Position numbers and translations under genes: made by a program. This document shows positions 1 to 64,000 of a stretch of 64,000 nucleotides of DNA, piece after piece. The DNA comes from Paraburkholderia flava (GTDB lineage: Bacteria > Pseudomonadota > Gammaproteobacteria > Burkholderiales > Burkholderiaceae). The notes under the pieces are model-generated. The model did not search any database, was not told the DNA's origin, and saw nothing but the letters and a program-made list of their open reading frames with translations. Location: assembly GCF_004359985.1 (NCBI RefSeq), contig NZ_SMRO01000001.1, forward strand, positions 2,332,193-2,396,192, written 5' to 3'. Each line of letters begins with the position of its first letter. Position 1 is the stretch's first letter.

Positions 1-608
1 GCCGCGAGCGCATCGATCATCCGTCGACGCCACAGGCAGGACGCCGCGAATGCCACGAGATCGAGCGGCCGTTCGGGGTTCGGCGCGTAGTCTGTCGCGC
101 ACACCCATTGCAGTTCGACGTTCCATGTCGTCAACGCATCGGCGGTCACGGCAGAGGTTGGCGCGATCATCACGTCCAGCGCGTCGTCGCTCCAGATCGT
201 GCCGAGCGCGAGGCTGTCGTTCACGACGACGTCGAGATGAATGTCCGGGTGCGCGCGATGCAGACGGCCCAGCGCAGCCGGCAGGGTCGCGGTGGCGATT
301 TCCTCGGCGAGCCCGATGCGCACATTGCCGCTGATCGCGGCTTCCTGCAGACGATCGGCCGCTTCGTCGCCCAGCGCGAGGATACGCGTTGCGTAGCTGA
401 GAAAAAGCTCGCCGTCGGCGGTCGGCACGACACCGCGTCCGGTGCGCTGGAACAACCGGCGCTCAAGCAGGCTTTCGAGCCGGCGCATCTGCATGCTCAA
501 CGCGGACTGCGTGCGGCCCGTCTGCATCGCGACACGATTCAGGCTGCCTTGCCGGCAGACCGCCACATATGTGCGAAGCAGGTCGAGACCAATTTGCTCC
601 GATATCAT
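1..608 (-). CDS. LysR-family transcriptional regulator (C-terminus cut by window edge)
   Basis: The first 202 residues are present, starting at ATG (complement of 606-608, protein MISEQIGLDLLRTYV). Residues about 5-64 form a LysR winged HTH (GSLNRVAMQTGRTQSALSMQ), followed by the start of the effector-binding domain (VRIGLAEEIATATLPAALGR). The frame runs off the left edge, so the C-terminal part of the sensor domain is missing here. It is divergent from the quinone oxidoreductase gene at 744 across about 135 bases, the usual LysR arrangement, so it probably regulates that gene. The ligand cannot be told. Confidence 0.9.
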   Translation of the reverse strand, partial: MISEQIGLDLLRTYVAVCRQGSLNRVAMQTGRTQSALSMQMRRLESLLERRLFQRTGRGVVPTADGELFLSYATRILALGDEAADRLQEAAISGNVRIGLAEEIATATLPAALGRLHRAHPDIHLDVVVNDSLALGTIWSDDALDVMIAPTSAVTADALTTWNVELQWVCATDYAPNPERPLDLVAFAASCLWRRRMIDALA

Positions 609-743
609 TTTCGTTGAACTCTGATGTGATCGTCAGCAGTCTACAAACATCGTTCACCGGACGCTATCTTCCTTTCGCTGCGAGTGCACAACGCCATCCC
701 GCACCGAACCCGGCACGCACACCGTGCCCGACCAGGAGGAAAC

Positions 744-1715
744 ATGAAAGCGATCCGTGTCCATCGTCACGGCGGCCCCGATGTGCTGACGTTTGAAGAC
801 GTCGATATCGGCCGGCCAGGCCCCGGCGAGGTCCGCGTGCGCAATCGCGCGATCGGTCTGAACTTCGTCGACATCTACTTTCGCACCGGTGCGTATGCGC
901 CGCCTGCGCTGCCGTTCATTCCCGGCAACGAAGGTGCGGGCGAGGTCGTCGAGGTCGGCGCGGGCGTCGAGGATTTCGCGCCGGGCGATCGGGTGGCGTA
1001 TGTCGGCACGCTCGGTGCGTATGCCGACGAGCGCATCGTCCCCACGCATTTTCTCGTGCGCCTGCCCGATGCAATCGACTTCGAGACCGGCGCCGCGATG
1101 ATGCTGAAGGGGCTGACCGCGCAGTATCTGCTGCGTCGTACGTTTCGCGTCGAAGCGGGGCAGACCGTGCTCGTGCATGCGGCGGCGGGGGGCGTCGGTA
1201 CGATCGTCGCGCAGTGGGCAAAACATCTGGGGGCGACGGTGATCGGCACGGTCGGTTCGGCGGAAAAAGCGCTGCTCGCGCGCGAGAGCGGTTGCGATCA
1301 CGTGATCGAATATGGACGCGAAGATTTTGCTGCGCGCGTGAAGGAGATCACGAACGGCGAGGGTTGCCATGTCGTCTACGATGGTGTCGGCAAAGCGACT
1401 TTCCTTGCATCGCTCGATTGCTTGCGACGCTTCGGTCACTTCGTTAACTTCGGTTCGGCGTCGGGCGCGATCGACGCATTCGATCTCGCTCTGTTGATGA
1501 AGAAGGGTTCGCTCTTCGCGACATCGCAACTGCTGTTCGATCATCTCGTGCGGCGTGAAGACGTGCTCGCGATGAGCGACGAACTGTTTGGCGTGGTCGC
1601 GAGCGGTGCAGTGAAAATTGCGGTTCCGTCGTGCGTGCCGCTCGCCGACGCGGCATCGGCGCATCGGCGACTCGAAGCGCGGCAGACGACGGGTGCCACG
1701 GTACTACTGCCTTAA
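744..1715 (+). CDS. Quinone oxidoreductase (zeta-crystallin type, medium-chain reductase family)
   Basis: 323 aa. The start is ATG 744, preceded by a good ribosome site (aggagg at 734-739). The N-terminal GroES-like fold (MKAIRVHRHGGPDVLTFED) is followed by a nucleotide-binding Rossmann motif HAAAGGVGTIVAQWAKHLG near residue 145, which has the AAxGGVG form typical of NADPH:quinone reductases. No structural-zinc cysteine cluster is seen, as expected for this subfamily. It is likely a cytosolic NADPH-dependent one-electron quinone or enone reductase. Divergent LysR gene upstream. Substrate uncertain. Confidence 0.9.
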   Translation: MKAIRVHRHGGPDVLTFEDVDIGRPGPGEVRVRNRAIGLNFVDIYFRTGAYAPPALPFIPGNEGAGEVVEVGAGVEDFAPGDRVAYVGTLGAYADERIVPTHFLVRLPDAIDFETGAAMMLKGLTAQYLLRRTFRVEAGQTVLVHAAAGGVGTIVAQWAKHLGATVIGTVGSAEKALLARESGCDHVIEYGREDFAARVKEITNGEGCHVVYDGVGKATFLASLDCLRRFGHFVNFGSASGAIDAFDLALLMKKGSLFATSQLLFDHLVRREDVLAMSDELFGVVASGAVKIAVPSCVPLADAASAHRRLEARQTTGATVLLP

Positions 1716-1861
1716 CATTTCGTGCGCTGTGCAACGCACGACAAATCCATTTCCACACTTCATCAAAGAAGCTCAAAAGTACCCACTCCCGTTAGACGCC
1801 CGCTTAAGCTGCGCCATCCGTGCCGGACGACCCGGCGTGCATGACACCGCATACGAAAAGT

Positions 1862-1880
1862 TTTAGTCGACACGACTAAA
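1862..1880. promoter_or_regulatory. Perfect 19-bp dyad, candidate operator
   Basis: TTTAGTCG, 3-base spacer, CGACTAAA: an exact inverted repeat about 100 bases before the GTG start of the S10 peptidase gene. There is no T tract on either side, so an operator is more likely than a terminator. The binding protein is unknown. Confidence 0.45.
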
Positions 1881-1980
1881 CATCGTGTGCGTCATGCACG
1901 CAGGTCGCACCGGATGAATACAAAAACACGGACCCGCCGAAGTGCCGGGCGATCGAGGCACGCTAACGAGGAGAGACGAT

Positions 1981-3756
1981 GTGAAGCGAAGCACTGTGAG
2001 ATCACGACATCCGCTGAAACTGCGGCGAGCGGCACAAGGCAGTGTGAGCGCAGCGATCCTGTTGCTCGCACTGACGGGCTGCGGTGACGATATCCATACG
2101 CCTGCCGGTCAGACGACGGCGAACACCGCATCCGGCGATCAACCGACGGTCGACAACGCCGCGTATTCCGGCAAGGCCGGCGACAGCCTGAGCGCGTCAG
2201 ATGCCAACGAGCAGGTCGCGATCGCGAATCATCAATGGACGGACGCGAGCGGCAAGAACCTCGCGTACACGACGACGACCGGTCACCTGATCGCACGCGA
2301 CGCATCCGGCAATCCCGAAGCGACGATGTCCTACGTCGCGTACACGGCGCCCGCGCAAAACGGCGTGGCCCGTCCGGTGACGTTCTTCTATAACGGCGGC
2401 CCTGGTTCGGCATCGATCTGGCTGCGCCTCGGTTCGTTCGCACCGACCCGCGTCGCGACGCCCGATCCGTATATGACCAACTGGCCGAATTTTCCGGAAG
2501 TCGCGAACAAGGAAAGTCTGATCGCGACCACCGACATGGTGTTCATCGATCCGCCCGGCACGGGTTTGTCCGAAGCGATCGAGCCGAACACCAACAAGAC
2601 GTTCTGGGGCGCGGACCCGGACGTCAACGTGATGCGCGATTTCATCAAGCGCTATATCGCGGTCAATCATCGCGACAGTTCGCCGACCTATCTGTACGGT
2701 GAATCGTACGGCGGTCCGCGTACTGCGATGCTCGCGCTGTCGCTGGAAACGGCGGGCGTGCCGTTGACCGGCATCGTGCTGCAATCGCCGATTCTCAACT
2801 ACTTCTCGGGCATGCCCGGACTCGCGAGCAATTTCGGCAACAACAGCGCGGCGCTCAAGTACAGCACCGATTCGATGGCCGGGTTGTTCCCATCGTTCGC
2901 GCAGGTGGCTTCGTTCTTCAACCAGGTCAGCCCCGCACCGTCGAGTCCGCTCAACTACGCACCCGAGTTGAACGCGTTCGTCACGAACCAGTACACCACG
3001 CTCGCGAAGTACGGGCAGACGTTCGAACTGAACGGCACGCCGCTGGTGACGAACCCGGTCTTTCCGGATCAGACCACGTACTCGCAATGGAGCGGCCTGA
3101 CGGGTATGTCGGTGTCCGCGCTGAACGCGTATTTCGGGCCGAACTTCTACGGCACGGAACTGGTGCCGGGCTCGACGATTGGCCGCTACGACGGACGCGT
3201 CTCGCTGCCGAGCAACGACCCGCGACTGGCAGGCGATTCCGATCCTTCCGACATCCTGATCTCGACGCCGTTCACGAACGTGCTCGCGACGCAGTTGCCT
3301 AACGAGTTGAAGTACACGGCGCCGAACGCGACCTACATTCCGTTGAACAACGACATCATCAACGCGTGGGACTTCTCGCATGCAGGCCAGGTGCTGCCCG
3401 ACACGGTGCCGGACCTGCTGGCCGCGATCAAGCTGAACCCGGCGCTCAAGGTGCTGACGCTGCACGGCTGGCACGATCTCGCGACGCCGTACGTCAACAC
3501 CGAGCATGAACTCGCGCGTCTGAAGACGGTGGTGAATCTGCAGGCCGACGTGCAGATCAAGGAGTACACCGGCGGCCACATGATCTATCTCGACGACGGT
3601 TCGCGTCAGCAGTTGATGCCCGACCTGGTGCAGTACTACCAGCAGGGCGCGGTGACCGGTGCGACGACGCTCGCCGGTCTCGGCGACGCGTGGCCCGATG
3701 CGACGGCGGCCAACACGCCGGCTACGACGCAGGTTGCGGCACGCGCGACGAAATGA
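1981..3756 (+). CDS. Peptidase S10 family serine carboxypeptidase-like lipoprotein
   Basis: 591 aa from GTG 1981, chosen because gaggag lies just upstream and it gives a proper lipoprotein leader (ILLLALTGC lipobox). An ATG start at 1942 would add 13 residues with no signal logic. The alpha/beta hydrolase fold carries the S10 triad: nucleophile elbow GESYGG (Ser about 242), Asp in GWHDLATPY (about 499) and His in GGHMIY (about 533), with the oxyanion-side motif FFYNGGPGSAS. Such enzymes remove C-terminal residues from peptides. The lipobox predicts anchoring in the envelope. Directly followed by a small secreted EF-hand protein. Confidence 0.9.
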   Translation: MKRSTVRSRHPLKLRRAAQGSVSAAILLLALTGCGDDIHTPAGQTTANTASGDQPTVDNAAYSGKAGDSLSASDANEQVAIANHQWTDASGKNLAYTTTTGHLIARDASGNPEATMSYVAYTAPAQNGVARPVTFFYNGGPGSASIWLRLGSFAPTRVATPDPYMTNWPNFPEVANKESLIATTDMVFIDPPGTGLSEAIEPNTNKTFWGADPDVNVMRDFIKRYIAVNHRDSSPTYLYGESYGGPRTAMLALSLETAGVPLTGIVLQSPILNYFSGMPGLASNFGNNSAALKYSTDSMAGLFPSFAQVASFFNQVSPAPSSPLNYAPELNAFVTNQYTTLAKYGQTFELNGTPLVTNPVFPDQTTYSQWSGLTGMSVSALNAYFGPNFYGTELVPGSTIGRYDGRVSLPSNDPRLAGDSDPSDILISTPFTNVLATQLPNELKYTAPNATYIPLNNDIINAWDFSHAGQVLPDTVPDLLAAIKLNPALKVLTLHGWHDLATPYVNTEHELARLKTVVNLQADVQIKEYTGGHMIYLDDGSRQQLMPDLVQYYQQGAVTGATTLAGLGDAWPDATAANTPATTQVAARATK

Positions 3757-3823
3757 AGACAGAGCGAATGCAGATCGACGTCCGACGTCGCAGCATTCGC
3801 CGCTCAACTCAATGGAGACGCAA

Positions 3824-4219
3824 ATGACGATGCGTATGAAAACAACAACGTGCATGACCGCGGGACTGCTCGCGGCACTGATAGCGACGTTGCCGGTCGC
3901 GCACGCGGCAGGTGACACGCAGGCGATCGCCCCTGCGAATGCGGGCGCACATGGCGGCGTCGACGGGCCGTTTTTTCCGTCGCGTCTGCCGACGGCGAGA
4001 CAGACACCGTCGACCGGCGAAGCACTCGATCAGCAGGCGAATGCACGGCTCGACGCGAGCCTGCAATCCACCGCGCTGGCACAAGGTGCGATGACGCGTG
4101 CGCAGGCGAAGCAGGCGGGACTCGGTTACGTCGCCGCGCATTTCGATGCGATCGATCGTAACGGCAGCGGCAAGGTGTCGCTCGATGATGTGAAGCGGTA
4201 TCTGGAGTCGTCGAAGTAA
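3824..4219 (+). CDS. Secreted EF-hand domain protein
   Basis: 131 aa. ATG 3824 has ggagac 7-10 bases upstream; ATG 3812 is in frame but poorly placed. A signal peptide ends near PVAHA. The body is low-complexity. At the C-terminus there is one canonical EF-hand calcium loop, DRNGSGKVSLDD, with Asp rather than Glu at position 12. It lies 67 bases after the S10 peptidase and is probably co-transcribed. A role as calcium-binding partner or stabiliser of the peptidase is only inferred. Confidence 0.8.
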   Translation: MTMRMKTTTCMTAGLLAALIATLPVAHAAGDTQAIAPANAGAHGGVDGPFFPSRLPTARQTPSTGEALDQQANARLDASLQSTALAQGAMTRAQAKQAGLGYVAAHFDAIDRNGSGKVSLDDVKRYLESSK

Positions 4220-4477
4220 AACGATGCGGTGGGCGCGGTGTTTTGCTTGTCGAAGCACCGCGTTTCCGTCGTTATTCGTCGATGTGGTTTTCCTCCGCGT
4301 CGCGTGACGTTCACGCACATTGACGCGCGGCATGGCACCTCGAATGCCGTCGCACCGAGCGATCCTCCCAGGGCTGCGAGCCTCCTTCCGGTTCCGCCTC
4401 GCCACTTTCGGAATCCTTCCTTCAGCCGGTTTTATGTCGAGAAAATGAAAGGCTTTCGTACGTAAAATTTCTCTGCA

Positions 4478-4499
4478 AATAGTAATGATTCGCATTAAT
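4478..4499. promoter_or_regulatory. Fur box upstream of the TonB receptor
   Basis: The stretch aaatagtaatgattcgcatt closely follows the Fur consensus of alternating nATwAT units around a central dyad (aatgattcgcatt). It lies about 90 bases before the receptor start in a 367-base gap holding no other gene. Fur-Fe2+ repression, so expression under iron limitation, is the expected control. Confidence 0.75.
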
Positions 4500-4586
4500 A
4501 TAGGCGCCTTTTGGGTCGCCTGAGTGTCGGTTCAGCATAACAAGCGGCCCTGTTGACAGTACTTTCATCAATCGGGGATCGGTTTC

Positions 4587-6785
4587 ATGGCGGGGATCAG
4601 ACGGCGGCGCGCGGCTTTACGGACGGTTTCATCGGGCGTGCGGCGAAAGCTGTCGTACCGGGCGATGCTGGCGGCAGGAGTGATCGGTTTGTCGATGCAG
4701 GGGGCTTATGCCGCCGACGCGTCTTCTGCTGAAACGGCGGACGCCAGCAAGGACACGAGTGCCGCGCCCACCGACGGCCAGCAACTGGCTCCCGTGACAA
4801 TCACCGCCGAAAAGACCCGCCGCTTCGCGCCGGCGACCGTCGAAACCGGCCCGTATCGCGGACTCGATGCGCTCAGCGTGCCGGCCACCGTGAACGTCGT
4901 CACACGCGACGTGATGGATGCGCAGGGGGACACCGGACTCTACGACGCGTTGCGCAACGTCGCCGGCGTCACGCGTCAGCAGTTGAGCGGCCTCGCGTAC
5001 GACAACCTGTCGGTGCGCGGCATCCCGCTCGACAACCGCGCGAGCTTCTACTTCAACGGCGTGCTGCCGATCGACAACAACATCTGGATGCCGATGGAAG
5101 ACAAGTCGCGCGTCGAAGTGTTGAAGGGCGCATCGGCGCTGTACTACGGCTTCGGCGCGCCGGCCGGCATCGTCAACATGGTCACGAAACGCGCGGGTGA
5201 CGAGCCGGTGACGAGCGTGTCGGTGCTCGGCGATTCGAACGGCTCGTACGGCACGAGCGCGGACATCGCGCGACGCTTCGGCAAGGACGATCAGTTCGGC
5301 ATTCGCGTGAACGCGATGGACGAGCACGTCGAAACACCGATCGACGGCGATCGCGGTTATCGCAAGTTCATCAGCGCGGCGTTCGACTGGAAGATCAGCA
5401 ACAAGCTGAAGCTGCAATACGACTTCGAGCACATCGAGACGAGCATCGTCGAGCAGGCCGGCATCGCGCCGCTCGCGGCGAAGAACGGCGTCATTTCGCT
5501 GCCCGGTTTGCCCGATCCGTCGAAGCTGCTCGTCAGCAATGTGCATCCGACGAAGTCGAGTGCGAACACGCAGCTGCTGCGCGCCGATTACGCGTTCTCC
5601 GACAACTGGAGCGCGACCTTCACGCTCGGCCAGTCGATCACGCGACGCGATCGCTGGGCATGGGTGTTCCAGAAGTACAACGTCGCGACGGGCGCGGGCA
5701 GTCTGCAGGCAAGCGAGCAGAACGGCCAGATGTACGAGAACAAGAACGTGCGACTCGAAGTGAACGGCGCGTTCAAAACCGGCTCGATCAATCACACGCT
5801 GACGGCCGGCGTCGTGCAGAACTGGCTGTTTCAGCCGGATTTCACGACGTACTTCTTCACCGCGAACCAGAACCTGTACGACCCGATCGAGATCACGAAG
5901 CTCACCGCGAGCGGCACGCCGAAGCAGTTTTTCGCGCAGCACGTGCGCAACAGCGGCGTCTATGCGTTCGACCAGATCGACCTGACGTCGCGGCTGCAGT
6001 TTGTCGCGGGCGTGCGGCGCTCCGAGTACATCAGTTCGCAGGCGGGCACGCCGAATCAGGACATCAGCCGGACCTCGCCGTCGGGCAGCCTCAGTTACCG
6101 GCTCACGCAGAACACGAGCGTGTACGCGAGTTACGTCGAAGCGCTCGAGTCCGCAGGCAGCGCGCCGGCGACAGCCGCGAACGCCAACCAGATTTTGCCG
6201 GCAGCGGTCAGCCGTCAGGAAGAGATCGGCGTGCGCACGCGCGTCGCGGACCGCATGCTCGTGTCGCTTGCGCTGTTCAATCTGCGGCAGCCCGCCGCCG
6301 AAACGAATGCCGACAACGTGTACGTGATGGACGGTAACGCGCGCTATCGCGGCATCGAAATTTCCGCGCAGGGCGACGTGACGAAGGACGTGTCGCTGAT
6401 CGCGTCGGCGGTGTATCTCGACGCGACGCAGGTCGATTCGTCGGACCCGACGCTGCGCGGCAAGACCCCGGAAAACACGCCGCACGTGACTGCGAGCCTG
6501 TTCGCCGAGTATCGCGTGCCGGTGCTGGCGGGGCTGTCGGTCAACGGCGGTCTGTACTACATCGGACCGCGCGCGGTGAACAGCGCGGACCAGGCGTATA
6601 TCGGCGGCTACACGTTGTTCACCGCGGGGCTGCGTTACTCGACTCGCGTGTACGGCAAGAAGGTGTCGCTGCAGGCGAATCTGGAGAACGCGACCAACAA
6701 GCGCTACTGGAGCGCGGCCGGGTCGAATCAGCTGGGCGTGGGTCTTGGGCGGACGCTCGAACTGAGTTCGACGCTCGAGTTCTGA
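4587..6785 (+). CDS. TonB-dependent siderophore receptor
   Basis: 732 aa outer-membrane receptor. A long basic leader ends near GAYAADA. Then comes a linker with a TonB-box-like APVTITAEKT, a plug domain (residues about 80-200, with LRNVAGVTRQQLSG and NVRGIPLDNR-type plug motifs) and a 22-strand barrel ending in the terminal aromatic SSTLEF. It resembles ferrichrome/coprogen-class (FhuA/FcuA-like) receptors, but the ligand cannot be assigned. A Fur box precedes it, and a PepSY membrane protein follows after 46 bases, a pairing common for iron-siderophore reduction. Confidence 0.95.
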   Translation: MAGIRRRRAALRTVSSGVRRKLSYRAMLAAGVIGLSMQGAYAADASSAETADASKDTSAAPTDGQQLAPVTITAEKTRRFAPATVETGPYRGLDALSVPATVNVVTRDVMDAQGDTGLYDALRNVAGVTRQQLSGLAYDNLSVRGIPLDNRASFYFNGVLPIDNNIWMPMEDKSRVEVLKGASALYYGFGAPAGIVNMVTKRAGDEPVTSVSVLGDSNGSYGTSADIARRFGKDDQFGIRVNAMDEHVETPIDGDRGYRKFISAAFDWKISNKLKLQYDFEHIETSIVEQAGIAPLAAKNGVISLPGLPDPSKLLVSNVHPTKSSANTQLLRADYAFSDNWSATFTLGQSITRRDRWAWVFQKYNVATGAGSLQASEQNGQMYENKNVRLEVNGAFKTGSINHTLTAGVVQNWLFQPDFTTYFFTANQNLYDPIEITKLTASGTPKQFFAQHVRNSGVYAFDQIDLTSRLQFVAGVRRSEYISSQAGTPNQDISRTSPSGSLSYRLTQNTSVYASYVEALESAGSAPATAANANQILPAAVSRQEEIGVRTRVADRMLVSLALFNLRQPAAETNADNVYVMDGNARYRGIEISAQGDVTKDVSLIASAVYLDATQVDSSDPTLRGKTPENTPHVTASLFAEYRVPVLAGLSVNGGLYYIGPRAVNSADQAYIGGYTLFTAGLRYSTRVYGKKVSLQANLENATNKRYWSAAGSNQLGVGLGRTLELSSTLEF

Positions 6786-6831
6786 TGCGCGCCGCTCATA
6801 GGTCATTCGAGAATGCATGCAGGAGAGAAGC

Positions 6832-7539
6832 ATGAGTACCAACGTAACGCGCGTCGATGCCAGGCCGCGTGAAGGCGCTGTTTTGGAAAAAACAGCAAAG
6901 CAGGCCGCGGACCGCACGCGTTCGCGGCGCAGCCAATTCCTGAAATGGCTGCGCAAGATTCACGGCTGGGTCGGTCTGTGGGGTGCAGTGATCGGTCTGC
7001 TGTTCGGTGTGACCGGTCTGTTGCAGAACCATCGCGCGACGATGAAGATCAAGATCGCCGGCCCGATCGTATCGACGGTGCACATCGCGCTGCCGAACCC
7101 GCCGCCGAAAAACCCGAAGGCGCTCGGCGAGTTCCTGCGCGAAGAACTGAAGCTCGACCGGCCGCCGCTACGCACGTTGCGCGAGGCTTCGCGTCCAGTG
7201 ACGTGGGGCGATCAGTCGGTGGTTCAGCCGGAGCGCTGGGGCGTGCGCTTCGTCGCGCCCGGCTATCTGATCGATGCGGAGTACTGGAAGGGCAGCACGT
7301 TCGTCGACGTCGAACGCCGCGATCAGGGGCTGATCTCGACGCTCGAGGGGTTGCATCGCTCGCAGGGTGCGGGCGTCGGCTGGATTCTGTTCGCGGATTC
7401 GATTGCGGGCGCGATGATCCTGCTGTCGCTGACAGGCGTCATTCTGTGGACCGAACTGAATCGCCGTCGCACGATCGGTGCGACGATTTTTGTCGTGTCG
7501 CTGGTGGTGTCGATCGTGCTCGCGTTGCAGGCGGTGTAG
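6832..7539 (+). CDS. PepSY-associated TM helix protein
   Basis: 235 aa. ATG 6832 follows aggagag. A first membrane helix (HGWVGLWGAVIGLLFGVTGL, residues about 43-65) is preceded by the RKIHGW motif typical of PepSY_TM proteins. A soluble middle part is followed by two C-terminal helices (LFADSIAGAMILLSLTGVIL and a last hydrophobic stretch). Family members next to TonB receptors are thought to act at the inner membrane in reductive release of iron from siderophores. Operon with the receptor is likely. Confidence 0.85.
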   Translation: MSTNVTRVDARPREGAVLEKTAKQAADRTRSRRSQFLKWLRKIHGWVGLWGAVIGLLFGVTGLLQNHRATMKIKIAGPIVSTVHIALPNPPPKNPKALGEFLREELKLDRPPLRTLREASRPVTWGDQSVVQPERWGVRFVAPGYLIDAEYWKGSTFVDVERRDQGLISTLEGLHRSQGAGVGWILFADSIAGAMILLSLTGVILWTELNRRRTIGATIFVVSLVVSIVLALQAV

Positions 7540-7591
7540 GGCGATTCCTGCGAATCCGGCAACGGTTTCTTGCGAAGCCAGCCGATGACGA

Positions 7592-7610
7592 ATCCGGCGT
7601 CGCGCCGGAT
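7592..7610. other. Perfect 8-bp hairpin between genes
   Basis: ATCCGGCG, loop TCG, CGCCGGAT, about 55 bases after the PepSY gene. It could end the iron operon, but no T tract follows on the + strand. Confidence 0.35.
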
Positions 7611-7815
7611 AATGAATCCCGTGACGAATCTTGCTCCTGGCTGGGGGCGATGGCGGACTCCTCATCTGCCGGTTCGTCACACTTCTTCTGTGTCCTCATC
7701 CCTATTCTCCGTCGCGTGCGGGCATCGATCGGCGGTGCTTCGCTGTCTGCTGCTTCTCGTCTACGATAGTCATGCATAAGCCCATGACCCGCACACGACG
7801 TTGAGGAGACTTCTG

Positions 7816-8451
7816 ATGCAGACCGCTTCATCCGGCGCGCCGACCCCGATCGATTTCTGGTTCGACTTCGCGAGTAACTACAGCTATCTGAGTGTGATGC
7901 GCATCGAGGAAGCCGCGGCGCGGCAGCGCGTCGAGGTTCGCTGGCACCCGTTTCTGCTCGGGCCGATTTTTCGCGCACTGGGTCACCACACGTCCCCGTT
8001 CGTCGAACAGAAGGAGAAGGGCGCGTACGTGTGGCAGGACATGGTGCGCGAATGCCGCAAGTACGGTTTGCCATGGGTTCGGCCCAGTGTGTTTCCGCGC
8101 GTGCCGCTGCTTGCGCTGCGCGTCGCGGCGTTCGGCGTGCACGAATCGTGGATCGGGGCGTATTGCCGTCAGGTGATGCTGCGCAATTTCGCCGAAGATC
8201 GCGATATCGAATCACCGGCCGATATCGGCGAAGTGCTCGCACAACTCGGTTTGCCCGCAGAGCAGATCCTTGCCGATGCGCTCGCGGATGCAAACAGGCC
8301 GGCTTTGCGTCACGCGACCGAAGAAGCGCAGGCAAAGGGCATTTTTGGCGCGCCGACGTTCTTCGTCGGCGACGAGATGTTCTGGGGTAACGACCGCCTT
8401 GACGATGCCCTCGCGCGCTGCACGTCCACGTCTGCACCGCCACGCACCTGA
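7816..8451 (+). CDS. 2-hydroxychromene-2-carboxylate isomerase family (GST-kappa/DsbA fold)
   Basis: 211 aa. ATG 7816 has gaggag 8 bases upstream. The N-terminus IDFWFDFASNYSYLS matches the kappa-class GST/HCCA isomerase thioredoxin fold, where the Ser after DFxS replaces the DsbA cysteine pair and contacts glutathione. The C-terminal GIFGAPTFFVGDEMFWGNDRL is the family's closing motif with the cis-Pro (GAPTF). The family isomerises chromene carboxylates in naphthalene breakdown, but no such pathway is nearby, so the actual substrate is open. Cytosolic. Confidence 0.85.
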   Translation: MQTASSGAPTPIDFWFDFASNYSYLSVMRIEEAAARQRVEVRWHPFLLGPIFRALGHHTSPFVEQKEKGAYVWQDMVRECRKYGLPWVRPSVFPRVPLLALRVAAFGVHESWIGAYCRQVMLRNFAEDRDIESPADIGEVLAQLGLPAEQILADALADANRPALRHATEEAQAKGIFGAPTFFVGDEMFWGNDRLDDALARCTSTSAPPRT

Positions 8452-8579
8452 CGCGCGATCGCACGCCGGCGGCCCGGCGGCGGCGCTCAATACGGCATTT
8501 ATTTCTCATTTTTGTTCGATATTTCGCTCGATGAGCCGGGCTAGGATCGCAGGTCCCACCGACCCGATCGAGGAACCGT

Positions 8580-9539
8580 ATGCAGCGGAGCGCCAGCGTT
8601 GATTTCTCCAAGATCGCCCTTGCGGCGATGGTGGTCGCGCTGCATACGGAGATTTTCAAGGAAACCTCCGACTACCTCAGCTTCGTCTTCGTCAACGGGC
8701 TGCTGCGGGTGGCGGTGCCGGTATTCTTCATCATCAACGGCTATTACTTCTACAACATCGTTGCGAAGGGCAAGCCGCTGATGCCGTGGGTCAAGCGGAT
8801 GGTGACGCTCTACGTCGTCTGGATGGTGCTGTATCTGCCGTTCTATTACCCGCATCATCCGCATTCGCTGAAGGAGGATGCGGAGTTCGTGCTGAAGCTC
8901 GCGATCGGCTATCACCACCTGTGGTATCTGGCGGGATCGCTCGGCGCGGGGCTCGTGCTGTATGCGGTGCGGCGCTGGTCCGACGCGAAGCTGCTGACCG
9001 CGGCGGTGCTGCTGTTCGTGATCGGTGCGATCGCGCAGTACGTGTTCAACTACGTGAACAGCAGCCATCTATACCTGAACAAGCTGTTCAACAACTACTG
9101 GCTGTTCCGCAACTTCCTGCTGCTGGGCTTCCCGATGTACGCGATCGGGTATCTGATCGCGAAGGGCCGCGCGGCTGCGCTATCGGACGGCGCGGTGCTC
9201 GTGTGGATGATCGTCGGCATCGTCGCGCTGCTCGCCGAGAGTTCGGCGATCTATTTCTTCCATCCGGTGCGGGACCATTTCGACAACTGCGCGTCGCTGC
9301 TGATCGTGTGTCCGGCGATTTTCCTGTTCGTGCTGCGTCGCAAGGGCACGCTGAACACCGATCGTTACGCGAAGATTTCGACGGTCATCTATTTCATTCA
9401 CCCGTTTTTCGTCTTCGCGTTCATGGGACTCGTGGGCATGCACACGGGCACCGTGCTGTTCGCGATCTCGATCGTGTTGAGCCTGCTCGCATGCGTGTTG
9501 GTCATCCCACTCGACCGCAGGCTCAAGCTGCTGCTCTGA
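8580..9539 (+). CDS. Acyltransferase 3 family integral membrane protein
   Basis: 319 aa with roughly ten hydrophobic helices. The N-terminus SVDFSKIALAAMVVALHTEI is the first helix with the conserved basic/His region of Acyltransferase_3 (OafA/WecH/NolL group), where His donates in acyl transfer. ATG 8580 is preceded by gaggaa. These enzymes O-acylate polysaccharides or other envelope sugars from acyl-CoA. The length is typical for the stand-alone domain. It appears monocistronic, so the target polymer is unknown. Confidence 0.85.
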   Translation: MQRSASVDFSKIALAAMVVALHTEIFKETSDYLSFVFVNGLLRVAVPVFFIINGYYFYNIVAKGKPLMPWVKRMVTLYVVWMVLYLPFYYPHHPHSLKEDAEFVLKLAIGYHHLWYLAGSLGAGLVLYAVRRWSDAKLLTAAVLLFVIGAIAQYVFNYVNSSHLYLNKLFNNYWLFRNFLLLGFPMYAIGYLIAKGRAAALSDGAVLVWMIVGIVALLAESSAIYFFHPVRDHFDNCASLLIVCPAIFLFVLRRKGTLNTDRYAKISTVIYFIHPFFVFAFMGLVGMHTGTVLFAISIVLSLLACVLVIPLDRRLKLLL

Positions 9540-9548
9540 CGTCTCGTG

Positions 9549-10031
9549 TCAACTCGCGTTGCCGCGCTTCGCGCGGAACGCAGCGAGTCCTTTCCTTGCC
9601 TGCGCGCGGATTGCGTTCTGTACGAACGGCGCCCAGCCCAGCAGCGCACCCTTGATGCCGAGCGCCGCACGCGACCAGCGCCACAGATCGAACGTGTCGC
9701 GGTGCTCGGCGATCAATCCGTCCGCGAACACGAAGCGCGCGTGAATCCGGTTCACGACGTGACGTCCACTTTGCGTGAAGACGTAACGAGCGGTCCACTG
9801 TGCGCTACCGGTCGTATCGTCGGCGACGACCTCATCGAATGTCAGCGAAAAGTCCTGCGCGCGTTGCGCCAGCATGCGCCACATGTCGCGTGCTTCGTCG
9901 CCGTGCAGTTCGCCGAACGCGGGGTCGCTGAATACGACATCGCGCGCGTAGCACGTGGCCATCGTGTCGGCGTCGAGGCGCTGGAACGCTTCGTAGAAGC
10001 GGGCGATCAAGGCGGCGTTTTTTTCGTTCAT
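9549..10031 (-). CDS. SnoaL-like / NTF2-fold protein
   Basis: 160 aa. The start ATG (complement of 10029-10031) has aaggaga upstream. The N-terminal MNEKNAALIARFYEAFQRLD and the motif YARDVVFSDPAFGELHG are the SnoaL-like polyketide cyclase/NTF2 cone fold, a pocket used for small-molecule isomerisation or binding. It lies 53 bases downstream of the TetR gene on the same strand, so the two probably form one transcript. Function not assignable. Confidence 0.8.
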   Translation of the reverse strand: MNEKNAALIARFYEAFQRLDADTMATCYARDVVFSDPAFGELHGDEARDMWRMLAQRAQDFSLTFDEVVADDTTGSAQWTARYVFTQSGRHVVNRIHARFVFADGLIAEHRDTFDLWRWSRAALGIKGALLGWAPFVQNAIRAQARKGLAAFRAKRGNAS

Positions 10032-10084
10032 GGTGTTGGGTCTCCTTTGTCTGCTGCGGTCGCGGGCAAGTTGGCTGTGGGTTG

Positions 10085-10780
10085 CTATCGGGGGCGTTTG
10101 CTTTGGCGGCGAGCAGGCTTGGGTTCGCCATCAGCGGAAGTTTCAGACGGAGGACGTACCGTCTCACACAGCATCGCCACACCCGCGCGCGCAGTGGCTC
10201 GCAACGACGCGCGGGTATCGCCCGCACGCGAGCGCAGCGCGAGGCTATGCAACACCGCCGACGCGAGTTTCGCGAGCAGCGCGGCGTCCGCCTGCGCATC
10301 GATCTCGCCGATGGTTTGCGCATGCCTGAAGCGCTTTTCGAACGCGCGGTCGAATGCGCGCAGCGCATCGCCGAGACGCGCGCGCACGTCGGGGTCCGTC
10401 ATCGCTTCGACCGTCGATGTGCCGATCAGAAAGCAGCCGCGCGCGTCGCCGTCGGCCGGCAGGTAGAGCGCCAGTGCGCCGTCGTACACCTGTTGCAATC
10501 CGTCGGCGAGCGGAACGTCCGGACTCAGCGCGCCGAGCATCAAGTCACGCCCTGTTTCGATATACCGGTCGACGGCAGCCAGATAAAGCGCGCGCTTGTC
10601 GCCGAACGCAGCATAGAGGCTCGGCCGGTTCATGCCGGTCGCATCGCTGAGTGCATCGAGCGACGTGCCCGAGTAACCCGTGCGCCAGAACGCATCGCGC
10701 GCGCGTTTCAGCGCATGTTCCGGATCGTATGCACGCGGCCGTCCGCGTGGCCGGGTTGGGGTTTTTGTACTGTCTTGCAT
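10085..10780 (-). CDS. TetR-family transcriptional regulator
   Basis: 231 aa. The N-terminal HTH is clear (SLDALSDATGMNRPSLYAAFGD followed by KRALYLAAVDRY), with a conserved proline/arginine-rich lead (RPRGRPRAYD). The C-terminal ligand domain resembles the TetR_C group seen in AcrR/YcdC-like regulators. Divergent from a glutathione transferase gene across 91 bases, so it probably represses itself, the SnoaL gene behind it and that transferase. Confidence 0.9.
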   Translation of the reverse strand: MQDSTKTPTRPRGRPRAYDPEHALKRARDAFWRTGYSGTSLDALSDATGMNRPSLYAAFGDKRALYLAAVDRYIETGRDLMLGALSPDVPLADGLQQVYDGALALYLPADGDARGCFLIGTSTVEAMTDPDVRARLGDALRAFDRAFEKRFRHAQTIGEIDAQADAALLAKLASAVLHSLALRSRAGDTRASLRATARAGVAMLCETVRPPSETSADGEPKPARRQSKRPR

Positions 10781-10788
10781 ATAAATTA

Positions 10789-10818
10789 TTGACGCCGGTG
10801 ATTTTTGTCCAATATAGT
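10789..10818 (+). promoter_or_regulatory. Sigma-70 promoter for the glutathione transferase gene
   Basis: TTGACG (10789-10794), 18-base spacer, TATAGT (10813-10818), about 50 bases before the ATG at 10872. The flanks tGTACTGt (10768) and AGTACAGa (10817) are inverted partial copies, candidates for TetR half sites over the divergent promoters. Confidence 0.6.
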
Positions 10819-10871
10819 ACAGAAACAGGACGCGGAGGCTAATCGACGCGTCATCACGACGGAGATATTCG

Positions 10872-11507
10872 ATGGATCTGTATTTTTCACCGCTCGCGTG
10901 TTCGCTCGCGACGCGGATCTCGCTATACGAAGCAGGGGCCGATGCGGCTTTCGTTCAGGTCGACACGAAGGCGAAGCAGGTTGCCGACGGCAGCGACTTT
11001 CTCGCGATCAATCCGCTTGGCCAGGTGCCGGTGCTGCGCACAGACGATGGCTGGCTGCTAACCGAAAACACCGCGATCCTGCCGTACGTCGCGGACCGTT
11101 ATCCCGACGCAGCGCTCGCACCCGTGTCGGGCACGGCGGCGCGCGCGAAGATGCAGCAATGGCTGGGGTTCGTCAGCACCGAATTGCACAAGGCGGTGTT
11201 CGTTCCGCTGCTCGACCGGCATGCATCGGACGATGTGAAACGCTACGCGCGCGACAAGGTCGCATCACGGATGGGCATGCTGCAGCGGCATCTGGACGCA
11301 CATGAATTTCTGGTGGAGACGTTTAGCGTCGCGGACGCATACCTGGTGACGGTGCTGAACTGGGCATCGCACGGTGGCGTCGATCTGGCGCAGTGGCCGG
11401 AAGTAGAGCGCTACTACCGGCGCCTGGTGGAGCGGCCGGCAGTGGCACGGGCGCTGGCCGAAGAACTCGCGTTGTATCGCGAGGAACTGGCCCGTCGCAG
11501 CAAATAA
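10872..11507 (+). CDS. Glutathione S-transferase family protein
   Basis: 211 aa. The thioredoxin-like N-domain begins MDLYFSPLACSLATRI, with the catalytic region Ser/Cys near residue 10 as in beta-class bacterial GSTs. It contains NPLGQVPVLRTDDG with the cis-Pro and the TENTAILPYVADRY (E/S-x-A-I) glutathione-binding motif. The C-terminal all-helical domain holds VADAYLVTVLNWA. ATG 10872 follows acggagat. Likely detoxifies electrophiles in the cytosol. Control by the divergent TetR protein is inferred. Confidence 0.92.
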   Translation: MDLYFSPLACSLATRISLYEAGADAAFVQVDTKAKQVADGSDFLAINPLGQVPVLRTDDGWLLTENTAILPYVADRYPDAALAPVSGTAARAKMQQWLGFVSTELHKAVFVPLLDRHASDDVKRYARDKVASRMGMLQRHLDAHEFLVETFSVADAYLVTVLNWASHGGVDLAQWPEVERYYRRLVERPAVARALAEELALYREELARRSK

Positions 11508-11519
11508 GAAGCGTGGGTG

Positions 11520-11780
11520 CTACACGTTTTCGGTGTACTGGCAAAACCGTCGGCCGGGTACATGCGAGATCACCAGTTCGGCGATTTCGGGAGCCGTGTA
11601 TTCGGTGGGCACCGCGAGACGGCGGCATTCGGGATCGTGTTTCAGCGTCCATTCGACGAGGCGATACGACCGGCCCCACGGAAGCTGCTGCGGCGCGGTG
11701 ACCGTGCACGAATGAATCTGCTGGGCATGGAGGTTGCCGGACATGGCCTGCAGATGGGTGAACACCGCTTCTTCAGTCAT
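11520..11780 (-). CDS. Small hypothetical protein
   Basis: 86 aa, ATG at complement 11778-11780 with aaggagt ideally spaced, which supports real translation. It has no signal peptide or membrane segment and contains two cysteines and several histidines. I do not recognise a family. It is convergent with the glutathione transferase gene, 12 bases away. Confidence 0.65.
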   Translation of the reverse strand: MTEEAVFTHLQAMSGNLHAQQIHSCTVTAPQQLPWGRSYRLVEWTLKHDPECRRLAVPTEYTAPEIAELVISHVPGRRFCQYTENV

Positions 11781-11970
11781 GGTTTGACTCCTTTCCTGCA
11801 GGAATGCGATTGATAGTGCGGCGCTGCGGCGACAAGCCTGAAAAAAGTGCCGCCTGTACTCCGGCGGCTCAACAGGGGATGTCGAGCGTATGGTTGCAGG
11901 GAAGAATTAAGCCAGACTTAAAACACGGCGACGCTCTGTATCAGCGTGTATTCAGCATGCTGGATGAGCG

Positions 11971-12318
11971 TCAGGGCGTGGTCAGCGACTCGACGTGCAC
12001 CATCGGCAATTGCATGCCAGCGGGATCGAGTCTCACGACCGTGCCGCGAATTTTTACCTGCTGATTCTGCAGTGCCGATGCGCGTGCAGCGGACAGACCG
12101 TCGAGTTGCCACACGCCGCCCGGATCCTGGACGACCGGGTAGACGAACGGTTCGTTGCCGCGCAACGTGAGCTTGCCGGAGAGTTCGATCGACTGGCCGA
12201 TGGATGGACTGCGACTGGTCGACGTCCCCGCAGCAGGCTGAACCGCACATGCAGTCTCTACCAGCAGCACGGCTACGAGCGCAATCATCGTGACGTGCGG
12301 AAAAAATCGTTTGAGCAT
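11971..12318 (-). CDS. Small exported protein, probable lipoprotein
   Basis: 115 aa starting MLKRFFPHVTMIALVAVLLV. The signal sequence ends at VETAC, a plausible lipobox, or at an alternative SPase I site a few residues later. The mature part is a short beta-rich domain (QLDGLSAARA, QVKIRGTVVRLDPAGM) reminiscent of OB-fold tRNA_anti-like or BOF periplasmic proteins, but the match is not secure. Downstream of the HExxH lipoprotein gene on the same strand, separated by a hairpin. Confidence 0.7.
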   Translation of the reverse strand: MLKRFFPHVTMIALVAVLLVETACAVQPAAGTSTSRSPSIGQSIELSGKLTLRGNEPFVYPVVQDPGGVWQLDGLSAARASALQNQQVKIRGTVVRLDPAGMQLPMVHVESLTTP

Positions 12319-12366
12319 GACGGAGCCTGAGATAGCTATCCAATAAAAACCGCACGGTGAAAACGA

Positions 12367-12391
12367 CGAAGCGGCGCACTGCGCCGCTTCG
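12367..12391 (-). terminator. Hairpin terminator after the M30-like gene
   Basis: CGAAGCGGCGC, loop 3, GCGCCGCTTCG: an 11-bp perfect stem 40 bases past the stop at 12432. Read on the minus strand it is followed by TCGTTTTC, a short T tract. Confidence 0.6.
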
Positions 12392-12431
12392 AGTCTACTG
12401 CGATACAACGTGACGACAGACCCGCTCAGCG

Positions 12432-14198
12432 TCAGTCCACGACCACCGACAGCGTCGTCCCCGCCGGCACCTGCACCGTCTCGTTGAACGTTCCGCTGAC
12501 GGCAGGACGCAGCACCGGGAAGTTGCCAAGCGACGGCAGCGCGCTCGGCACCGCGGACGGCAAATCGCGCATGCTCTGATAGGCCGACGGATCGATCGCG
12601 GGCAGATTGAAGCCGCCTTCGCTGCGTGCCGCGAACAGGTAATTGCTCACGCCTGCGGAAGTGGTCGGCACGAGGCCGGCCGCCGCCGCGGCGAAGTGCC
12701 GCAGTTCCTGCTGCACGCTCGAACCCGCACGGTTCTGGACGATCGCATCGTTCAGGATCGCGAGCGAATCGGTCTGGTTTTTGTCGTACAGCAGCGTCTT
12801 GTAGAAGTTCAGCCCAAGCTGCCGGTTCAGGAAACCGCCGAACGATCCCGACACGGAATAGCTTTCGCAATCGGTGCCGAACGGCGTCCAGTTCGTGAGG
12901 CCGCAATCGTAGCTGCCGTGGCCCGCGTAATTCAGGTAAGTCGGGAAGCGCAGATCGCGGATCGCGTTGTAGCTCGGATCGAGGTTCGTGCTCGCCCAGT
13001 CTTCCATCATCATCGCGCTCATTTCTTCGAGCCACGAATCGAATGCGTATTGCGAACCCATCAGCACCGCGCGCCGGTAGAAGTTCTGCATGTGCATGCT
13101 TTCATGCGCCATCGTCGTCGTGATCTGCTGAAGGCCCGCAGCGCCGCCGAGGTAGAGCGTTTCGGAATCCAGATACAGCGAGATCGACTGATTGCTGTAC
13201 GCGAGCTGGCCGGAGCCGGTCTTGAAGTCATTGAGCGCCCAGAAATAACCGAGCAGACCGAACGGCTGGTTGTTGTGATCGAAGTTCATCACGACGAGAT
13301 CGATCGGCTGGCCGGTACCGCTGATCAGCTCCGAATGCGAGTTCGGGCCGTACAGCGGGCCGCCGATGCGCGTCAGCATGTCGTACACGCCGCCCGCCTG
13401 TGCGTAGCGCGTGAGCAGCGTGTTGATCAGCGTCGGGCTGACCTTGCTTGCGCCCAGCTCGCCGTTTTCGACCCACAGGTTCACGGTGGTGCCGTCGGAC
13501 GTGGTCGCCGTCTGTTCGAGCGTCGTCTGACGGATCGAGAAGTCCTGGTAGTAGAACGTGCGCTGTGCGCCGATCGCGTATGCGACCGATGCGGACGGCG
13601 TGCCTGCCGTCGAGAAGCGTGCAACCGATGAAGCGGCCGCCGACGGGTTCGATGCGTTCGATGTGTACGCGGCCCAGCCGTGCGCGTTGAAGTCGCGGAT
13701 CGCGGAGAGCGCTGCGTTTTCGCCGGCACCCGACGTCGCGACGTTCGGCTCCGTCTGCGCGCGCATCACGGCGGACATCGACGAAGCAGCCGAGACCGAC
13801 GGGTTGAGTTTCAGCGCAGCGACCGTCTGTGCCGACGTGCTTTCGTTCGTGAAAACGAACGTGACGTTCTGCCCCGTGAGGCCTTTGATGGAGACCGGAA
13901 CGTTCTGCGCTGCTGCGCTCGTGTTGAGTGCCTGCCAGAGGCCGGTGCCGCTGCCGGAATAGGTGGAGTCGTCGCTTGCGCCGCAGCCTGTGCAGGCTGC
14001 GTGCATGTTGCCGTCGGCGAGAACCGCTGTCGTCGTCGCGGGTGTTGAAGTGTTGGTCGAGGTGTCGGTGCCTTTGGCGGTGCCGCTGGCTGCAGGGCTG
14101 GAATCGCCGCCGCCTCCGCCGCCGCATCCGGCCAGACCGGCAGCGAACAGCATGACGACCGCACATGCGGCCATCGATTTGGAACGCACGCTGCGCAT
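12432..14198 (-). CDS. M30 (hyicolysin)-like zinc metallopeptidase lipoprotein
   Basis: 588 aa from ATG at complement 14196-14198, with tggagat upstream; an earlier in-frame ATG adds 19 residues before the signal. The leader MRSVRSKSMAACAVVMLFAA ends in the lipobox LAGC, followed by a glycine run and a Ser/Thr-rich linker. The zinc motif HESMH (HExxH) sits in TTMAHESMHMQNFYRR, and the downstream EEMSAMMMEDW could supply the third ligand, as in the M30 family. Often labelled hemagglutinin in Burkholderia genomes. Envelope or surface protease is inferred. Confidence 0.8.
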   Translation of the reverse strand: MRSVRSKSMAACAVVMLFAAGLAGCGGGGGGDSSPAASGTAKGTDTSTNTSTPATTTAVLADGNMHAACTGCGASDDSTYSGSGTGLWQALNTSAAAQNVPVSIKGLTGQNVTFVFTNESTSAQTVAALKLNPSVSAASSMSAVMRAQTEPNVATSGAGENAALSAIRDFNAHGWAAYTSNASNPSAAASSVARFSTAGTPSASVAYAIGAQRTFYYQDFSIRQTTLEQTATTSDGTTVNLWVENGELGASKVSPTLINTLLTRYAQAGGVYDMLTRIGGPLYGPNSHSELISGTGQPIDLVVMNFDHNNQPFGLLGYFWALNDFKTGSGQLAYSNQSISLYLDSETLYLGGAAGLQQITTTMAHESMHMQNFYRRAVLMGSQYAFDSWLEEMSAMMMEDWASTNLDPSYNAIRDLRFPTYLNYAGHGSYDCGLTNWTPFGTDCESYSVSGSFGGFLNRQLGLNFYKTLLYDKNQTDSLAILNDAIVQNRAGSSVQQELRHFAAAAAGLVPTTSAGVSNYLFAARSEGGFNLPAIDPSAYQSMRDLPSAVPSALPSLGNFPVLRPAVSGTFNETVQVPAGTTLSVVVD

Positions 14199-14697
14199 GG
14201 AAGATCTCCAGTCCCCGGCGATGCCGGGATAAAACAGCATGGCCTGCGCGGCCATGCGGGCAGTTCGGGAGGTTTGCTCCGGACCGTCGCGCGCGAGGCG
14301 TGCGGCCGGGCATTCCGTTGGCCGGTATCGATCGTCGACACCGGCGAGGTGCGAGCCTCGAACCTGTTATCGGCGTGGGGACGGGGGACTTTAGGCGTAC
14401 AGCACGTTTAAAACGACGTGACGACGCGGTGTGCGAGACGTCGCAGGCGTGACGCGCGGATGCGAAAAACGCGCGGCGTGCCGTGGGGATTTAAACGTCG
14501 GCGGGGAGAGTGGAGGGAAACCTGAAGAAACGAGAGGAGGCTTGAGCGGGACGGCAACGCATACCGCTCAAGCGCACCTGAAATCAGCCGTTAACCTAAG
14601 AGCACTGCGCGATGAACACCGCAGTGTGAATGTCGCCGGCCACACATGACCGGCGGCTATCGAACTATCCGAAGAACTATCCAAACCCGCACGCCCC
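14199..14697. other. Gene-free stretch with two hairpins
   Basis: No supported gene. It holds the promoter region of the M30-like gene and, at 14540-14573, a perfect 10-bp stem GCTTGAGCGG/CCGCTCAAGC with a 14-base loop. A second stem, CACTGCG/CGCAGTG, lies near 14603-14626, just past the end of the catalase remnant. The second half may be leftover terminator sequence of the lost catalase gene. Confidence 0.5.
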
Positions 14698-14898
14698 TCA
14701 AGGCAGCGCGGTCTCCGATCCTTCGGCACCCTGAGCGATTGCCTTGCGCACGCCTGCGCCATAGGCCGGATCGATCTTGTCGAAGAGCGCGAGTTGCCGT
14801 TCGACGATGTCGGCCGGCACGCCCGCGATCCCTTCCGCGATGTTGCGGTACAGGCGCTTGCGCTGCGCGTTGATCAACGAACAGGTATCCGCACCACG
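14698..14898 (-). pseudogene. C-terminal remnant of a monofunctional catalase
   Basis: The reverse strand reads CSLINAQRKRLYRNIAEGI, then GVPADIVERQLALFDKIDPA, then YGAGVRKAIAQGAEGSETAL and a stop. This is the C-terminal tail of a KatA-type haem catalase (the FRNIAxAMxGVPxxIxxRQLxLFxKxDPAYGxGV block). Only about 66 codons remain. The haem and catalytic parts are absent, and the homology stops exactly where the stop codon of the PBP3-like gene begins (14899). No start codon is available, so it is a relic of a gene cut by a rearrangement. Confidence 0.85.
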
Positions 14899-16626
14899 TC
14901 AAGCGTCCGGCGGGACACCGAGCAGTTGCAGCGTGCCGCCCGTCACCGCCGAGAACACCGGGCCGGCGACGGTGCCGCCATAAAATGCCTTGCCCGCCGG
15001 GTCGTCGATCATCACCGCCACCACCAGGCGCGGATCGCTCATCGGCGCCATGCCGACGAACAGCGCGCGATAGCGGTTCTTCGCGTACGACGTGCCCACC
15101 TGTTTGCGCGCAGTGCCCGTCTTGCCACCGGTCCGGTAACCGGCGACGTCTGCCGCGCGTCCGGTGCCGCCCGCGCCCGTCGCCATCTCGAGCATCGTGC
15201 GGATCGCCGCAGCGGTTGCGGGCGTCGTCACCTGACGGCCAGTCGGCGATGCGGCCACCGCAGCGGCTGCGCTGTCGTCGATCAGCAGATGCGCGGGATG
15301 CAGCGTGCCGTCGCCCGCATACGCGGTGTAGACCTGCGCCATCTGCAGCAGCGATGTCGACAGGCCGTAGCCGTAGGCCATCGTCGCCTGCTCGATCGGT
15401 CGCCAGCGGTTATACGGTCGCACGCGGCCGGTCGCGACGCCGGGGAACGTCAGCTCGGGCGCGTGACCGAGGCCGTATTCCTGGTATTTGGTCCAGATCG
15501 TTTCGGCGGGCAGGTTCAGCGCGAGCTTCGCGAGCGCGATGTTGCTCGATTTCTGGATCGCCTGCGCGACGGTGATCTGTCCGTGATTCGACGTATCGTG
15601 GATCACGCTGGGTCCGATCTTGTAGTAGCCCGGCGACGTGTCGATCAGGGTTTGCGGACGGACCTTGCCCAGGTCGATCGACAGCGCGGCGACGATCGGC
15701 TTGATCGTCGAGCCCGGTTCGAACGTGTCGACCACCGCGCGATTGCGCAACTGCCGTCCAGTGAGGCGCGCGCGATCGTTTGGATCGAAGCTCGGATAGT
15801 TCGCGAGCGCGAGAATCTCGCCGTTGCGCGCGTCGAGTACGACGACGCTGCCGGCCTGCGCATCGTGCTTCGCGACAGCCGCCTTTAGCTGCGCATACGC
15901 GAGCTGCTGCACGCGACGATCGATCGTCAGATGAATCGTCGCGCCGTTGCGCGGCGGCACGAGTGGCCGCGTTTCCGACACGACACGGCCGAGTCGATCG
16001 CGGATCACTTCACGCTGGCCCGGCGCACCGATGAGCCGTTCGTTCGCGGCGAGCTCGACGCCTTCCTGGCCGTTGTCCTCGATGTCGGTGAAGCCGACCA
16101 CATGCGCGGCCGATTCGCCCTCCGGATAGAAACGCTTCGAATCTGCGATCTGCGTGATGCCCGCGAGACCGAGCTTTTCGATGTGGCCGGCCGTCTCGGC
16201 GTCGACCTGGCGCCGCAGCAGCACGAACGATTTGTCCGGACTCAACCGGCGCCGCAATTCGGCAAGCGGCACGTCGAGCAGTTTCGCGAGCGGCGGATAA
16301 GCGCTTTCGTCGAGCAGTTTCGGCGTGGCCCAGATTTCGTAGGTCGCGAGACTCACGGCGAGCAACGCGCCGTTGCGATCGACGATGCGGCCGCGCGTCG
16401 CATCGAGTTCGAGCGTGCGCTGATAGCGCTTCTGCCCCTGCTCGACATAGAAGTCCTGATTGACCACCTGCACCCAGAATGCGCGGGCCACGAGCGCAGC
16501 GAATGCCGCGAACACCAGCAGCACGACGAATTTCGAACGCCACATCGGCAGACGTGGATCGAGCACGGCGTTGCGCGCGACGGGAGCGTACGAATCGTGA
16601 GACTGCGGTTTCTTTCTGTGTGCCAT
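14899..16626 (-). CDS. Peptidoglycan transpeptidase, class B PBP (PBP3/FtsI-like, stand-alone copy)
   Basis: 575 aa from ATG at complement 16624-16626; no strong ribosome site is seen for it or for the TTG 21 bases earlier. One N-terminal anchor helix (SKFVVLLVFAAFAALVARAF) is followed by the PBP dimerisation domain (ATRGRIVDRNGALLAVSLAT). The transpeptidase domain has all three motifs: STIK (Ser about 306), SSN (about 360) and KTG (GGKTGTARKQ, about 502). This suggests septal cross-linking in the periplasm. The gene is not in a division (mra/fts) cluster here, so it looks like a paralogue of the main ftsI. It ends against a catalase stump. Confidence 0.9.
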   Translation of the reverse strand: MAHRKKPQSHDSYAPVARNAVLDPRLPMWRSKFVVLLVFAAFAALVARAFWVQVVNQDFYVEQGQKRYQRTLELDATRGRIVDRNGALLAVSLATYEIWATPKLLDESAYPPLAKLLDVPLAELRRRLSPDKSFVLLRRQVDAETAGHIEKLGLAGITQIADSKRFYPEGESAAHVVGFTDIEDNGQEGVELAANERLIGAPGQREVIRDRLGRVVSETRPLVPPRNGATIHLTIDRRVQQLAYAQLKAAVAKHDAQAGSVVVLDARNGEILALANYPSFDPNDRARLTGRQLRNRAVVDTFEPGSTIKPIVAALSIDLGKVRPQTLIDTSPGYYKIGPSVIHDTSNHGQITVAQAIQKSSNIALAKLALNLPAETIWTKYQEYGLGHAPELTFPGVATGRVRPYNRWRPIEQATMAYGYGLSTSLLQMAQVYTAYAGDGTLHPAHLLIDDSAAAAVAASPTGRQVTTPATAAAIRTMLEMATGAGGTGRAADVAGYRTGGKTGTARKQVGTSYAKNRYRALFVGMAPMSDPRLVVAVMIDDPAGKAFYGGTVAGPVFSAVTGGTLQLLGVPPDA

Positions 16627-16686
16627 AAGTAGTACGGTGCCCGACAAAAAACATGAAACGGATGAGCGGATGCAGCCGGAAGCGCG

Positions 16687-17316
16687 TCAGTGCATGCCGC
16701 CCGTGCCCGCATCGGCGGCACTGAAACGCTTCAACCGCCAGCGGAAACGTACCGCCAGCATGCGCACGATGAACCCCGCGACGAGTACCACGAGCGACGC
16801 CGCGCCGCGTCCCACGCCGACCCATTGCAGCGCGAGATACAGCGCACCCGCGGCCAGCGCGATGCTCGCGTACAGGTCTTCTCGCAGCACCAGCGGCATC
16901 TCGTTGCACAGCAGGTCGCGCAGCATGCCGCCGCATACGCCGGTGATCGCGCCCGCGAGGACGACGATCAGCGGACTGATCTGCAGCGCCGACGCGATAT
17001 CGCAGCCGATGATCGTGAACGCGATCAGCCCGATCGCGTCGACGGTCACGAAGAGTCCCTGGAGATGCCGCAGAGGCCTTGCGCATGCCGCCGCGACCGA
17101 CGCGGCCCCAATTGTAATTAGAACGTAATCTGGATGGGCGATCCACGCAAGGGGGTAATGACCGAGCAGCACGTCGCGCACGGTGCCGCCGCCGAGCGCG
17201 GTGACCGTGCCGACGAGGCACAACCCGAAGCGGTCCATGCCGCGGCGCATGCCCATCAGGGCACCGGACATCGCTTCGGCGACGATCGCAAGCAAGTAGA
17301 GGGAGTGGAGCAACAT
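16687..17316 (-). CDS. TRIC/UPF0126 family membrane protein (YicG-like)
   Basis: 209 aa, ATG at complement 17314-17316 after gaagg. About seven helices in two repeated units, each with the signature glycine-rich turn: ALGGGTVRDVLLGHYPL and GVCGGMLRDLLCNEMPL. The GG(G/M)xRD motifs define the prokaryotic TRIC/UPF0126 family, members of which act as trimeric cation channels or as glycine transporters. It sits 60 bases upstream of the PBP3-like gene on the same strand and may share its transcript. Confidence 0.9.
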   Translation of the reverse strand: MLLHSLYLLAIVAEAMSGALMGMRRGMDRFGLCLVGTVTALGGGTVRDVLLGHYPLAWIAHPDYVLITIGAASVAAACARPLRHLQGLFVTVDAIGLIAFTIIGCDIASALQISPLIVVLAGAITGVCGGMLRDLLCNEMPLVLREDLYASIALAAGALYLALQWVGVGRGAASLVVLVAGFIVRMLAVRFRWRLKRFSAADAGTGGMH

Positions 17317-17399
17317 CGCGCGGCCTTCGTGAAGGCACGGCAGGATGCCGTGCATCGAAAGCGGCGATTATCGGCAGTGCTGTCTGCCGAAGAAATTCG

Positions 17400-17436
17400 A
17401 TTAAGCAGAATTCGCTAAGGCCAAATTCTGCTTAAT
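17400..17436. promoter_or_regulatory. Perfect 13-bp inverted repeat
   Basis: ATTAAGCAGAATT (17400-17412), 11-base loop, AATTCTGCTTAAT (17424-17436). It lies 84 bases upstream of the TRIC gene start in a gap with no other gene. No T tract follows, so a regulator site or an RNA stem is more likely than a terminator. Confidence 0.5.
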
Positions 17437-17439
17437 CTG

Positions 17440-17613
17440 CGTGCGTGGGTGCGACATCGTGTGCAGTACCGAACACACAACCGAATGCATCCCGCCAAGC
17501 CCCTGTCACATTCAACTGGTCTGATTGAAAAACCGCGCAGGCGATTCGTTCGATAAGAGCGTCGTCTCCGACGCGGCGTGTTTCAAGGCGCTCCCGCGAG
17601 CGCCTTCTTTTTT
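17440..17613 (+). ncRNA. Candidate intergenic small RNA ending in a strong terminator
   Basis: There is no + strand gene in this 363-base gap, yet it ends with a textbook + strand terminator at 17585-17613: AAGGCGCTC, loop CCGC, GAGCGCCTT, then CTTTTTT. An independent transcript must reach it. The 5' end is not defined; the inverted repeat at 17400-17436 may be its control site. No known RNA family was recognised. Confidence 0.35.
17585..17613 (+). terminator. Rho-independent terminator without an upstream gene on its strand
   Basis: Nine-bp perfect stem AAGGCGCTC/GAGCGCCTT, tetraloop CCGC, and a run of six T on the + strand. On the minus strand the stem is followed by GAAACACG, so it is one-way and does not serve the chemoreceptor gene. 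Confidence 0.85.
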
Positions 17614-17679
17614 ATCTGCGCTTATCTGCTTCAGGTCTGTTGATATGAAGTTTGCGCGTGCGTCACGCATGCACGCACG

Positions 17680-19221
17680 TCATGCAGGCAGTGCGAAACT
17701 CGCGATCGATTCGCGCAGCACATCCACCTGATCCTTCAACGAATGCGCAGCCGCCGCGGCTTCTTCGACGAGCGCCGCATTTTGCTGCGTGACCTGATCC
17801 ATCTCGCCGACCGCGCGATTCACCTGTTCGATACCCGCGCTCTGTTCGCGCGATGCATGGCTGATCTCTTCGAGAATTTCGTTCACGCGTCGCACCGACT
17901 GCACGATCTCGGTCATCGTCGAGCCCGCGTTCGCGACGAGCGTCGAGCCGGATTCGACGGTGTGCGTCGACGTTTCGATCAGCGCCTTGATCTCTTTCGC
18001 GGCGGTGGCCGAGCGCTGCGCGAGGCTGCGCACCTCCGATGCGACGACCGCGAAGCCGCGTCCCTGTTCGCCGGCGCGCGCCGCTTCGACCGCTGCGTTC
18101 AACGCGAGGATGTTGGTCTGGAATGCGATGCCGTCGATCACGCCGATGATGTCGCCGATCTGCCGCGAGCTCGTCGAGATTTCGCCCATCGTCCGCACGA
18201 CGTCGTCGACGACGCGGCTGCCGCGCGTCGCGACGTCCGCTGCCTGGCCCGCGAGCTGAGCGGCCTGCATCGCGCTGTCCGCGTTGTGTTTCACGTTCGC
18301 GGTCATCTGGTCCATGCTCGACGCGGTCTGCACGAGCGCGGCTGCCTGCTGTTCGGTGCGCTGCGACAGATCGGTATTGCCGCTCGCGATCTCCGATGCG
18401 CCCACGTTGATGTTCTCGGTGCCGGCCCGCACACGCGACACCGTATCGACGAGCCCGCGCTGCATCGTGTGCAACGCATGCAGCAGACTCGCGCGATCGT
18501 CGCGCCGCAGCGGCACACCGGCCGACAGATCGCCGCGCGCCATCCGCTGCGCTGCTTCGACCGCGACTTCGAGATCGCCGCCGAGCGCGCGCTTCACGCT
18601 GCGCAGGACCAGCATCATCACGACGGTCGCGATCGCGCCGAGCGCGACGGTGATCGCGAGCCAGCGCAGCAGGTTCGCGAAAAACGCGTGCTGCACGTCA
18701 TCCATGTACATGCCGGTGACGATGTACCAGTCCCACGGCGCGAAGCGCAGCGAGTAGCTGGTCTTCGCGACCGGCTCGTCGTGTCCCGGCTTCGACCACA
18801 GATAATCGACGAACCCGCCGCCGTCGAGATTGCCGGCCTTCACGATATCGGTGAACAGATGGTTGCCGGCCGGGTCGGTGAACTGACCGAGATTCTTGCC
18901 GATCAGCTCCTTCTTGATCGGATGCATCAGCATCACCGGCTGCGAATCGTTGACCGAGATGTAGCCGTCCTTGCCGTAGCGTATCGCCGCGAGCGTGTCG
19001 AGTGCCTGCTTGCGCGCGTCGGCGTCGGACATCACATGTTGCTGCGACAGCGTGTAGTAGCGGTTGACGATCGCGTTCGCCTGCTGGATCAGCGAGGTCA
19101 ACTGGTCGCGCCGGTCGGCGATCATCGACGCGCGGTTCTGCCACGCGCCGAATCCGCCGATCAGGATCAGACCGATCCACAGCACGGCGATCATCGAAGC
19201 AAGTTTCTTGTTCAGGGTCAT
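17680..19221 (-). CDS. Methyl-accepting chemotaxis protein with single Cache sensor
   Basis: 513 aa. TM1 ([18 protein letters not shown]), then a periplasmic Cache_2/sCache domain (residues about 35-185) with the hallmark [22 protein letters not shown] and [16 protein letters not shown]2 about 188-210 is followed by HAMP and a long coiled-coil signalling domain whose hairpin tip is the conserved [20 protein letters not shown]. It ends FALPA, so no CheR-tethering pentapeptide is seen. It couples an outside ligand, typically small organic acids for this sensor class, to CheA/CheW. Monocistronic. Confidence 0.95.
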
Positions 19222-19699
19222 GGCGGTCGTTCGGATGCGGGTAACGGAAAAAAGGGTGTTCCTTGTTCTGTTTACGGCGCGCGCCGCGCGCGGCGCAGAG
19301 CGGGTATGCCCTGATTCCTCTGCTGTTTGATCCGGATCTCGTGCGACGATTCGACGCGTGACGGGCCGTGTTTAGCGACCCGCGAACCATCACGCGAAAG
19401 CCTCGCCAAAGCAAAATGAAAGCGCCGGCGGACGACGCTCCGCAAATCATCGAAGACCCGCATGGACAGGGGCTCAGCGGCCATCACGCAGGTGCTGAAC
19501 ACCACATTTTTCCCACCATTTACATCAATTGCCATAAATGCGCCACGTCGGCGACATCGGCGTTTCATTTCCGCTATAGTCGCGATTTTTGGCGCTCTCC
19601 GAACCCGTGCGACCCGCGCGGGCGAGCGGCGCAGCGGCCGCCCGCGCGGCCCGCAAACATGCCGCCCTCCACACGGCGGCCACCGGAGTACTCGACAAG
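19222..19699. other. Intergenic region before the phosphonate operon
   Basis: No supported gene in 478 bases between the divergent chemoreceptor and aepX. A TATAGT at about 19573 could be a -10 for the operon, but no convincing -35 was found. Open frames crossing it lack ribosome sites. Confidence 0.5.
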
Positions 19700-21385
19700 A
19701 TGAACGCACGCGACACCGCTCTCCTTCCCGCTTCGCGCAGCAGCCGGCTGCGTCAGATGCTCACCAGCAACCAGCTCGAATTCCTGATGGAAGCGCACAA
19801 CGGCCTGTCCGCGCGCATCGTCCGCGAAGCCGGTTTTCGCGCAATCTGGGGCTCGGGCCTGACGATCTCCGCGCAGTTCGGCGTGCGCGACAACAACGAG
19901 GCGAGCTGGACTCAGGTCGTCGATACGCTCGAGTTCATGGCCGACGCGAGCGATCTGCCGATCCTGCTCGACGGCGACACCGGCTACGGCAACTTCAACA
20001 ACATGCGCCGTCTCGTGCGCAAGCTCGAACAGCGCGGCATCGCGGGCGTCTGTATCGAAGACAAGGTGTTTCCGAAGACCAACAGCTTCATTAACGGCGA
20101 GCGTCAGCCGCTCGCGGAAATCGACGAGTTCAGCGGCAAGATCAAGGCGGGCAAGGACTCGCAACTGGACGAGAATTTCTCGATCGTCGCGCGCGTCGAG
20201 GCTTTGATCGCGGGCTGGGGGATGGACGAAGCGCTGAAGCGCGCGGAAGCCTACCGTCAGGCCGGCGCCGATGCGATCCTGATTCACAGCAAGCTGTCGC
20301 GTCCCGATGAGATTCTCGCGTTCGCGAAGGAATGGGCCGGCCGTGGCCCGCTCGTGATCGTGCCGACCAAGTACTACAGCACGCCGACCGAAGTGTTCCG
20401 CAAGGCGGGCATCAGCGCGGTGATCTGGGCGAACCATCTGCTGCGCGCGGCGACCACCGCGATGCAGACCGTCGCGAAGGAAATCCACGACAACGAAACG
20501 CTGGTCGATGTCGAAGACCGCGTGGCCACCGTCAACGAGATTTTCCGCCTGCAGGATGCCGACGAGTATTCGGAAGCCGAGCGCCGTTATCTGTCGACGT
20601 CGCGTGCAAGCGGCTCGGCGATCGTGCTGGCGGCTAGCCGCGGCGCAGGGCTTGAAGCGCTGACCGAAGAACGTCCGAAGGTGATGCTGCCGGTAGCCGG
20701 CAAGCCGCTGCTACGCTGGCTCGTCGATGGCTTCAAGAAGCAGGGCGTCAATGACATCACGGTGGTCGGCGGCTATCGTGCCGACGCGATCGACACGGCT
20801 GGCATCAAGCTCGTCGTCAACGAACGCCATGCGCAGACCGGCGAACTCGCGTCGCTCGCCTGCGCGGCCGGCACTCTGCAGAACGACACGGTCATTTCGT
20901 ACGGCGATCTGCTGTTCCGCAGCTACATCGTGCGCGATCTGGTCGAGAGCGAAGCAGCGTTCAGCGTGGTCGTCGATTCGTCGCTGACGCAGGCCGAAAA
21001 CAGCAGCGTGCGCGACTTCGCGTGGTGCTCGACGGCTGACGATCGTGGCCTGTTCGGCAACAAGGTGCTGCTGCGCCGCGTGTCGAACGAAGCGGATGGC
21101 GCGCCGAACGGCCGGTGGATCGGTCTGTTGAATGTGCGCGGCGCCGGCATCGAACGTCTGAAGACGATGCTCGCGCAATTGCAGCAGCGTCCCGATTTCG
21201 ACTCGCTCGACATCCCCGCGTTGCTCAACGCGCTGATCGAAGCGGGCGAGGAAGTCGAAGTGCAGTACGTGCACGGTCACTGGCGCGGCGTCAACGATCT
21301 CGAAGACTTCCGCCGTGCAGGCGACTTCGCGCATGCGCAGACGCCGATCGCATCGGGCGACGCGACGCGCGGAGCGGCGCAATGA
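19700..21385 (+). CDS. aepX: Bifunctional phosphoenolpyruvate mutase / nucleotidyltransferase
   Basis: 561 aa from ATG 19700 (ggag at 19684). Residues about 1-300 are PEP mutase of the isocitrate-lyase superfamily, with [13 protein letters not shown] (Mg-binding Asp) and the diagnostic [11 protein letters not shown], which separates PEP mutase (EDKxxxxxNS) from lyases. Residues about 315-555 are a sugar-phosphate-type nucleotidyltransferase ([19 protein letters not shown] and [10 protein letters not shown]). The mutase forms the C-P bond (PEP to phosphonopyruvate). The second domain probably activates the product with CTP, as in known fused PEPM-cytidylyltransferases. First gene of the operon; stop overlaps the next start by 4 bases. 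Confidence 0.93.
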
Positions 21386-22587
21386 TCGAAGCAGCACAGT
21401 TCGTCGAGGCCGCGCGCACGCGCGGCTTCGACTGGTATGCCGGTGTGCCGTGTTCGTACCTGACGCCGTTCATCAATTACGTGCTGCAGGATCCGTCGCT
21501 GCACTACGTGTCGGCGGCGAACGAGGGCGATGCGGTCGCGCTGATCGCCGGCGTCACGCTCGGCGCGCGCAATGGCCGGCGCGGCGTCACGATGATGCAG
21601 AACTCGGGGCTCGGCAACGCGGTGAGTCCGCTGACGTCGCTCACGTGGACGTTCCGTTTGCCGCAACTGCTGATCGTCACGTGGCGCGGCCAGCCCGGCG
21701 TGTCGGACGAACCGCAGCACGCGTTGATGGGTCCGGTGACGCCCGCGATGCTCGACACGATGGAAATCCCGTGGGAAACCTTCCCGACCGAGGCCGACGC
21801 GATCGGCCCCGCGCTCGATCGTGCAACGAAGCACATGGATGAAACCGGTCGCCCGTATGCGCTCGTGATGCAGAAGGGCAGCGTCGCGCCGTACGAGCTG
21901 AAAGCGGCGGCGACGCCGACGCGTGCGCCTGCGATTGCCGCACGCAATACATCGCGCGGTCTGTCGGCGGATGCACTGCCGACGCGTCAGCAGGCACTGC
22001 AGCGCGTGATCGCGCGGACGCCGACTGAGTCGACGGTCGTGCTCGCGTCGACCGGCTTTTGCGGCCGCGAACTCTACGCAATCGACGATCGCTCGAACCA
22101 GCTGTACATGGTCGGCTCGATGGGCTGCGTGACGCCGTTCGCGCTCGGCCTCGCGCTGTCGCGGCCCGACCTGCAGGTGGTTGCGCTCGACGGCGATGGC
22201 GCTGCATTGATGCGGATGAGCGCGTTCGCGACGCTCGGCGCGTATGCACCGGCGAATCTGACGCACGTGCTGCTCGACAACGGCGCACACGATTCCACCG
22301 GCGGCCAGGCCACCGTGTCGCCGCAGGTGTCGTTCGCGGGTGTCGCGGCGGCGTGCGGCTACGCGTCGGCAGTCGAAGGCGACGATCTCGCCGTGCTCGA
22401 CGAAGCCCTCGATGCGCTCGCCGCGCCCGTCTCGTCCGTCGCGTCCACTTCGCAGCGCGGTCCGCGTTTCGTGCGGCTCGCGATCCGGCGAGGCACGCCC
22501 GACGGTCTGCCGCGTCCCACCATTACCCCGCCCGACGTGAAGACGCGCCTGATGCGCCACATCGGCGCCGCGCAAGGAGCGCATTGA
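21382..22587 (+). CDS. aepY: Phosphonopyruvate decarboxylase
   Basis: 401 aa, ATG 21382 inside the ATGA overlap with aepX, which indicates translational coupling. A thiamine-diphosphate enzyme: N-terminal Pyr domain ([34 protein letters not shown] with the Glu for TPP activation) and C-terminal PP domain with [20 protein letters not shown] and [13 protein letters not shown], a GDG...N Mg-TPP motif. It converts phosphonopyruvate to phosphonoacetaldehyde, pulling the unfavourable mutase step forward. The central linker is short, as in Ppd rather than acetolactate synthases. Confidence 0.95.
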
Positions 22588-23654
22588 TGCTGTTGCTCAA
22601 CCCGGGCCCCGTCACGCTGACCGAACGCGTGCGCCGCAGTCTGCTGCAAACCGATCTATGCCATCGCGAGAGCGAGTTTTTCGACTTGCAGGATGAGGCG
22701 CGCGAGCGGCTCGTCGACGTGTACGGGCTCGATCCCGCGAAGTGGGCGGCGGTGCTGATGACAGGTTCGGGCACCGCGGCCGTCGAGAGCATGATCGCTG
22801 CGCTGGTGCCGGAACGCGGCAAACTGCTGATCGTCGAGAACGGCGTGTACGGCGAACGCATCGCGCACATCGCCGCGCAGTACCGGATCGCGCACGAAGT
22901 CGTGAAGCACGAATGGATGGAAGCGCCGGACCTCGTGCGCATCGTCGAGCGGCTCGACGCGGACGGCAGCTTCACGCACGTCGCGGTGATCCATCACGAG
23001 ACGACGACGGGCCGGCTGAACGATTTGCGCGCGCTCGGCGCCGCATGCCGCGAACGGGGCGTGCAACTGCTGGTGGACGGCGTGAGCAGCTTCGGTGCCG
23101 AAGCGATCGACTTCGACGACGGCAGCATCGCAGCGGTCGCCGCCACGGCGAACAAATGTCTGCATGGTGTGCCGGGCGCGGCATTCGTCATCGTGCGGCG
23201 CGATGCGCTCGCGCAGGCGTCGAGCCGCACGTTCTATCTGGATCTGACGCGGCTCGCGCGTCTGCAGGATCAGCGCAATACGCCGTTCACGCCGTCGGTG
23301 CATGCGTATTACGCGCTGGTCGAAGCGCTGCGCGAGATGCACGACGAGGGCGGCTGGCAGGCGCGTCATGCACGCTACGCAGCGCTCGCCGAACAGGCGC
23401 GCGCGGGGCTCGCGACTCGCGGTATCGGCAGCGTGTTGCCGCCGGAGCAGTCGTCGGTCGTGCTGCGTGCGTACCGTCTGCCGAACGGTGTGTCGTACCC
23501 GCTGCTGCACGATGCGCTGAAGGCGCGCGGCTTCGTGATTTACGCGGGGCAGGGTGGGCTTTCCGCTGAGCTGTTCCGCATCTCGACGATGGGCGACATT
23601 CATGCCGCCGATGTCGATCGGCTGTTGACGTCGTTCGACGAACTGTCGCGTTGA
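22587..23654 (+). CDS. phnW: 2-aminoethylphosphonate-pyruvate aminotransferase
   Basis: 355 aa. ATG 22587 overlaps the previous stop by one base (TGATG), with aaggag at 22574. Class V aminotransferase: [20 protein letters not shown], the LCHRE motif typical of PhnW, MTGSGTAAVESMI phosphate-binding loop, DGVSSFGAEAIDF for PLP ring contact and the Schiff-base Lys in TANKCLHGVPG. PhnW enzymes act either way. Here, beside PEP mutase and decarboxylase and without phosphonatase (phnX), the direction is to 2-aminoethylphosphonate. Confidence 0.95.
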   Translation: MLLLNPGPVTLTERVRRSLLQTDLCHRESEFFDLQDEARERLVDVYGLDPAKWAAVLMTGSGTAAVESMIAALVPERGKLLIVENGVYGERIAHIAAQYRIAHEVVKHEWMEAPDLVRIVERLDADGSFTHVAVIHHETTTGRLNDLRALGAACRERGVQLLVDGVSSFGAEAIDFDDGSIAAVAATANKCLHGVPGAAFVIVRRDALAQASSRTFYLDLTRLARLQDQRNTPFTPSVHAYYALVEALREMHDEGGWQARHARYAALAEQARAGLATRGIGSVLPPEQSSVVLRAYRLPNGVSYPLLHDALKARGFVIYAGQGGLSAELFRISTMGDIHAADVDRLLTSFDELSR

Positions 23655-24465
23655 TATCGGTGTTGTGGCGACACGGCTAACGGTGGTGCCGGGAGGCTGC
23701 CGTTAGCGTGTGCTGCGCGGTGTTGGGCGCAAGCACGATCCGCAGTGACATCGTCGCCTCAATCGCGGCTCTCTCGCTTCCCACTTCCCACCTCTCACGA
23801 ATGTTTCATCCGCATGCACCGCGCTTCATCGGGTGCGCGTGGCGCATTCCCGCGCAGCGATCGACCGTCGGCGCGTCGAGCAGCGCAATAGCCATCCGGA
23901 TGCGCGCGTGCGGATAAATCGCCCGGCACATATTCCTGCATTGCGCGCGGCATTCCGCCATCTTTACCGAATCCACGAAAATCCGTTTGACTGGCGCAGA
24001 GCCCGGTGTTTGCCGGACGACGTTAGCCGAATCGCGAAACCGGCATATCCGCCGGCAGAGATCTTGTGCGAGGCGCATTAGCCGCTCTGGTGCAATGCCG
24101 CATGCGGATTTGTCGCCATTCATCCCGCATGGACGAGCGTTTGAAACGGACCGAGCGGCCCGCGTACAGGCCGTCAGCGGCTTTCGCCGTGGTTTGGACA
24201 GGCGCCTCTATATACATTCTCCGTTAACCGGTTTAACTTTTGCGCGACTACTTACCAGTAAATACAGGCCAATGGAGACCCTCATGCGAGGCAACGTTTC
24301 GCTGAATTCGTATCGCCTCGTTCTGCCGCCTTAAAAATAAAAGATTCCCCAATTTGCGCGGTCCGATTATTCGTCGACATATCGATTTTGCTTCGAACGG
24401 TGATTGAGTCCGGACAGCGCGGAGTAGCTGCATTATTCAAACGATAAATCCGGAGGAGACATAAG
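23655..24465. other. 811-base stretch without a recognised gene
   Basis: A bulged hairpin, ACACGGCTAACGG/CCGTTAGCGTGT (23671-23711), follows the phosphonate operon and may end it, though no T tract follows. Small open frames on both strands (23806-24123 minus, 23833-24081 plus) lack ribosome sites and known motifs. The last 250 bases are AT-richer and contain the palindrome AACCGGTT near 24225, probably the promoter area of the next lipoprotein gene. Confidence 0.5.
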
Positions 24466-26151
24466 ATGGCGCGCATCGTGCGCGACGGTTTTGCCGTCGC
24501 AAACCTGGTTGGCATAGCGGCCGCAGCGGTACTGATGGTTGCCTGTAGCGGCGGTAATCCGGGGTCGCCCGGCCCGGTCGACGTATCGCAATGCTCGGGC
24601 AGCACCTGCGCACCGTCCGGTCCGCCGACGTCGCCGCCCTCGACGCTCAAACTCTGCCCCGACGCACTCGACTACTCGACGACCTTCACCGGCGGCTCGG
24701 GCAGCGGCGAATACATCAAGGCCAAATTCAATTCGGCGACGAAGCAGTATCAGATGACGTTCGTCGAATCGGAGGTGCCGACGAGGGCGGGGCAGATCAA
24801 TGCGACGCGCCAGGGTCTTACGATCACGGGTTCGTACACGACGCCCGACGCATACAAGCCCACGGCCACCAGTACCGACGGCGGGACAACGGCGCCGCTC
24901 GCGCTGCCGAGCGCCGAACAGAATCGCTGCGCAATCGTACTGAAGGATGGCCAGACTGCTGACGGCAGCTACAAGATCCCCATCAATCTCCAGGATCCGC
25001 CGCTGCTGTTCGTCGGCCAGGGGATCATCGGCGGCTCGAGTCCGGGCGCGGAGATCCAGTTCAATGGCGTACCACTCGGAGCGGGTATCTTTATTGGTGT
25101 TGTACCGGACCGCGTGTTCGACTCGTTCCCGTTCATCGGTTTCAGCGAGACGGTGACCGACTTCTCGCAGGTCGCAGGCAAGTACAACGAGCTTGGTTTC
25201 CGGATGACGCCGGAAGGCACGACGTTCCAGACCATCCCCAACGAGACCCCCGCGCAGCAGATAACTGGCCTTATCGGCTGGCAGCCGGACGCGATCCAGG
25301 CTTCTGAGACGCTGAATGCGGACGGCTCGTGCACGGCCGATACGTCCAAATATTCGTGTATGTCGACCGGTGCGCCGTGGGTAGTGCGGACCAACGCGGA
25401 CGGTTCCGCCGACAACGTGTTCATGAGCGCGATTCCATCGAACGCGTCGACGTATCCGGCGGTTGGGGTCGGCACTCTGCAGGTTGCGTTTGCTGGCAAC
25501 ACCGCGCACGGCGTGATGATCGTCGGCAAGGTGGCCGGGACGCTGGTGCCAGTGATCGTGCGCGTCGGTGCGGGCCATTCGGATCCGAACGGCAATCTGC
25601 TCGCGTCGATCCTCGACGACCAGATCGGCATCTCGCTGCTCGCGCCGGCCACGACGATCGCACCGACTGTGCTGACGGGCGGCTACATTGGTGCGAACAG
25701 CGCGTCGGCATGCGGACTCGTCGAATACGCTGGACAGTCGGCGCAGGCGACGAACGTGACGAACCCGGATGGCTCGTTCTCGGTTATCTACCCGTCGGCA
25801 GGTGCGTGCATCGACGGCAGCGCATCGTTCAACGCAGCCGTGAACTCGACCGCGACGCTGTTCCAGAACCCGAACGGTTCGCTGCTGACACCGTTCACCG
25901 CGACCGTGACGTCCGGCTTCACGCTCGACTACACGCAGACACAGCCCGGCCTCGTCAACGTCACGGCGACAAAGGATCTGCTGAGCGGCACGACGCCGAT
26001 CTTCCAGGCAGGCGACACGGGTGTGCTCGTCAAGGTGGGTCAGGTGTACGGTCTGTTGATGAACGGCGTGAACCAGCAGTTCACGACGAACAGCCCGTCG
26101 AATACGAGCAAAGTGAATCCGTTCCTGACGATCGGCGCATTCGTGCAGTAG
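24466..26151 (+). CDS. Large lipoprotein of unknown function (possibly DUF2957 type)
   Basis: 561 aa, ATG 24466 with a strong ggaggaga. Signal MARIVRDGFAVANLVGIAAA ends at lipobox MVAC. The mature protein is Gly/Ser/Thr/Asp-rich, beta-type, with a cysteine-bearing N-terminal segment (SQCSGSTCAPSGPP) and repeated short beta motifs. It resembles the Burkholderia-restricted DUF2957 lipoproteins from memory; a profile search was not possible. It is likely anchored in the outer membrane. No enzyme motif seen. Followed by a clear terminator. Confidence 0.75.
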   Translation: MARIVRDGFAVANLVGIAAAAVLMVACSGGNPGSPGPVDVSQCSGSTCAPSGPPTSPPSTLKLCPDALDYSTTFTGGSGSGEYIKAKFNSATKQYQMTFVESEVPTRAGQINATRQGLTITGSYTTPDAYKPTATSTDGGTTAPLALPSAEQNRCAIVLKDGQTADGSYKIPINLQDPPLLFVGQGIIGGSSPGAEIQFNGVPLGAGIFIGVVPDRVFDSFPFIGFSETVTDFSQVAGKYNELGFRMTPEGTTFQTIPNETPAQQITGLIGWQPDAIQASETLNADGSCTADTSKYSCMSTGAPWVVRTNADGSADNVFMSAIPSNASTYPAVGVGTLQVAFAGNTAHGVMIVGKVAGTLVPVIVRVGAGHSDPNGNLLASILDDQIGISLLAPATTIAPTVLTGGYIGANSASACGLVEYAGQSAQATNVTNPDGSFSVIYPSAGACIDGSASFNAAVNSTATLFQNPNGSLLTPFTATVTSGFTLDYTQTQPGLVNVTATKDLLSGTTPIFQAGDTGVLVKVGQVYGLLMNGVNQQFTTNSPSNTSKVNPFLTIGAFVQ

Positions 26152-26208
26152 CGCCGGTTGTGGTCCGGGGGAGCGTGTGCCGGTGGCACCGGCTCCCCAT
26201 TTCGTGAG

Positions 26209-26234
26209 CGCCGGGTTCGCCCGGCGTTTTTTTA
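26209..26234 (+). terminator. Rho-independent terminator of the lipoprotein gene
   Basis: CGCCGGG, loop TTCG, CCCGGCG, then seven T. It lies 57 bases past the lipoprotein stop. Confidence 0.9.
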
Positions 26235-26281
26235 TTTCCGGCTTATTTCTGGCGCTCGCGACGCGTGCTTCGCGAAACGCG

Positions 26282-26434
26282 TTACACCGGATCTTTATCC
26301 GGCGGACCTTCGGGTCGCTGCGGCTCGTCGTTGTGATGGCCCGGCGGCGGAGGCGTCAGCGGATCGCCTTCAGGATCGCGGGTCGGATCGGCGAGTGGGT
26401 CGGGAACCGGACTGGTGTGCATCTCGAGGTTCAT
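26282..26434 (-). CDS. Very small Pro/Asp-rich hypothetical protein
   Basis: 50 aa, MNLEMHTSPVPDPLADPTRD onward, about 30 percent proline and strongly acidic, so probably disordered. ATG at complement 26432-26434 with gagggg upstream. Similar tiny PDP-rich proteins are common in Burkholderiaceae genomes, with no known role. An upstream in-frame ATG would give 86 aa but has a worse start context. Confidence 0.55.
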   Translation of the reverse strand: MNLEMHTSPVPDPLADPTRDPEGDPLTPPPPGHHNDEPQRPEGPPDKDPV

Positions 26435-26573
26435 GGCGTGGCCCCTCGTCCTCTTTGCCTCGGTGAGCGAGGCATGCATCCGCGTGCCTCTATCAGGTAG
26501 CGTAGGCGATCCCGCGCGAATGCGCTGTGCGGTGTGCCGCATGCGTGCCGGTCATGCGTGTGTTCGCATACCG

Positions 26574-27290
26574 TCAGATCGTCCTGCGTCGCGCTGACGG
26601 TCGTGACACCTTCAGCTGCCAGTAGCGTTCGTCGTCGAACACATCGTCGTAGCCGCCAGGGCCGAACGCCTGCAACTGGCTCCCGTACGCATCGATGGCT
26701 TCGCGCTTGAGCAGCACGCGACGCTGCGGATCGAGCGTGTTCAGTTCATCCGGTTGCGCGGGCGTGGCGACGATGCCGCGCCGCGTCATATCGACGAGCC
26801 GTTCCTGCACGATACCGGCCGTCCGGCGATACAGCGCGTCTTCGTACGCGAACCACGACAGATGCGCGAGCCTCGGCAGGATTTCGCAGCACGCGCGATA
26901 GACCAGGATGTGGTCGGCGTGAAACAGGCCGAGCGGCATCAGCAGCGTGTTCGCGGTCGAGCCGTAGATCACTTCCTCGAGCGCGGTCGCGAGCGTGTCG
27001 ATCGAAGGAGAGTCGTTGTACTGACCGTCGCGGAACGGCATGCGCAGCGGAATCGCATCGAGTACGGACAGCGCCTGGTCGTCCTCGATCGTGCGTGCGT
27101 GGACCGCCGCATGGGCGCCGGTAAATCCTGCTTTCGTATCCCATTCGGTGCACATGTCGCGCTCGGGCGGCGCGGCGAATACCGTGCACACTGCGGCATC
27201 CGGATGCGCGGCGAGCAATGCGCCGCAACCGAACACCGCATCGTCGAAATGCGGGGAGACGACAAGCAGGCGTGGGCTGGTTTCACTCAT
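26574..27290 (-). CDS. PIG-L / LmbE-family deacetylase
   Basis: 238 aa, ATG at complement 27288-27290. The zinc motif PHFDDAVFGCGALL (PHxDD) near residue 13 and the later GLFHADHILVY (HxxH-like third ligand) are those of LmbE N-acetylglucosaminyl deacetylases. It hydrolyses an N-acyl sugar or related amide; the substrate is unknown. It follows mocA by 58 bases on the same strand and so may be part of the pao-mocA transcript, though a molybdenum-related role is not established. Confidence 0.88.
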   Translation of the reverse strand: MSETSPRLLVVSPHFDDAVFGCGALLAAHPDAAVCTVFAAPPERDMCTEWDTKAGFTGAHAAVHARTIEDDQALSVLDAIPLRMPFRDGQYNDSPSIDTLATALEEVIYGSTANTLLMPLGLFHADHILVYRACCEILPRLAHLSWFAYEDALYRRTAGIVQERLVDMTRRGIVATPAQPDELNTLDPQRRVLLKREAIDAYGSQLQAFGPGGYDDVFDDERYWQLKVSRPSARRRTI

Positions 27291-27348
27291 GATCGTGAGG
27301 TTGCGAGAAATAAGACGTGTGTGGATTTCCGCAAACCGTGTGCCCGCG

Positions 27349-27951
27349 TCAGCTGCGCCCGTCGTCGAGCGCCTGCAGATCGGCGGGCGTATCGATGTCG
27401 CGCAGGATGCCCGGGTCGTCGACGTCGACGCGCGTGACCGCCTGCGACGCGAACAGTGCGCGGGCGCCGGCATCGCCGTCGAGTGCGAGCAGCGCCGCGC
27501 GATGCGCGTTGCCGAAGCCTGCCGGATGCCCGCGCTGGTTGCGATAGAACGGTGCGACGAGCGGTGCGCCTGCGCCCAGCGCTTTCGCCACCGCTTCGAT
27601 CGTGGCCTGCGCGATGCGCGGCATGTCGGCGAGCGCGACGACCCAGCCGTCCGCGTCGTCGCTGGCTTCGACGCCCGCCGCGAGACTCGCGCCCATGCCG
27701 CGCTCCGCCGCCGCCGAGAACACCACGACGCAGCCCGCGTCGTTCAGTTCGCGGGCGAGTGCATCGGAGCCGGGCCGCACGACCGCGATGACTTTCGACA
27801 CGACGCGCAGCAGCCGGTGCGCCGACTCGTGTGCGACCGACATTCCTTCGGGCAGACGCGCGAGCAGCTTGTTGTGGATGCCGTCGGGATCGAAGCGCGA
27901 CCCGTAGCCGGCTGCGAGCAGCACGCCGGTGGCGAGCGAAGCGTAGGTCAT
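27349..27951 (-). CDS. mocA: Molybdenum cofactor cytidylyltransferase (MocA-like)
   Basis: 200 aa, ATG at complement 27949-27951. NTP_transf_3 fold: TGVLLAAGYGSRFDPDGIHN (nucleotide loop LAAGxGxR), DADGWVVALADMPRIA (metal-binding DMP) and FYRNQRGHPAGFG, the GHP motif that marks the MobA/MocA group. MocA adds CMP to molybdopterin, giving the cytosine dinucleotide form used by xanthine-oxidase-family enzymes. Its place directly behind paoC fits that job. Confidence 0.88.
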   Translation of the reverse strand: MTYASLATGVLLAAGYGSRFDPDGIHNKLLARLPEGMSVAHESAHRLLRVVSKVIAVVRPGSDALARELNDAGCVVVFSAAAERGMGASLAAGVEASDDADGWVVALADMPRIAQATIEAVAKALGAGAPLVAPFYRNQRGHPAGFGNAHRAALLALDGDAGARALFASQAVTRVDVDDPGILRDIDTPADLQALDDGRS

Positions 27952-28054
27952 GACGCGCCTTGAGAGAAGAACTGCGGGTGCGGGAGTGACGGGCGGTATG
28001 GCGCGATTGTGCGGCGCAAGCGCGGACGAGGCAAGCGTCGATGCACATCTGTCG

Positions 28055-28090
28055 CATGCACGGCGGTCATTCGCATGACCGCCGTGCATG
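28055..28090. other. Perfect 16-bp hairpin between paoC and mocA
   Basis: CATGCACGGCGGTCAT, loop TCGC, ATGACCGCCGTGCATG, beginning nine bases past the paoC stop. No T tract on either strand. It may protect or trim the polycistronic RNA between paoCBA and mocA, or act as a factor-dependent terminator. Confidence 0.6.
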
Positions 28091-28098
28091 TGAATCCA

Positions 28099-30327
28099 TC
28101 AAGCTTGTACGAGCACCTTGTCGAGCGTCACCGGCAGATCCCGCACGCGCACGCCGGTCGCATGAAACACCGCATTCGCGATCGCCGCCGACACCCCCGT
28201 GATACCGATCTCGCCGATCCCCTTCGTGCCGAGCGAGTTGATATGCGGGTCCACCTCGTCGATGAACGCGACGTCGATCGCGCCGATGTCCGCGTTGACC
28301 GGCACGTGGTACTCGGCGAGGTTCGCGTTGACGAAGCGTCCGTAACGCAGATCGAGCGACGTCGCTTCTTCTAGTGCCGCACCGATGCCCCACACGATGC
28401 CGCCCATCAACTGGCTGTGCGCGGTTTTGTCGTTGAGCAGCCGCCCGACGCCGTACGTGCCGACTACGCGTGCCACGCGGATCGTTCCGAGGTCCGCGTC
28501 GACGTGCACTTCGGCGAACACGGAGCCGAACGAGTGGAACGCGTAGCGCGCCTTTTCTTCGCCGGGCTTGACGGTCACGCGCGCTTCGATCGGCCGGCCG
28601 CCTGCACGCGCGAGAATCGCTGCGGCCGGATCGCGCCGCGACGGGTCCGAGCGACGCGTGACCCAGCCGTTGTCGACGGTGATGTCGTCGGCGGTTGCGC
28701 CGTACACCGGCGAAGCGGGATCCGCGAGTGCGAGCGCGATCAACTGGTTGCGCACCTGGGTGGCCGCGTCGTGCACGGCCGGCGATACGCTCGCGACCGA
28801 CTGCGAGCCGCCCGACACCGGCGCGCGCGGCAGCGACGAATCGCCGAGCGCGAAGCTGATGTTCGCGGGGGCGAAGCCGAGTGCATCGGCGGCGACCTGG
28901 GTCATCACGGTGTACGTGCCGGTGCCGATGTCCTGCGTGCCCGACGCGACCATCGCGGTGCCGTCCGGCAGGATGCGTGCGAGCGCCGATGCTTCGCTGC
29001 GGTTCGCCGGGTACGTCGCGGTCGCCATGCCGAGCCCGATCAGCGTATTGCCCGCGCGCATCGAGCGCGGTTCGGGCGTGCGCCGCGACCAGCCGAATTT
29101 CTCCGCGCCGCGCTCATAGCATTCGCGCAACGACTTGCTCGACCACGGCTTGTTGTCCTGCGGCTCGATGTCGGCGTAGTTCTTCAGACGCAGCGCGAGC
29201 GGGTCCATTTTCAGCGCCCACGCGAGTTCGTCCATCGCCGATTCGAGCGCGAACGAACCGGTCGTTTCGCCGGGCGCGCGCATGAAAGTCGGCGTGCCGA
29301 CGTTCAACTGCACGAGACGGTGTGTGGTCACCTGGTTCGGCACCGCGTACGACATTCGCGTGACCATGCAGCAGGTCTCGGTCCAGTCCTCGATCATCGA
29401 CGTGTTCGAGAAGCTGTCGTGCCGCATCGCGGTGAGCGTGCCGTCGCGGCGCGCGCCGAGCGTGAAACGCTGCTCGGTAAACGGCCGGCCGCCTACAGGG
29501 CCAAACATCTGCGGACGTTCCAGCACGAGACGCACCGGACGACTGGTCTGCTTCGCGGCCATCGCGCACAGCGATACGTGCGACCACGACGAGCCCTTGC
29601 AACCAAAGCCGCCGCCGACGAACGGCGAGATCACGTGCACGTCGTCAGGGGCGAGGCCGAGCGTCGCCGCGACCGCGGTCTTCGCGCCGCTCACGCCTTG
29701 CGTCGAGTCGTACAGCGTCAGATGAGGGCCGTCCCACACGGCCATCGTCGCGTGCGGCTCCATCGGGTTGTGGTGTTCCATCGGTGTTGTGTACGTCGCG
29801 TCGATGCGTACGTTGGCATCGCGCAGGCCGGCCGCGAGATCGCCGCGCTGCGTGTCGGTCTGCCGGCCTTGCGGTTTGACGGGTGCATACGCGTGCGCGC
29901 GGGCCTGCGTGAAATCGACCGTCGCGGGGACGCTGCGGTATGTGATGCGCAGCTGACGCGCGGCGTCGGTCGCGTGTTCGAGCGTGTCGGCGACGACGAC
30001 CGCTACCGGCTCGTTGCTGTAGTGCACCTCGTTGTCCTGCAGCAGCGACAGTCTGCGTCCGGCGGGCGGCGAGAGCGCGGGCCGGCCGTTGTTCGGCAGA
30101 CGTGGTGCATTCGCGTACGTCATCACGAGCAGCACGCCGGGCAGCGACTGGGCACGTGCGGTATCGATCGACTCGATCGTTCCGCGTGCGATCGTGCTCG
30201 TCACCAGCACTGCATGTGCGAGCCGTGCTTCGGGAAATTCGGCTGCGTAGCGGGCTTCGCCGGTGACCTTCAGCACGCCATCGGTACGGTCGAGCGGCTG
30301 TCCGATGAACGGAGCGGCGGTCGTCAT
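28099..30327 (-). CDS. paoC: Aldehyde oxidoreductase molybdenum-binding subunit (PaoC-like)
   Basis: 742 aa, ATG at complement 30325-30327 with aaggaggtg and a 4-base ATGA overlap with paoB. Xanthine-oxidase-family large subunit: DGVLKVTGEARYAAEFPEA at the N-terminus, substrate and MCD-binding blocks, FVGGGFGCKG, and near the C-terminus SLGTKGIGEIGITGV, whose Glu is the catalytic base. Length matches E. coli PaoC (about 732 aa). It oxidises aldehydes to acids in the periplasm as a PaoABC heterotrimer. Confidence 0.93.
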   Translation of the reverse strand: MTTAAPFIGQPLDRTDGVLKVTGEARYAAEFPEARLAHAVLVTSTIARGTIESIDTARAQSLPGVLLVMTYANAPRLPNNGRPALSPPAGRRLSLLQDNEVHYSNEPVAVVVADTLEHATDAARQLRITYRSVPATVDFTQARAHAYAPVKPQGRQTDTQRGDLAAGLRDANVRIDATYTTPMEHHNPMEPHATMAVWDGPHLTLYDSTQGVSGAKTAVAATLGLAPDDVHVISPFVGGGFGCKGSSWSHVSLCAMAAKQTSRPVRLVLERPQMFGPVGGRPFTEQRFTLGARRDGTLTAMRHDSFSNTSMIEDWTETCCMVTRMSYAVPNQVTTHRLVQLNVGTPTFMRAPGETTGSFALESAMDELAWALKMDPLALRLKNYADIEPQDNKPWSSKSLRECYERGAEKFGWSRRTPEPRSMRAGNTLIGLGMATATYPANRSEASALARILPDGTAMVASGTQDIGTGTYTVMTQVAADALGFAPANISFALGDSSLPRAPVSGGSQSVASVSPAVHDAATQVRNQLIALALADPASPVYGATADDITVDNGWVTRRSDPSRRDPAAAILARAGGRPIEARVTVKPGEEKARYAFHSFGSVFAEVHVDADLGTIRVARVVGTYGVGRLLNDKTAHSQLMGGIVWGIGAALEEATSLDLRYGRFVNANLAEYHVPVNADIGAIDVAFIDEVDPHINSLGTKGIGEIGITGVSAAIANAVFHATGVRVRDLPVTLDKVLVQA

Positions 30328-31325
30328 GCGACACCTCCTTGCCGCCCCGCGGCCTGATTCAATGCACGGACGATCGCGCGCTGCGCGAGCGCGATCTTGA
30401 AACCGTTGTCGCGTTGCGCGCGTGCGTCCTGCAATGCGGCGGCAGCGGCATCGCGCAGCGTTGCGTCGGTGAGCGGCTGGTTCGCGAGCCGCGCTTCCGC
30501 CGCGCTCGCACGCCACGGTTTATGTGCGACACCGCCGAGCGCGATGCGTGCGCTGCGCACGGTATTGCCGTCGAGTTGCAGCGCCGCTGCGACCGACACC
30601 AGCGCGAACGCATAGCTCGCGCGATCACGCACCTTCAGATAGTGCGTGTGCTCGCTGAAGAGCGGCGGCGGCAGATCGACGGCGGTGATCAGTTCGCCGG
30701 GCTGTAACGTCGTGTCGAATTCAGGACGATCGCCCGGCAGACGATGGAAGTTCGCGAACGGCACCACGCGTTCGCCGCTGGGACTGCTGACGCGCACGAG
30801 CGCATCGAGTGCCACGAGTGCGACGCTCATGTCGGACGGATTGACCGCGATGCATTGCGCGCTCGCACCGAGGATCGCGTGCATGCGGTTGTGGCCGCCG
30901 ATCGCCGCGCAGCCGCTGCCGGGCTCGCGCTTGTTGCATTGAGCGAACGCGGTGTCGTAGAAGTACGGGCAACGCGTGCGCTGCATCAGATTGCCGCCGA
31001 CCGTCGCCATGTTGCGCAACTGCGCGGATGCACCGGCGAGCAGCGCCTGCGACAGCAGCGGGTAACGCTCGCGCACCCATGCGTGATTCGCCATGTCACT
31101 GTTGCGCACCAGCGCGCCTATGCGCAGGCCGCCGTCGGGCAGCGTCGAGATCGTGTCGAGCCCGGGAATGCGCGTGATGTCGACGAGCTTCGCAGGCCGT
31201 TCGACGCCGCCCTTCATCAGATCGAGCAGATTCGTGCCGCCTCCGATAAACATCGTGCCCGGCTGTTGTGCGGCACGCAGCGCAGCGGCGACGTCGCCGG
31301 CGCGTTCGTAGGAGATTGCATCCAT
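30324..31325 (-). CDS. paoB: Aldehyde oxidoreductase FAD-binding subunit (PaoB-like)
   Basis: 333 aa, ATG at complement 31323-31325 (gggaga upstream). FAD site: TMFIGGGTNLLDLMKGGVER and NMATVGGNLMQRTRCPYFY. A cysteine insertion (RCPYFYDTAFAQCNKREPG followed by SGC) fits the extra [4Fe-4S] cluster known in the PaoB type and absent from most xanthine oxidase FAD subunits. C-terminal CO_deh_flav_C domain (SARIALGGVAHKPWRASAAE). Translationally coupled to paoC. Confidence 0.92.
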   Translation of the reverse strand: MDAISYERAGDVAAALRAAQQPGTMFIGGGTNLLDLMKGGVERPAKLVDITRIPGLDTISTLPDGGLRIGALVRNSDMANHAWVRERYPLLSQALLAGASAQLRNMATVGGNLMQRTRCPYFYDTAFAQCNKREPGSGCAAIGGHNRMHAILGASAQCIAVNPSDMSVALVALDALVRVSSPSGERVVPFANFHRLPGDRPEFDTTLQPGELITAVDLPPPLFSEHTHYLKVRDRASYAFALVSVAAALQLDGNTVRSARIALGGVAHKPWRASAAEARLANQPLTDATLRDAAAAALQDARAQRDNGFKIALAQRAIVRALNQAAGRQGGVA

Positions 31326-31335
31326 GATGGTCTCC

Positions 31336-32073
31336 CTATGCTGCGCCGGTTTTGCCGGCGTGTACTGTGCGCACCGCCGCGACGATGTTCGGATACGCAC
31401 CGCAGCGACAGAGGTTGCCGCTCATCCGTTCGCGGATTTCGTCGTCGCTGAGTTGCGGCGGACGACGCCGCACATCGGCGGTGACCGTGCTCGCGGCGCC
31501 CGCATCGAACTCATGCAGCAGCGCGGTCGCGGAGCACAGTTGCCCCGGCGTACAGTAGCCGCACTGGAATGCATCATGTGCGATGAACGCGCGCTGGATC
31601 GGACTCAGCACGTCGTTGTGCGCGAGCCCTTCGACGGTCGTGATCGCTTCGCCTTCATGCATCACCGCGAGCGTCAGACACGAGTTGATGCGACGGCCGC
31701 CGGCGAGTACCGTGCATGCGCCGCACTGACCACGGTCGCAGCCTTTCTTCGTGCCCGTGAGGCCAATATATTCGCGCAACGCATCGAGCACCGTCACGCG
31801 CGGTTCGAGTTGCAACGCATAGTCGCGGCCGTTCACGTTGAGCGTGACGGTGCGCTCGGGCACCGGCGGATGCGTGATGGGTTGCGATGCCGGTTGGCGT
31901 ACGGGTGCGGCTGTTGTCTGCGCATGTGCGTACGGCACTGCGCCGACCGTGGCCGCTGCCGCTGCCGATTGCAGAAAACGTCGGCGGGACGGTTGAACAG
32001 GTTGAGGCGACGAAGACGTGGGCGAGGGGTCGGTGTCGTCGACCGGACCCTGATGTTTGGAATGACGGGACAT
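31336..32073 (-). CDS. paoA: Aldehyde oxidoreductase iron-sulfur subunit with Tat signal (PaoA-like)
   Basis: 245 aa. The twin-arginine leader SRRRFLQSAAAAATVGAVPY sends the assembled trimer to the periplasm. Ferredoxin-type [2Fe-2S] motif GCDRGQCGACTVLAGGRRIN followed by Cys, then the alpha-helical second [2Fe-2S] domain with CGYCTPGQ and NLCRCGAYPNI. First gene of the pao operon, 10 bases before paoB. No XdhC-family chaperone (PaoD) is seen nearby. Confidence 0.93.
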   Translation of the reverse strand: MSRHSKHQGPVDDTDPSPTSSSPQPVQPSRRRFLQSAAAAATVGAVPYAHAQTTAAPVRQPASQPITHPPVPERTVTLNVNGRDYALQLEPRVTVLDALREYIGLTGTKKGCDRGQCGACTVLAGGRRINSCLTLAVMHEGEAITTVEGLAHNDVLSPIQRAFIAHDAFQCGYCTPGQLCSATALLHEFDAGAASTVTADVRRRPPQLSDDEIRERMSGNLCRCGAYPNIVAAVRTVHAGKTGAA

Positions 32074-32485
32074 GATGTTCTGCTTGCTCCGTGAAAGATC
32101 ATGCAGGGCTGCGCGTCATCGCAGTGTCATCAAGATCATGAGCGAAGCGATGCATCGCAGGACAATCGTTAGCAGCAGCAATTTCGATGCCGCTGGAGTG
32201 CGTGCGGGATGCATGCGCGACATGCATGCAAGACATCTGCGAGGCGCACGCAAGGCGCGTGAAAGAACGCGAGTCGCAAGTCGGGTGGGGCAGCGGCGAT
32301 GCGAAGCGCGCGCGTGACGCGTTGCACGTTGCGCTTAAAACAGAGCAAAGTAAAGAGGCGGTGAATGGGTTTTGATTACACGTTGCCGAGTTGCGCACGA
32401 GGTGTGGGCAGTGTCGGTTAACATCGTCGGGATCGACGATATGATGACCCCATTCGTGGGTACGACAACAAAGGAGACAACGGCA
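32074..32485. other. Divergent promoter region paoA / molybdate-type binding protein
   Basis: 412 bases with no supported gene. Contains repeated GCATGC blocks (gatgcatgcgcgacatgcatgc near 32208-32230) that could be half sites. No ModE-type palindrome was recognised by eye. Confidence 0.4.
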
Positions 32486-33289
32486 GTGAACCTCAAGGAA
32501 AAGACGACACACACCGGCCGGCGCGCACTGATGTTGTGCGTGTTGGGATGCGCATGGTTCGGCACGATGGCTGCGGCGCACGCGGACGAAGTGAAGGTGA
32601 TGATCTCCGGTGGTTTCGCGGCGGCGTATCGTGAGCTGGGTCCGCAGTTCGAGCACGAGAGCGGCGATACGCTCGCTACCGCATGGGGGCCGTCGATGGG
32701 CACGACGCAGAATGCGATACCCGTGCGCCTCGCGCGCGGCGAACCCGCCGACGTATTGATCATGGTCGGCTATGCGCTCGACGATCTGGTGAAGGCCGGC
32801 AAGGTCGTGCCCGGCAGCAAGGTGGATTTCGCGCGCTCGCCGATCGGCATCGCAGTGCGCGACGGCGCGCCGAAACCCGACATCCATTCCGACGATGCAT
32901 TGCGCCGCGCGTTGCTCGACGCGAAATCGATCGCGTATTCGGACAGTGCTAGCGGCGTCTATATCGGCAACGAGTTGTTCAAGAAACTCGGCATCGAAGA
33001 TCAGGTGAAGGGCAAGAGCCGGATGATTCCCGCCGAGCCGGTCGGCAACGTCGTCGCGCGCGGCGAAGCGGAGATCGGGTTTCAGCAGGTCAGCGAACTG
33101 CTGCCGGTGAAGGGCGTGACGGTTGTCGGCAAACTGCCCGACGACGTGCAGCAATACACGATGTATTCGGCTGGTGTTGCTGCGGGGTCGAAAGATCCGG
33201 CGGGTGCGGCTGCGTTGATTCGTTTTCTTGCGTCGCCGGAAGCGGCGTCGGTGATTCGGAAGACGGGGTTGGAGCCGCTGGCGCAGTGA
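32486..33289 (+). CDS. Periplasmic substrate-binding protein, molybdate-type (ModA-like)
   Basis: 267 aa from GTG 32486, chosen for aaggaga at 32471 and because it yields a clean signal peptide ending AAAHA before DEVKVMISGG. The fold is PBP type 2 of the ModA/SBP_bac_11 group (GFAAAYRELGPQFEHESG, LARGEPADVLIMVGYALDDL, ARGEAEIGFQQVSELL). No modB/modC transporter genes accompany it. Beside a molybdenum enzyme set, molybdate capture is possible, but this subgroup also includes proteins of unknown ligand. Confidence 0.82.
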   Translation: MNLKEKTTHTGRRALMLCVLGCAWFGTMAAAHADEVKVMISGGFAAAYRELGPQFEHESGDTLATAWGPSMGTTQNAIPVRLARGEPADVLIMVGYALDDLVKAGKVVPGSKVDFARSPIGIAVRDGAPKPDIHSDDALRRALLDAKSIAYSDSASGVYIGNELFKKLGIEDQVKGKSRMIPAEPVGNVVARGEAEIGFQQVSELLPVKGVTVVGKLPDDVQQYTMYSAGVAAGSKDPAGAAALIRFLASPEAASVIRKTGLEPLAQ

Positions 33290-33336
33290 AGGTGCGATGC
33301 TGTGAGTGAGCGGAGGTCATCCTCACGCGCCAAAAG

Positions 33337-33363
33337 AAAAGCCCCGCAAATGCGGGGCTTTTG
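33337..33363 (+). terminator. Strong terminator after the binding-protein gene
   Basis: AAAAGCCCCGC, AAAT loop, GCGGGGCTTTT: 11-bp stem with A tract before and T tract after, so it could work in both directions, toward pyrB as well. It is bracketed by a 13-bp inverted repeat (33300-33312 and 33399-33411). Confidence 0.9.
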
Positions 33364-33560
33364 TCATGCAGGTTCGCCACTCCGCTCAATCATTCACTCG
33401 CTCACTCACAGTACGCAGCAAACGGCTTATGCCCGGCAACACAGCTTTTCGATGACGCTGCATGAAGCGTGACCGTCTTCGACGTGTGCTCAAACCGGCA
33501 AACCAGATACGGATCGATTCCCTTCAAGTCCCATCGATCAACCGTCAGTTAGCGCACCCC

Positions 33561-34853
33561 TCAATCGATCCCATGAAAAACCGCATCGTCCGGGCCCAGA
33601 TAAGCCGGCGGACGCCACGCCGCATCGCGCATCGAATGTTGGACCAGTTTCTCGACGCCTAGCAGCACCGCGAAGATCGCCATCCGCACCGGGATGCCGT
33701 TGTCGGTCTGACGGAAGATCGCGAGTCGCGAGTCGTGATTCAGGTCGACGCTCAGATCGTTCGCGCCGGGCCGGCTGTCGCGCGGCAGCGGATGCATGAT
33801 CAGGGTGTCCGCACCGCACACGCCGTCGACTAAAGCCTGGTTGATCTGGAAGTCGGGCGTATAACCTTCGAACGATTCGTCGGTGAAGCGCTCTTTCTGG
33901 ATGCGCGTCGCGTACACGACGTCGGCGCCGCGTAGCCCTGCCGTGAGATCGTGCGTCTGTTCGATCACATGACCGTTACGCGAAATCTGCTCGACGATGT
34001 ACGTCGGCATCTCGAGCATCGGCGGTGACACCAGCGTGAACTTGATGCCGCGATACAGCGCGAGCAGCTTCACGAGCGAATGCACGGTGCGCCCGTATTT
34101 GAGGTCGCCGACGAGCGCGATATGCGCGCCGTCGACGATCTTGCCGAGCCGCGAGAATTCGCGCTGGATCGTGTACAGGTCGAGCAGCGCCTGGCTCGGG
34201 TGTTCGCCGGGGCCGTCGCCGCCGTTGATCACGGGCACGTTGGTCGCGCGCGCGAATTCGGCGACCGAGCCTTGCTCCGGATGGCGGATCACCAGCGCGT
34301 CGACATAGCCGCTCATCACGCGGCTCGTGTCGTAGATCGATTCGCCCTTCGCCATCGACGAGAACGTGAAGCCGGTCGTATCGCACACCGAGCCGCCGAG
34401 CCGGCAGAACGCCGCGCCGAAACTCACGCGCGTACGCGTGCTCGCTTCGAAGAACAGGTTGCCGAGCACCGCGCCTTCGAGCACCCGGGAGATTTTCCGG
34501 CGTCGCGCGATGGGCTGCATGATGTCGGCGACGCGAAACAGCGCCTCCACCGAGTCGCGCGAGAACTGGTCGACCGACAGCAGTTGCGGCTTGCCTTCGA
34601 ACAGCATCTGGCTCGCCAGCGACTGCGAATCTACGCTTTGCGTATGCTTTTCGCCCGGCTCGCCCTGCACGACGATCTCCGACACAAACCGCTCGACGAT
34701 CTCCGGCATCGCCCGCGATTCCTGCGAATCGTCCGGCAGCAGCCAGGTGTCGAGCGCCCGTCGCGACACGCCGATACGGCTGGCGAACGCCTCGCGGGTC
34801 ATGTTCATGCGACGCATCGCGTCGCGGAGAAAGGCTTGCTGCGGGACATTCAT
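33561..34853 (-). CDS. pyrB: Aspartate carbamoyltransferase with N-terminal HTH domain
   Basis: 430 aa, about 120 longer than ordinary PyrB (about 310). Residues 1-80 hold a lambda-repressor-like HTH (DAMRRMNMTREAFASRIGVSR then RALDTWLLPDD). The catalytic part has the carbamoyl-phosphate loop EASTRTRVSFG, HPSQALLDLYT and the domain-closing HPLPRDSRPG. It makes carbamoyl-aspartate for pyrimidine synthesis. The HTH fusion is seen in Burkholderia relatives; a DNA-binding or autoregulatory role is plausible but unproven. No pyrI/pyrC gene is next to it. Confidence 0.93.
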   Translation of the reverse strand: MNVPQQAFLRDAMRRMNMTREAFASRIGVSRRALDTWLLPDDSQESRAMPEIVERFVSEIVVQGEPGEKHTQSVDSQSLASQMLFEGKPQLLSVDQFSRDSVEALFRVADIMQPIARRRKISRVLEGAVLGNLFFEASTRTRVSFGAAFCRLGGSVCDTTGFTFSSMAKGESIYDTSRVMSGYVDALVIRHPEQGSVAEFARATNVPVINGGDGPGEHPSQALLDLYTIQREFSRLGKIVDGAHIALVGDLKYGRTVHSLVKLLALYRGIKFTLVSPPMLEMPTYIVEQISRNGHVIEQTHDLTAGLRGADVVYATRIQKERFTDESFEGYTPDFQINQALVDGVCGADTLIMHPLPRDSRPGANDLSVDLNHDSRLAIFRQTDNGIPVRMAIFAVLLGVEKLVQHSMRDAAWRPPAYLGPDDAVFHGID

Positions 34854-35235
34854 GCGGGCACCTCAGGTCGGTGGTTGTAACGATCAATCTATACGCGGTG
34901 CGTATATTAGTTCGCTGCGACGGGAAGTCAAGCTTTTTGCGCTGCGCTTTGCTCGTTTTGCGTGCAAGTTCGCAAGAAGTCCGGTTACACTGCCCGACAT
35001 GCCAGCCGCCCACGACTTCCTCCGCCTTTCGCTCGCCGCCTTCACGGCGGGTAGCGTATGCGCGTGCGAAGCCGCTCGGGCCAAAGCCAAAAAACAGCCG
35101 CTCATCTGACCGGAGCCCGCTGTTCCGTCGTCAGATGTGCGACGGAACGACTCGCCGGGCCCGCGTTTTCTCTCCTGCCTCGTCATCCCCCGCACTGCTG
35201 AACGGAATCGATACGGTCGCGTTCGAGGTTTAGTC
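34854..35235. other. Region with mini-ORF and competing hairpins before the DapA-family gene
   Basis: A 36-codon frame (ATG 34999, stop 35107-35109, ends AKAKKQPLI) is followed by two hairpins that cannot form together: CATCTGAC/GTCAGATG (35103-35137) and GTTCCGTCG/CGACGGAAC (35122-35148). The layout resembles a leader-peptide attenuator, but no T tract follows the second stem. Confidence 0.35.
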
Positions 35236-36093
35236 ATGTCTATTTTTTCGGGTATCTGGATTCCCATCGTCACGCCGTTCGCCGACGGCGCCGTCGATCA
35301 CGCCGCGTTGCGGCAGCTGATCGGCGTGTATGCGGACGCAGGCGTGTCGGGGCTGGTCGCGCTCGGCACGACCGGCGAGCCGGCCGCGCTCGACGCGCGC
35401 GAACAGGATGCGGTGCTCGCGACCGTGCTCGACGCGGCCGGTTCGCTGCCGGTGCTGGCGGGCGTGTCCGGCAACCGCGACGCGAGTGTGCGCGAGCGCA
35501 TCCGTCAACTGAACGAGCAGCCGGTGGCCGGTGTGCTGGTGTCCGCGCCGTACTACATCCGGCCCGCGCAGCGCGGGTTGGTCGATTACTTCACGGGGCT
35601 CGCCGATCTGAGCACGAAGCCCGTCGTGCTGTACGACATTCCGGCGCGGACCGGCGTGCGGCTCGACACCGACACGCTGTTGACGCTCGCCGCGCATCCG
35701 CGCATCGAGGCGATCAAGGACTGTTCGGGTTCGCTCGATACGCGGCTCGCGCTGATTCTCGACGGTCGGCTGAAGGTGCTGGCCGGCGACGATATGGACA
35801 TCTTTCCGACGCTGTGTCTCGGCGGCAGCGGTGCGATCTCGGCGTCCGCGCATCTGCGGCCCGAGCGGTTCGTCGCGCTGCATCGTGCGGTTGCAGAAGG
35901 GCGGTTGGACGACGCACGCGCGATCTATCACGCGCTCGTGCCGTTGATCCACGCGCTGACGGAGGAGCCAAATCCCGGCCCGGTGAAGGCAGCGCTGGCC
36001 GCGCAGGGTTTGCTGCGCGACGAGTTGCGCGCGCCGATGACGTCGGTGACCGACGATCTGCGAAGGCGGCTCGCACAGCTTGTCGCGGTGTGA
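35236..36093 (+). CDS. Dihydrodipicolinate synthase / N-acetylneuraminate lyase family protein
   Basis: 285 aa, ATG 35236. Class I aldolase TIM barrel: GIWIPIVTPFADGAVDHAAL, the pyruvate carboxylate-binding GTTGEPAAL, the Tyr in SAPYYIRPAQRGLVDYF and the Schiff-base Lys in EAIKDCSGSL. DapA-type GTTGE fits 4-hydroxy-tetrahydrodipicolinate synthase, first step of the lysine branch. Burkholderia carry several such paralogues, so another 2-oxo-acid aldolase role is possible. Convergent with the rhodanese gene, 4 bases away. Confidence 0.88.
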   Translation: MSIFSGIWIPIVTPFADGAVDHAALRQLIGVYADAGVSGLVALGTTGEPAALDAREQDAVLATVLDAAGSLPVLAGVSGNRDASVRERIRQLNEQPVAGVLVSAPYYIRPAQRGLVDYFTGLADLSTKPVVLYDIPARTGVRLDTDTLLTLAAHPRIEAIKDCSGSLDTRLALILDGRLKVLAGDDMDIFPTLCLGGSGAISASAHLRPERFVALHRAVAEGRLDDARAIYHALVPLIHALTEEPNPGPVKAALAAQGLLRDELRAPMTSVTDDLRRRLAQLVAV

Positions 36094-36097
36094 CCGG

Positions 36098-36517
36098 TTA
36101 CGTTGCCAACGTCAGGCCCTCGTCGATCCACCCCGTGATTCCGCCGATCATGATCTTCACCGGCCGCCCAAGCTGCGCGAGGCGGATCGCGCCGCGCGTC
36201 GCGCCGTTGCAGTGCGGCCCGGCGCAATAGGTGACGAACAGCGTGTCGGCGGGATACGCGGCGAGCTTCGACGCGACGATCTTGCCGTGCGGCAGATTCA
36301 CCGCGCCCGGCACGTGTCCCTGCGCGAAGAGCGCGGGGCCGCGCACGTCGAGCAGTACGAAACCTGGCGACGGCGTGGCGAGTGCTGCGGCCACATCGGA
36401 GCAATCGGTTTCGAATTGCAATGAGCGCTGGAAATGCGCGAGCGCGGCGTCGCTGTCGGCAGCGGCAATGGCGGTGACGGGGTTGTCCTGTGCGTGGGCG
36501 AGGGCAGTAGCAGTCAT
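36098..36517 (-). CDS. Rhodanese-like sulfurtransferase
   Basis: 139 aa, ATG at complement 36515-36517 after ggagacc. Single rhodanese domain: FVLLDVRGPALFAQGHVPGA (DVR...GHIPGA) and the active-site loop VTYCAGPHCNGATRGA, whose first Cys carries the persulfide. Divergent from ftrA, a pairing seen in many proteobacteria, so FtrA probably controls it. Confidence 0.9.
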   Translation of the reverse strand: MTATALAHAQDNPVTAIAAADSDAALAHFQRSLQFETDCSDVAAALATPSPGFVLLDVRGPALFAQGHVPGAVNLPHGKIVASKLAAYPADTLFVTYCAGPHCNGATRGAIRLAQLGRPVKIMIGGITGWIDEGLTLAT

Positions 36518-36612
36518 GTGAGGTCTCCGTTGAGCGCTGGGATGACGCATTGTCATGCGTGCATGCATCGAGCGGCAGTGGCGCAATCGACAATATCCGG
36601 TAACATCGCGCC

Positions 36613-37575
36613 ATGAATGATCATCTCGTCGTCGCGCTGGTCTACGACCGGCTCTGCACCTTCGAATTCGGCTGCGTGACCGAACTGTTCGCGCTCGATC
36701 GGCCGGAACTCGACGTCGACTGGTACCGCTTCGCGGTGTGTGCGGGCGAGCCGGGGCCGATTCGCGCGGCGGGCGGCATTACGCTGGCAGCACCGTACAC
36801 GCTGCGGATGCTCGACCGCGCATCGACGATCGTCGTGCCTGGCTGGCGCGATCCCGACGAAACGCCACCGGAGCCGCTGCTGCGCAAGATCCGCGCAGCG
36901 TACCGGCGCGGCGCTCGACTGTGCTCGATCTGTTCGGGCGTGTTCGTGCTCGCGGCGGCCGGCGTGCTCGACGGCAAGACGGTCACGACGCACTGGCGCT
37001 ACGCGGATCGATTGCAGAAGCGCTATCCGCAACTGCAGGTGCAGCCCGATGCGCTATATGTCGACGAAGGGCAGATCATCACGTCGGCGGGATCGGCGGC
37101 GGGGATCGACATGCTGCTGCATCTCGTGCGCCGCGATCACGGCCGCGCGATCGCGAATCGCGTTGCGCAGCGGCTCGTCGTACCGCCGCATCGTGAAGGC
37201 GGTCAGACGCAGTTCGTGCCGCGTCCGCTGCCGCCGGACGACAGCGGGCGTCTCGCGAAACTGATGGACTGGGTGCGCGCGCATCCCGCTGCACCCCACA
37301 CGCTCGATTCGCTCGCGCAGCGTGCGGCGATGAGCCCGCGCACGTTGCAACGCCAGTTTCGCGACGCAACCGGGATGGCGCCGTACGAGTGGCTGTTGCG
37401 CGAACGGGTGGCGATTGCGCGCGAACTGCTCGAGACGCACACGCGGATGCCGATGGCGCGCATCGCGGAGCGCGCCGGTTTCGGTTCGGAGGAATCGTTT
37501 CGCCGGCACTTCCGGCGCATCGCGTTGACGAGCCCCGGCGCGTACCGGCGCAAGTTCGGCAGCGCGCCGACCTGA
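36613..37575 (+). CDS. ftrA: GlxA-family AraC-type regulator FtrA
   Basis: 320 aa. N-terminal DJ-1/PfpI-like domain (LVVALVYDRLCTFEFGCVTE; nucleophile-elbow-like ARLCSICSGVFVLAAAGVLDG) followed by two AraC HTH motifs (TLDSLAQRAAMSPRTLQRQF and MARIAERAGFGSEESFRRHF). The domain order is that of GlxA/FtrA activators. Divergent from the rhodanese gene across 95 bases. Confidence 0.92.
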   Translation: MNDHLVVALVYDRLCTFEFGCVTELFALDRPELDVDWYRFAVCAGEPGPIRAAGGITLAAPYTLRMLDRASTIVVPGWRDPDETPPEPLLRKIRAAYRRGARLCSICSGVFVLAAAGVLDGKTVTTHWRYADRLQKRYPQLQVQPDALYVDEGQIITSAGSAAGIDMLLHLVRRDHGRAIANRVAQRLVVPPHREGGQTQFVPRPLPPDDSGRLAKLMDWVRAHPAAPHTLDSLAQRAAMSPRTLQRQFRDATGMAPYEWLLRERVAIARELLETHTRMPMARIAERAGFGSEESFRRHFRRIALTSPGAYRRKFGSAPT

Positions 37576-37585
37576 GTGCGGCGGA

Positions 37586-38500
37586 TTACTCGAATGCCCT
37601 GTCGTTCGGATTCGCGTACAGCGCGCGCAGCGAATCGCTCATCGGAAAATCGAAGCTCAGGTTCTTCGGCGGCACCGGCTTTATGAACCACTTGTCGTAC
37701 AGCGCGGTGAAGCTGGCGCTTTTCATCGTGTGCGTCATTGCATCGTCGACGAGCCGCTTGAACGCTGGATCGTCCTTGCGCATCATGAAGCCATACGCTT
37801 CCGACGACTGCGGCGTACCGACGATCGCCCAGTCCGACGGCTTCGCGGTCAGCGAGCGCGTGCCCGCGAGCAGCACGTCGTCCATCATGTAGGCCACCGC
37901 GCGTCCGGTTTCGAGCGTGAGCCGGCCTTCGCCGTAATCCTTCGCGCTGATGATCTGCATGTTCATCTTCTTCTCTTCGTTCATCTTTCTGATGATGCGC
38001 TCGGACGTCGTGCCCTGATTCGTCACGACCGTCTTGCCCGCGAGGTCCGGAAAGTCCTTGATGCCGGAGTCCTTGCGCGTCAGCAGACGCGTCGTCGCGA
38101 CGAAGAACGTGTCGGAAAACGCGACCTGATTCTGCCGCGACGTCAGGTTGGTCGTCACGCCGCATTCGAGATCGACCGTGCCGTTCTGCACGAGCGAGAT
38201 GCGGTTCTGCGACGTCACCGGGATGAAGCGCACCTGCAGCGTGGGCCGGCCGGTGCGGGCTTTCACCGCATCGATGACGCGGTCGCACAGATCCTGCGAG
38301 AACCCAACGACCTTGTTGTTCGCGTCCATGTACGAAAACGGCGTCGACGTTTCGCGGTGACCGATTGCGATCAGATTGCTCGACTGGATTTTCGTGAGCG
38401 TCGGGCCGAGATCGTCGGCGACAGCGGACTGCGACAGTGACAACGCGGCGCACGCGAGCGCGGCGCAGAACACGAGGGCGGGCGGAGCGAAGCGTTTCAT
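37586..38500 (-). CDS. Amino-acid ABC transporter substrate-binding protein (GltI-like)
   Basis: 304 aa, ATG at complement 38498-38500 (aggacg). Signal peptide MKRFAPPALVFCAALACAAL to about SAVA-DDL. SBP_bac_3 fold: HRETSTPFSYMDANNKVVGF (binding loop), RISLVQNGTVDLECGVTTN and DSGIKDFPDLAGKTVVTNQG match the glutamate/aspartate group. No permease or ATPase genes adjoin it. Divergent from an Lrp-type regulator with a strong inverted repeat between, so Lrp control is likely. Confidence 0.9.
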   Translation of the reverse strand: MKRFAPPALVFCAALACAALSLSQSAVADDLGPTLTKIQSSNLIAIGHRETSTPFSYMDANNKVVGFSQDLCDRVIDAVKARTGRPTLQVRFIPVTSQNRISLVQNGTVDLECGVTTNLTSRQNQVAFSDTFFVATTRLLTRKDSGIKDFPDLAGKTVVTNQGTTSERIIRKMNEEKKMNMQIISAKDYGEGRLTLETGRAVAYMMDDVLLAGTRSLTAKPSDWAIVGTPQSSEAYGFMMRKDDPAFKRLVDDAMTHTMKSASFTALYDKWFIKPVPPKNLSFDFPMSDSLRALYANPNDRAFE

Positions 38501-38568
38501 CGGGCGTCCTGGAGGCAATGGGCTGTGAGCAATGGAAAAGGCCGACCGGTCGGAGACAACCGGTTTAT

Positions 38569-38606
38569 ACATATGTTGCCATGACAAAAATATCTGCAAC
38601 ATATGT
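38569..38606. promoter_or_regulatory. Perfect 11-bp inverted repeat, candidate Lrp operator
   Basis: ACATATGTTGC (38569-38579), 16-base spacer, GCAACATATGT (38596-38606). Each arm contains the self-complementary ACATATGT. It lies between the divergent binding-protein and Lrp/AsnC genes, the expected place for an autoregulated operator. Confidence 0.6.
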
Positions 38607-38733
38607 TAACTACCAGGGGTTGCCCGCAATGAGCGGTGCGTGAAGGGAGGCGGATTGCGCCCTGAACGTGCGCGCTGTGGTAATTTTTATCGCTGCCCCT
38701 GCCGTGCCTACCTCTCACGCACCTCGACGTTCG

Positions 38734-39288
38734 ATGAAAACTCCCGCTAAATCCCCGGCAAAAGCCTCTCCCAGCGTTGCGGTCGACCCGGTCGTGCAGA
38801 CGCCCGCCCGCACGCTGCGCAACCCGGCGTCGCCGGCTGCGAAGCTCGACGATACGGATCGGCGTCTGCTTGCGTTGTTGTCGGAGGACGCGACGCGTAG
38901 CTATGCCGATCTCGGGCAGGCGCTGCATCTGTCGCCGCCCGCAGTGCACGAGCGCGTGAAGCGGCTCAAGCGCGACGGTGTGATTCGCGGCACGGTCGCG
39001 GCGCTCGACGGCGGCAAGCTGGGGCGACCGCTGCTCGCGTTCGTGCACGTCGACACGACGAGCTGGGCCGTCACGCGGCATCTACTGGCGTTGAAGGAGT
39101 TGCCTGACGTCGAGGAGATTCACACCGTCACCGGCGACAGCGCGATGCTGCTGAAGGTACGCACGCGCGATACACAGACGCTCGAAGACCTGCTCGAGCG
39201 GATTCATTCGATCGAAGGATTCACCGGCACGCGCAGCTATATCGCGCTGTCGACGTATCTGGAGCGCGGGCCGAGCCCGGAGGAATGA
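38734..39288 (+). CDS. Lrp/AsnC-family transcriptional regulator
   Basis: 184 aa from ATG 38734; the first 38 residues form a Lys/Pro/Ala-rich tail before the usual start of the family. HTH KLDDTDRRLLALLSEDATRS then YADLGQALHLSPPAVHERVK, followed by the RAM ligand/oligomer domain (LLAFVHVDTTSWAVTRHLLA, VEEIHTVTGDSAMLLKVRTR). No strong ribosome site is seen at this ATG, so the N-terminus is uncertain. Likely controls the divergent binding-protein gene. Confidence 0.88.
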   Translation: MKTPAKSPAKASPSVAVDPVVQTPARTLRNPASPAAKLDDTDRRLLALLSEDATRSYADLGQALHLSPPAVHERVKRLKRDGVIRGTVAALDGGKLGRPLLAFVHVDTTSWAVTRHLLALKELPDVEEIHTVTGDSAMLLKVRTRDTQTLEDLLERIHSIEGFTGTRSYIALSTYLERGPSPEE

Positions 39289-39304
39289 TGCAGACGACCG
39301 CGCA

Positions 39305-39718
39305 TCACGAATGCAGCGCGAGCCCTTTGACGGTCTTGTCGATCGCGTTGCGCGGACCGCGTAACGCAAGGCCGACGAGGTCGGGGGCGTCGGCGGGTTC
39401 GGCGCGGAACACCGCGCGGTTCGCTGCATCGTGGCCACTTGAGAACATCGCACGCACGTACGCGGCGCGCGCGAGTTCGCGTTCGATGCCTTTGCGCCAC
39501 GCGCGCAGCAGACCTTCGGGATCGGCGGCGTAGATGATCATCGGCTGCGCGAGCAGGCGTGCGTACGGCCGGCCTTGCGCATCTTCGTAGCGTTCTTCGC
39601 CCATCGCTTCGGGCGCGAGATCGACGATGCCGGTTGCGAGAAAAGCGGTGACGTTGAGTTTTTGCCAGACGGGGAGATCGTCGAGAACGACGATGACGAC
39701 TTTGGTATCGAATTCCAT
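39305..39718 (-). CDS. DUF2000 family protein
   Basis: 137 aa, ATG at complement 39716-39718. MEFDTKVVIVVLDDLPVWQKL, FLATGIVDLAPEAMGEERYE and QPMIIYAADPEGLLRAWRKG are the DUF2000 (peptidyl-tRNA hydrolase 2-like fold) pattern. DUF2000 genes often sit next to Lrp/AsnC regulators, as here (convergent, 16 bases apart). Biochemical role unknown. Confidence 0.82.
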   Translation of the reverse strand: MEFDTKVVIVVLDDLPVWQKLNVTAFLATGIVDLAPEAMGEERYEDAQGRPYARLLAQPMIIYAADPEGLLRAWRKGIERELARAAYVRAMFSSGHDAANRAVFRAEPADAPDLVGLALRGPRNAIDKTVKGLALHS

Positions 39719-39890
39719 GAGCGGTGACGAGAGGGCTGCGAGAAATGATGCACGCCCATCATAAGCAGCCCTCGACCGTTTGCGCGACCACGTACGCGAG
39801 AAACGAACCGCATTCAGCACGGCGGGTACTTTAGGGCCTCACGCAGGCCATTGCGGTGAATCGTGTTAACCCCCGAACGACACAACGCAT

Positions 39891-40165
39891 TCAAACCCCG
39901 CGTTCCACACGAAACCGCGTCTCCGGCATGCCGATATAGACGAGTAACGACACTGCTGCCCAGATCGTCACGTGCCAGCAGAACCACGACCGGTGTCGAT
40001 CCGCTTTCATACGCAGCGCGACGAACTCGGTCGTGCCACCAAGGATTGCTGTCGTCAGCGCATAGGGCAGGCCGACCGCGAGCGCACGGATCCGCACGGG
40101 AAACAGCTCGGTTTTCGCGAGCATGTGCACCGACGTGATTGTCGCCGCGCTGCAGACGTCGAATA
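39891..40165 (-). pseudogene. C-terminal remnant of a metabolite:H+ symporter (MFS)
   Basis: The frame reads HMLAKTELFPVRIRALAVG, LPYALTTAILGGTTEFVAL and SWFCWHVTIWAAVSLLVYIG, then stop. These are the last two or three helices of a KgtP/ShiA-type (MHS family) transporter with the typical ELFPxRIRALxVGLPYA loop. The remaining ten helices are absent. Just upstream on the same strand another frame ends at 40177 with WTGVGWANFAMNPDL, an unidentified tail. The area looks like a scar of gene loss. Confidence 0.8.
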
Positions 40166-40237
40166 CCGCGTTCGTTTTACAGGTCGGGGTTCATCGCGAA
40201 ATTCGCCCAACCGACGCCGGTCCAGCAACCAAACCGA

Positions 40238-40254
40238 TGCTTCTTTAGAAAGCA
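40238..40254. promoter_or_regulatory. Imperfect dyad upstream of the encapsulin operon
   Basis: TGCTTCTTTAGAAAGCA: five matched outer pairs around a 7-base centre, 134 bases before the rhodanese start, in the AT-richer promoter area. Candidate operator for the operon's own XRE regulator or a sulfur regulator; speculative. Confidence 0.3.
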
Positions 40255-40387
40255 CAATTTATTGGTTCGCCTTCCGTTCGCGCTCTTTCATAGTGTGTCG
40301 TGATGGCTATAGGCGGTTTTGTCCGCCTCGCCAGCATCCGCTGCGCTTCCTCATTGCAAGCGCGCGGTCACTCGGCAAGGAGACGTC

Positions 40388-40855
40388 ATGACGGTTGAAC
40401 TCGAAGAACGGCCCGCGCACACGCTGCTCGAATCGGTGCGATCGGCTGCGGTGCAGGCAGGGTTGCCCTACGCGGGCGGGATCGCGCCACGCGATGCGTG
40501 GGCGCTGGTATCGGCGGGAGACGCGCTGCTGGTCGACGTGCGCACCGCAGAGGAACGCAAGTTCGTCGGCCAGGTGCCGGACAGTCTGCATGTCGCGTGG
40601 GCGACGGGCACGAGCCTGACGCGCAATCCGCGCTTCGTCCGCGAACTCGAAGCGAAGACCGGCAAGGACGCAGTCGTGCTGCTGCTGTGCCGTAGCGGCA
40701 ACCGCTCGGCGCAGGCTGCCGAGGCTGCGACGAAAGCGGGCTTCACGCAGGTCTTCAACGTACTCGAAGGCTTCGAGGGCGATCTCGATGCCGCGCAGCG
40801 ACGCGGGACGAATAACGGCTGGCGCTTTCACGGGTTGCCGTGGGTGCAGGACTGA
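40388..40855 (+). CDS. Rhodanese-domain protein of the encapsulin operon
   Basis: 155 aa, ATG 40388 with aaggaga at 40376. One rhodanese domain: DALLVDVRTAEERKFVGQVP and active-site loop VLLLCRSGNRSAQAAEAAT, with Cys101 as persulfide carrier in the CRSGxRS form. C-terminal VFNVLEGFEGDLDAAQRRG then NNGWRFHGLPW is typical of the single-domain group next to sulfur genes. Rhodaneses are recurrent neighbours of family 2A encapsulins. It could move sulfane sulfur to or from the compartment. Cytosolic. Confidence 0.92.
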   Translation: MTVELEERPAHTLLESVRSAAVQAGLPYAGGIAPRDAWALVSAGDALLVDVRTAEERKFVGQVPDSLHVAWATGTSLTRNPRFVRELEAKTGKDAVVLLLCRSGNRSAQAAEAATKAGFTQVFNVLEGFEGDLDAAQRRGTNNGWRFHGLPWVQD

Positions 40856-40902
40856 CGGATACCGCGCTGTCGCGCATCACACACTTTTAGCCGGGGGCCG
40901 CT

Positions 40903-41868
40903 GTGGCAGTTTTCGATATCGACGACATCGTGGAAGCACTGCAGACGGCTCGCCAGCGATGGCGCGAAGTACAGCGCCGCTCGCTCGAACCGGGCGGCCG
41001 CGAATTGCCGGCGCGCGAGGCGCTTGCAGACATCGTCGATACGCTGAAGGGCGTGCTGTTTCCGATGCGGCTCGGGCCGGCCGATCTGCGCCAGGAAAGC
41101 GAAAATTTCTACGTCGGGCATGCGCTCGATTCCGCGTTGCATGCGCTGCTCGCGCAGGCGCGGCTCGAACTGCATTACCGGACGCGTCATCAGCCGCGCT
41201 CCACCGACGACATCGAAGCTCAATCCGGTTCGGCAGTGCGCGCGTTCGCCGCGAAGCTGCCGGAGATCCGCGCGCTGCTCGACAGCGATGTGCTCGCTGC
41301 TTTCCACGGCGACCCCGCGGCGGGCAGCGTCGATGAAGTGCTGCTGTGCTATCCCGGCGTACTCGCGATGATCCACCATCGTTTCGCCCACGAGCTGTAT
41401 CGACTCGGCCTGCCGCTGCTCGCGCGCATCGTCGCGGAGCAGGCGCACGCGGAAACCGGCATCGACATTCATCCGGGTGCGCAGATCGGCGCGAGCTTCT
41501 TCATCGATCACGGGACCGGCGTGGTGATCGGCGAGACGTCGGTGATCGGGCAGCGGGTGCGCGTTTATCAGGCAGTGACGCTCGGGGCAAAACGCTTTCC
41601 GCGCGACGCGCAGGGACACCTCGAAAAAGGTTTGCCGCGCCATCCGATCGTCGAGGACGACGTCGTGATCTACGCGGGCGCGACGATTCTCGGTCGCGTG
41701 ACGCTGGGGCGCGGGTCGGTGATCGGTGGGAACGTGTGGCTTACGCAGGACGTCGCGCCGGGTTCGCACGTGACGCAGGCCGTGTCGCGTAACGAAGCGA
41801 CGGGGGCTGGCGCAGCGCACGCTACAAGCCCGGCTGTCGATGCAGCGATAGCCGGAGTCGCATCGTGA
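40903..41868 (+). CDS. epsC: Serine O-acetyltransferase (EpsC/SrpH type)
   Basis: 321 aa from GTG 40903, 47 bases after the rhodanese gene. The N-terminal helical domain (about 1-180) is followed by a left-handed beta-helix: GIDIHPGAQIGASFFIDHGT, GVVIGETSVIGQRVRVYQAV and TLGAKRFPRDAQGH. The DHGTGVVIGET catalytic His pattern is that of serine acetyltransferases. It makes O-acetylserine for cysteine synthesis. In cyanobacteria the SrpH homologue sits beside the SrpI encapsulin; the same link is kept here. Longer than E. coli CysE (273 aa). Confidence 0.93.
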   Translation: MAVFDIDDIVEALQTARQRWREVQRRSLEPGGRELPAREALADIVDTLKGVLFPMRLGPADLRQESENFYVGHALDSALHALLAQARLELHYRTRHQPRSTDDIEAQSGSAVRAFAAKLPEIRALLDSDVLAAFHGDPAAGSVDEVLLCYPGVLAMIHHRFAHELYRLGLPLLARIVAEQAHAETGIDIHPGAQIGASFFIDHGTGVVIGETSVIGQRVRVYQAVTLGAKRFPRDAQGHLEKGLPRHPIVEDDVVIYAGATILGRVTLGRGSVIGGNVWLTQDVAPGSHVTQAVSRNEATGAGAAHATSPAVDAAIAGVAS

Positions 41869-42185
41869 CGATGATCGTGCGCGACCTCGGCGTCACCGTG
41901 CGGCGTCTGCGCGAGGCGCGCGGCTGGTCGCAAGAACAGCTCGCCGAGCATGCGGCGTTGAACCGCTCGTATGTCGGCGAGATCGAGCGGGGTTCGGTCA
42001 TCGCATCCGTCGTGACCGTCGAGAAACTGGCACGCGCACTCGACGCGAGCATCGCCGCGCTGCTGTGTACTGCGCCCTCGGTTGCTTCGGACGACACGAT
42101 CGCTGCCGCAGCGTCGCCGCTCTCCGTCGAAGCAGCGGCTTCGTCCGCACCCGCCATCGCGACAACACAAAACGTACCGGCTTGA
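41865..42185 (+). CDS. XRE-family HTH regulator in the encapsulin operon
   Basis: 106 aa. GTG 41865 overlaps the epsC stop by 4 bases (GTGA); ATG 41871 is a possible alternative. HTH_3 domain: VTVRRLREARGWSQEQLAEH then AALNRSYVGEIERGSVIASV. The C-terminal 40 residues are Ala/Ser/Pro-rich and look disordered. It is the only regulator within the operon and so is the likely autogenous controller of the sulfur compartment genes. Small XRE proteins of this type resemble those in sulfur-responsive loci, but the signal is unknown. Confidence 0.88.
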   Translation: MTMIVRDLGVTVRRLREARGWSQEQLAEHAALNRSYVGEIERGSVIASVVTVEKLARALDASIAALLCTAPSVASDDTIAAAASPLSVEAAASSAPAIATTQNVPA

Positions 42186-42281
42186 CGTCTATAGCATGTT
42201 GAGCGGCTGCCATGCCGTTTCGATAATGACGCTCGCGAATAAGCTTTCCCGTTTTTCTTCTATCGACACCCGGAGCGACAC

Positions 42282-43214
42282 ATGACAGCGACAGTGGGCG
42301 GCCTGACGGCGCTCGGCGATACCGCAGCACGGCAACTAGCCAATGCCACCAAAACCGTTCCCCAGCTTTCGACGATCACGCCGCGCTGGCTCACGCATCT
42401 GCTGCAATGGCTGCCGGTCGAAGCGGGCATCTATCGTCTGAACCAGGTGAAGAATCCGGAAGCCGTCGTCGCGGCCTGCACCGCGCGCGAAGACGAAAGC
42501 CTGTTGCCGCGCACGTTCGTGCCGTACGAAGAAGAGCCGCGCGAATATTTTCTGAATGCAGTGAGCACGGTGCTCGACGTGCACACGCGCATCTCCGATC
42601 TGTACAGCAGCCCGCACGACCAGATCAAGGAACAGTTGCGTCTCACGATCGAAACGATCAAAGAGCTGCAGGAAAGCCAGTTGATCAACAACCCCGACTA
42701 CGGTCTGCTCGCGAACGTCGCCGAAGAGCAGCGCGTGTTTCCGCTGACGGGCGCGCCGACACCGGACGATCTCGACGAACTGCTCACGAAGGTCTGGAAA
42801 GAGCCGGCGTTCTTCCTCACGCATCCGCTCGCGATCGCCGCGTTCGGCCGCGAATGCACGCGCCGTGGCGTGCCGCCGCCGACGACCAGCCTGTTCGGTT
42901 CGCAGTTCCTCACGTGGCGCGGCATTCCGCTGATCCCGTCGGACAAGGTGCCGGTCGCGGATGGCAAGACGAAGATCCTGTTGCTGCGTGTCGGCGACAA
43001 GCGTCAGGGTGTCGTCGGTTTGTTCCAGCCGGGTGTTGCCGGCGAGCAGGGGCCGGGTCTGTCGGTGCGCTTCATGGGCATCAACAATCATGCGATCGCG
43101 TCGTATCTGATCTCGTTGTACTGCTCGCTCGCCGTGCATTCGCCGGACGCGCTCGCGGTTCTCGATGACGTGGAGATCGGCAAGTACCATGACTACCCAG
43201 ACACCTACAAGTAA
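42282..43214 (+). CDS. Family 2A encapsulin shell protein (SrpI-like)
   Basis: 310 aa, ATG 42282 with ggag 9-12 bases upstream. The whole sequence has the HK97-fold family 2A pattern: N-arm LGDTAARQLANATKTVPQLS then TITPRWLTHLLQWLPVEAGI and YRLNQV, later FGRECTRRGVPPPTTSLFGS, WRGIPLIPSDKVPV, VGLFQPGVAGEQGPGLSVRF and MGINNHAIASYLISLYCSLA. No transmembrane segment or signal, so a cytosolic icosahedral shell is expected. In studied examples (Synechococcus SrpI, Acinetobacter) it encloses a cysteine desulfurase. The cargo gene follows with a 26-base overlap, so shell and cargo are probably made together. Confidence 0.93.
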   Translation: MTATVGGLTALGDTAARQLANATKTVPQLSTITPRWLTHLLQWLPVEAGIYRLNQVKNPEAVVAACTAREDESLLPRTFVPYEEEPREYFLNAVSTVLDVHTRISDLYSSPHDQIKEQLRLTIETIKELQESQLINNPDYGLLANVAEEQRVFPLTGAPTPDDLDELLTKVWKEPAFFLTHPLAIAAFGRECTRRGVPPPTTSLFGSQFLTWRGIPLIPSDKVPVADGKTKILLLRVGDKRQGVVGLFQPGVAGEQGPGLSVRFMGINNHAIASYLISLYCSLAVHSPDALAVLDDVEIGKYHDYPDTYK

Positions 43215-45207
43215 GCCCATGGACCGCGCTCTGCCTCTGGACGTCCCTGCCGGGCCGCCGCCGGGTTTGCCCGATCCTGCGTTGCTTGCGCAGTTGGCGA
43301 ATGCATTTTTCGCCGCTGTGCAGGGCGAAGCGGCGCCGGTCGCACGTAGCGGTGCCGCGACGGGCGTGCCGGATACTGCAGGCGCGTTGCCGTTCGCGGC
43401 ACCGGTGCTCGCAGAAGCGGGCAATCCGGCGCCCGCCGGTTCACCGCTCGCGGGTCCGGGCGGCACGGGCACCGGTGTGCCCGGTGCCGCGCTTCCGCAG
43501 GGCCAGGTGGCGGGTGCCAATCTGCTGCCGTCGGCGCCGACTCATGTTTTGTCGCTCGCCCCTCGCGCCCCGTCGCTTGCTCCGCATGCGGTTGCGCAGA
43601 ATGGTTTGCCCGATAACGTTGTGACGGTTGCGCCTGCGCTCGATCCGCGTTTTGGCGGGGCGGCGCTGGGTGTGCCTCAAGGTTCTCAAGGTCCGGGTGA
43701 GTCTGCGCGCGGTGCCGCTGTGTCGTCGCCGTATTACTTTCTCGATGGTGCAGCCGGTCGCCAGTCCGTTACCGGTGCGGCACCGGACATTGTCGTGCCG
43801 GGGTGGACCGAAGTGACTGCGCAGTCGTTCGGTTTGCCGGGCGTCGACGAACCGTTGTCCGCATCGCGTTTTCCGTACGATGCGCCGGCTGCGGGTGCAT
43901 CGACGAGCGGCGACGCTTCGCGCTACTTCATCGACGACGCTGCGAACGCAGGCGACGAAGTGCCGTTAGCGGGTACGTCGGGCCATCCGCCATTCGACGT
44001 CAACGCGATTCGCCGCGATTTTCCGATCCTGCAGGAGCGCGTCAACGGACGTCAGCTGGTGTGGTTCGACAACGCCGCGACGACGCACAAGCCACAATCG
44101 GTGATCGACCGGCTCGCGTATTTCTACGCACACGAGAACTCGAACATTCACCGCGCGGCGCACGCGCTCGCCGGTCGCGCGACCGATGCGTACGAGGCGG
44201 CGCGCAGCAAGGTGCAGCGCTTTATCGGTGCATCGTCGCCTGATGAGATCGTGTTCGTGCGCGGCACCACCGAGGCGATCAACCTGATCGCGAAGACGTG
44301 GGGCGTGAAGAACGTCGGCGTGGGCGATGAGATCGTCGTGTCGCATCTCGAGCATCACGCGAACATCGTGCCGTGGCAGCAGCTCGCCGCGCAAACCGGC
44401 GCGACGCTGCGCGTGATTCCCGTCGACGATACGGGCCAGGTGCGGCTCGACGAATACCGTCGGTTGCTTAACGACCGCACGAAGATCGTGTCGGTTACGC
44501 AGGTATCGAATGCGCTCGGCACCGTCGTGCCGGTGAAGGAAATCGTCGAACTCGCGCATCGCGCGGGTGCGAAGGCGCTGGTCGACGGTGCGCAGTCGGT
44601 GTCGCACATGCGCGTCGATGTGCAGGCGCTCGATGCGGACTTCTTCGTGTTCTCGGGTCACAAGGTGTTCGGGCCGACCGGCATCGGCGTCGTGTACGGC
44701 AAGCGCGCGCTGCTCGACGACATGCCGCCGTGGCAGGGCGGCGGCAACATGATCGCCGACGTGACCTTCGAGCGCACCGTGTTCCAGCCGGCGCCGGCGC
44801 GTTTCGAAGCGGGCACCGGCAACATCGCGGACGCGGTGGGACTCGGCGCGGCAATCGACTACGTGACGCGCGTGGGCATCGAGAACATCGCGCGCTACGA
44901 ACACGACCTGCTCGCGTACGCGACGGGCGTGCTGCAACCGGTGCCCGGCGTGCGGCTGATCGGCACCGCGCGGGACAAGGCGAGCGTGCTGTCGTTCGTG
45001 CTGAAGGGCTACGAGACCGAAGAGGTCGGACGTGCGTTGAACGAAGAGGGCATTGCGGTGCGCTCGGGTCATCACTGCGCACAACCGATCTTGCGACGCT
45101 TCGGCGTCGAGGCAACCGTGCGGCCGTCGCTTGCGTTCTACAACACGTGCGACGAAGTGGACCGGATGGTGGCGGTTGTCAAGCGGCTGGCGTCGCGGCG
45201 GGTTTGA
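43189..45207 (+). CDS. Cysteine desulfurase cargo with long N-terminal encapsulation domain
   Basis: 672 aa from ATG 43189 (ggaga at 43172); an ATG at 43219 just after the shell stop is the alternative. Residues 1-268 are Ala/Pro/Gly-rich and probably disordered, with a helix-like PALLAQLANAFFAA (30-43) and two related motifs, PYYFLDGAAG (about 181-190) and SRYFIDDAAN (about 244-253). Residues 269-672 are a SufS-type desulfurase: FDNAATTHKPQSVIDRL, SHLEHHANIVPWQQ, PLP-Lys492 in FSGHKVFGPTG and nucleophile Cys630 in RSGHHCAQP. It converts cysteine to alanine plus persulfide inside the shell. Confidence 0.95.
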   Translation: MTTQTPTSKPMDRALPLDVPAGPPPGLPDPALLAQLANAFFAAVQGEAAPVARSGAATGVPDTAGALPFAAPVLAEAGNPAPAGSPLAGPGGTGTGVPGAALPQGQVAGANLLPSAPTHVLSLAPRAPSLAPHAVAQNGLPDNVVTVAPALDPRFGGAALGVPQGSQGPGESARGAAVSSPYYFLDGAAGRQSVTGAAPDIVVPGWTEVTAQSFGLPGVDEPLSASRFPYDAPAAGASTSGDASRYFIDDAANAGDEVPLAGTSGHPPFDVNAIRRDFPILQERVNGRQLVWFDNAATTHKPQSVIDRLAYFYAHENSNIHRAAHALAGRATDAYEAARSKVQRFIGASSPDEIVFVRGTTEAINLIAKTWGVKNVGVGDEIVVSHLEHHANIVPWQQLAAQTGATLRVIPVDDTGQVRLDEYRRLLNDRTKIVSVTQVSNALGTVVPVKEIVELAHRAGAKALVDGAQSVSHMRVDVQALDADFFVFSGHKVFGPTGIGVVYGKRALLDDMPPWQGGGNMIADVTFERTVFQPAPARFEAGTGNIADAVGLGAAIDYVTRVGIENIARYEHDLLAYATGVLQPVPGVRLIGTARDKASVLSFVLKGYETEEVGRALNEEGIAVRSGHHCAQPILRRFGVEATVRPSLAFYNTCDEVDRMVAVVKRLASRRV

Positions 45208-45239
45208 TACCGCGTTTGTAGCGAGCGTTGCGCAACATG

Positions 45240-45282
45240 CGCCGTACAGACTGATCGAGGTCGGTCTGTACGGCGTTTCTTA
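45240..45282 (+). terminator. Terminator of the encapsulin operon
   Basis: CGCCGTACAGAC (45240-45251), 12-base loop, GTCTGTACGGCG (45264-45275), then TTTCTTATT: a 12-bp perfect stem 32 bases past the desulfurase stop. Confidence 0.88.
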
Positions 45283-46098
45283 TTGAGCCGTTTCGTGCGT
45301 GACGTCTTGCGTTTCATCCGACGCATGAGCCGCAAAATACCGCGTCGGCGTCACGCCGAACATACGGCGAAACATCGCGATGAACGCACTGACGTTGTCG
45401 TAGCCGAGATCGATCGCGATACGCGTAACCGGTGTGTCGGCCGCGAGCATTTCTAGCGCGCGCATCAGACGCGCGCGTTGCCGCCACTCGGTGAAACTGA
45501 AACCCGTCTCGACGACGAAGCGCCGCGACAGCGTGCGCGGTGCAATCGCGGCCCAGTCGGCCCATGCTTCGAGGCGACGATTGTCCGCGAGATCATCGGC
45601 CAATGCCTGCGCGATGCGCAGCAGGCGTGCATCGCGTGGCAGCGGCAAGCCGAACGGTTCGCGCGGCAACGCACGGATCTCGTCGACGATCACGCCGGCG
45701 ATGCGTTGCTGTGCGTCGTCGAGCGGTGCATCGTGCCAGGTAGCCGCGCGTGCGATCGCCGTGCGCAGCAACGCGGACATCGCGAGCGTGCATGGCTCGT
45801 CAGGCAACGTCGCGCATGCGTCAGTGGCGACGTACACGCTCCATCCGGAGAACGGACCATGCGAGCGGACCGAGTGCGATGCGTCGGGCGGAATCCACAC
45901 TGCGTGCGTGGCGGGCACGACCCATTGACTGTGTTTGGTGCCGACCGACAGCAGCCCCGTCACCGTGCCGAACAGCTGGCCGCGCGCATGGCGATGTGCG
46001 TCGGTTACGCGCGTGTCGTCGCTGGTCAGCTCGACGGCGTGCAGAAGCGGACCGTCGGCTGCGTGAAGTTTCGCTAGCGGAAGCAGAGGCGTGGGCAT
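45280..46098 (-). CDS. AraC-family regulator with N-terminal cupin
   Basis: 272 aa, ATG at complement 46096-46098. Cupin-type sensor (DAHRHARGQLFGTVTGLLSV, WVVPATHAVWIPPDASHSVR) and two C-terminal HTHs (WADWAAIAPRTLSRRFVVET, VTRIAIDLGYDNVSAFIAMF) ending in the family motif GVTPTRYF. Divergent from a small unknown gene at 46210, which it may control. The opposite-strand neighbour is the encapsulin operon, separated by that operon's terminator, so a link is not implied. Confidence 0.9.
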   Translation of the reverse strand: MPTPLLPLAKLHAADGPLLHAVELTSDDTRVTDAHRHARGQLFGTVTGLLSVGTKHSQWVVPATHAVWIPPDASHSVRSHGPFSGWSVYVATDACATLPDEPCTLAMSALLRTAIARAATWHDAPLDDAQQRIAGVIVDEIRALPREPFGLPLPRDARLLRIAQALADDLADNRRLEAWADWAAIAPRTLSRRFVVETGFSFTEWRQRARLMRALEMLAADTPVTRIAIDLGYDNVSAFIAMFRRMFGVTPTRYFAAHASDETQDVTHETAQ

Positions 46099-46209
46099 GA
46101 CGCGATGGCGTGATGGCGTGGAAAGCGTATCGATTGGCCTTTATACCGCAGCCGATCCACCCACGCCAATCTACAGTGGGGCCATCGTTCACCACAGAAG
46201 GAGTACGCG

Positions 46210-46461
46210 ATGCGTGCCGAAGACCTGCTTCCCGATCATCTGAATCAAACCGACATCGACGGTGTTGCCGTTCGCAAGGGCACCGTCGGCGCGTTTCTCG
46301 CGAATGCGCGTGTGTTGCAGGATGCTGCCGCGTCCGAGGCTGCACGTGCCGATGCGCAGCGCGATATCGCCGATGCGTTGCCTGCGTTACGCGCGCTCGG
46401 ATTGTTCGACGTGCTCGAGATTCGCGATGCCACGTTGCGGGCGTTCGTCGAGACGCACTGA
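46210..46461 (+). CDS. Small hypothetical protein
   Basis: 83 aa, ATG 46210 with aaggag ideally placed. Soluble, acidic, helical by composition (TVGAFLANARVLQDAAASEA, ALPALRALGLFDVLEIRD). No family recognised with confidence. Divergent from the AraC gene across 111 bases. Confidence 0.7.
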   Translation: MRAEDLLPDHLNQTDIDGVAVRKGTVGAFLANARVLQDAAASEAARADAQRDIADALPALRALGLFDVLEIRDATLRAFVETH

Positions 46462-46538
46462 CGCGCTGTCATACCGCATGGGAATGGCCAGAACACGTGC
46501 CGCCGCGTCGGATCGCGACGCGGCGGCACGTGGTTCGA

Positions 46539-48221
46539 CTAGAAGCGCCCGTGGCTGCTCGTGTCCGGCAGCGTCCGCGTTTCTTCAGCCTCGACCGCAT
46601 GCAGCAGATCGGGTTGCAGACCGAGTGCGTGCAGGATGGTCGGTGCGACCTGGGTGGTCGTCACGCGATCGTCGATCGTGCTTCCCGCATGGCCTTCGCC
46701 GGGGAGGTAGACCACGAGACCCAGGTGACTGTCGTCGGGCGCGTTGCCGCCGTGCTCTTCATCCTTCGTCTTGCTCGACGTGTAGATCACACCCGGGTTC
46801 GGCTGCACGATGATGTCGGGCGTGCGGCCTTGCGCGGGATCGCCGAACCGCTGCGCGACCTGCCGGCCGGACAGGATGTACGCCTGAGCACCGTCCGCGC
46901 AGATGCCGGGCGCGTTGCAGCTCAGGTTGTCCTTCAGCGTCTTCACGACCGCGGCGGCCTGGCTTTGATCGCGCAGCCAGATCAGGCCGACGTCGTCGGT
47001 CTGAACCATGCCGGTATCGACGAGACCCGTGCCGTCGTTCAGGTTGCCGCTCTTCGTGCTGTTCTGGCCGAAGTTGCCGTTCGGGTCGAGGTAGTTGTTT
47101 GCTTCGAGCAGCTTCGTCAGCGTGTCGCCGTTTTTCACGAGCTTCGTGTGATCGCTCGGCGACTGGCCGTGCTTCGCGGTGACGATGATCGCCGTCGACC
47201 CATACAGGTTGCGCTGCTTGAGTTCGGACACGATGCGACCAAGCGATTCATCCACATACGCGATCGCGGCCGTGACCTGCGGACCCGGCGTGAACGACGC
47301 ATCCAGATAGCCGCCGCCGGTCGCCACCGTCGCTTTCTGCGCGACGCTGAGCGTCTGGAAGTTGGCGCCGAACAACGTCGGCACGTCGGCGCGCGATTGC
47401 CCCGTCGAATCCTTGCCGTCGATTTCGTTGATCAGTTCCTGCACGTGGAAGTTGTCGAACTGTTCCGTGTGCGTGTAGACGTCGATGTAGTTGGTCTGCG
47501 TGGCCGGATCGATCGAGTTGATCTCGGTGCGCGCGAGATCGTCGACGCCGGTGCCCGACGGACCGTTCAACCAGTCGTAGCCCCACGCGTGCTTGTCGGC
47601 CCACGCGGTACGCGCGCCGTGAATGTTCTGCTTGACCACTTCGAAGACCGTGTTGGTCTTCACGTAGTTGTGCGGATAGACGGGCGTGCAGACACCGTTT
47701 TTCAGCGCGTGCGGAATGGCCTGCGGATTGAATGCGCCGCCGCCGTTCAGGTGAATCAGCGCGCCGCCGTTTTCACCATCGATGCCGGTGGTTTCGTCGA
47801 ACACGACGTTCCAGCCTTGCTTGCCCGTGCAGTGCGTGTCGGACGGTGCATACAGCGTGCGGTCATAGGACACGTCGTAGAACAGGCCCGCTGATTTCGG
47901 CGAGCCGCCGGTGACGAGTGCCGCGAGACCCGGGAACGAATCCGACAGGCCCGGCGTGTGCGCGTTCGTGTACGTGAGCCCCGCCTTCGCGAGCAGCGCG
48001 AGGTTCGGACACGCGTTCGACGCGATGCAGCGTGCGACGTCCTGCTCGTGCAATCCGTCGAAACTGATCAACAGCACATGCTTGATCTTTGCACGCTCGT
48101 GCCCGTCATGATCGTCGTGCGCCGCCGCGCCCGTCGAATGCAGTGCGGCGAGTGCCGCGAGTGCGACGCTGCCCGCGCCGATTGCCGTCCGTACACGCCT
48201 CGATTTCCTGATCGTTTTCAT
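46539..48221 (-). CDS. Secreted type I phosphodiesterase / nucleotide pyrophosphatase-like protein
   Basis: 560 aa, ATG at complement 48219-48221 (gaggacagg). Signal peptide to GAAAHDDHD. Alkaline-phosphatase superfamily: KIKHVLLISFDGLHEQDVAR (first metal-binding Asp), LSDSFPGLAALVTGGSPK with the Ser nucleophile in the DSFPG position, AIIVTAKHGQSP (metal His) and GGNAPDDSHLGLVVY (last His). The N-terminal HDDHDGHER may bind metal. Periplasmic or exported hydrolase of a phosphodiester; substrate unknown. Monocistronic. Confidence 0.85.
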   Translation of the reverse strand: MKTIRKSRRVRTAIGAGSVALAALAALHSTGAAAHDDHDGHERAKIKHVLLISFDGLHEQDVARCIASNACPNLALLAKAGLTYTNAHTPGLSDSFPGLAALVTGGSPKSAGLFYDVSYDRTLYAPSDTHCTGKQGWNVVFDETTGIDGENGGALIHLNGGGAFNPQAIPHALKNGVCTPVYPHNYVKTNTVFEVVKQNIHGARTAWADKHAWGYDWLNGPSGTGVDDLARTEINSIDPATQTNYIDVYTHTEQFDNFHVQELINEIDGKDSTGQSRADVPTLFGANFQTLSVAQKATVATGGGYLDASFTPGPQVTAAIAYVDESLGRIVSELKQRNLYGSTAIIVTAKHGQSPSDHTKLVKNGDTLTKLLEANNYLDPNGNFGQNSTKSGNLNDGTGLVDTGMVQTDDVGLIWLRDQSQAAAVVKTLKDNLSCNAPGICADGAQAYILSGRQVAQRFGDPAQGRTPDIIVQPNPGVIYTSSKTKDEEHGGNAPDDSHLGLVVYLPGEGHAGSTIDDRVTTTQVAPTILHALGLQPDLLHAVEAEETRTLPDTSSHGRF

Positions 48222-48394
48222 TCCTGTCCTCTTCAAGTGGTCGCGAAACATCTGGTAAGCGACCCGAATGTGCAGGCGGATCAAGTCGTCGGGATGAAGA
48301 AGTACTTTCGGTTTACTAACTAATCGGAATATCGTGTTTTCGTGTAACAGCGTGCAACGCTTAAGGGTTCCTTAAGGTTGCGTCGCACGCTGTT

Positions 48395-50857
48395 TCACTG
48401 TGCGTTCTTGACCAGTTCGAGTCGATGAACGGTTGCGCCTGGCAGGAACGGCGTCGGTTCGCCGTGCACCCACGCTTCGTGTCCCGCGAGAAAGTACGGT
48501 GACAGCGGATGCCCCGATTGACCGCCCGGCATTTCGAGGATGCCGTCCTGCTCGCGTCCCGGCGACACGGCGATCCGTTCAGACGCACCGAAGCCGGGCA
48601 TCTGCACGCGCGGCATGTTGAAGTCGCCCGGAAGAGGATCGCGCGGTGCGCTGAGCCAGCCGCGCGCCCACGACGGCAGCATCTGCGCGAACGGATGCGC
48701 GATCGCCGCACGGTTGCGCGCGCCCCACGTCGCGGTTTCGACGGTCGTGTGCGGGGGGAGCTGCGCGATCACATGATCGATGCGGTCGAGCATGAACGCA
48801 TTCCAGTCGTCGAAACCGTCGGGCACCCATGCATGATGCGCGGCGAGCGCTTCCATCGCGATGTCGGAGCGCGGACTAGCGGCGCGATAGCCGAGGCGCG
48901 GCGCGACGCTCGCGAGACTCGCATCGAGTTTGCCGAACCACGCGTCGTACAGCGAGAAGTAAAACGCACGCAGCAGCCGATAACCGCTCGCATCGGCATC
49001 CGCGCGGCCGTTCCACGTTTCGAGTACATGCTTGAACGCAGCGCGGCGCGGATGGCCCTGCAATGCATCGGCATCGAGTGCGGCAAGCGCGATGCCGCGC
49101 CAGCTTGCGATCCACAACGCGCGGTCATCGGTCTGGATGGCGAGCATGTCGCGCTCGGTCGCGCGCGGCAATGCGAGCAGGTCGTCGCGGATCTGCGACG
49201 CGCGTGCGCCGAGGTCCCAGCCGGAGTCGCCCGCGATGGCCGCTTCGGCGAGCGGCAGCGTGCGGTTGTTCGCGGTCCACACGCGTCCGAGCGGCGGATC
49301 GATTCGCGATGGGTGTTCGTCCGGCGACAAATAGCCTTGCCAGCCGCGATACGTCAAAGGATCGTAGGGCTGATCGCTGAGTAGTCCGGTTTGCGGGTCC
49401 GTCGATAGATCGCGTCGCGGCAGCACGCCGGCGAGCGTCCAGCCGATCTTGCCCTGCGCATCGGCGACCATGAAGTTCTGCGTCGGGATGCCGCTGGTCT
49501 GCGCGACGTGCAGCGCGTCCGCGACGTTGTCGGTGGTTTCGAGTTGCTGCAGGTTCGCGTTCACCGCGGACTGTTCGTGCGCGACCCAGTGCACCGCATA
49601 CGTGTGCGAGCCCGCATCGATCTGCGGTCCCCAGCGCGTGTCGACGACCGGCAGATCGACCGGCGCGCCGCCGTTCACGTCGATGCGTTCGTGATGAACG
49701 GTCGCGTGTTCCCAACCGCCGCCTGCGACGCGGTATTGCAACGGGTCGGCGGGATTGTGCTGCAGCTCGATCAGATCGATGAAGCGGCCGTAGCTGTTCG
49801 TGAAGCCCCACGCGATGTGTCCGTTGCTGCCCGCGATCACGAACGGCGTGCCGGGCAGACCGACACCGGTCACGCGACGCGGTTGTCCGTCGGCGCCGGG
49901 CCATTGCAGCGACAGCCGGTACCAGATGTTCGGCAGCGACAGGCCGAGGTGCATGTCGGCCGCGAGGAGCGCGCCGCCGTGCGCACTGTGCGCGCCGTCG
50001 ACGGCCCAGCCGTTGCTGCCGGTCATCGAGTGCGCGATCGATGCATCGTCGAGTAGGGAGCCGGCGTCCTGCGCGACGACGCCCGTTGCCTGCGGTCCGC
50101 GCAACCAGTCGGGGCGCGTCGTGGGCGGCGCCGGGAGAGTTTCCAGTGTGGGCGTCGCGACATCGAGCGGGGCGTCCCAGTGGCTGGTGGTCGGCAGCAG
50201 GAACGCGAGCAGATCGGCGGGCACGCGGTCGCGCAACGCACCGCGCGACAGGATGCGGTTCGCCTCTTCCCACTGCAGATCGAGATACATCGCGTACACG
50301 ACGAGGAAGGTGTCCTCGGGGCGCCATGCGACCGGCTGCGTGCGCAGCGCCCAGTATTCGAACGGACGCGAGGTCAGCGACGCGAGACCGTCGTTGACGC
50401 CGGCCGTATAGCGATCGAGCAGTCGACGTTGCGCGGGCGGCATCGCCTCGATCAGCGCATGCGCGCGTTCGCGAAAGCGATGCACGCGATTGCTGCGATC
50501 GAGCTTCAGCGCGGCCGGCCCGATCAGCGCGGACACTTCGCCGGCGGCCACGCGACGCAGCAGGTCCATCTGGAAGAAGCGATCCTGCGCTTCGACGAAG
50601 CCGGTGGCGAATGCGACGTCCTCGCGGTTGCTGCCGCGTAGCGTCGGCACGCCCAGCGCATCGCGTTCGATCGACACCGGCGCGGACAAGGTCGACGCGA
50701 CGTGCGTGCCGTCGAGTTGCGGCAGGCTCGCGCGCAACGTCGCCCAGCCGCCGGCCACGATGGCGACGATCAATACGAGCAGGAACAGGAACACACAGGG
50801 GACAACGATCGACCAGCGGAAGCGGCGTTTTGAGGGCGTGGCGTTCGGGCGGTTCAT
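48395..50857 (-). CDS. Penicillin-acylase family Ntn hydrolase (possible AHL acylase)
   Basis: 820 aa. N-terminal anchor/signal (WSIVVPCVFLFLLVLIVAIV). Alpha chain with SIERDALGVPTLRGSNREDV and FATGFVEAQDRFFQMDLLRR, then a linker, and the beta chain starting at the autocleavage Ser in SMTGSNGWAVDG, the SN(N/G)WAV hallmark. Later blocks (LGLSLPNIWYRLSLQW, GLPGTPFVIAGSNGHIAWGF) support the fold. Members cleave penicillins, acyl-homoserine lactones or other amides; length and layout fit the QuiP/PvdQ-related group, but substrate is not decided. Confidence 0.9.
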   Translation of the reverse strand: MNRPNATPSKRRFRWSIVVPCVFLFLLVLIVAIVAGGWATLRASLPQLDGTHVASTLSAPVSIERDALGVPTLRGSNREDVAFATGFVEAQDRFFQMDLLRRVAAGEVSALIGPAALKLDRSNRVHRFRERAHALIEAMPPAQRRLLDRYTAGVNDGLASLTSRPFEYWALRTQPVAWRPEDTFLVVYAMYLDLQWEEANRILSRGALRDRVPADLLAFLLPTTSHWDAPLDVATPTLETLPAPPTTRPDWLRGPQATGVVAQDAGSLLDDASIAHSMTGSNGWAVDGAHSAHGGALLAADMHLGLSLPNIWYRLSLQWPGADGQPRRVTGVGLPGTPFVIAGSNGHIAWGFTNSYGRFIDLIELQHNPADPLQYRVAGGGWEHATVHHERIDVNGGAPVDLPVVDTRWGPQIDAGSHTYAVHWVAHEQSAVNANLQQLETTDNVADALHVAQTSGIPTQNFMVADAQGKIGWTLAGVLPRRDLSTDPQTGLLSDQPYDPLTYRGWQGYLSPDEHPSRIDPPLGRVWTANNRTLPLAEAAIAGDSGWDLGARASQIRDDLLALPRATERDMLAIQTDDRALWIASWRGIALAALDADALQGHPRRAAFKHVLETWNGRADADASGYRLLRAFYFSLYDAWFGKLDASLASVAPRLGYRAASPRSDIAMEALAAHHAWVPDGFDDWNAFMLDRIDHVIAQLPPHTTVETATWGARNRAAIAHPFAQMLPSWARGWLSAPRDPLPGDFNMPRVQMPGFGASERIAVSPGREQDGILEMPGGQSGHPLSPYFLAGHEAWVHGEPTPFLPGATVHRLELVKNAQ

Positions 50858-51652
50858 GACGTTTCGAAGGGGCAGGGTGGCGATAAATTACCTTGAAACG
50901 ATGACGGCCGGGCGCGTCGTGCGGCGGTGCGTGTCGCCGCATGCAGATCGCATTCCCGCGCGGTGATTGCCGTATTGAGATTGAGCGAAGCACGTCGAAT
51001 CGCCCTCGCCCAATAACGACGGATGGAATTCGCCCTCGCTATTAAGTAAAAATGACGCCGAAGATGCGTATCCGGTAACAAGTGCGGCGTCTCATTTCAT
51101 AAAAATGTTCAGCGGGATTTAATAAAGTCTTTGTGGATATCGTTTATCGACTGGCGGCGATGCGTTCAACGGTGAAATGACACGGGTTATTTGTGAAATT
51201 TTCTCGAATAATGAATTTCGCGAGCAGACGCTCGATATAATTACGTCGGTTCACGGGTACGGGTAATCATGCCGTGCGGTCGAATCCGCGAATCGATTCA
51301 AATTACAGGACGTAAGATGAGATGCTGAGGTCCAGTGCATCGGGCTTCTGGCCGTCCATTATCAGGTTGACCCATTCGGGATCAGGTCTCGACATAAGCG
51401 CAAGCCGATTTAACATTTTTGAATAATCCGGTGGCCGTTGTTGGATATTCGAGGAACGGAAACACGAAGCGGCGCAGGTCGAATGCGTTGATTCCGTTAA
51501 AAGGCAACCGGTGGAATGAAAATCGATGAACAGCTCAAAGGGTATTCAGCGGCCAGCCGGTACGCGTGCCGGGATCGTATGCGAGGCGGTACAACCGGCA
51601 TCGAGCCGGAGCCGCGGACACCACGGCGCGGGTGAATCCGCGGGTGAATCCG
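50858..51652. other. AT-rich 795-base region without a gene
   Basis: Markedly lower GC than the flanks between about 50990 and 51530, with stretches such as gtgaaattttctcgaataat and no long frame with a ribosome site. A 5-bp hairpin CGAGC/GCTCG is seen near 51221. At its end a 12-base direct repeat, gcgggtgaatcc twice (51629-51651), leads into the next gene's start. Possibly foreign DNA or a regulatory region. Confidence 0.45.
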
Positions 51653-52120
51653 ATGATTAGCCGGCGCGCGCGCAAGCCGGCTTCGCGCCAGGCGCCGCGC
51701 AAGGTGCTGACGAAGGCGATGCTGCTGCCGCCCACGCCCGAGTCCGCGCGCGAGCTATCGCTGCGCAATCACATGGTCGTCGCTGCGTGCAGTAGCGGCG
51801 CCGGCAGCCGCGCGCTGCTGCGCGAATTGTTCGCGGTCGCCTGCCTCAGTTATTTTCTGCGCGACGCGGGTTTCTTTGCCGCGCCGGACACGCTCTATCA
51901 CGACGTGCAGCGTGTGCTCGAACACTGCGTCGCGTGCTGTGCGAGCGCCGACACATGGGCCGTCGACGAGCACGACGGCGCCGCGCTCGCTGCGCTCATC
52001 AGCGTGTACGACCAGCAGTTCGCCGCGGCGCCGATGTACGTGATGGACGGCGCGCGCAAACGTCTGCTGCGACTCGCGAACGGCGAATGGCGTTTCCCCT
52101 GGCAGCCGAGGCCGGCGTGA
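51653..52120 (+). CDS. Hypothetical protein
   Basis: 155 aa from ATG 51653; no good ribosome site, and an upstream in-frame start would add 29 residues. Basic N-terminus (ISRRARKPASRQAPRKVLTK) followed by a helical, Cys-containing body (LSLRNHMVVAACSSGAGSRA, DVQRVLEHCVACCASADTWA). Related proteins in Burkholderia have been called Fis family from memory, but no Fis HTH is evident here. Codon use is normal for the genome, unlike the AT-rich stretch before it. Confidence 0.6.
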   Translation: MISRRARKPASRQAPRKVLTKAMLLPPTPESARELSLRNHMVVAACSSGAGSRALLRELFAVACLSYFLRDAGFFAAPDTLYHDVQRVLEHCVACCASADTWAVDEHDGAALAALISVYDQQFAAAPMYVMDGARKRLLRLANGEWRFPWQPRPA

Positions 52121-52137
52121 TCGCGACGCACCGCGCG

Positions 52138-53040
52138 TTAGCGCGCTTCGCGCACCCACGCGCCGCCGTGCGCCGCGACCTGCGCGGCCGGCGACGTCGC
52201 GAGATAGGCGAGCGCCTGTTCGGTCGAGCCTTCTTGATGCGGCGTATAGCTGGGTTTGAAGTAACGCAGCGCGGCGGCGATCATCTTCCAGAACGACGGC
52301 AGGCAGCCGTGTCGCGCGCCGGCTCGCCAGGCAAGCGCGAAGCCGCGATAGTGGCCCGCATCCGGGTCGCGCCGATGCATGAAGCGCGCGCCGCCCGTCA
52401 TGAAATACAGCAGGATCACGATCGTCGTGAACATATGGAAGCAGCGCTCGACGTAGGTGCCGCCCATGTGCCGGAAGATGTCGAACGCGACTGTGCGGTG
52501 CTCGACTTCCTCCGCACCGTGCCAGCGCAGCAGATCGAGCATCGTCGGATCGGCGCCGGCCGCGTCGAGCCCTTTCGCGTTGAGCACCCAGTTGCCGAGA
52601 TAGCCGAAGAAGTGCTCGAGCGCCGCGATGATGCCCAGCTGCTGACGCAGCCAGAAACGCGTCCCGCCGATCTTCAACCCGAGCGGCTGTTCGCCGAGCA
52701 GCTTGCCGAACATCCAGTCGAGCTTCTTCGTGAACGGCTGCGTGTCGATCCCGTGCACCTTGTAGTAGTGCGTGAGCACGCCGCCGTGCGAGCGGGAATG
52801 TACCGCTTCCTGGCGCAGGAAACCTTCGGCATCCTCGCGCAGTTGCGGGTCCGTGATCAGCGGCAGCGTCTTGTTGTACACGCGGCAGAACCACAGCTCG
52901 CCGGCAGGGAACAGCAGGTTCAGCACGTTGATCACGTGCGTGCTCGACGGGTCGCCGGGAATCCACTGGATCGGCGTGTCGCGCCAGTCGAACCGGACGT
53001 GGCGGGCCTTGATCGGGTGCGCGGCAGGCGCCTCGGACAT
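52138..53040 (-). CDS. Predicted metal-dependent hydrolase (PF10118 type)
   Basis: 300 aa. Conserved blocks RHVRFDWRDTPIQWIPGDPS, FPAGELWFCRVYNKTLPLIT, FLRQEAVHSRSHGG and WHGAEEVEHRTVAFDIF carry regularly spaced Glu/His residues in helices, fitting a ferritin-like or metal-dependent hydrolase core of the PF10118 family. One hydrophobic stretch (MFTTIVILLYFMTGG). Function in vivo unknown; some members lie near fatty-acid or steroid genes. No partner gene here. Confidence 0.82.
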   Translation of the reverse strand: MSEAPAAHPIKARHVRFDWRDTPIQWIPGDPSSTHVINVLNLLFPAGELWFCRVYNKTLPLITDPQLREDAEGFLRQEAVHSRSHGGVLTHYYKVHGIDTQPFTKKLDWMFGKLLGEQPLGLKIGGTRFWLRQQLGIIAALEHFFGYLGNWVLNAKGLDAAGADPTMLDLLRWHGAEEVEHRTVAFDIFRHMGGTYVERCFHMFTTIVILLYFMTGGARFMHRRDPDAGHYRGFALAWRAGARHGCLPSFWKMIAAALRYFKPSYTPHQEGSTEQALAYLATSPAAQVAAHGGAWVREAR

Positions 53041-53204
53041 GACAGTCTCCGCGATGGGAATGGAGACCGCGCCAGTGCATTCGCGACGGCGGATTTCATC
53101 CCATCTTTAAATGTGACATTGGTTGATGTAATTGTTGGATGGTACACCAACAGGCCTGTTTGTCCAGACGGGCTCGCGCTGACGTCAAAACAAGGAAAAC
53201 GACG

Positions 53205-53936
53205 ATGCTGAAATTCCTCGCCGGTCTTTTGCTGGTGGCCCCGGTGGTCGCGCATGCCGCATGCGACGCGCAGTTGCCCGCATGGGCCGCGGCGTTGCAG
53301 CCGGGGCGCACGCTGGACCAGGAGCGGGCTGCGTGCAAGGTGTGGCCGGCCGACGAATCGGTGACGCTGGCGGTGCTGCCGTTCGCGCAGCAGCCGGGCA
53401 AGGACGGCGAGACCGTCTACGACCTCGAAGTGCTGGCCGCCGACAGCGCGAGCGGCAAGATCCTCGCGCATCTGAACCGCAAGGCGATGATCACCTCGGA
53501 TGCGATCCAGTTCGCGAGTCTCACGCTCGATACCGCGCGCTATCAGCTGTCGCAGGGCGTGCGCGCGTTCGGCGTGCGCATCGGGTATCGCGGTTCGTCG
53601 CGGGTCGATCCGTACGAGTCGGAGGTGCTGAGTCTGTATGTGATCGACGGCACGCGCATCCGGCCGGTGCTCGACAACCTCGTGATGACGAAGGGCAGCG
53701 GCGAATGGGACGGCAACTGCGCGGGCGACTTTTCGAACACCACGCGAACGATGTCGGTCGTGCCTGCGCGAAGCGGCAGTTACGCGTCGTTGAAGATCAG
53801 CGAAACGACGCAGCAGGAACACGCGAAAGTGAAGGGCAACGATTGCGACCGCAGCGACGTCGAAAAGGCGCACGCGAACTTCACGCTGGATTACAACGGC
53901 ACGCGTTACGGCGTGCCTTCCGGGCTGAGCGATTGA
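53205..53936 (+). CDS. Secreted hypothetical protein upstream of the effector/immunity pair
   Basis: 243 aa, ATG 53205 after aaggaaaa. Signal peptide MLKFLAGLLLVAPVVAHA, then Cys-containing mature protein with four cysteines probably forming disulfides (ACDAQLPAWAAALQPG, ERAACKVWP, DGNCAGDFS, GNDCDRSD). No known domain recognised. It precedes the type VI amidase gene by 176 bases on the same strand. A link (for example extra immunity) is only suggested by position. Confidence 0.75.
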   Translation: MLKFLAGLLLVAPVVAHAACDAQLPAWAAALQPGRTLDQERAACKVWPADESVTLAVLPFAQQPGKDGETVYDLEVLAADSASGKILAHLNRKAMITSDAIQFASLTLDTARYQLSQGVRAFGVRIGYRGSSRVDPYESEVLSLYVIDGTRIRPVLDNLVMTKGSGEWDGNCAGDFSNTTRTMSVVPARSGSYASLKISETTQQEHAKVKGNDCDRSDVEKAHANFTLDYNGTRYGVPSGLSD

Positions 53937-53996
53937 CTGTCTGATTGCCGGGTTTTCTTTTAATCATCCGGTCATTCAATCCTGCGTGCCGGCCGT

Positions 53997-54002
53997 TATA
54001 AT
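53997..54002 (+). promoter_or_regulatory. Possible -10 (TATAAT) before the amidase effector
   Basis: A perfect TATAAT 110 bases before the effector start. The matching -35 (TTCAAT at 53975, 16-base gap) is weak. If real, effector and immunity genes have their own promoter separate from the gene upstream. Confidence 0.35.
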
Positions 54003-54112
54003 CCGGATGTTTCCGGCATCGCATGGGCGGATTTATCGTCCGAGCTGTAACAGGTTGTCCCGTTCCATCCCGACGAGTATCGGATCTCGTCTCCTGATAA
54101 TGGATCACGATA

Positions 54113-54514
54113 ATGGCCGAACAGAAAGATATCAAAACCCTGTGTGAAACCGAATGGGATAAGTGGAAGCACGACTGCAGCGGATTCCTGAAAGCCGTCG
54201 CCGGCGATCTCGGCGTGACGTTGTCCGGCGACGCGAATGCGATCATCGATTCGATGAGTCAGGGTGCGTGGATTCAGGTGGGCAGCGACTCCGACAAGGC
54301 AGTCAATTACGCCGGCATGGGTTATCTCGTCGTCGCCGGATTGAAAGCGACGCATCACGGGCATGTCGTGATTATCATGCCGGGCCAGTCGAAACCTTAT
54401 CCGCTGGGTTACTGGGGCCGATTTGGCGGCACCGGGCGTAAAAATACCGCGATCAATTTCTCGTGGACGCATGCCGACCTCGCCAACGTTCAATACTTCG
54501 CTATCCGCCCATGA
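54113..54514 (+). CDS. tae1: Type VI secretion amidase effector, Tae1 (Tse1) family
   Basis: 133 aa. It lines up with Pseudomonas Tse1 along its length: LCETEWDKWKHDCSGFLKAV (Tse1 has DNCSGFVQSVAAELGV), DANAIIDSMSQGAW, MGYLVVAGLKATHHGHVVII (Tse1 QGFLVIAGLK...GHVAVVI). Catalytic Cys22 and His84 are in place with near-identical spacing (62 versus 61). Tae1 enzymes cut the D-Glu/mDAP bond in rival peptidoglycan stems. No signal peptide, as expected for a T6SS cargo. Overlaps the immunity gene by ATGA. Confidence 0.9.
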   Translation: MAEQKDIKTLCETEWDKWKHDCSGFLKAVAGDLGVTLSGDANAIIDSMSQGAWIQVGSDSDKAVNYAGMGYLVVAGLKATHHGHVVIIMPGQSKPYPLGYWGRFGGTGRKNTAINFSWTHADLANVQYFAIRP

Positions 54515-54984
54515 ATTCGACATTCATCAGGAACACGGTTCTCGTGGCGGCCGGCGTGCTGCTCGCCGGCCAGGCTGCGCTCTCAGTCGCTGCGGTCGCG
54601 CAGACGTGCCGCTACTCGGAAGTGAATCCCGGTTCCGGCAAGGTCACGACGCGGCAACTGTCGATCGATCTCGGCCAGAGCGACGGCACCGACAAACCGA
54701 CCGCATGGATCGGCCCGATGACGCTCGCTCGCGAAGGCGGCGAGTCGTGCTCGGTGGATCCGAACGTCAGCATCATCGAGCGCCCGATCTACACCGACGG
54801 TCAGCACGTGCTCGTCTCGACCTATTCCGGCAGCGAGCAGATCGTCTACGCGATCGACGCGAAGGACTGCAAGGTGATGTGGGAAAGCGAGCGCTTCTCG
54901 GGCAAGGTGAAGCTCACGGGTAACCAGCTGCGGATGGACAAGAACACGGTCAAGCTGGGTACCGACTGTACGCCGCAGCAGTGA
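54511..54984 (+). CDS. tai1: Periplasmic immunity protein, Tai1 (Tsi1) family
   Basis: 157 aa, ATG 54511 overlapping the effector stop by 4 bases. Signal peptide with a hydrophobic core VLVAAGVLLAGQAALSVAAV. The mature part matches Tsi1: GESCSVDPNVSIIERPIYTD, GQHVLVSTYSGSEQIVYAID and AKDCKVMWE (Tsi1 NDCRIEDGG...LMHEFSGSSAELVSYDSATCKV), with the two internal cysteines conserved. It would block the amidase active site in the periplasm, protecting self and kin. Confidence 0.88.
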   Translation: MNSTFIRNTVLVAAGVLLAGQAALSVAAVAQTCRYSEVNPGSGKVTTRQLSIDLGQSDGTDKPTAWIGPMTLAREGGESCSVDPNVSIIERPIYTDGQHVLVSTYSGSEQIVYAIDAKDCKVMWESERFSGKVKLTGNQLRMDKNTVKLGTDCTPQQ

Positions 54985-55027
54985 TAGCGAGGTCGGGTCG
55001 CGCGTTTGTGCGCGGCCGGCTTCGCAG

Positions 55028-55834
55028 TTACATCACCCGCTTCGCAAACGCCAGCATCGCCCGATTGAATTCATCAGGCCGTTGCAGCGGCGCGAAGTGA
55101 CTGACACCCGGCAACACAGTCAGCGTCGCGCCGGGGATGCTGCGCGCGAGATACGCGGCGTGTTCCGGCTTGATGAACTCGTCGTGTTCGCTCTGTACGA
55201 TTTCCACCGGCACATCTATTCGCGCGAGCTCGGCTGCAGTGCAATTGGGCTGCGTCTGCATCATCTGCGTGACGGCTGCGGCGAATGCGTCGAACTGGTC
55301 GGGCGTCGCGGACAGGTGCGCGTAATCGGCAGAGTGTCGCGCGAGACACCGTTCGAGCAACGGGTTCGGCCATTCGATTTCCTTCGTGCCGCTCGGGTCC
55401 ATGTTGCAGCCGAAGAAGAACACGCCCGCGACACGCGCCGCTGCGTGCATCGCGAGCATCATCGCGACGCACGCGCCATCGCTCCAGCCGACCAGTGCAG
55501 CACGCGGCAGACTCAACGCCTCCATCACGGCGAGCACATCGCCTGCCATTCGCTCGTAGCGGAACGGTTCTGCGTCGCGTGTGCTGCGACCGTGGCCGCG
55601 GCTGTCGACGACGATCGCGCGATATCCCGCATCGAGCAGTGCAGGCACCTGATAACCCCAGTTACCGCTGTGCCCGAGACCGCCGTGCAGCAGGATCACC
55701 GGCGCACCGCTGCCGCAGGCGGCGTACCAGATGCGCGCGCCGTCGTGTTCGATGTGATGTGCGTTGCCGTTGGGCGGTAGCGCGGGAGCGCCGTGGGCTT
55801 CGAAGATTTTCAGGTCGTCGTCGTGTGCGGGCAT
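55028..55834 (-). CDS. Alpha/beta hydrolase
   Basis: 268 aa, ATG at complement 55832-55834. Oxyanion motif VILLHGGLGHSGNWGYQ, strand VVDSRGHGRSTRD, nucleophile elbow LVGWSDGACVAM (G-W-S-D-G), acid region VQSEHDEFIKPEH and catalytic His in LPGVSHFAPLQRP. The sequence style fits small esterase/lactonase-like hydrolases; substrate unknown. Convergent with the immunity gene, 43 bases away. Confidence 0.88.
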   Translation of the reverse strand: MPAHDDDLKIFEAHGAPALPPNGNAHHIEHDGARIWYAACGSGAPVILLHGGLGHSGNWGYQVPALLDAGYRAIVVDSRGHGRSTRDAEPFRYERMAGDVLAVMEALSLPRAALVGWSDGACVAMMLAMHAAARVAGVFFFGCNMDPSGTKEIEWPNPLLERCLARHSADYAHLSATPDQFDAFAAAVTQMMQTQPNCTAAELARIDVPVEIVQSEHDEFIKPEHAAYLARSIPGATLTVLPGVSHFAPLQRPDEFNRAMLAFAKRVM

Positions 55835-56266
55835 CGCGAGTCTCGTCTCTCGTTCGGCGTTCGTTGTGCTCGCAGGATAGCCTTTTCGACCCACCGTCGT
55901 TCCTTTCGATTTTATTATTTCTTGTGAAAATCCACCATTTTGCGTTGCAGCGATTAATCCGCGATTTGCGTAAATTCGCAATTCGAGTAAATGGAGTTAT
56001 TCGATCGATTCATTCAGACAAAAGTCAGTTTTACTTCGCGTCGCGCGTATTCAATGTGGTCGAGACCACACTTCTCCGGGCCATGTAAACAGCTAAAAGT
56101 GTCTGTTTTTAAAGGGTATATGGGTTCCGTGTGCTCGTTCCCCGAAGGGCTTGTTCGTAGCCGTATGTGGAAATGTAACGGAATGAAAGTGACCGGTAAA
56201 AAGGGGTGAAATTTATTAAATAACGTATAAGATTCGGCCTCTCATTGGACCGGGATGCCATTTTAA
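55835..56266. other. AT-rich intergenic region before the cytochrome lipoprotein
   Basis: 432 bases, clearly lower GC than the neighbours (for example tttattatttcttgtgaaaatcc), no supported gene. It contains the promoter areas of the hydrolase (minus) and the haem lipoprotein (plus). Confidence 0.5.
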
Positions 56267-58510
56267 ATGACAAACAATATAATCCGCGCTTTGCGAATTC
56301 TATCGCTGGCCGCAGTCGCGACATCGATATTGGGTCTGTCCGGATGTGGCGGCGGAGGCGGCGGCTCTAGCGACGCGACGTCGAACGCGGCCAATCCGAA
56401 CCCCGGCGGAACGACTCAGGTTCCGACCAGCAATCCGACGGGCCTCGCATCCGGTCCGAGCAATCCCACGTCGACGCAGACGGGCGCGGCCGTGATGCCG
56501 CTCGAAGTGATGGGCATCGCCGGCTCGGTCGTCACGGTGAAGCTGAACGTGCCGAATGGCAGCACCGCGAAGCGGGTATGGCTGCAGGCGAACAACCTGT
56601 CGTATGACGCGAAGGGTTCGGTGAAGGTGAACGACGGCCCGTGGGTCGATCTGACGAACGCCAACGTGACGATCGAAGGAGCGGGGAGTGCGTACGGCGG
56701 GATCGGCGGCGGCTTCGATACGCTGAAGATGAGCGTCGCGGTGAGCGGCGCCGTGAACGGCACGAATCTCGTCAGCTTCCGGTTCAATCAGACCGACGGC
56801 GTGTCGTCGGGTTATCGGGTGCTCGCACTGAATCTGCGCGACGCGTCGGGCAACAATCTCGTCGACAGCAGCAACTTCACGCAGGACGATCCGACGCAGT
56901 GGACCCCGCCGCGCAACACGGCCGCCGACATCGCGGCGGGCGCGCAACTGTGGAAGTCCGCGACGCTGTTCGAGTCGCCGATCAATCCCGGGCATCAATT
57001 GCAGGCGCATTGCATGGATTGCCATGCGGCCAACGGCTCGGATCTGCAGCGCTTCAACTACTCGAACTATTCGATTGCCGTGCGCGCGCAGTTCCATGGA
57101 CTGACGAGCGATCAGGGCGCGCAGATCGCGAGCTACATCCGCAGTCTGAACAGCACGCTCGGCGTGCCGGGTCCGCATTGCCGTCCGTGGAATCCGCCGT
57201 ATCAGCCGGGGCCCGGTCTCGATGCCGGCGACGTGCGCAACTGGACCTGCGGCGCGGGTCTCGAAGCGGTGTCCGACAGCGACCTCGACACGTTGAACGC
57301 GATCTTCCCGAGCGGTATCAACAAGAGTGCGATTGCAACCGGCGGCCATCTGAACGCGCGTGAAATTCCGATCAGTCTGCAATTGCCGGACTGGAATCAC
57401 TGGGTGCCGCGTATTCATCCGAAGGACGCGTGGGGCGACTACTTCACGAACTCGAATCTGAACAAGATGTACGCGGGTGAAGGTACGGGCAACTCGACGT
57501 ACAACATGCGCGCGCAACTCGCAGCGGGCGGCGCAGCGTATGCGACGGGTCGCTCCGGCGACATCTTCAACGATCTCTATTACTGGGGCGATCAACTCGG
57601 CGATCACTTCACGCCGCCGAACGAAGGCACGTCGGGTTCGTACACGATCGCGCAACAGAAAAACCTGTACGGCACCGCGCAATGGCAGTTGCTCAAATCG
57701 TGGGAACTGGCGCAGGACTTCAACCTCGAGTCGCAGTGTCCGGCGGCGTGGGGCGCGCACAACGCGCCGAAGATCGAAGCGCGCGGCTGGTGCGGTTACT
57801 GGCGCTTCGTGTTCAACGTGTCGCCGCACATCCTCGGCTTCCCTGTGAACGCGAGCATGTTCGGCAGCCCGGTCGCCGACATCATGAAGGCGAACCAGTG
57901 GTATGAAATGCAGCTTCTGCTTAATCCGGGCAACGGCGCGCATCTTGTGCATCTGCCGCTGGACTGGCAATACGCGTATGGACTGTTCGACGATCTTTCG
58001 TCGGCGAGCGGACGGACCGAACCGGCGCGCAAACTGCTGTTCGTCGTGAAGGGCGCGCAGGAGATGGACAACGGCGTCGGCGTCACCGATGTGAATCGCG
58101 GTTGGACCACGCGCGACACGAGTCCGATGGACGTGTGGGACTTCGGCCAGAGCGGTATCTGGAAGGGCGTCGCGCCGGCGACGGAGCAGTCGGTGGTCAA
58201 CGCGTTCCTCGAGACGTGGCTCGATCGCACAACCAGCTTCGACGTGTCGACGTGGCAGCGTCTGGGCACGAACCCGGCGTCCGGCGAATCGACGTGGTGC
58301 GGCTGGAGTATCCGTTCGCTATGCTGGAGCGACTACGTGCCGGGCACGCTGCGCGGCGACACGCCGACCGTCGAGAATTTTCCGACGTGGGCGTTCAACC
58401 GCATTCCGCTGATGCGCACCGAAGGTGTCGACGGCACGCAGTTGAACCGCTTTGCGACCTGGATGAATAGCGCATACCCGAGCGGCAATTTCCAGAGCCT
58501 GGTTCATTAA
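56267..58510 (+). CDS. Large lipoprotein with one c-type haem motif
   Basis: 747 aa, ATG 56267. Signal ends at the lipobox LSGC followed by a run of seven glycines and a Thr/Pro/Asn linker. Residues about 60-210 look like a beta-sandwich (VVTVKLNVPNGSTAKRVWLQ). HCMDCH (Cys249, Cys252, His253) is a CxxCH haem-c site, with DQGAQIASYIRSL after it as in cytochrome c folds; a distal Met is not obvious. The C-terminal 450 residues are Trp/Asn-rich and unrecognised. An envelope electron-transfer or oxidase role is inferred only. Confidence 0.82.
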   Translation: MTNNIIRALRILSLAAVATSILGLSGCGGGGGGSSDATSNAANPNPGGTTQVPTSNPTGLASGPSNPTSTQTGAAVMPLEVMGIAGSVVTVKLNVPNGSTAKRVWLQANNLSYDAKGSVKVNDGPWVDLTNANVTIEGAGSAYGGIGGGFDTLKMSVAVSGAVNGTNLVSFRFNQTDGVSSGYRVLALNLRDASGNNLVDSSNFTQDDPTQWTPPRNTAADIAAGAQLWKSATLFESPINPGHQLQAHCMDCHAANGSDLQRFNYSNYSIAVRAQFHGLTSDQGAQIASYIRSLNSTLGVPGPHCRPWNPPYQPGPGLDAGDVRNWTCGAGLEAVSDSDLDTLNAIFPSGINKSAIATGGHLNAREIPISLQLPDWNHWVPRIHPKDAWGDYFTNSNLNKMYAGEGTGNSTYNMRAQLAAGGAAYATGRSGDIFNDLYYWGDQLGDHFTPPNEGTSGSYTIAQQKNLYGTAQWQLLKSWELAQDFNLESQCPAAWGAHNAPKIEARGWCGYWRFVFNVSPHILGFPVNASMFGSPVADIMKANQWYEMQLLLNPGNGAHLVHLPLDWQYAYGLFDDLSSASGRTEPARKLLFVVKGAQEMDNGVGVTDVNRGWTTRDTSPMDVWDFGQSGIWKGVAPATEQSVVNAFLETWLDRTTSFDVSTWQRLGTNPASGESTWCGWSIRSLCWSDYVPGTLRGDTPTVENFPTWAFNRIPLMRTEGVDGTQLNRFATWMNSAYPSGNFQSLVH

Positions 58511-58541
58511 GGTATTCAGGTAAGTCGCTGCTGTGACAACT

Positions 58542-58563
58542 CCGGCTGCAAGCGTGCAGCCGG
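58542..58563. other. 9-bp hairpin after the haem lipoprotein gene
   Basis: CCGGCTGCA, loop AGCG, TGCAGCCGG, 31 bases past the stop; no T tract. Possible terminator for the gene before it or for the convergent TetR gene. Confidence 0.4.
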
Positions 58564-58641
58564 TCACGCGCTTCATACGCTTCATGCGTTTCGCGTGGAT
58601 GTCGCGGGCCTGACGAAACGAAGAAAGACCAAGACCATCAG

Positions 58642-59304
58642 TCAGCCTCGGCGCGGGCGTGCAGCAAGCGGCCGCATGCCGCCGATCACCAGTGCCTTCA
58701 CATGCTTTTCGAGCATCGCGCGCGTGACCTCGGGCATCCCGGGGAATTTGCTCGCGAGCTTCGACGTCGCGAGCGGCGTCATCACCAGCGTAAACAGTGA
58801 ATTGATCAGTAGCGGGGCTTCGATCGTCCGGTTGACGAGACCTTTGCGCTGCGCGCGCTTGATCAAACTGATAAAAAGCGCACTCTGTTCGTGCGGCAGA
58901 TGCTTCATCATTCTTTTATGCAGCAGGCCGCCGTCGCACAGATTGTCCTGCATCCATAGCGACGGTAACCACGGCATTTGTTCGGCGAGAGCGAACAGTC
59001 TGCCGATATGTGCTTCGACCATTGCGAAAGGATCAGCATCTGCCGCTTCGCCTACTGGTCCCCACACGAACTGAATCGTAGGCGCAAGACGCTCGTCGAC
59101 AATTGCGTCAAGCAAGATGTCGCGATTCGTGAAATAGTAATGCACCATCGCCGACGTGACTCCAGCGGCGGCCGCAATCTGTGCAATCGTAGTAGAGCCT
59201 ACGCCCTGCTCGGCGAACAGCCGGGTCGCGGTGTCGAGCATGTACTCGCGAGCGTCTCTCACGTTCGGAGTCGTGCGTCCCTCGGGCTGTCTTAACTTTT
59301 TCAT
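58642..59304 (-). CDS. TetR-family regulator of the RND efflux operon
   Basis: 220 aa. HTH: REYMLDTATRLFAEQGVGST then TIAQIAAAAGVTSAMVHYYF, with the typical YYFTNRD recognition-helix end. C-terminal domain AcrR-like (TetR_C_11/CecR sort). Divergent from the efflux channel gene at 59421 over 116 AT-rich bases holding TAAGGT (59315) and ACCTTA (59366) as an inverted pair, so repression of the pump is likely. Confidence 0.9.
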   Translation of the reverse strand: MKKLRQPEGRTTPNVRDAREYMLDTATRLFAEQGVGSTTIAQIAAAAGVTSAMVHYYFTNRDILLDAIVDERLAPTIQFVWGPVGEAADADPFAMVEAHIGRLFALAEQMPWLPSLWMQDNLCDGGLLHKRMMKHLPHEQSALFISLIKRAQRKGLVNRTIEAPLLINSLFTLVMTPLATSKLASKFPGMPEVTRAMLEKHVKALVIGGMRPLAARPRRG

Positions 59305-59420
59305 TAATATCTACTAAGGTTTGAAAGCTTTGTAATTTTATATTAATTGATTCGTTGATTAGAATACCTTACGCTTGGACCAAATTGTTCCAGGGTCAAT
59401 CCCCATCCGCAGGGTCGTGA

Positions 59421-61001
59421 ATGAACGCATCTCCCAGCTTTGGTATCCGAAAGTTGCCCGTGGCGCGCGCAGGCAAGCGCGTGCTGCAGTACGGTTGTAT
59501 GGCCGCTGCGATGTTCATTGCTGCGGGTTGTGCGCTCGGACCTGACTATCGCAAACCGGTGGTCGAGATTCCCGCGAGTTTTAAGGAAGGCGTCGACTGG
59601 CAACGGGCCCAGGCCAATCCGCAGGCCTCGCTGTCCAGTACATGGTGGCTCGACTATCACGACGACAAGCTGACACAACTGGTCGAGCAGTCGCTTAAGG
59701 CGAATCAGTCGATCGCTCAGGCGGAAGCCGCTTACCGGCTCGCGCAGGCTACCGTGCTCGCGAATACGTCGACACTGTTCCCGACTATCACTGCCGGCGC
59801 ATCGGGTTCGCGCTCGGGCACCGGGGCGGGCGCCGCCGCAGCGGGAACGAGTTCGTCGAGCGCATCGATACCGGGCGTGCGCAATTCGGCCAACGTCAAC
59901 CTCGCGGCCAGCTGGGAAATCGATCTGTGGGGCGAACTGCGGCGCGAAGTCGAATCGGCGAGAGCGAGCGCACAGGCGAGCGATGCACAGCTTGCCGGCG
60001 AGCGTCTGTCGATTGCTGCGAGCGTCGCGACCAATTACTTCCAGTTACGCCAGGCCGACGTCGACATCGATCTGCTGAAGCAGCAGCAACAGATCGACCA
60101 GCGCATCCTCGACATGACGCAGGCAAGCTTCAAGTTCGGCAATTCGTCGAGCGACGACGTGCTGACCGCACAGGACACGCTCGAACTCATCATCGCCGAT
60201 CTGCAGACCACGCAGATTGCCCGCGAGCAATACGAGCATGCGATTGCGGTGCTGATCGGCGTACCGCCCGGCGGCTTCTCGATCGAACCCGAACGTCAGT
60301 ACGCATTCGTCACGCCGGCTGTGCCGCTCGCGTTGCCGTCGCAACTGCTCGAACGTCGCTACGACGTCGTGAGTGCGGAGCGCAACGCAGCAGCGGCGAA
60401 CGCGAAGATCGGCGCAGCGGAAGCGGCCTTTTTCCCGACGCTGACGTTGTCCGCACAAGGCGGCTACCAGCACAACACGCTCGCGCATCTGTTCTCGCTG
60501 CCGAACCGCTTCTGGACTCTCGGCCCTGATCTGGCCGCGACGATTTTCGACGGCGGTGCACGTACGGCAGCAGTACGCGAAGCGCGTGCGACCTATGACG
60601 AAAATGCCGCCGCGTACCGGCAGGCGGTACTGACTGCATTCCAGAACGTCGAGGACAACCTGTCGTCGTGGAACCATCTGCAGCAGCAGGCCGATGCCTT
60701 CACGAACATCTACAAGCGCAACCAGCAGCTGTTCGGCAACGTGCACACGCAGTTCGAGGTGGGCACGATCAGCGAGCTGAGCCTGCTGAACCAGCAACTC
60801 ACGCTGTTGCTCGCCCAGCAAAATCTGGTCGATACGCAGGCGTTGCTGACGCAGAGCAGCGTTGCGCTGGTGAAGAACCTCGGTGGCGGCTGGCAGTGGG
60901 ATGACGCGAAGGAGCGGGCAGCCGATACCGTCGCATCGTCCGGGCAGGTGTCGGCGCCCACGTCGGCGGCGGCGTCCACATCGGCCGCTCCGGCGCAGTA
61001 G
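59421..61001 (+). CDS. Outer-membrane efflux channel, NodT/OprM family
   Basis: 526 aa, ATG 59421. Signal with lipobox MFIAAGCALGPDYRKPVVEI, the classical start of RND outer-membrane factors. Two long coiled-coil OEP repeats: SLKANQSIAQAEAAYRLAQA and QLLERRYDVVSAERNAAAAN, the latter with the R-x-D-V-x-x-A-E-R signature. Forms the trimeric exit duct for the adaptor and permease encoded next. Low-complexity Ala/Ser tail. Confidence 0.95.
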   Translation: MNASPSFGIRKLPVARAGKRVLQYGCMAAAMFIAAGCALGPDYRKPVVEIPASFKEGVDWQRAQANPQASLSSTWWLDYHDDKLTQLVEQSLKANQSIAQAEAAYRLAQATVLANTSTLFPTITAGASGSRSGTGAGAAAAGTSSSSASIPGVRNSANVNLAASWEIDLWGELRREVESARASAQASDAQLAGERLSIAASVATNYFQLRQADVDIDLLKQQQQIDQRILDMTQASFKFGNSSSDDVLTAQDTLELIIADLQTTQIAREQYEHAIAVLIGVPPGGFSIEPERQYAFVTPAVPLALPSQLLERRYDVVSAERNAAAANAKIGAAEAAFFPTLTLSAQGGYQHNTLAHLFSLPNRFWTLGPDLAATIFDGGARTAAVREARATYDENAAAYRQAVLTAFQNVEDNLSSWNHLQQQADAFTNIYKRNQQLFGNVHTQFEVGTISELSLLNQQLTLLLAQQNLVDTQALLTQSSVALVKNLGGGWQWDDAKERAADTVASSGQVSAPTSAAASTSAAPAQ

Positions 61002-61196
61002 GATGCGCAGACTCGTCGCCGCAGGTTTCCTGTTTGATTCGCCATGTCCGGTTCAGCTGCGACGTTCCGGTCACGCGTTGTATTGCGCATCACAAGCGGT
61101 CTACTCAGACCGGAGTTCGGGGACGGTCCATGACGGATCGTTTCGCATCGACTCCCGGTCCTTTCCATTTCCACGATCATGCAAGCATGGTGTCCT

Positions 61197-62426
61197 ATGA
61201 CGTTACTGCCTGTGCGCGCGTCGCTACTGTCCTTTAGTTTTCTCGCTCTGGTTGCCTGCAGCAAGGGCACTCCACCGGCGCCGCCGCCGCCGCAGGTCGG
61301 CGTGATGAAGGCCGAGCTGAAGACGGTGCCGCTGAACCGCGATCTTGTCGGTCGGCTGTCGGCCTATTACAGCGCCAACGTGACGGCGCGCGTATCAGGC
61401 GTGCTGGTCAAGCGCGCCTATACGGAAGGCTCCACTGTGAAAGCGGGGCAGGTGCTGTTCGAAATCGATCCGACCTTCTACCAGTCGGTGCTGAACAGCG
61501 ACCTCGCCACGCTCGCGCAGGATCAGGCGACCTACGTCAACAACCGCGTCACCGCGCAGCGTCTGCACAAGCTGCTGCCGATCGGTTCGGTCTCGCAACA
61601 AAGCGTCGACGATGCGGACGCCGCCGAACGCAGCGCCGCGGCGAAGGTCAAGGCGGACCAGGCGGCGGTCGACGGTGCGCGCGTGAACCTCAGTTACACC
61701 AAGGTCACGTCGCCGATCAGCGGCATCGCAGGACAGCAGCAGGTCACGGTCGGCGCGGTGGTCGGCTCCGGCACGACCGACAGCGGTTCGAGCGGCACGC
61801 TGCTCACGACCGTGCAGCAGATCGACCCGCTGTACGTGAACACCACGATCAGCGCCGCCGATCTGATCACGCTGCGTCAGGCGCAAAGCACAGGCAACGT
61901 CGCGCTCAACGCGCAGAACGACATCGCCGTGCAGGTGGTGCTGCCTAACGGTCGTCCGTACGATCAGACGGGCACGCTCGACTTCTCCGACGTCGAAGTG
62001 AATTCGACCACCGGTGCGGTCAATCTGCGCGCGAAGCTGCCGAATCCGCAACATCAGCTGCTGCCCGGCATGTACGTATCGCTGAAGGTCGCACTCGGTC
62101 AGCAGAACAAGGTGTTCCTGATTCCGCAGGAAGCCGTGCAGCGCGATACCGTCGGCGCGTATGTGATGACCGTCGGCGCGGACGGCAAGGCCGTGCGCAA
62201 GGACGTCGTCACGTCGGAAAGCTATCAGCACGACTGGATCGTCACGGGCGGCATCGCGGAAGGCGATCAGGTGATCGTGACAGGGTTGCTGGGCGCGCGC
62301 GAAGGGACGCCTGTGAAGGCCAGCCCCGTGCAGGCACCGGCGGCCGGCGCACCGGCTGGCGCGAGTTCGGCGCAGGCCGGCGCCGCACCCGCGTCGGGCG
62401 CTCAACCCGCTGGCAACAAGTCGTAA
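61197..62426 (+). CDS. RND efflux periplasmic adaptor (membrane fusion protein)
   Basis: 409 aa from ATG 61197; ATG 61179 is an alternative, and neither has a strong ribosome site. Lipoprotein signal FSFLALVACSKG. Biotinyl-lipoyl and hairpin domains (VTARVSGVLVKRAYTEGSTV, KAGQVLFEIDPTFYQSVL), then beta-barrel and membrane-proximal parts (LLPGMYVSLKVALG, VFLIPQEAVQRDTVGAYVMT). AcrA/MexA type. An Ala/Pro/Gly-rich tail follows. Links the permease to the channel. The gap to the permease gene is 12 bases. Confidence 0.93.
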   Translation: MTLLPVRASLLSFSFLALVACSKGTPPAPPPPQVGVMKAELKTVPLNRDLVGRLSAYYSANVTARVSGVLVKRAYTEGSTVKAGQVLFEIDPTFYQSVLNSDLATLAQDQATYVNNRVTAQRLHKLLPIGSVSQQSVDDADAAERSAAAKVKADQAAVDGARVNLSYTKVTSPISGIAGQQQVTVGAVVGSGTTDSGSSGTLLTTVQQIDPLYVNTTISAADLITLRQAQSTGNVALNAQNDIAVQVVLPNGRPYDQTGTLDFSDVEVNSTTGAVNLRAKLPNPQHQLLPGMYVSLKVALGQQNKVFLIPQEAVQRDTVGAYVMTVGADGKAVRKDVVTSESYQHDWIVTGGIAEGDQVIVTGLLGAREGTPVKASPVQAPAAGAPAGASSAQAGAAPASGAQPAGNKS

Positions 62427-62438
62427 GGAGTTTGACTC

Positions 62439-64000
62439 ATGCCACGTTTCTTTATCGATCGCCCGGTCTTTGCGTGGGTGATCCCTATTCTGATCTGTCT
62501 GCTAGGCGTCATTTCGCTGACGCGCATGGGGATTGCGTCGTACCCCGACATCGCGCCGCCCGAAGTGACGATCACCGCGACCTATCCGGGCGCGAATGCG
62601 GCCACGATGGAATCGACGGTGACGCAGGTGATCGAGCAGCAGCTGACCGGCATCGACAACCTGCTGTACTTCAACTCGACGTCCGGCAGTAACGGCACAG
62701 CGACGATCACGCTGAGCTTCGCGACCGGCACGAACCCCGACATCGCCGAAGTTCAGGTGCAGAACAAGGTCCAGCTCGCGCAGCCGCTGCTGCCGACCGA
62801 AGTGACGCAGCAAGGCGTGGTGGTGGCGAAGGCGAGCCCGGACATTCTGATGTTCATCAGCTTGCAGTCCAGCAATCCGAACATCGACGCATCGCGCCTG
62901 AGCGACATCGTCGCTTCGCAGATCCAGCCGGTGATCGCGCGGGTCAACGGGATCGGCAATACGTTCCAGCTGGGTTCGGAATACGCGGTGCGGATCTGGA
63001 TCGATCCGGACAAGCTGCAAGGCTACGGGCTGTCGACGACCCAGGTGCTCAACGCGGTCACGTCGCAGAATGCGCAGTTCGCGACCGGCGCGCTCGGCGC
63101 GGACCCGGCTGTGAAGGGGCAGGTGTTCACGGCAACCGTGTCCGGCGACAAGCTGTTCTCGTCGCTCGATCAGTTCAAGAACATCATTCTGGTGACGACC
63201 AACACCGGTACGGTGGTGCGCCTGAGCGACGTCGCGCGCATCACGTTCGGCGCGCAGTCGTACGGTTCGTCCGCGACGTTTAACGGCAAGGCGGCGGGTG
63301 GTATGGGTCTGTACCTGCTGCCCGGTTCGAACGCACTGTCGGTCGCGAAGGCGGTCAAGGCCGAAATGGCGGTCCTCGCGAAGGATCTGCCGGCCGGCGT
63401 GACGTGGGACGTGCCTTACGACACGACCCCGTTCATCACGGCATCGATCTCCGACGTGGTCCGCACGCTGGTCGAAGCGATTGTGCTGGTGTTCTTCGTG
63501 ATGCTGATCTTCCTGCAGAACCTCCGCGCGACGATCATTCCGACACTGGTCATTCCGGTTGCGCTGCTGGGGACGTTCATCGGGTTGAAGGCGTTGAATT
63601 TCTCGCTCAATCAGCTGACGTTGTTCGGTATGGTGCTCGCGATCGGGATTATCGTCGACGATGCGATCGTCGTGATCGAGAACGTCGAGCGAATAATGAC
63701 CGACGAGAAGCTCGATCCAAAACCGGCGACGCGCAAGGCGATGGGTCAGATCACCGGCGCCATCGTCGCGATTACCGTGGTGCTGATTGCGGTGTTCGTG
63801 CCGTCCGCGTTTCAACCGGGTGCGATCGGCATCATCTACGCGCAGTTTGCGTTGACCATCGCGATCTCGATGGGCTTCTCGGCATTCCTCGCGATGTCGT
63901 TCACGCCGTCGCTGTGTGCCGCGCTGCTGAAGCCGACACATGATCAGAAATCGAATGCCATCTACCGCTGGTTCAACAAGGCGTTCGACCGGCTGAGCAC
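62439..64000 (+). CDS. RND efflux permease, HAE1 type (3' end beyond window)
   Basis: The first 520 residues are present; a full permease is about 1,050. ATG 62439 with aaggag at 62425. N-terminus MPRFFIDRPVFAWVIPILIC with TM1, porter domain (SYPDIAPPEVTITATYPGAN, QNKVQLAQPLLPTEVTQQGV), then TM2-TM6 with GMVLAIGIIVDDAIVVIENV, whose paired Asp residues carry the proton relay. AcrB/MexB-like multidrug pump. The frame is open at the right edge. Confidence 0.95.
   Translation, partial: MPRFFIDRPVFAWVIPILICLLGVISLTRMGIASYPDIAPPEVTITATYPGANAATMESTVTQVIEQQLTGIDNLLYFNSTSGSNGTATITLSFATGTNPDIAEVQVQNKVQLAQPLLPTEVTQQGVVVAKASPDILMFISLQSSNPNIDASRLSDIVASQIQPVIARVNGIGNTFQLGSEYAVRIWIDPDKLQGYGLSTTQVLNAVTSQNAQFATGALGADPAVKGQVFTATVSGDKLFSSLDQFKNIILVTTNTGTVVRLSDVARITFGAQSYGSSATFNGKAAGGMGLYLLPGSNALSVAKAVKAEMAVLAKDLPAGVTWDVPYDTTPFITASISDVVRTLVEAIVLVFFVMLIFLQNLRATIIPTLVIPVALLGTFIGLKALNFSLNQLTLFGMVLAIGIIVDDAIVVIENVERIMTDEKLDPKPATRKAMGQITGAIVAITVVLIAVFVPSAFQPGAIGIIYAQFALTIAISMGFSAFLAMSFTPSLCAALLKPTHDQKSNAIYRWFNKAFDRLS

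Follow-up and report, generated by a model that had tools for sequence, protein, structure and literature searches.

How expression of a family 2A encapsulin is controlled is the question raised by a locus in Paraburkholderia flava, where a small DNA-binding protein is encoded between the enzymes and the shell of such a compartment. The window, i.e., the whole stretch of DNA that was analyzed, comprises 64,000 nucleotides of contig NZ_SMRO01000001.1. Positions 40388 to 45207 hold a complete family 2A encapsulin operon, a gene set far beyond chance, consisting of five open reading frames (ORFs) on one strand that encode a rhodanese, EpsC, an XRE-family protein, the shell, and the cargo, in that order. 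This layout had been proposed in a first-pass annotation made from the sequence alone, and the ORFs lie where it placed them, with profile scores that pass. The encapsulin itself is nothing out of the ordinary for the genus, because the shell is present in 55 of 144 of its genomes.

Two overlaps noted in that annotation were confirmed: 4 bases (GTGA) between epsC and xre, and 26 bases between the shell and cargo genes, the latter provided that translation of the cargo starts at ATG 43189; the match to the cargo profile sets in there, at residue 9 of the longer ORF. The 26-base overlap recurs in 54 of 56 operons, with start codons chosen by script, and in 89 of 93 unselected loci an xre start codon is found at the 4-nucleotide epsC/xre overlap. 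In the genus, 57 of 62 shell loci have the rhodanese, EpsC, and XRE genes 5′ of the shell, including one with a split xre (L068); XRE and EpsC are missing from four loci and the rhodanese from five. The annotated hairpin after the cargo gene (45239 to 45276, plus strand) resembles an intrinsic terminator, with a 17-pair stem and a T-rich tail, and lies between convergent genes; terminator-like matches in the whole of 39850 to 45400 (2, against a shuffle mean of 4.9) are not above shuffles. An apparent MFS-like remnant on the minus strand at about 39990 to 40150 was discarded, having no Pfam match.

The shell gene (42282 to 43214, plus strand; 310 amino acids) matches the family 2A model NF041162 (bit score, 520; cutoff, 380) and PF19307 (2.1e-100). 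Full-length matches were obtained to the solved shells 8t6r (2.7e-166), which we take to be the Acinetobacter baumannii shell, and 6x8m, SrpI (3.8e-145), from which an HK97 fold is predicted with near certainty. The earlier reading as an SrpI-like family 2A shell, which had hinged on an encapsulin or HK97 match for this ORF, thus holds. The shell also scores just over the cutoff of the 2B model (408 versus 400), with the best stretch covering only positions 206 to 449 of that 450-position profile. According to the available text of PMC8346489, a cNMP-binding domain on the shell tells family 2B from 2A; this domain is absent here, PF19307 being the sole Pfam match.

The cargo (43189 to 45207, plus strand) is a cysteine desulfurase of the SufS type (NF041166 bit score, 946; cutoff, 800; sufS subfamily, 563) and has the N-terminal extension ascribed to it previously, of about 272 residues, with LAQLANAFF at residue 33 and SPYYFLDG at residue 180; RSGHHC is found at residue 625. 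The first two sequences resemble the loading motifs LARLANEFFS and AASPYYFLDG in the available text of PMC8049743, and the cargo shares the LARLANEFFS-like and YYFLDG motifs of the Synechococcus elongatus cargo. The SrpI-like shell would enclose the desulfurase, and homology suggests that P. flava may store elemental sulfur.

The first gene (40388 to 40855, plus strand) encodes a rhodanese-domain sulfurtransferase (PF00581, 1.8e-13) with the active loop CRSGNRS at residue 101, a likely sulfur acceptor or carrier. The second (40903 to 41868, plus strand) encodes an EpsC-type serine O-acetyltransferase, which passes the cutoff of NF041874 (154.7 versus 150 bits), scores under that of the cysE model (164.4 versus 210.65), and contains DIHPGA, IDHGTG, and RHP, presumably the catalytic motifs; it would provide O-acetylserine for cysteine. 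The first-pass annotation had named both genes as common neighbors, in agreement with the available text of PMC8346489, where serine acetyltransferase and rhodanese are accessory genes to the shell and cysteine desulfurase of family 2A systems.

The proposed regulator is an XRE-family protein of 106 amino acids (41865 to 42185, plus strand; PF13560, 6.6e-15; PF01381, 4e-13), the sole DNA-binding protein among the five gene products by Pfam. Pfam gives helix-turn-helix domains only, with no sensor or effector domain, and no cysteine is invariant or nearly invariant among 31 aligned relatives; lacking a sensor domain, the protein leaves a link to sulfur status unexplained. Its nearest solved chains in a PDB search are C.BclI (2b5a) and C.AhdI (1y7y), controller proteins of restriction-modification systems, with E values of about 1e-9 that denote family-level likeness only and a top rank that is partly due to their being small HTH_3 proteins. 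The tail was dropped as a conserved functional element because its sequence varies widely. The first-pass annotation had called the XRE gene less usual, which is correct for the order, where it is patchy and many other family 2A operons lack it, and incorrect for the genus, where it is standard (58 of 62 operon copies, one of them split); among the loci examined, eight genera of the family carry it. That reading missed an internal promoter and a pair of related operator-like sites.

The internal promoter, P2 (TTGAGC-17-GATAAT; 42199 to 42227, plus strand), predicted to serve the shell and cargo genes, is the only plus-strand promoter-like match that a consensus scan returned in 39850 to 45400 and is a fair promoter (9 of 12 positions). 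Across 92 unselected loci, similarity to TATAAT peaks at the 17-nucleotide spacer (4.11 of 6; next, 2.35), the best spacer being 17 in 72 loci, 18 in 17, and 15 in 3. Site O2 (TTGACGTCTATAGCATGTTGA; 42182 to 42202, plus strand), which is CTATAG centered with its midpoint at about −42.5 of P2, overlaps the −35 box just 5′ of the shell gene. Among XRE-containing loci not chosen for the site, 93 of 94 match the consensus at 15 or more of its 20 positions, versus 1 of 36 XRE-less loci, where the match sits inside epsC; O2 is weak (12 of 20) in one XRE-containing locus, L206. Where an insert lies between xre and the shell gene (L161 and L251, the latter itself found through the O2 pattern), O2 still lies about 99 to 100 nucleotides from the shell.

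A scan of the genomes of 84,980 species with the 20-base O2 pattern returned 46 matches, of which 45 belong to this operon; the remaining one (L237) lies in a stretch without any of the five genes and is probably a chance match. With at most one mismatch, the pattern fits only O2 and one other place in the P. flava genome (L263, one mismatch), inside an ORF of at least 546 residues read as autotransporter-like and taken as chance. At up to three mismatches there are 62 matches versus 155 for a reversed control and, thus, no sign of a wider regulon. A shell tree of 93 rows, for which 15 of the 62 genus copies were hand-picked and joined by 78 other shells, shows agreement between XRE and O2 presence in 92 rows. 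O2 is absent from all five XRE-less second copies examined, each in a genome that also has an XRE-containing operon. The XRE/O2 state changes eight times on this quick tree, at least three changes being forced by the starred branches; in the three supported pairs, O2 followed XRE in two and stayed the same in one (sign test, P = 0.5). Few independent events stand behind the co-occurrence. As a palindrome, moreover, O2 is degenerate in its right half, and some of its conservation may therefore reflect the promoter (−35) constraint. The genus alignment also shows a conserved 5′ leader between P2 and the shell gene (42237 to 42262, plus strand); by eye, a similar stretch precedes the XRE-less second copies.

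The CTATAG-type core recurs 1.9 kb away at the first promoter, P1, in a different promoter context. This second site, O1 (TGATGGCTATAGGCGGTT; 40301 to 40318, plus strand), is centered at about +9.5 of P1 if the hexamer CATAGT (40289 to 40294, plus strand), which is conserved in the genus alignment, is its −10. That hexamer is a weak candidate: the consensus scan of 39850 to 45400 returned no promoter there, similarity to TATAAT averaged over 107 operons has no clear peak, and the distance from O1 to the best −10-like hexamer varies among operons. TTGGTT was dropped as a −35 because it lies 21 nucleotides from CATAGT. The palindrome TGNNGNCTATAGNCNNCA, scored in part on sequences that had gone into deriving it, is matched at 10 or more of its 12 positions in 85 of the 92 unselected XRE-containing operons, 1 of 11 XRE-less operons, and 0 of 136 control windows; it is not recognizable in 7 of those 92 and in 11 of 33 pattern-selected XRE-containing operons. 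O1 is the only match with fewer than two mismatches in its own genome.

We favor, with a probability of about 0.82, the reading that this complete family 2A encapsulin operon has in XRE most likely a dedicated local regulator acting at both promoters. We infer binding of O1 and O2 by XRE, which would recognize the CTATAG-centered operators at both places. On O1, just 3′ of the P1 start, it should keep the entire operon, xre among its genes, from being transcribed, and repression of P1 is probable. On O2, at the −35 of P2, it could activate transcription of the shell and cargo genes in the manner of lambda cI, or else occlude it, with the balance at most slightly toward activation. For cI-like proteins, an operator centered near −42.5, with 17 to 18 nucleotides to the −10, is in the position classically linked to activation. 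This position tells against repression of both promoters by XRE, i.e., negative autoregulation lifted by some cue with the operator covering the P2 −35, as do the variable distance of O1 from the best −10-like hexamer and the lack of any inducer-binding domain in the Pfam search that could lift XRE repression. Such double repression nevertheless has a sizable chance, if less than an even one, since O2 overlaps the −35, O1 lies at the presumed P1 start site, and P2 is already a fair promoter by itself; moreover, C.Kpn2I inhibits a promoter by impeding the contact of sigma with the −35 (available text of PMC6237814), so P2 could equally be repressed.

Two further explanations take XRE out of this role. 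O1 and O2 might be promoter elements or sites of a different global regulator with which XRE only cotravels: the −35 lies within the right half of O2, and xre and P2 sit together as a unit between epsC and the shell gene, so shared descent could explain the co-occurrence, for which only a minimum of three independent changes is supported. We consider this unlikely, given the same core at P1, the absence of a second DNA-binding protein among the five, and, both speaking against a global regulator, the few near matches elsewhere in the P. flava genome and the near confinement of the pattern to this operon. Far less probable still is a role for XRE other than in the control of this operon's transcription, such as that of an antitoxin-like protein or structural shell partner; the 4-nucleotide coupling of xre to epsC and a weak likeness to Y4mF-type antitoxins (TIGR03070, 37.8 bits; cutoff, 71.65) would fit, but no toxin family was found among the nine genes scanned, the XRE tails are highly variable, and the place of XRE is better explained by the DNA sites.

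A dedicated XRE regulator would resemble the controller proteins C.AhdI, C.BclI, C.Csp231I, and C.Kpn2I, small XRE proteins that act on promoters of their own operons. Like them, it is small and has a helix-turn-helix only, without an effector domain, its dual action being proposed from conserved sites; in contrast to their systems, no restriction or methyltransferase family was found among the nine genes scanned (37.6 to 46.1 kb). The CTATAG core of O1 and O2 presumably differs from their C-boxes. Controller proteins both activate and repress restriction-modification genes (available text of PMC3115060 and PMC6237814). Tentatively, a controller-protein switch may have been recruited to a protein organelle, with XRE expressed from P1 repressing that promoter via O1 and activating P2 via O2, which would yield the sulfur-supply enzymes first and then a concentration-dependent burst of shell and cargo. 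If true, this switch would separate shell and cargo supply from the metabolic genes without a sensor in the regulator.

The S. elongatus system is reportedly under CysR control, to judge from the title of a work cited in its description. The SrpI/CyD system of S. elongatus PCC 7942, to whose shell the P. flava shell is 74% identical over 95% of the protein, is plasmid-borne and upregulated under sulfate starvation (available text of PMC8049743), whereas a local XRE protein and two sites are predicted here. Sulfate starvation in that cyanobacterium is the only expression cue for a desulfurase-type encapsulin found in the portions of the literature available. In A. baumannii (L301, one record of three), the rhodanese-epsC-shell-cargo order is the same and the shell is 81% identical, but there is no xre and no O2 before the shell, two 15-of-20 matches lying elsewhere on the other strand. 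A 2024 paper is said to describe sulfur storage by an A. baumannii-type family 2A compartment. The Burkholderia-type compartment, if the regulatory reading is true, would be set apart from both systems.

What the analysis adds to the known encapsulin system is the predicted regulatory module of XRE, O1, and O2, most likely the operon's own switch. No report of such a module in an encapsulin operon was found in searches of an open-license library; "XRE" does not appear in the main text of PMC8346489, and a review naming both encapsulin and XRE treats them apart in its available text. A conserved regulator within the operon with two placed sites would offer direct access to expression and to shell-to-cargo supply.

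The alignment of 56 operons revealed one more footprint 5′ of P1, the block TTTAGAAA-N5-ATTTATTGGTT (40244 to 40267, plus strand), which is the sole exact match in its own genome, with a single further match at three mismatches. It is possibly an activator site, of the LysR/CysB type at a guess. Its identification as a CysB box was rejected, since TTNATTSKTT was found on the coding strand of none of eight same-genome loci (2 of 3 sulfate-binding-protein matches and 6 of 15 SsuA-family matches) and once on the other strand (L295); a likeness by eye to the L290 promoter was counted as no evidence. An ATTCGTT-like core was also seen by eye 5′ of the rhodanese gene in some XRE-less operons.

The complete family 2A encapsulin operon proposed in the first-pass annotation was recovered with its five genes, named by Pfam and NCBIfam models and all on the plus strand: a rhodanese domain protein (40388 to 40855), an EpsC-type serine O-acetyltransferase (40903 to 41868; 154.7, barely over the cut-off of 150), a small XRE helix-turn-helix protein (41865 to 42185), the shell (42282 to 43214), and a family 2A cargo desulfurase (43189 to 45207; 946 bits, cut-off 800). 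The comparison with the family 2A model that the annotation had suggested for the shell gave 520 bits against a cut-off of 380, and the solved shells 8t6r and 6x8m align with it across nearly the full length. Active-site-type motifs were found in the rhodanese, EpsC, and the desulfurase. Both S. elongatus cargo-loading motifs, as given in an excerpt of PMC8049743, are found in the cargo. The cargo model has six matches in this genome, and this protein alone reaches the cut-off. Among accessory genes, PMC8346489 reports the strongest enrichment for rhodanese and serine acetyltransferase. With these gene identities, motifs, and published accessory genes, the compartment itself is, by sequence, of an already known kind. 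By extension from relatives, assembly and cargo loading would be expected in P. flava, as would sulfur storage, which such compartments reportedly carry out according to one paper.

The xre gene is accompanied by an operator-like site, O2 (42182 to 42202), at the internal promoter P2 (42199 to 42227). To score O2, the 400 nt preceding the shell gene were searched for the closest fit to TGATGGCTATAGCATGTTGA at 171 loci with shell and epsC, 135 with xre and 36 without. Once the 41 xre-containing loci fetched for the site were set aside, O2 scored at least 15/20 in 93 of the remaining 94, the exception (L206) having 12/20 at the usual place. Scores were at most 13/20 in 35 of the 36 loci without xre; the other (L196) reached 15/20, but 301 nt upstream, within epsC. 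For the second site, O1 (40301 to 40318, at the first promoter, P1), a palindrome, TGNNGNCTATAGNCNNCA, derived from part of the sequences later scored, was matched at 10/12 or better in 85 of 92 unselected operons with xre, 1 of 11 without it, and 0 of 136 same-size control windows of epsC coding sequence. The palindrome reaches 10 in 22/33 pattern-selected operons with enough upstream DNA and is thus less universal than O2; it is unrecognizable, for example, in Polaromonas (L219 and L230). In a quick tree of 93 shells, which included 15 hand-chosen copies of the 62 from the genus, XRE and O2 were concordant in 92 rows, with eight changes of state, at least three of them forced by starred branches. 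An independent-pairs test of XRE against O2 was not significant (three pairs, two agreeing and one with no difference; p 0.5).

Searching genome_contigs (84,980 species, near relatives of this genome perhaps left out) for TGRTGGCTATAGCATGTTGA returned 46 stretches, some from genomes already in the linkage tests. Forty-five of them have the site after xre, at about 81 to 135 nt ahead of a family 2A shell match, or both; xre is present in 44 of these, L232 begins past that gene, and L220 and L235 stop before the shell. The remaining stretch (L237) holds none of the five operon genes; about one chance match was expected, as estimated from the pattern and collection size. Within the P. flava genome, the O2 pattern with up to one mismatch occurs only at O2 and at one place within an unrelated open reading frame, and with up to three mismatches at 62 places versus 155 for the reversed pattern. 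The O1 pattern with fewer than two mismatches occurs only at O1, and with up to three at 68 places (comparison count, 66). Thus, no wider regulon for either pattern is visible in this genome.

In an alignment of 56 full operons of the genus, intergenic DNA was largely unalignable apart from sharp blocks. Those before the rhodanese gene are, in order, TTTAGAAA...ATTTATTGGTT, CATAGT, and TGATGGCTATAGACGG; those between xre and the shell gene are CTATAGCATGTTGA, GATAAT 17 nt past a -35-like TTGAnn, and a leader. The latter region is a sigma-70-like promoter, the sole plus-strand match in an independent consensus scan. Across 92 unselected loci, similarity to TATAAT was highest at the 17-nt spacer (4.11 of 6, against no more than 2.35 for any other spacing from 12 to 22), which was the best of spacers 15 to 19 in 72 loci, followed by 18 in 17 and 15 in 3; with chosen loci included (132), the 17-nt value was 3.89. 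The xre start and epsC stop overlap by exactly 4 nt in 89/93 unselected loci (123/136 with chosen loci). At P1, no clear TATAAT peak was seen over 107 operons, and the -10 is uncertain; in the 93 operons that have a fair hexamer, its end lies 14 to 16 nt ahead of the O1 centre in 83 operons and 20 to 25 nt ahead in 9. P1 is without a good -35, which makes an activator acting at 40244 to 40267 likely.

Where inserts of about 0.6 to 1.3 kb separate xre from the shell gene (L161 and the site-chosen L251), O2 still lies about 99 to 100 nt from the shell, which links its position to the promoter of the shell gene and not to where xre ends. In L068 (G143), an insert whose frame reads by eye like an IS5-type transposase gene interrupts xre, and O2 is intact (20/20). 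Second family 2A copies of shell plus cargo only were observed at L033, L034, L062, L063, and L152, beside a full operon in the same genomes; rhodanese, EpsC, and XRE are absent nearby, and O2 is absent from all five XRE-less copies examined. The two-copy genomes G819 and G827 were left out of the both-copy comparison. The leader, ATAAGC..TTCCCGTTTTTCTTCTAT (42237 to 42262), is conserved directly past the P2 start, and a similar stretch precedes the XRE-less shells of L034, L062, L063, and L152, so it seems to be independent of XRE.

The XRE protein is a helix-turn-helix protein with a variable tail. The recognition helix is taken to lie in the region of N33, R34, Y36, G38, E39, E41, and R42, which are conserved across 31 aligned XREs. 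Among solved structures, the closest relatives of the XRE protein are C.BclI and C.AhdI (E about 1e-9), both restriction-modification controllers; in excerpts of PMC6237814 and PMC3115060, such controllers activate and repress by concentration, interfere at the -35, and roadblock elongation. With start sites set by inference 7 nt past the -10 boxes, the O1 centre falls at about +9.5 of P1 and the O2 centre at about -42.5 of P2. The variable distance from O1 to the hexamer suits blocking at P1, and the almost fixed position of O2 relative to the -10 is expected of polymerase contact, although the TTGA common to O2 and the -35 would also hold it in place. Together, O1 variation and O2 fixity favour a model in which XRE would repress P1 from O1 and, narrowly favoured, would activate P2 from O2.

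Of 144 genomes of the genus, 55 contain the shell, as do 110 of 398 in the family sample, 44 of 399 in the order sample, and 8 of 370 in the class sample, this genome being counted each time and each of the last three including one match under the curated cut-off. All 62 listed genus copies, the present one among them, were examined, and XRE lies upstream of the shell in 58, split in one (L068); the other four are shell-plus-cargo second copies beside a full operon. Beyond the genus, coverage comprised 32 of 88 family genomes through 8-kb stretches and a few more through short loci; 29 short loci from the order list (10 refetched longer) plus 10 more stretches, leaving out G875:C425 and the sub-threshold G1056; and six loci from the class list, leaving out the sub-threshold G299. 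Among the examined loci, XRE occurs in eight genera of the family and is missing from two, g296 (seven genomes) and g285 (three of four genomes); it occurs in genera of eight other families, five of which also have genera without it.

Upstream of P1, a remnant-like frame on the minus strand (39990 to 40150) resembles by eye the end of an MFS transporter; no Pfam match was obtained for the 53 residues tried. A convergent AraC-family regulator (45280 to 46098, minus strand) adjoins the terminator hairpin at 45239 to 45276, which may serve both it and the operon. An operon version with XRE and O2 on a contig binned as Moraxellaceae (L224) reflects horizontal transfer or mis-binning. On plasmid p3 of Azospirillum brasilense (L303), the gene before a family 2A shell is a divergent and longer one (600 bp) annotated "XRE family transcriptional regulator"; it may represent an unrelated mode of regulation. 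A family 2A shell frame with two internal stops (G770:C1:1506597-1507454) is a decayed copy.
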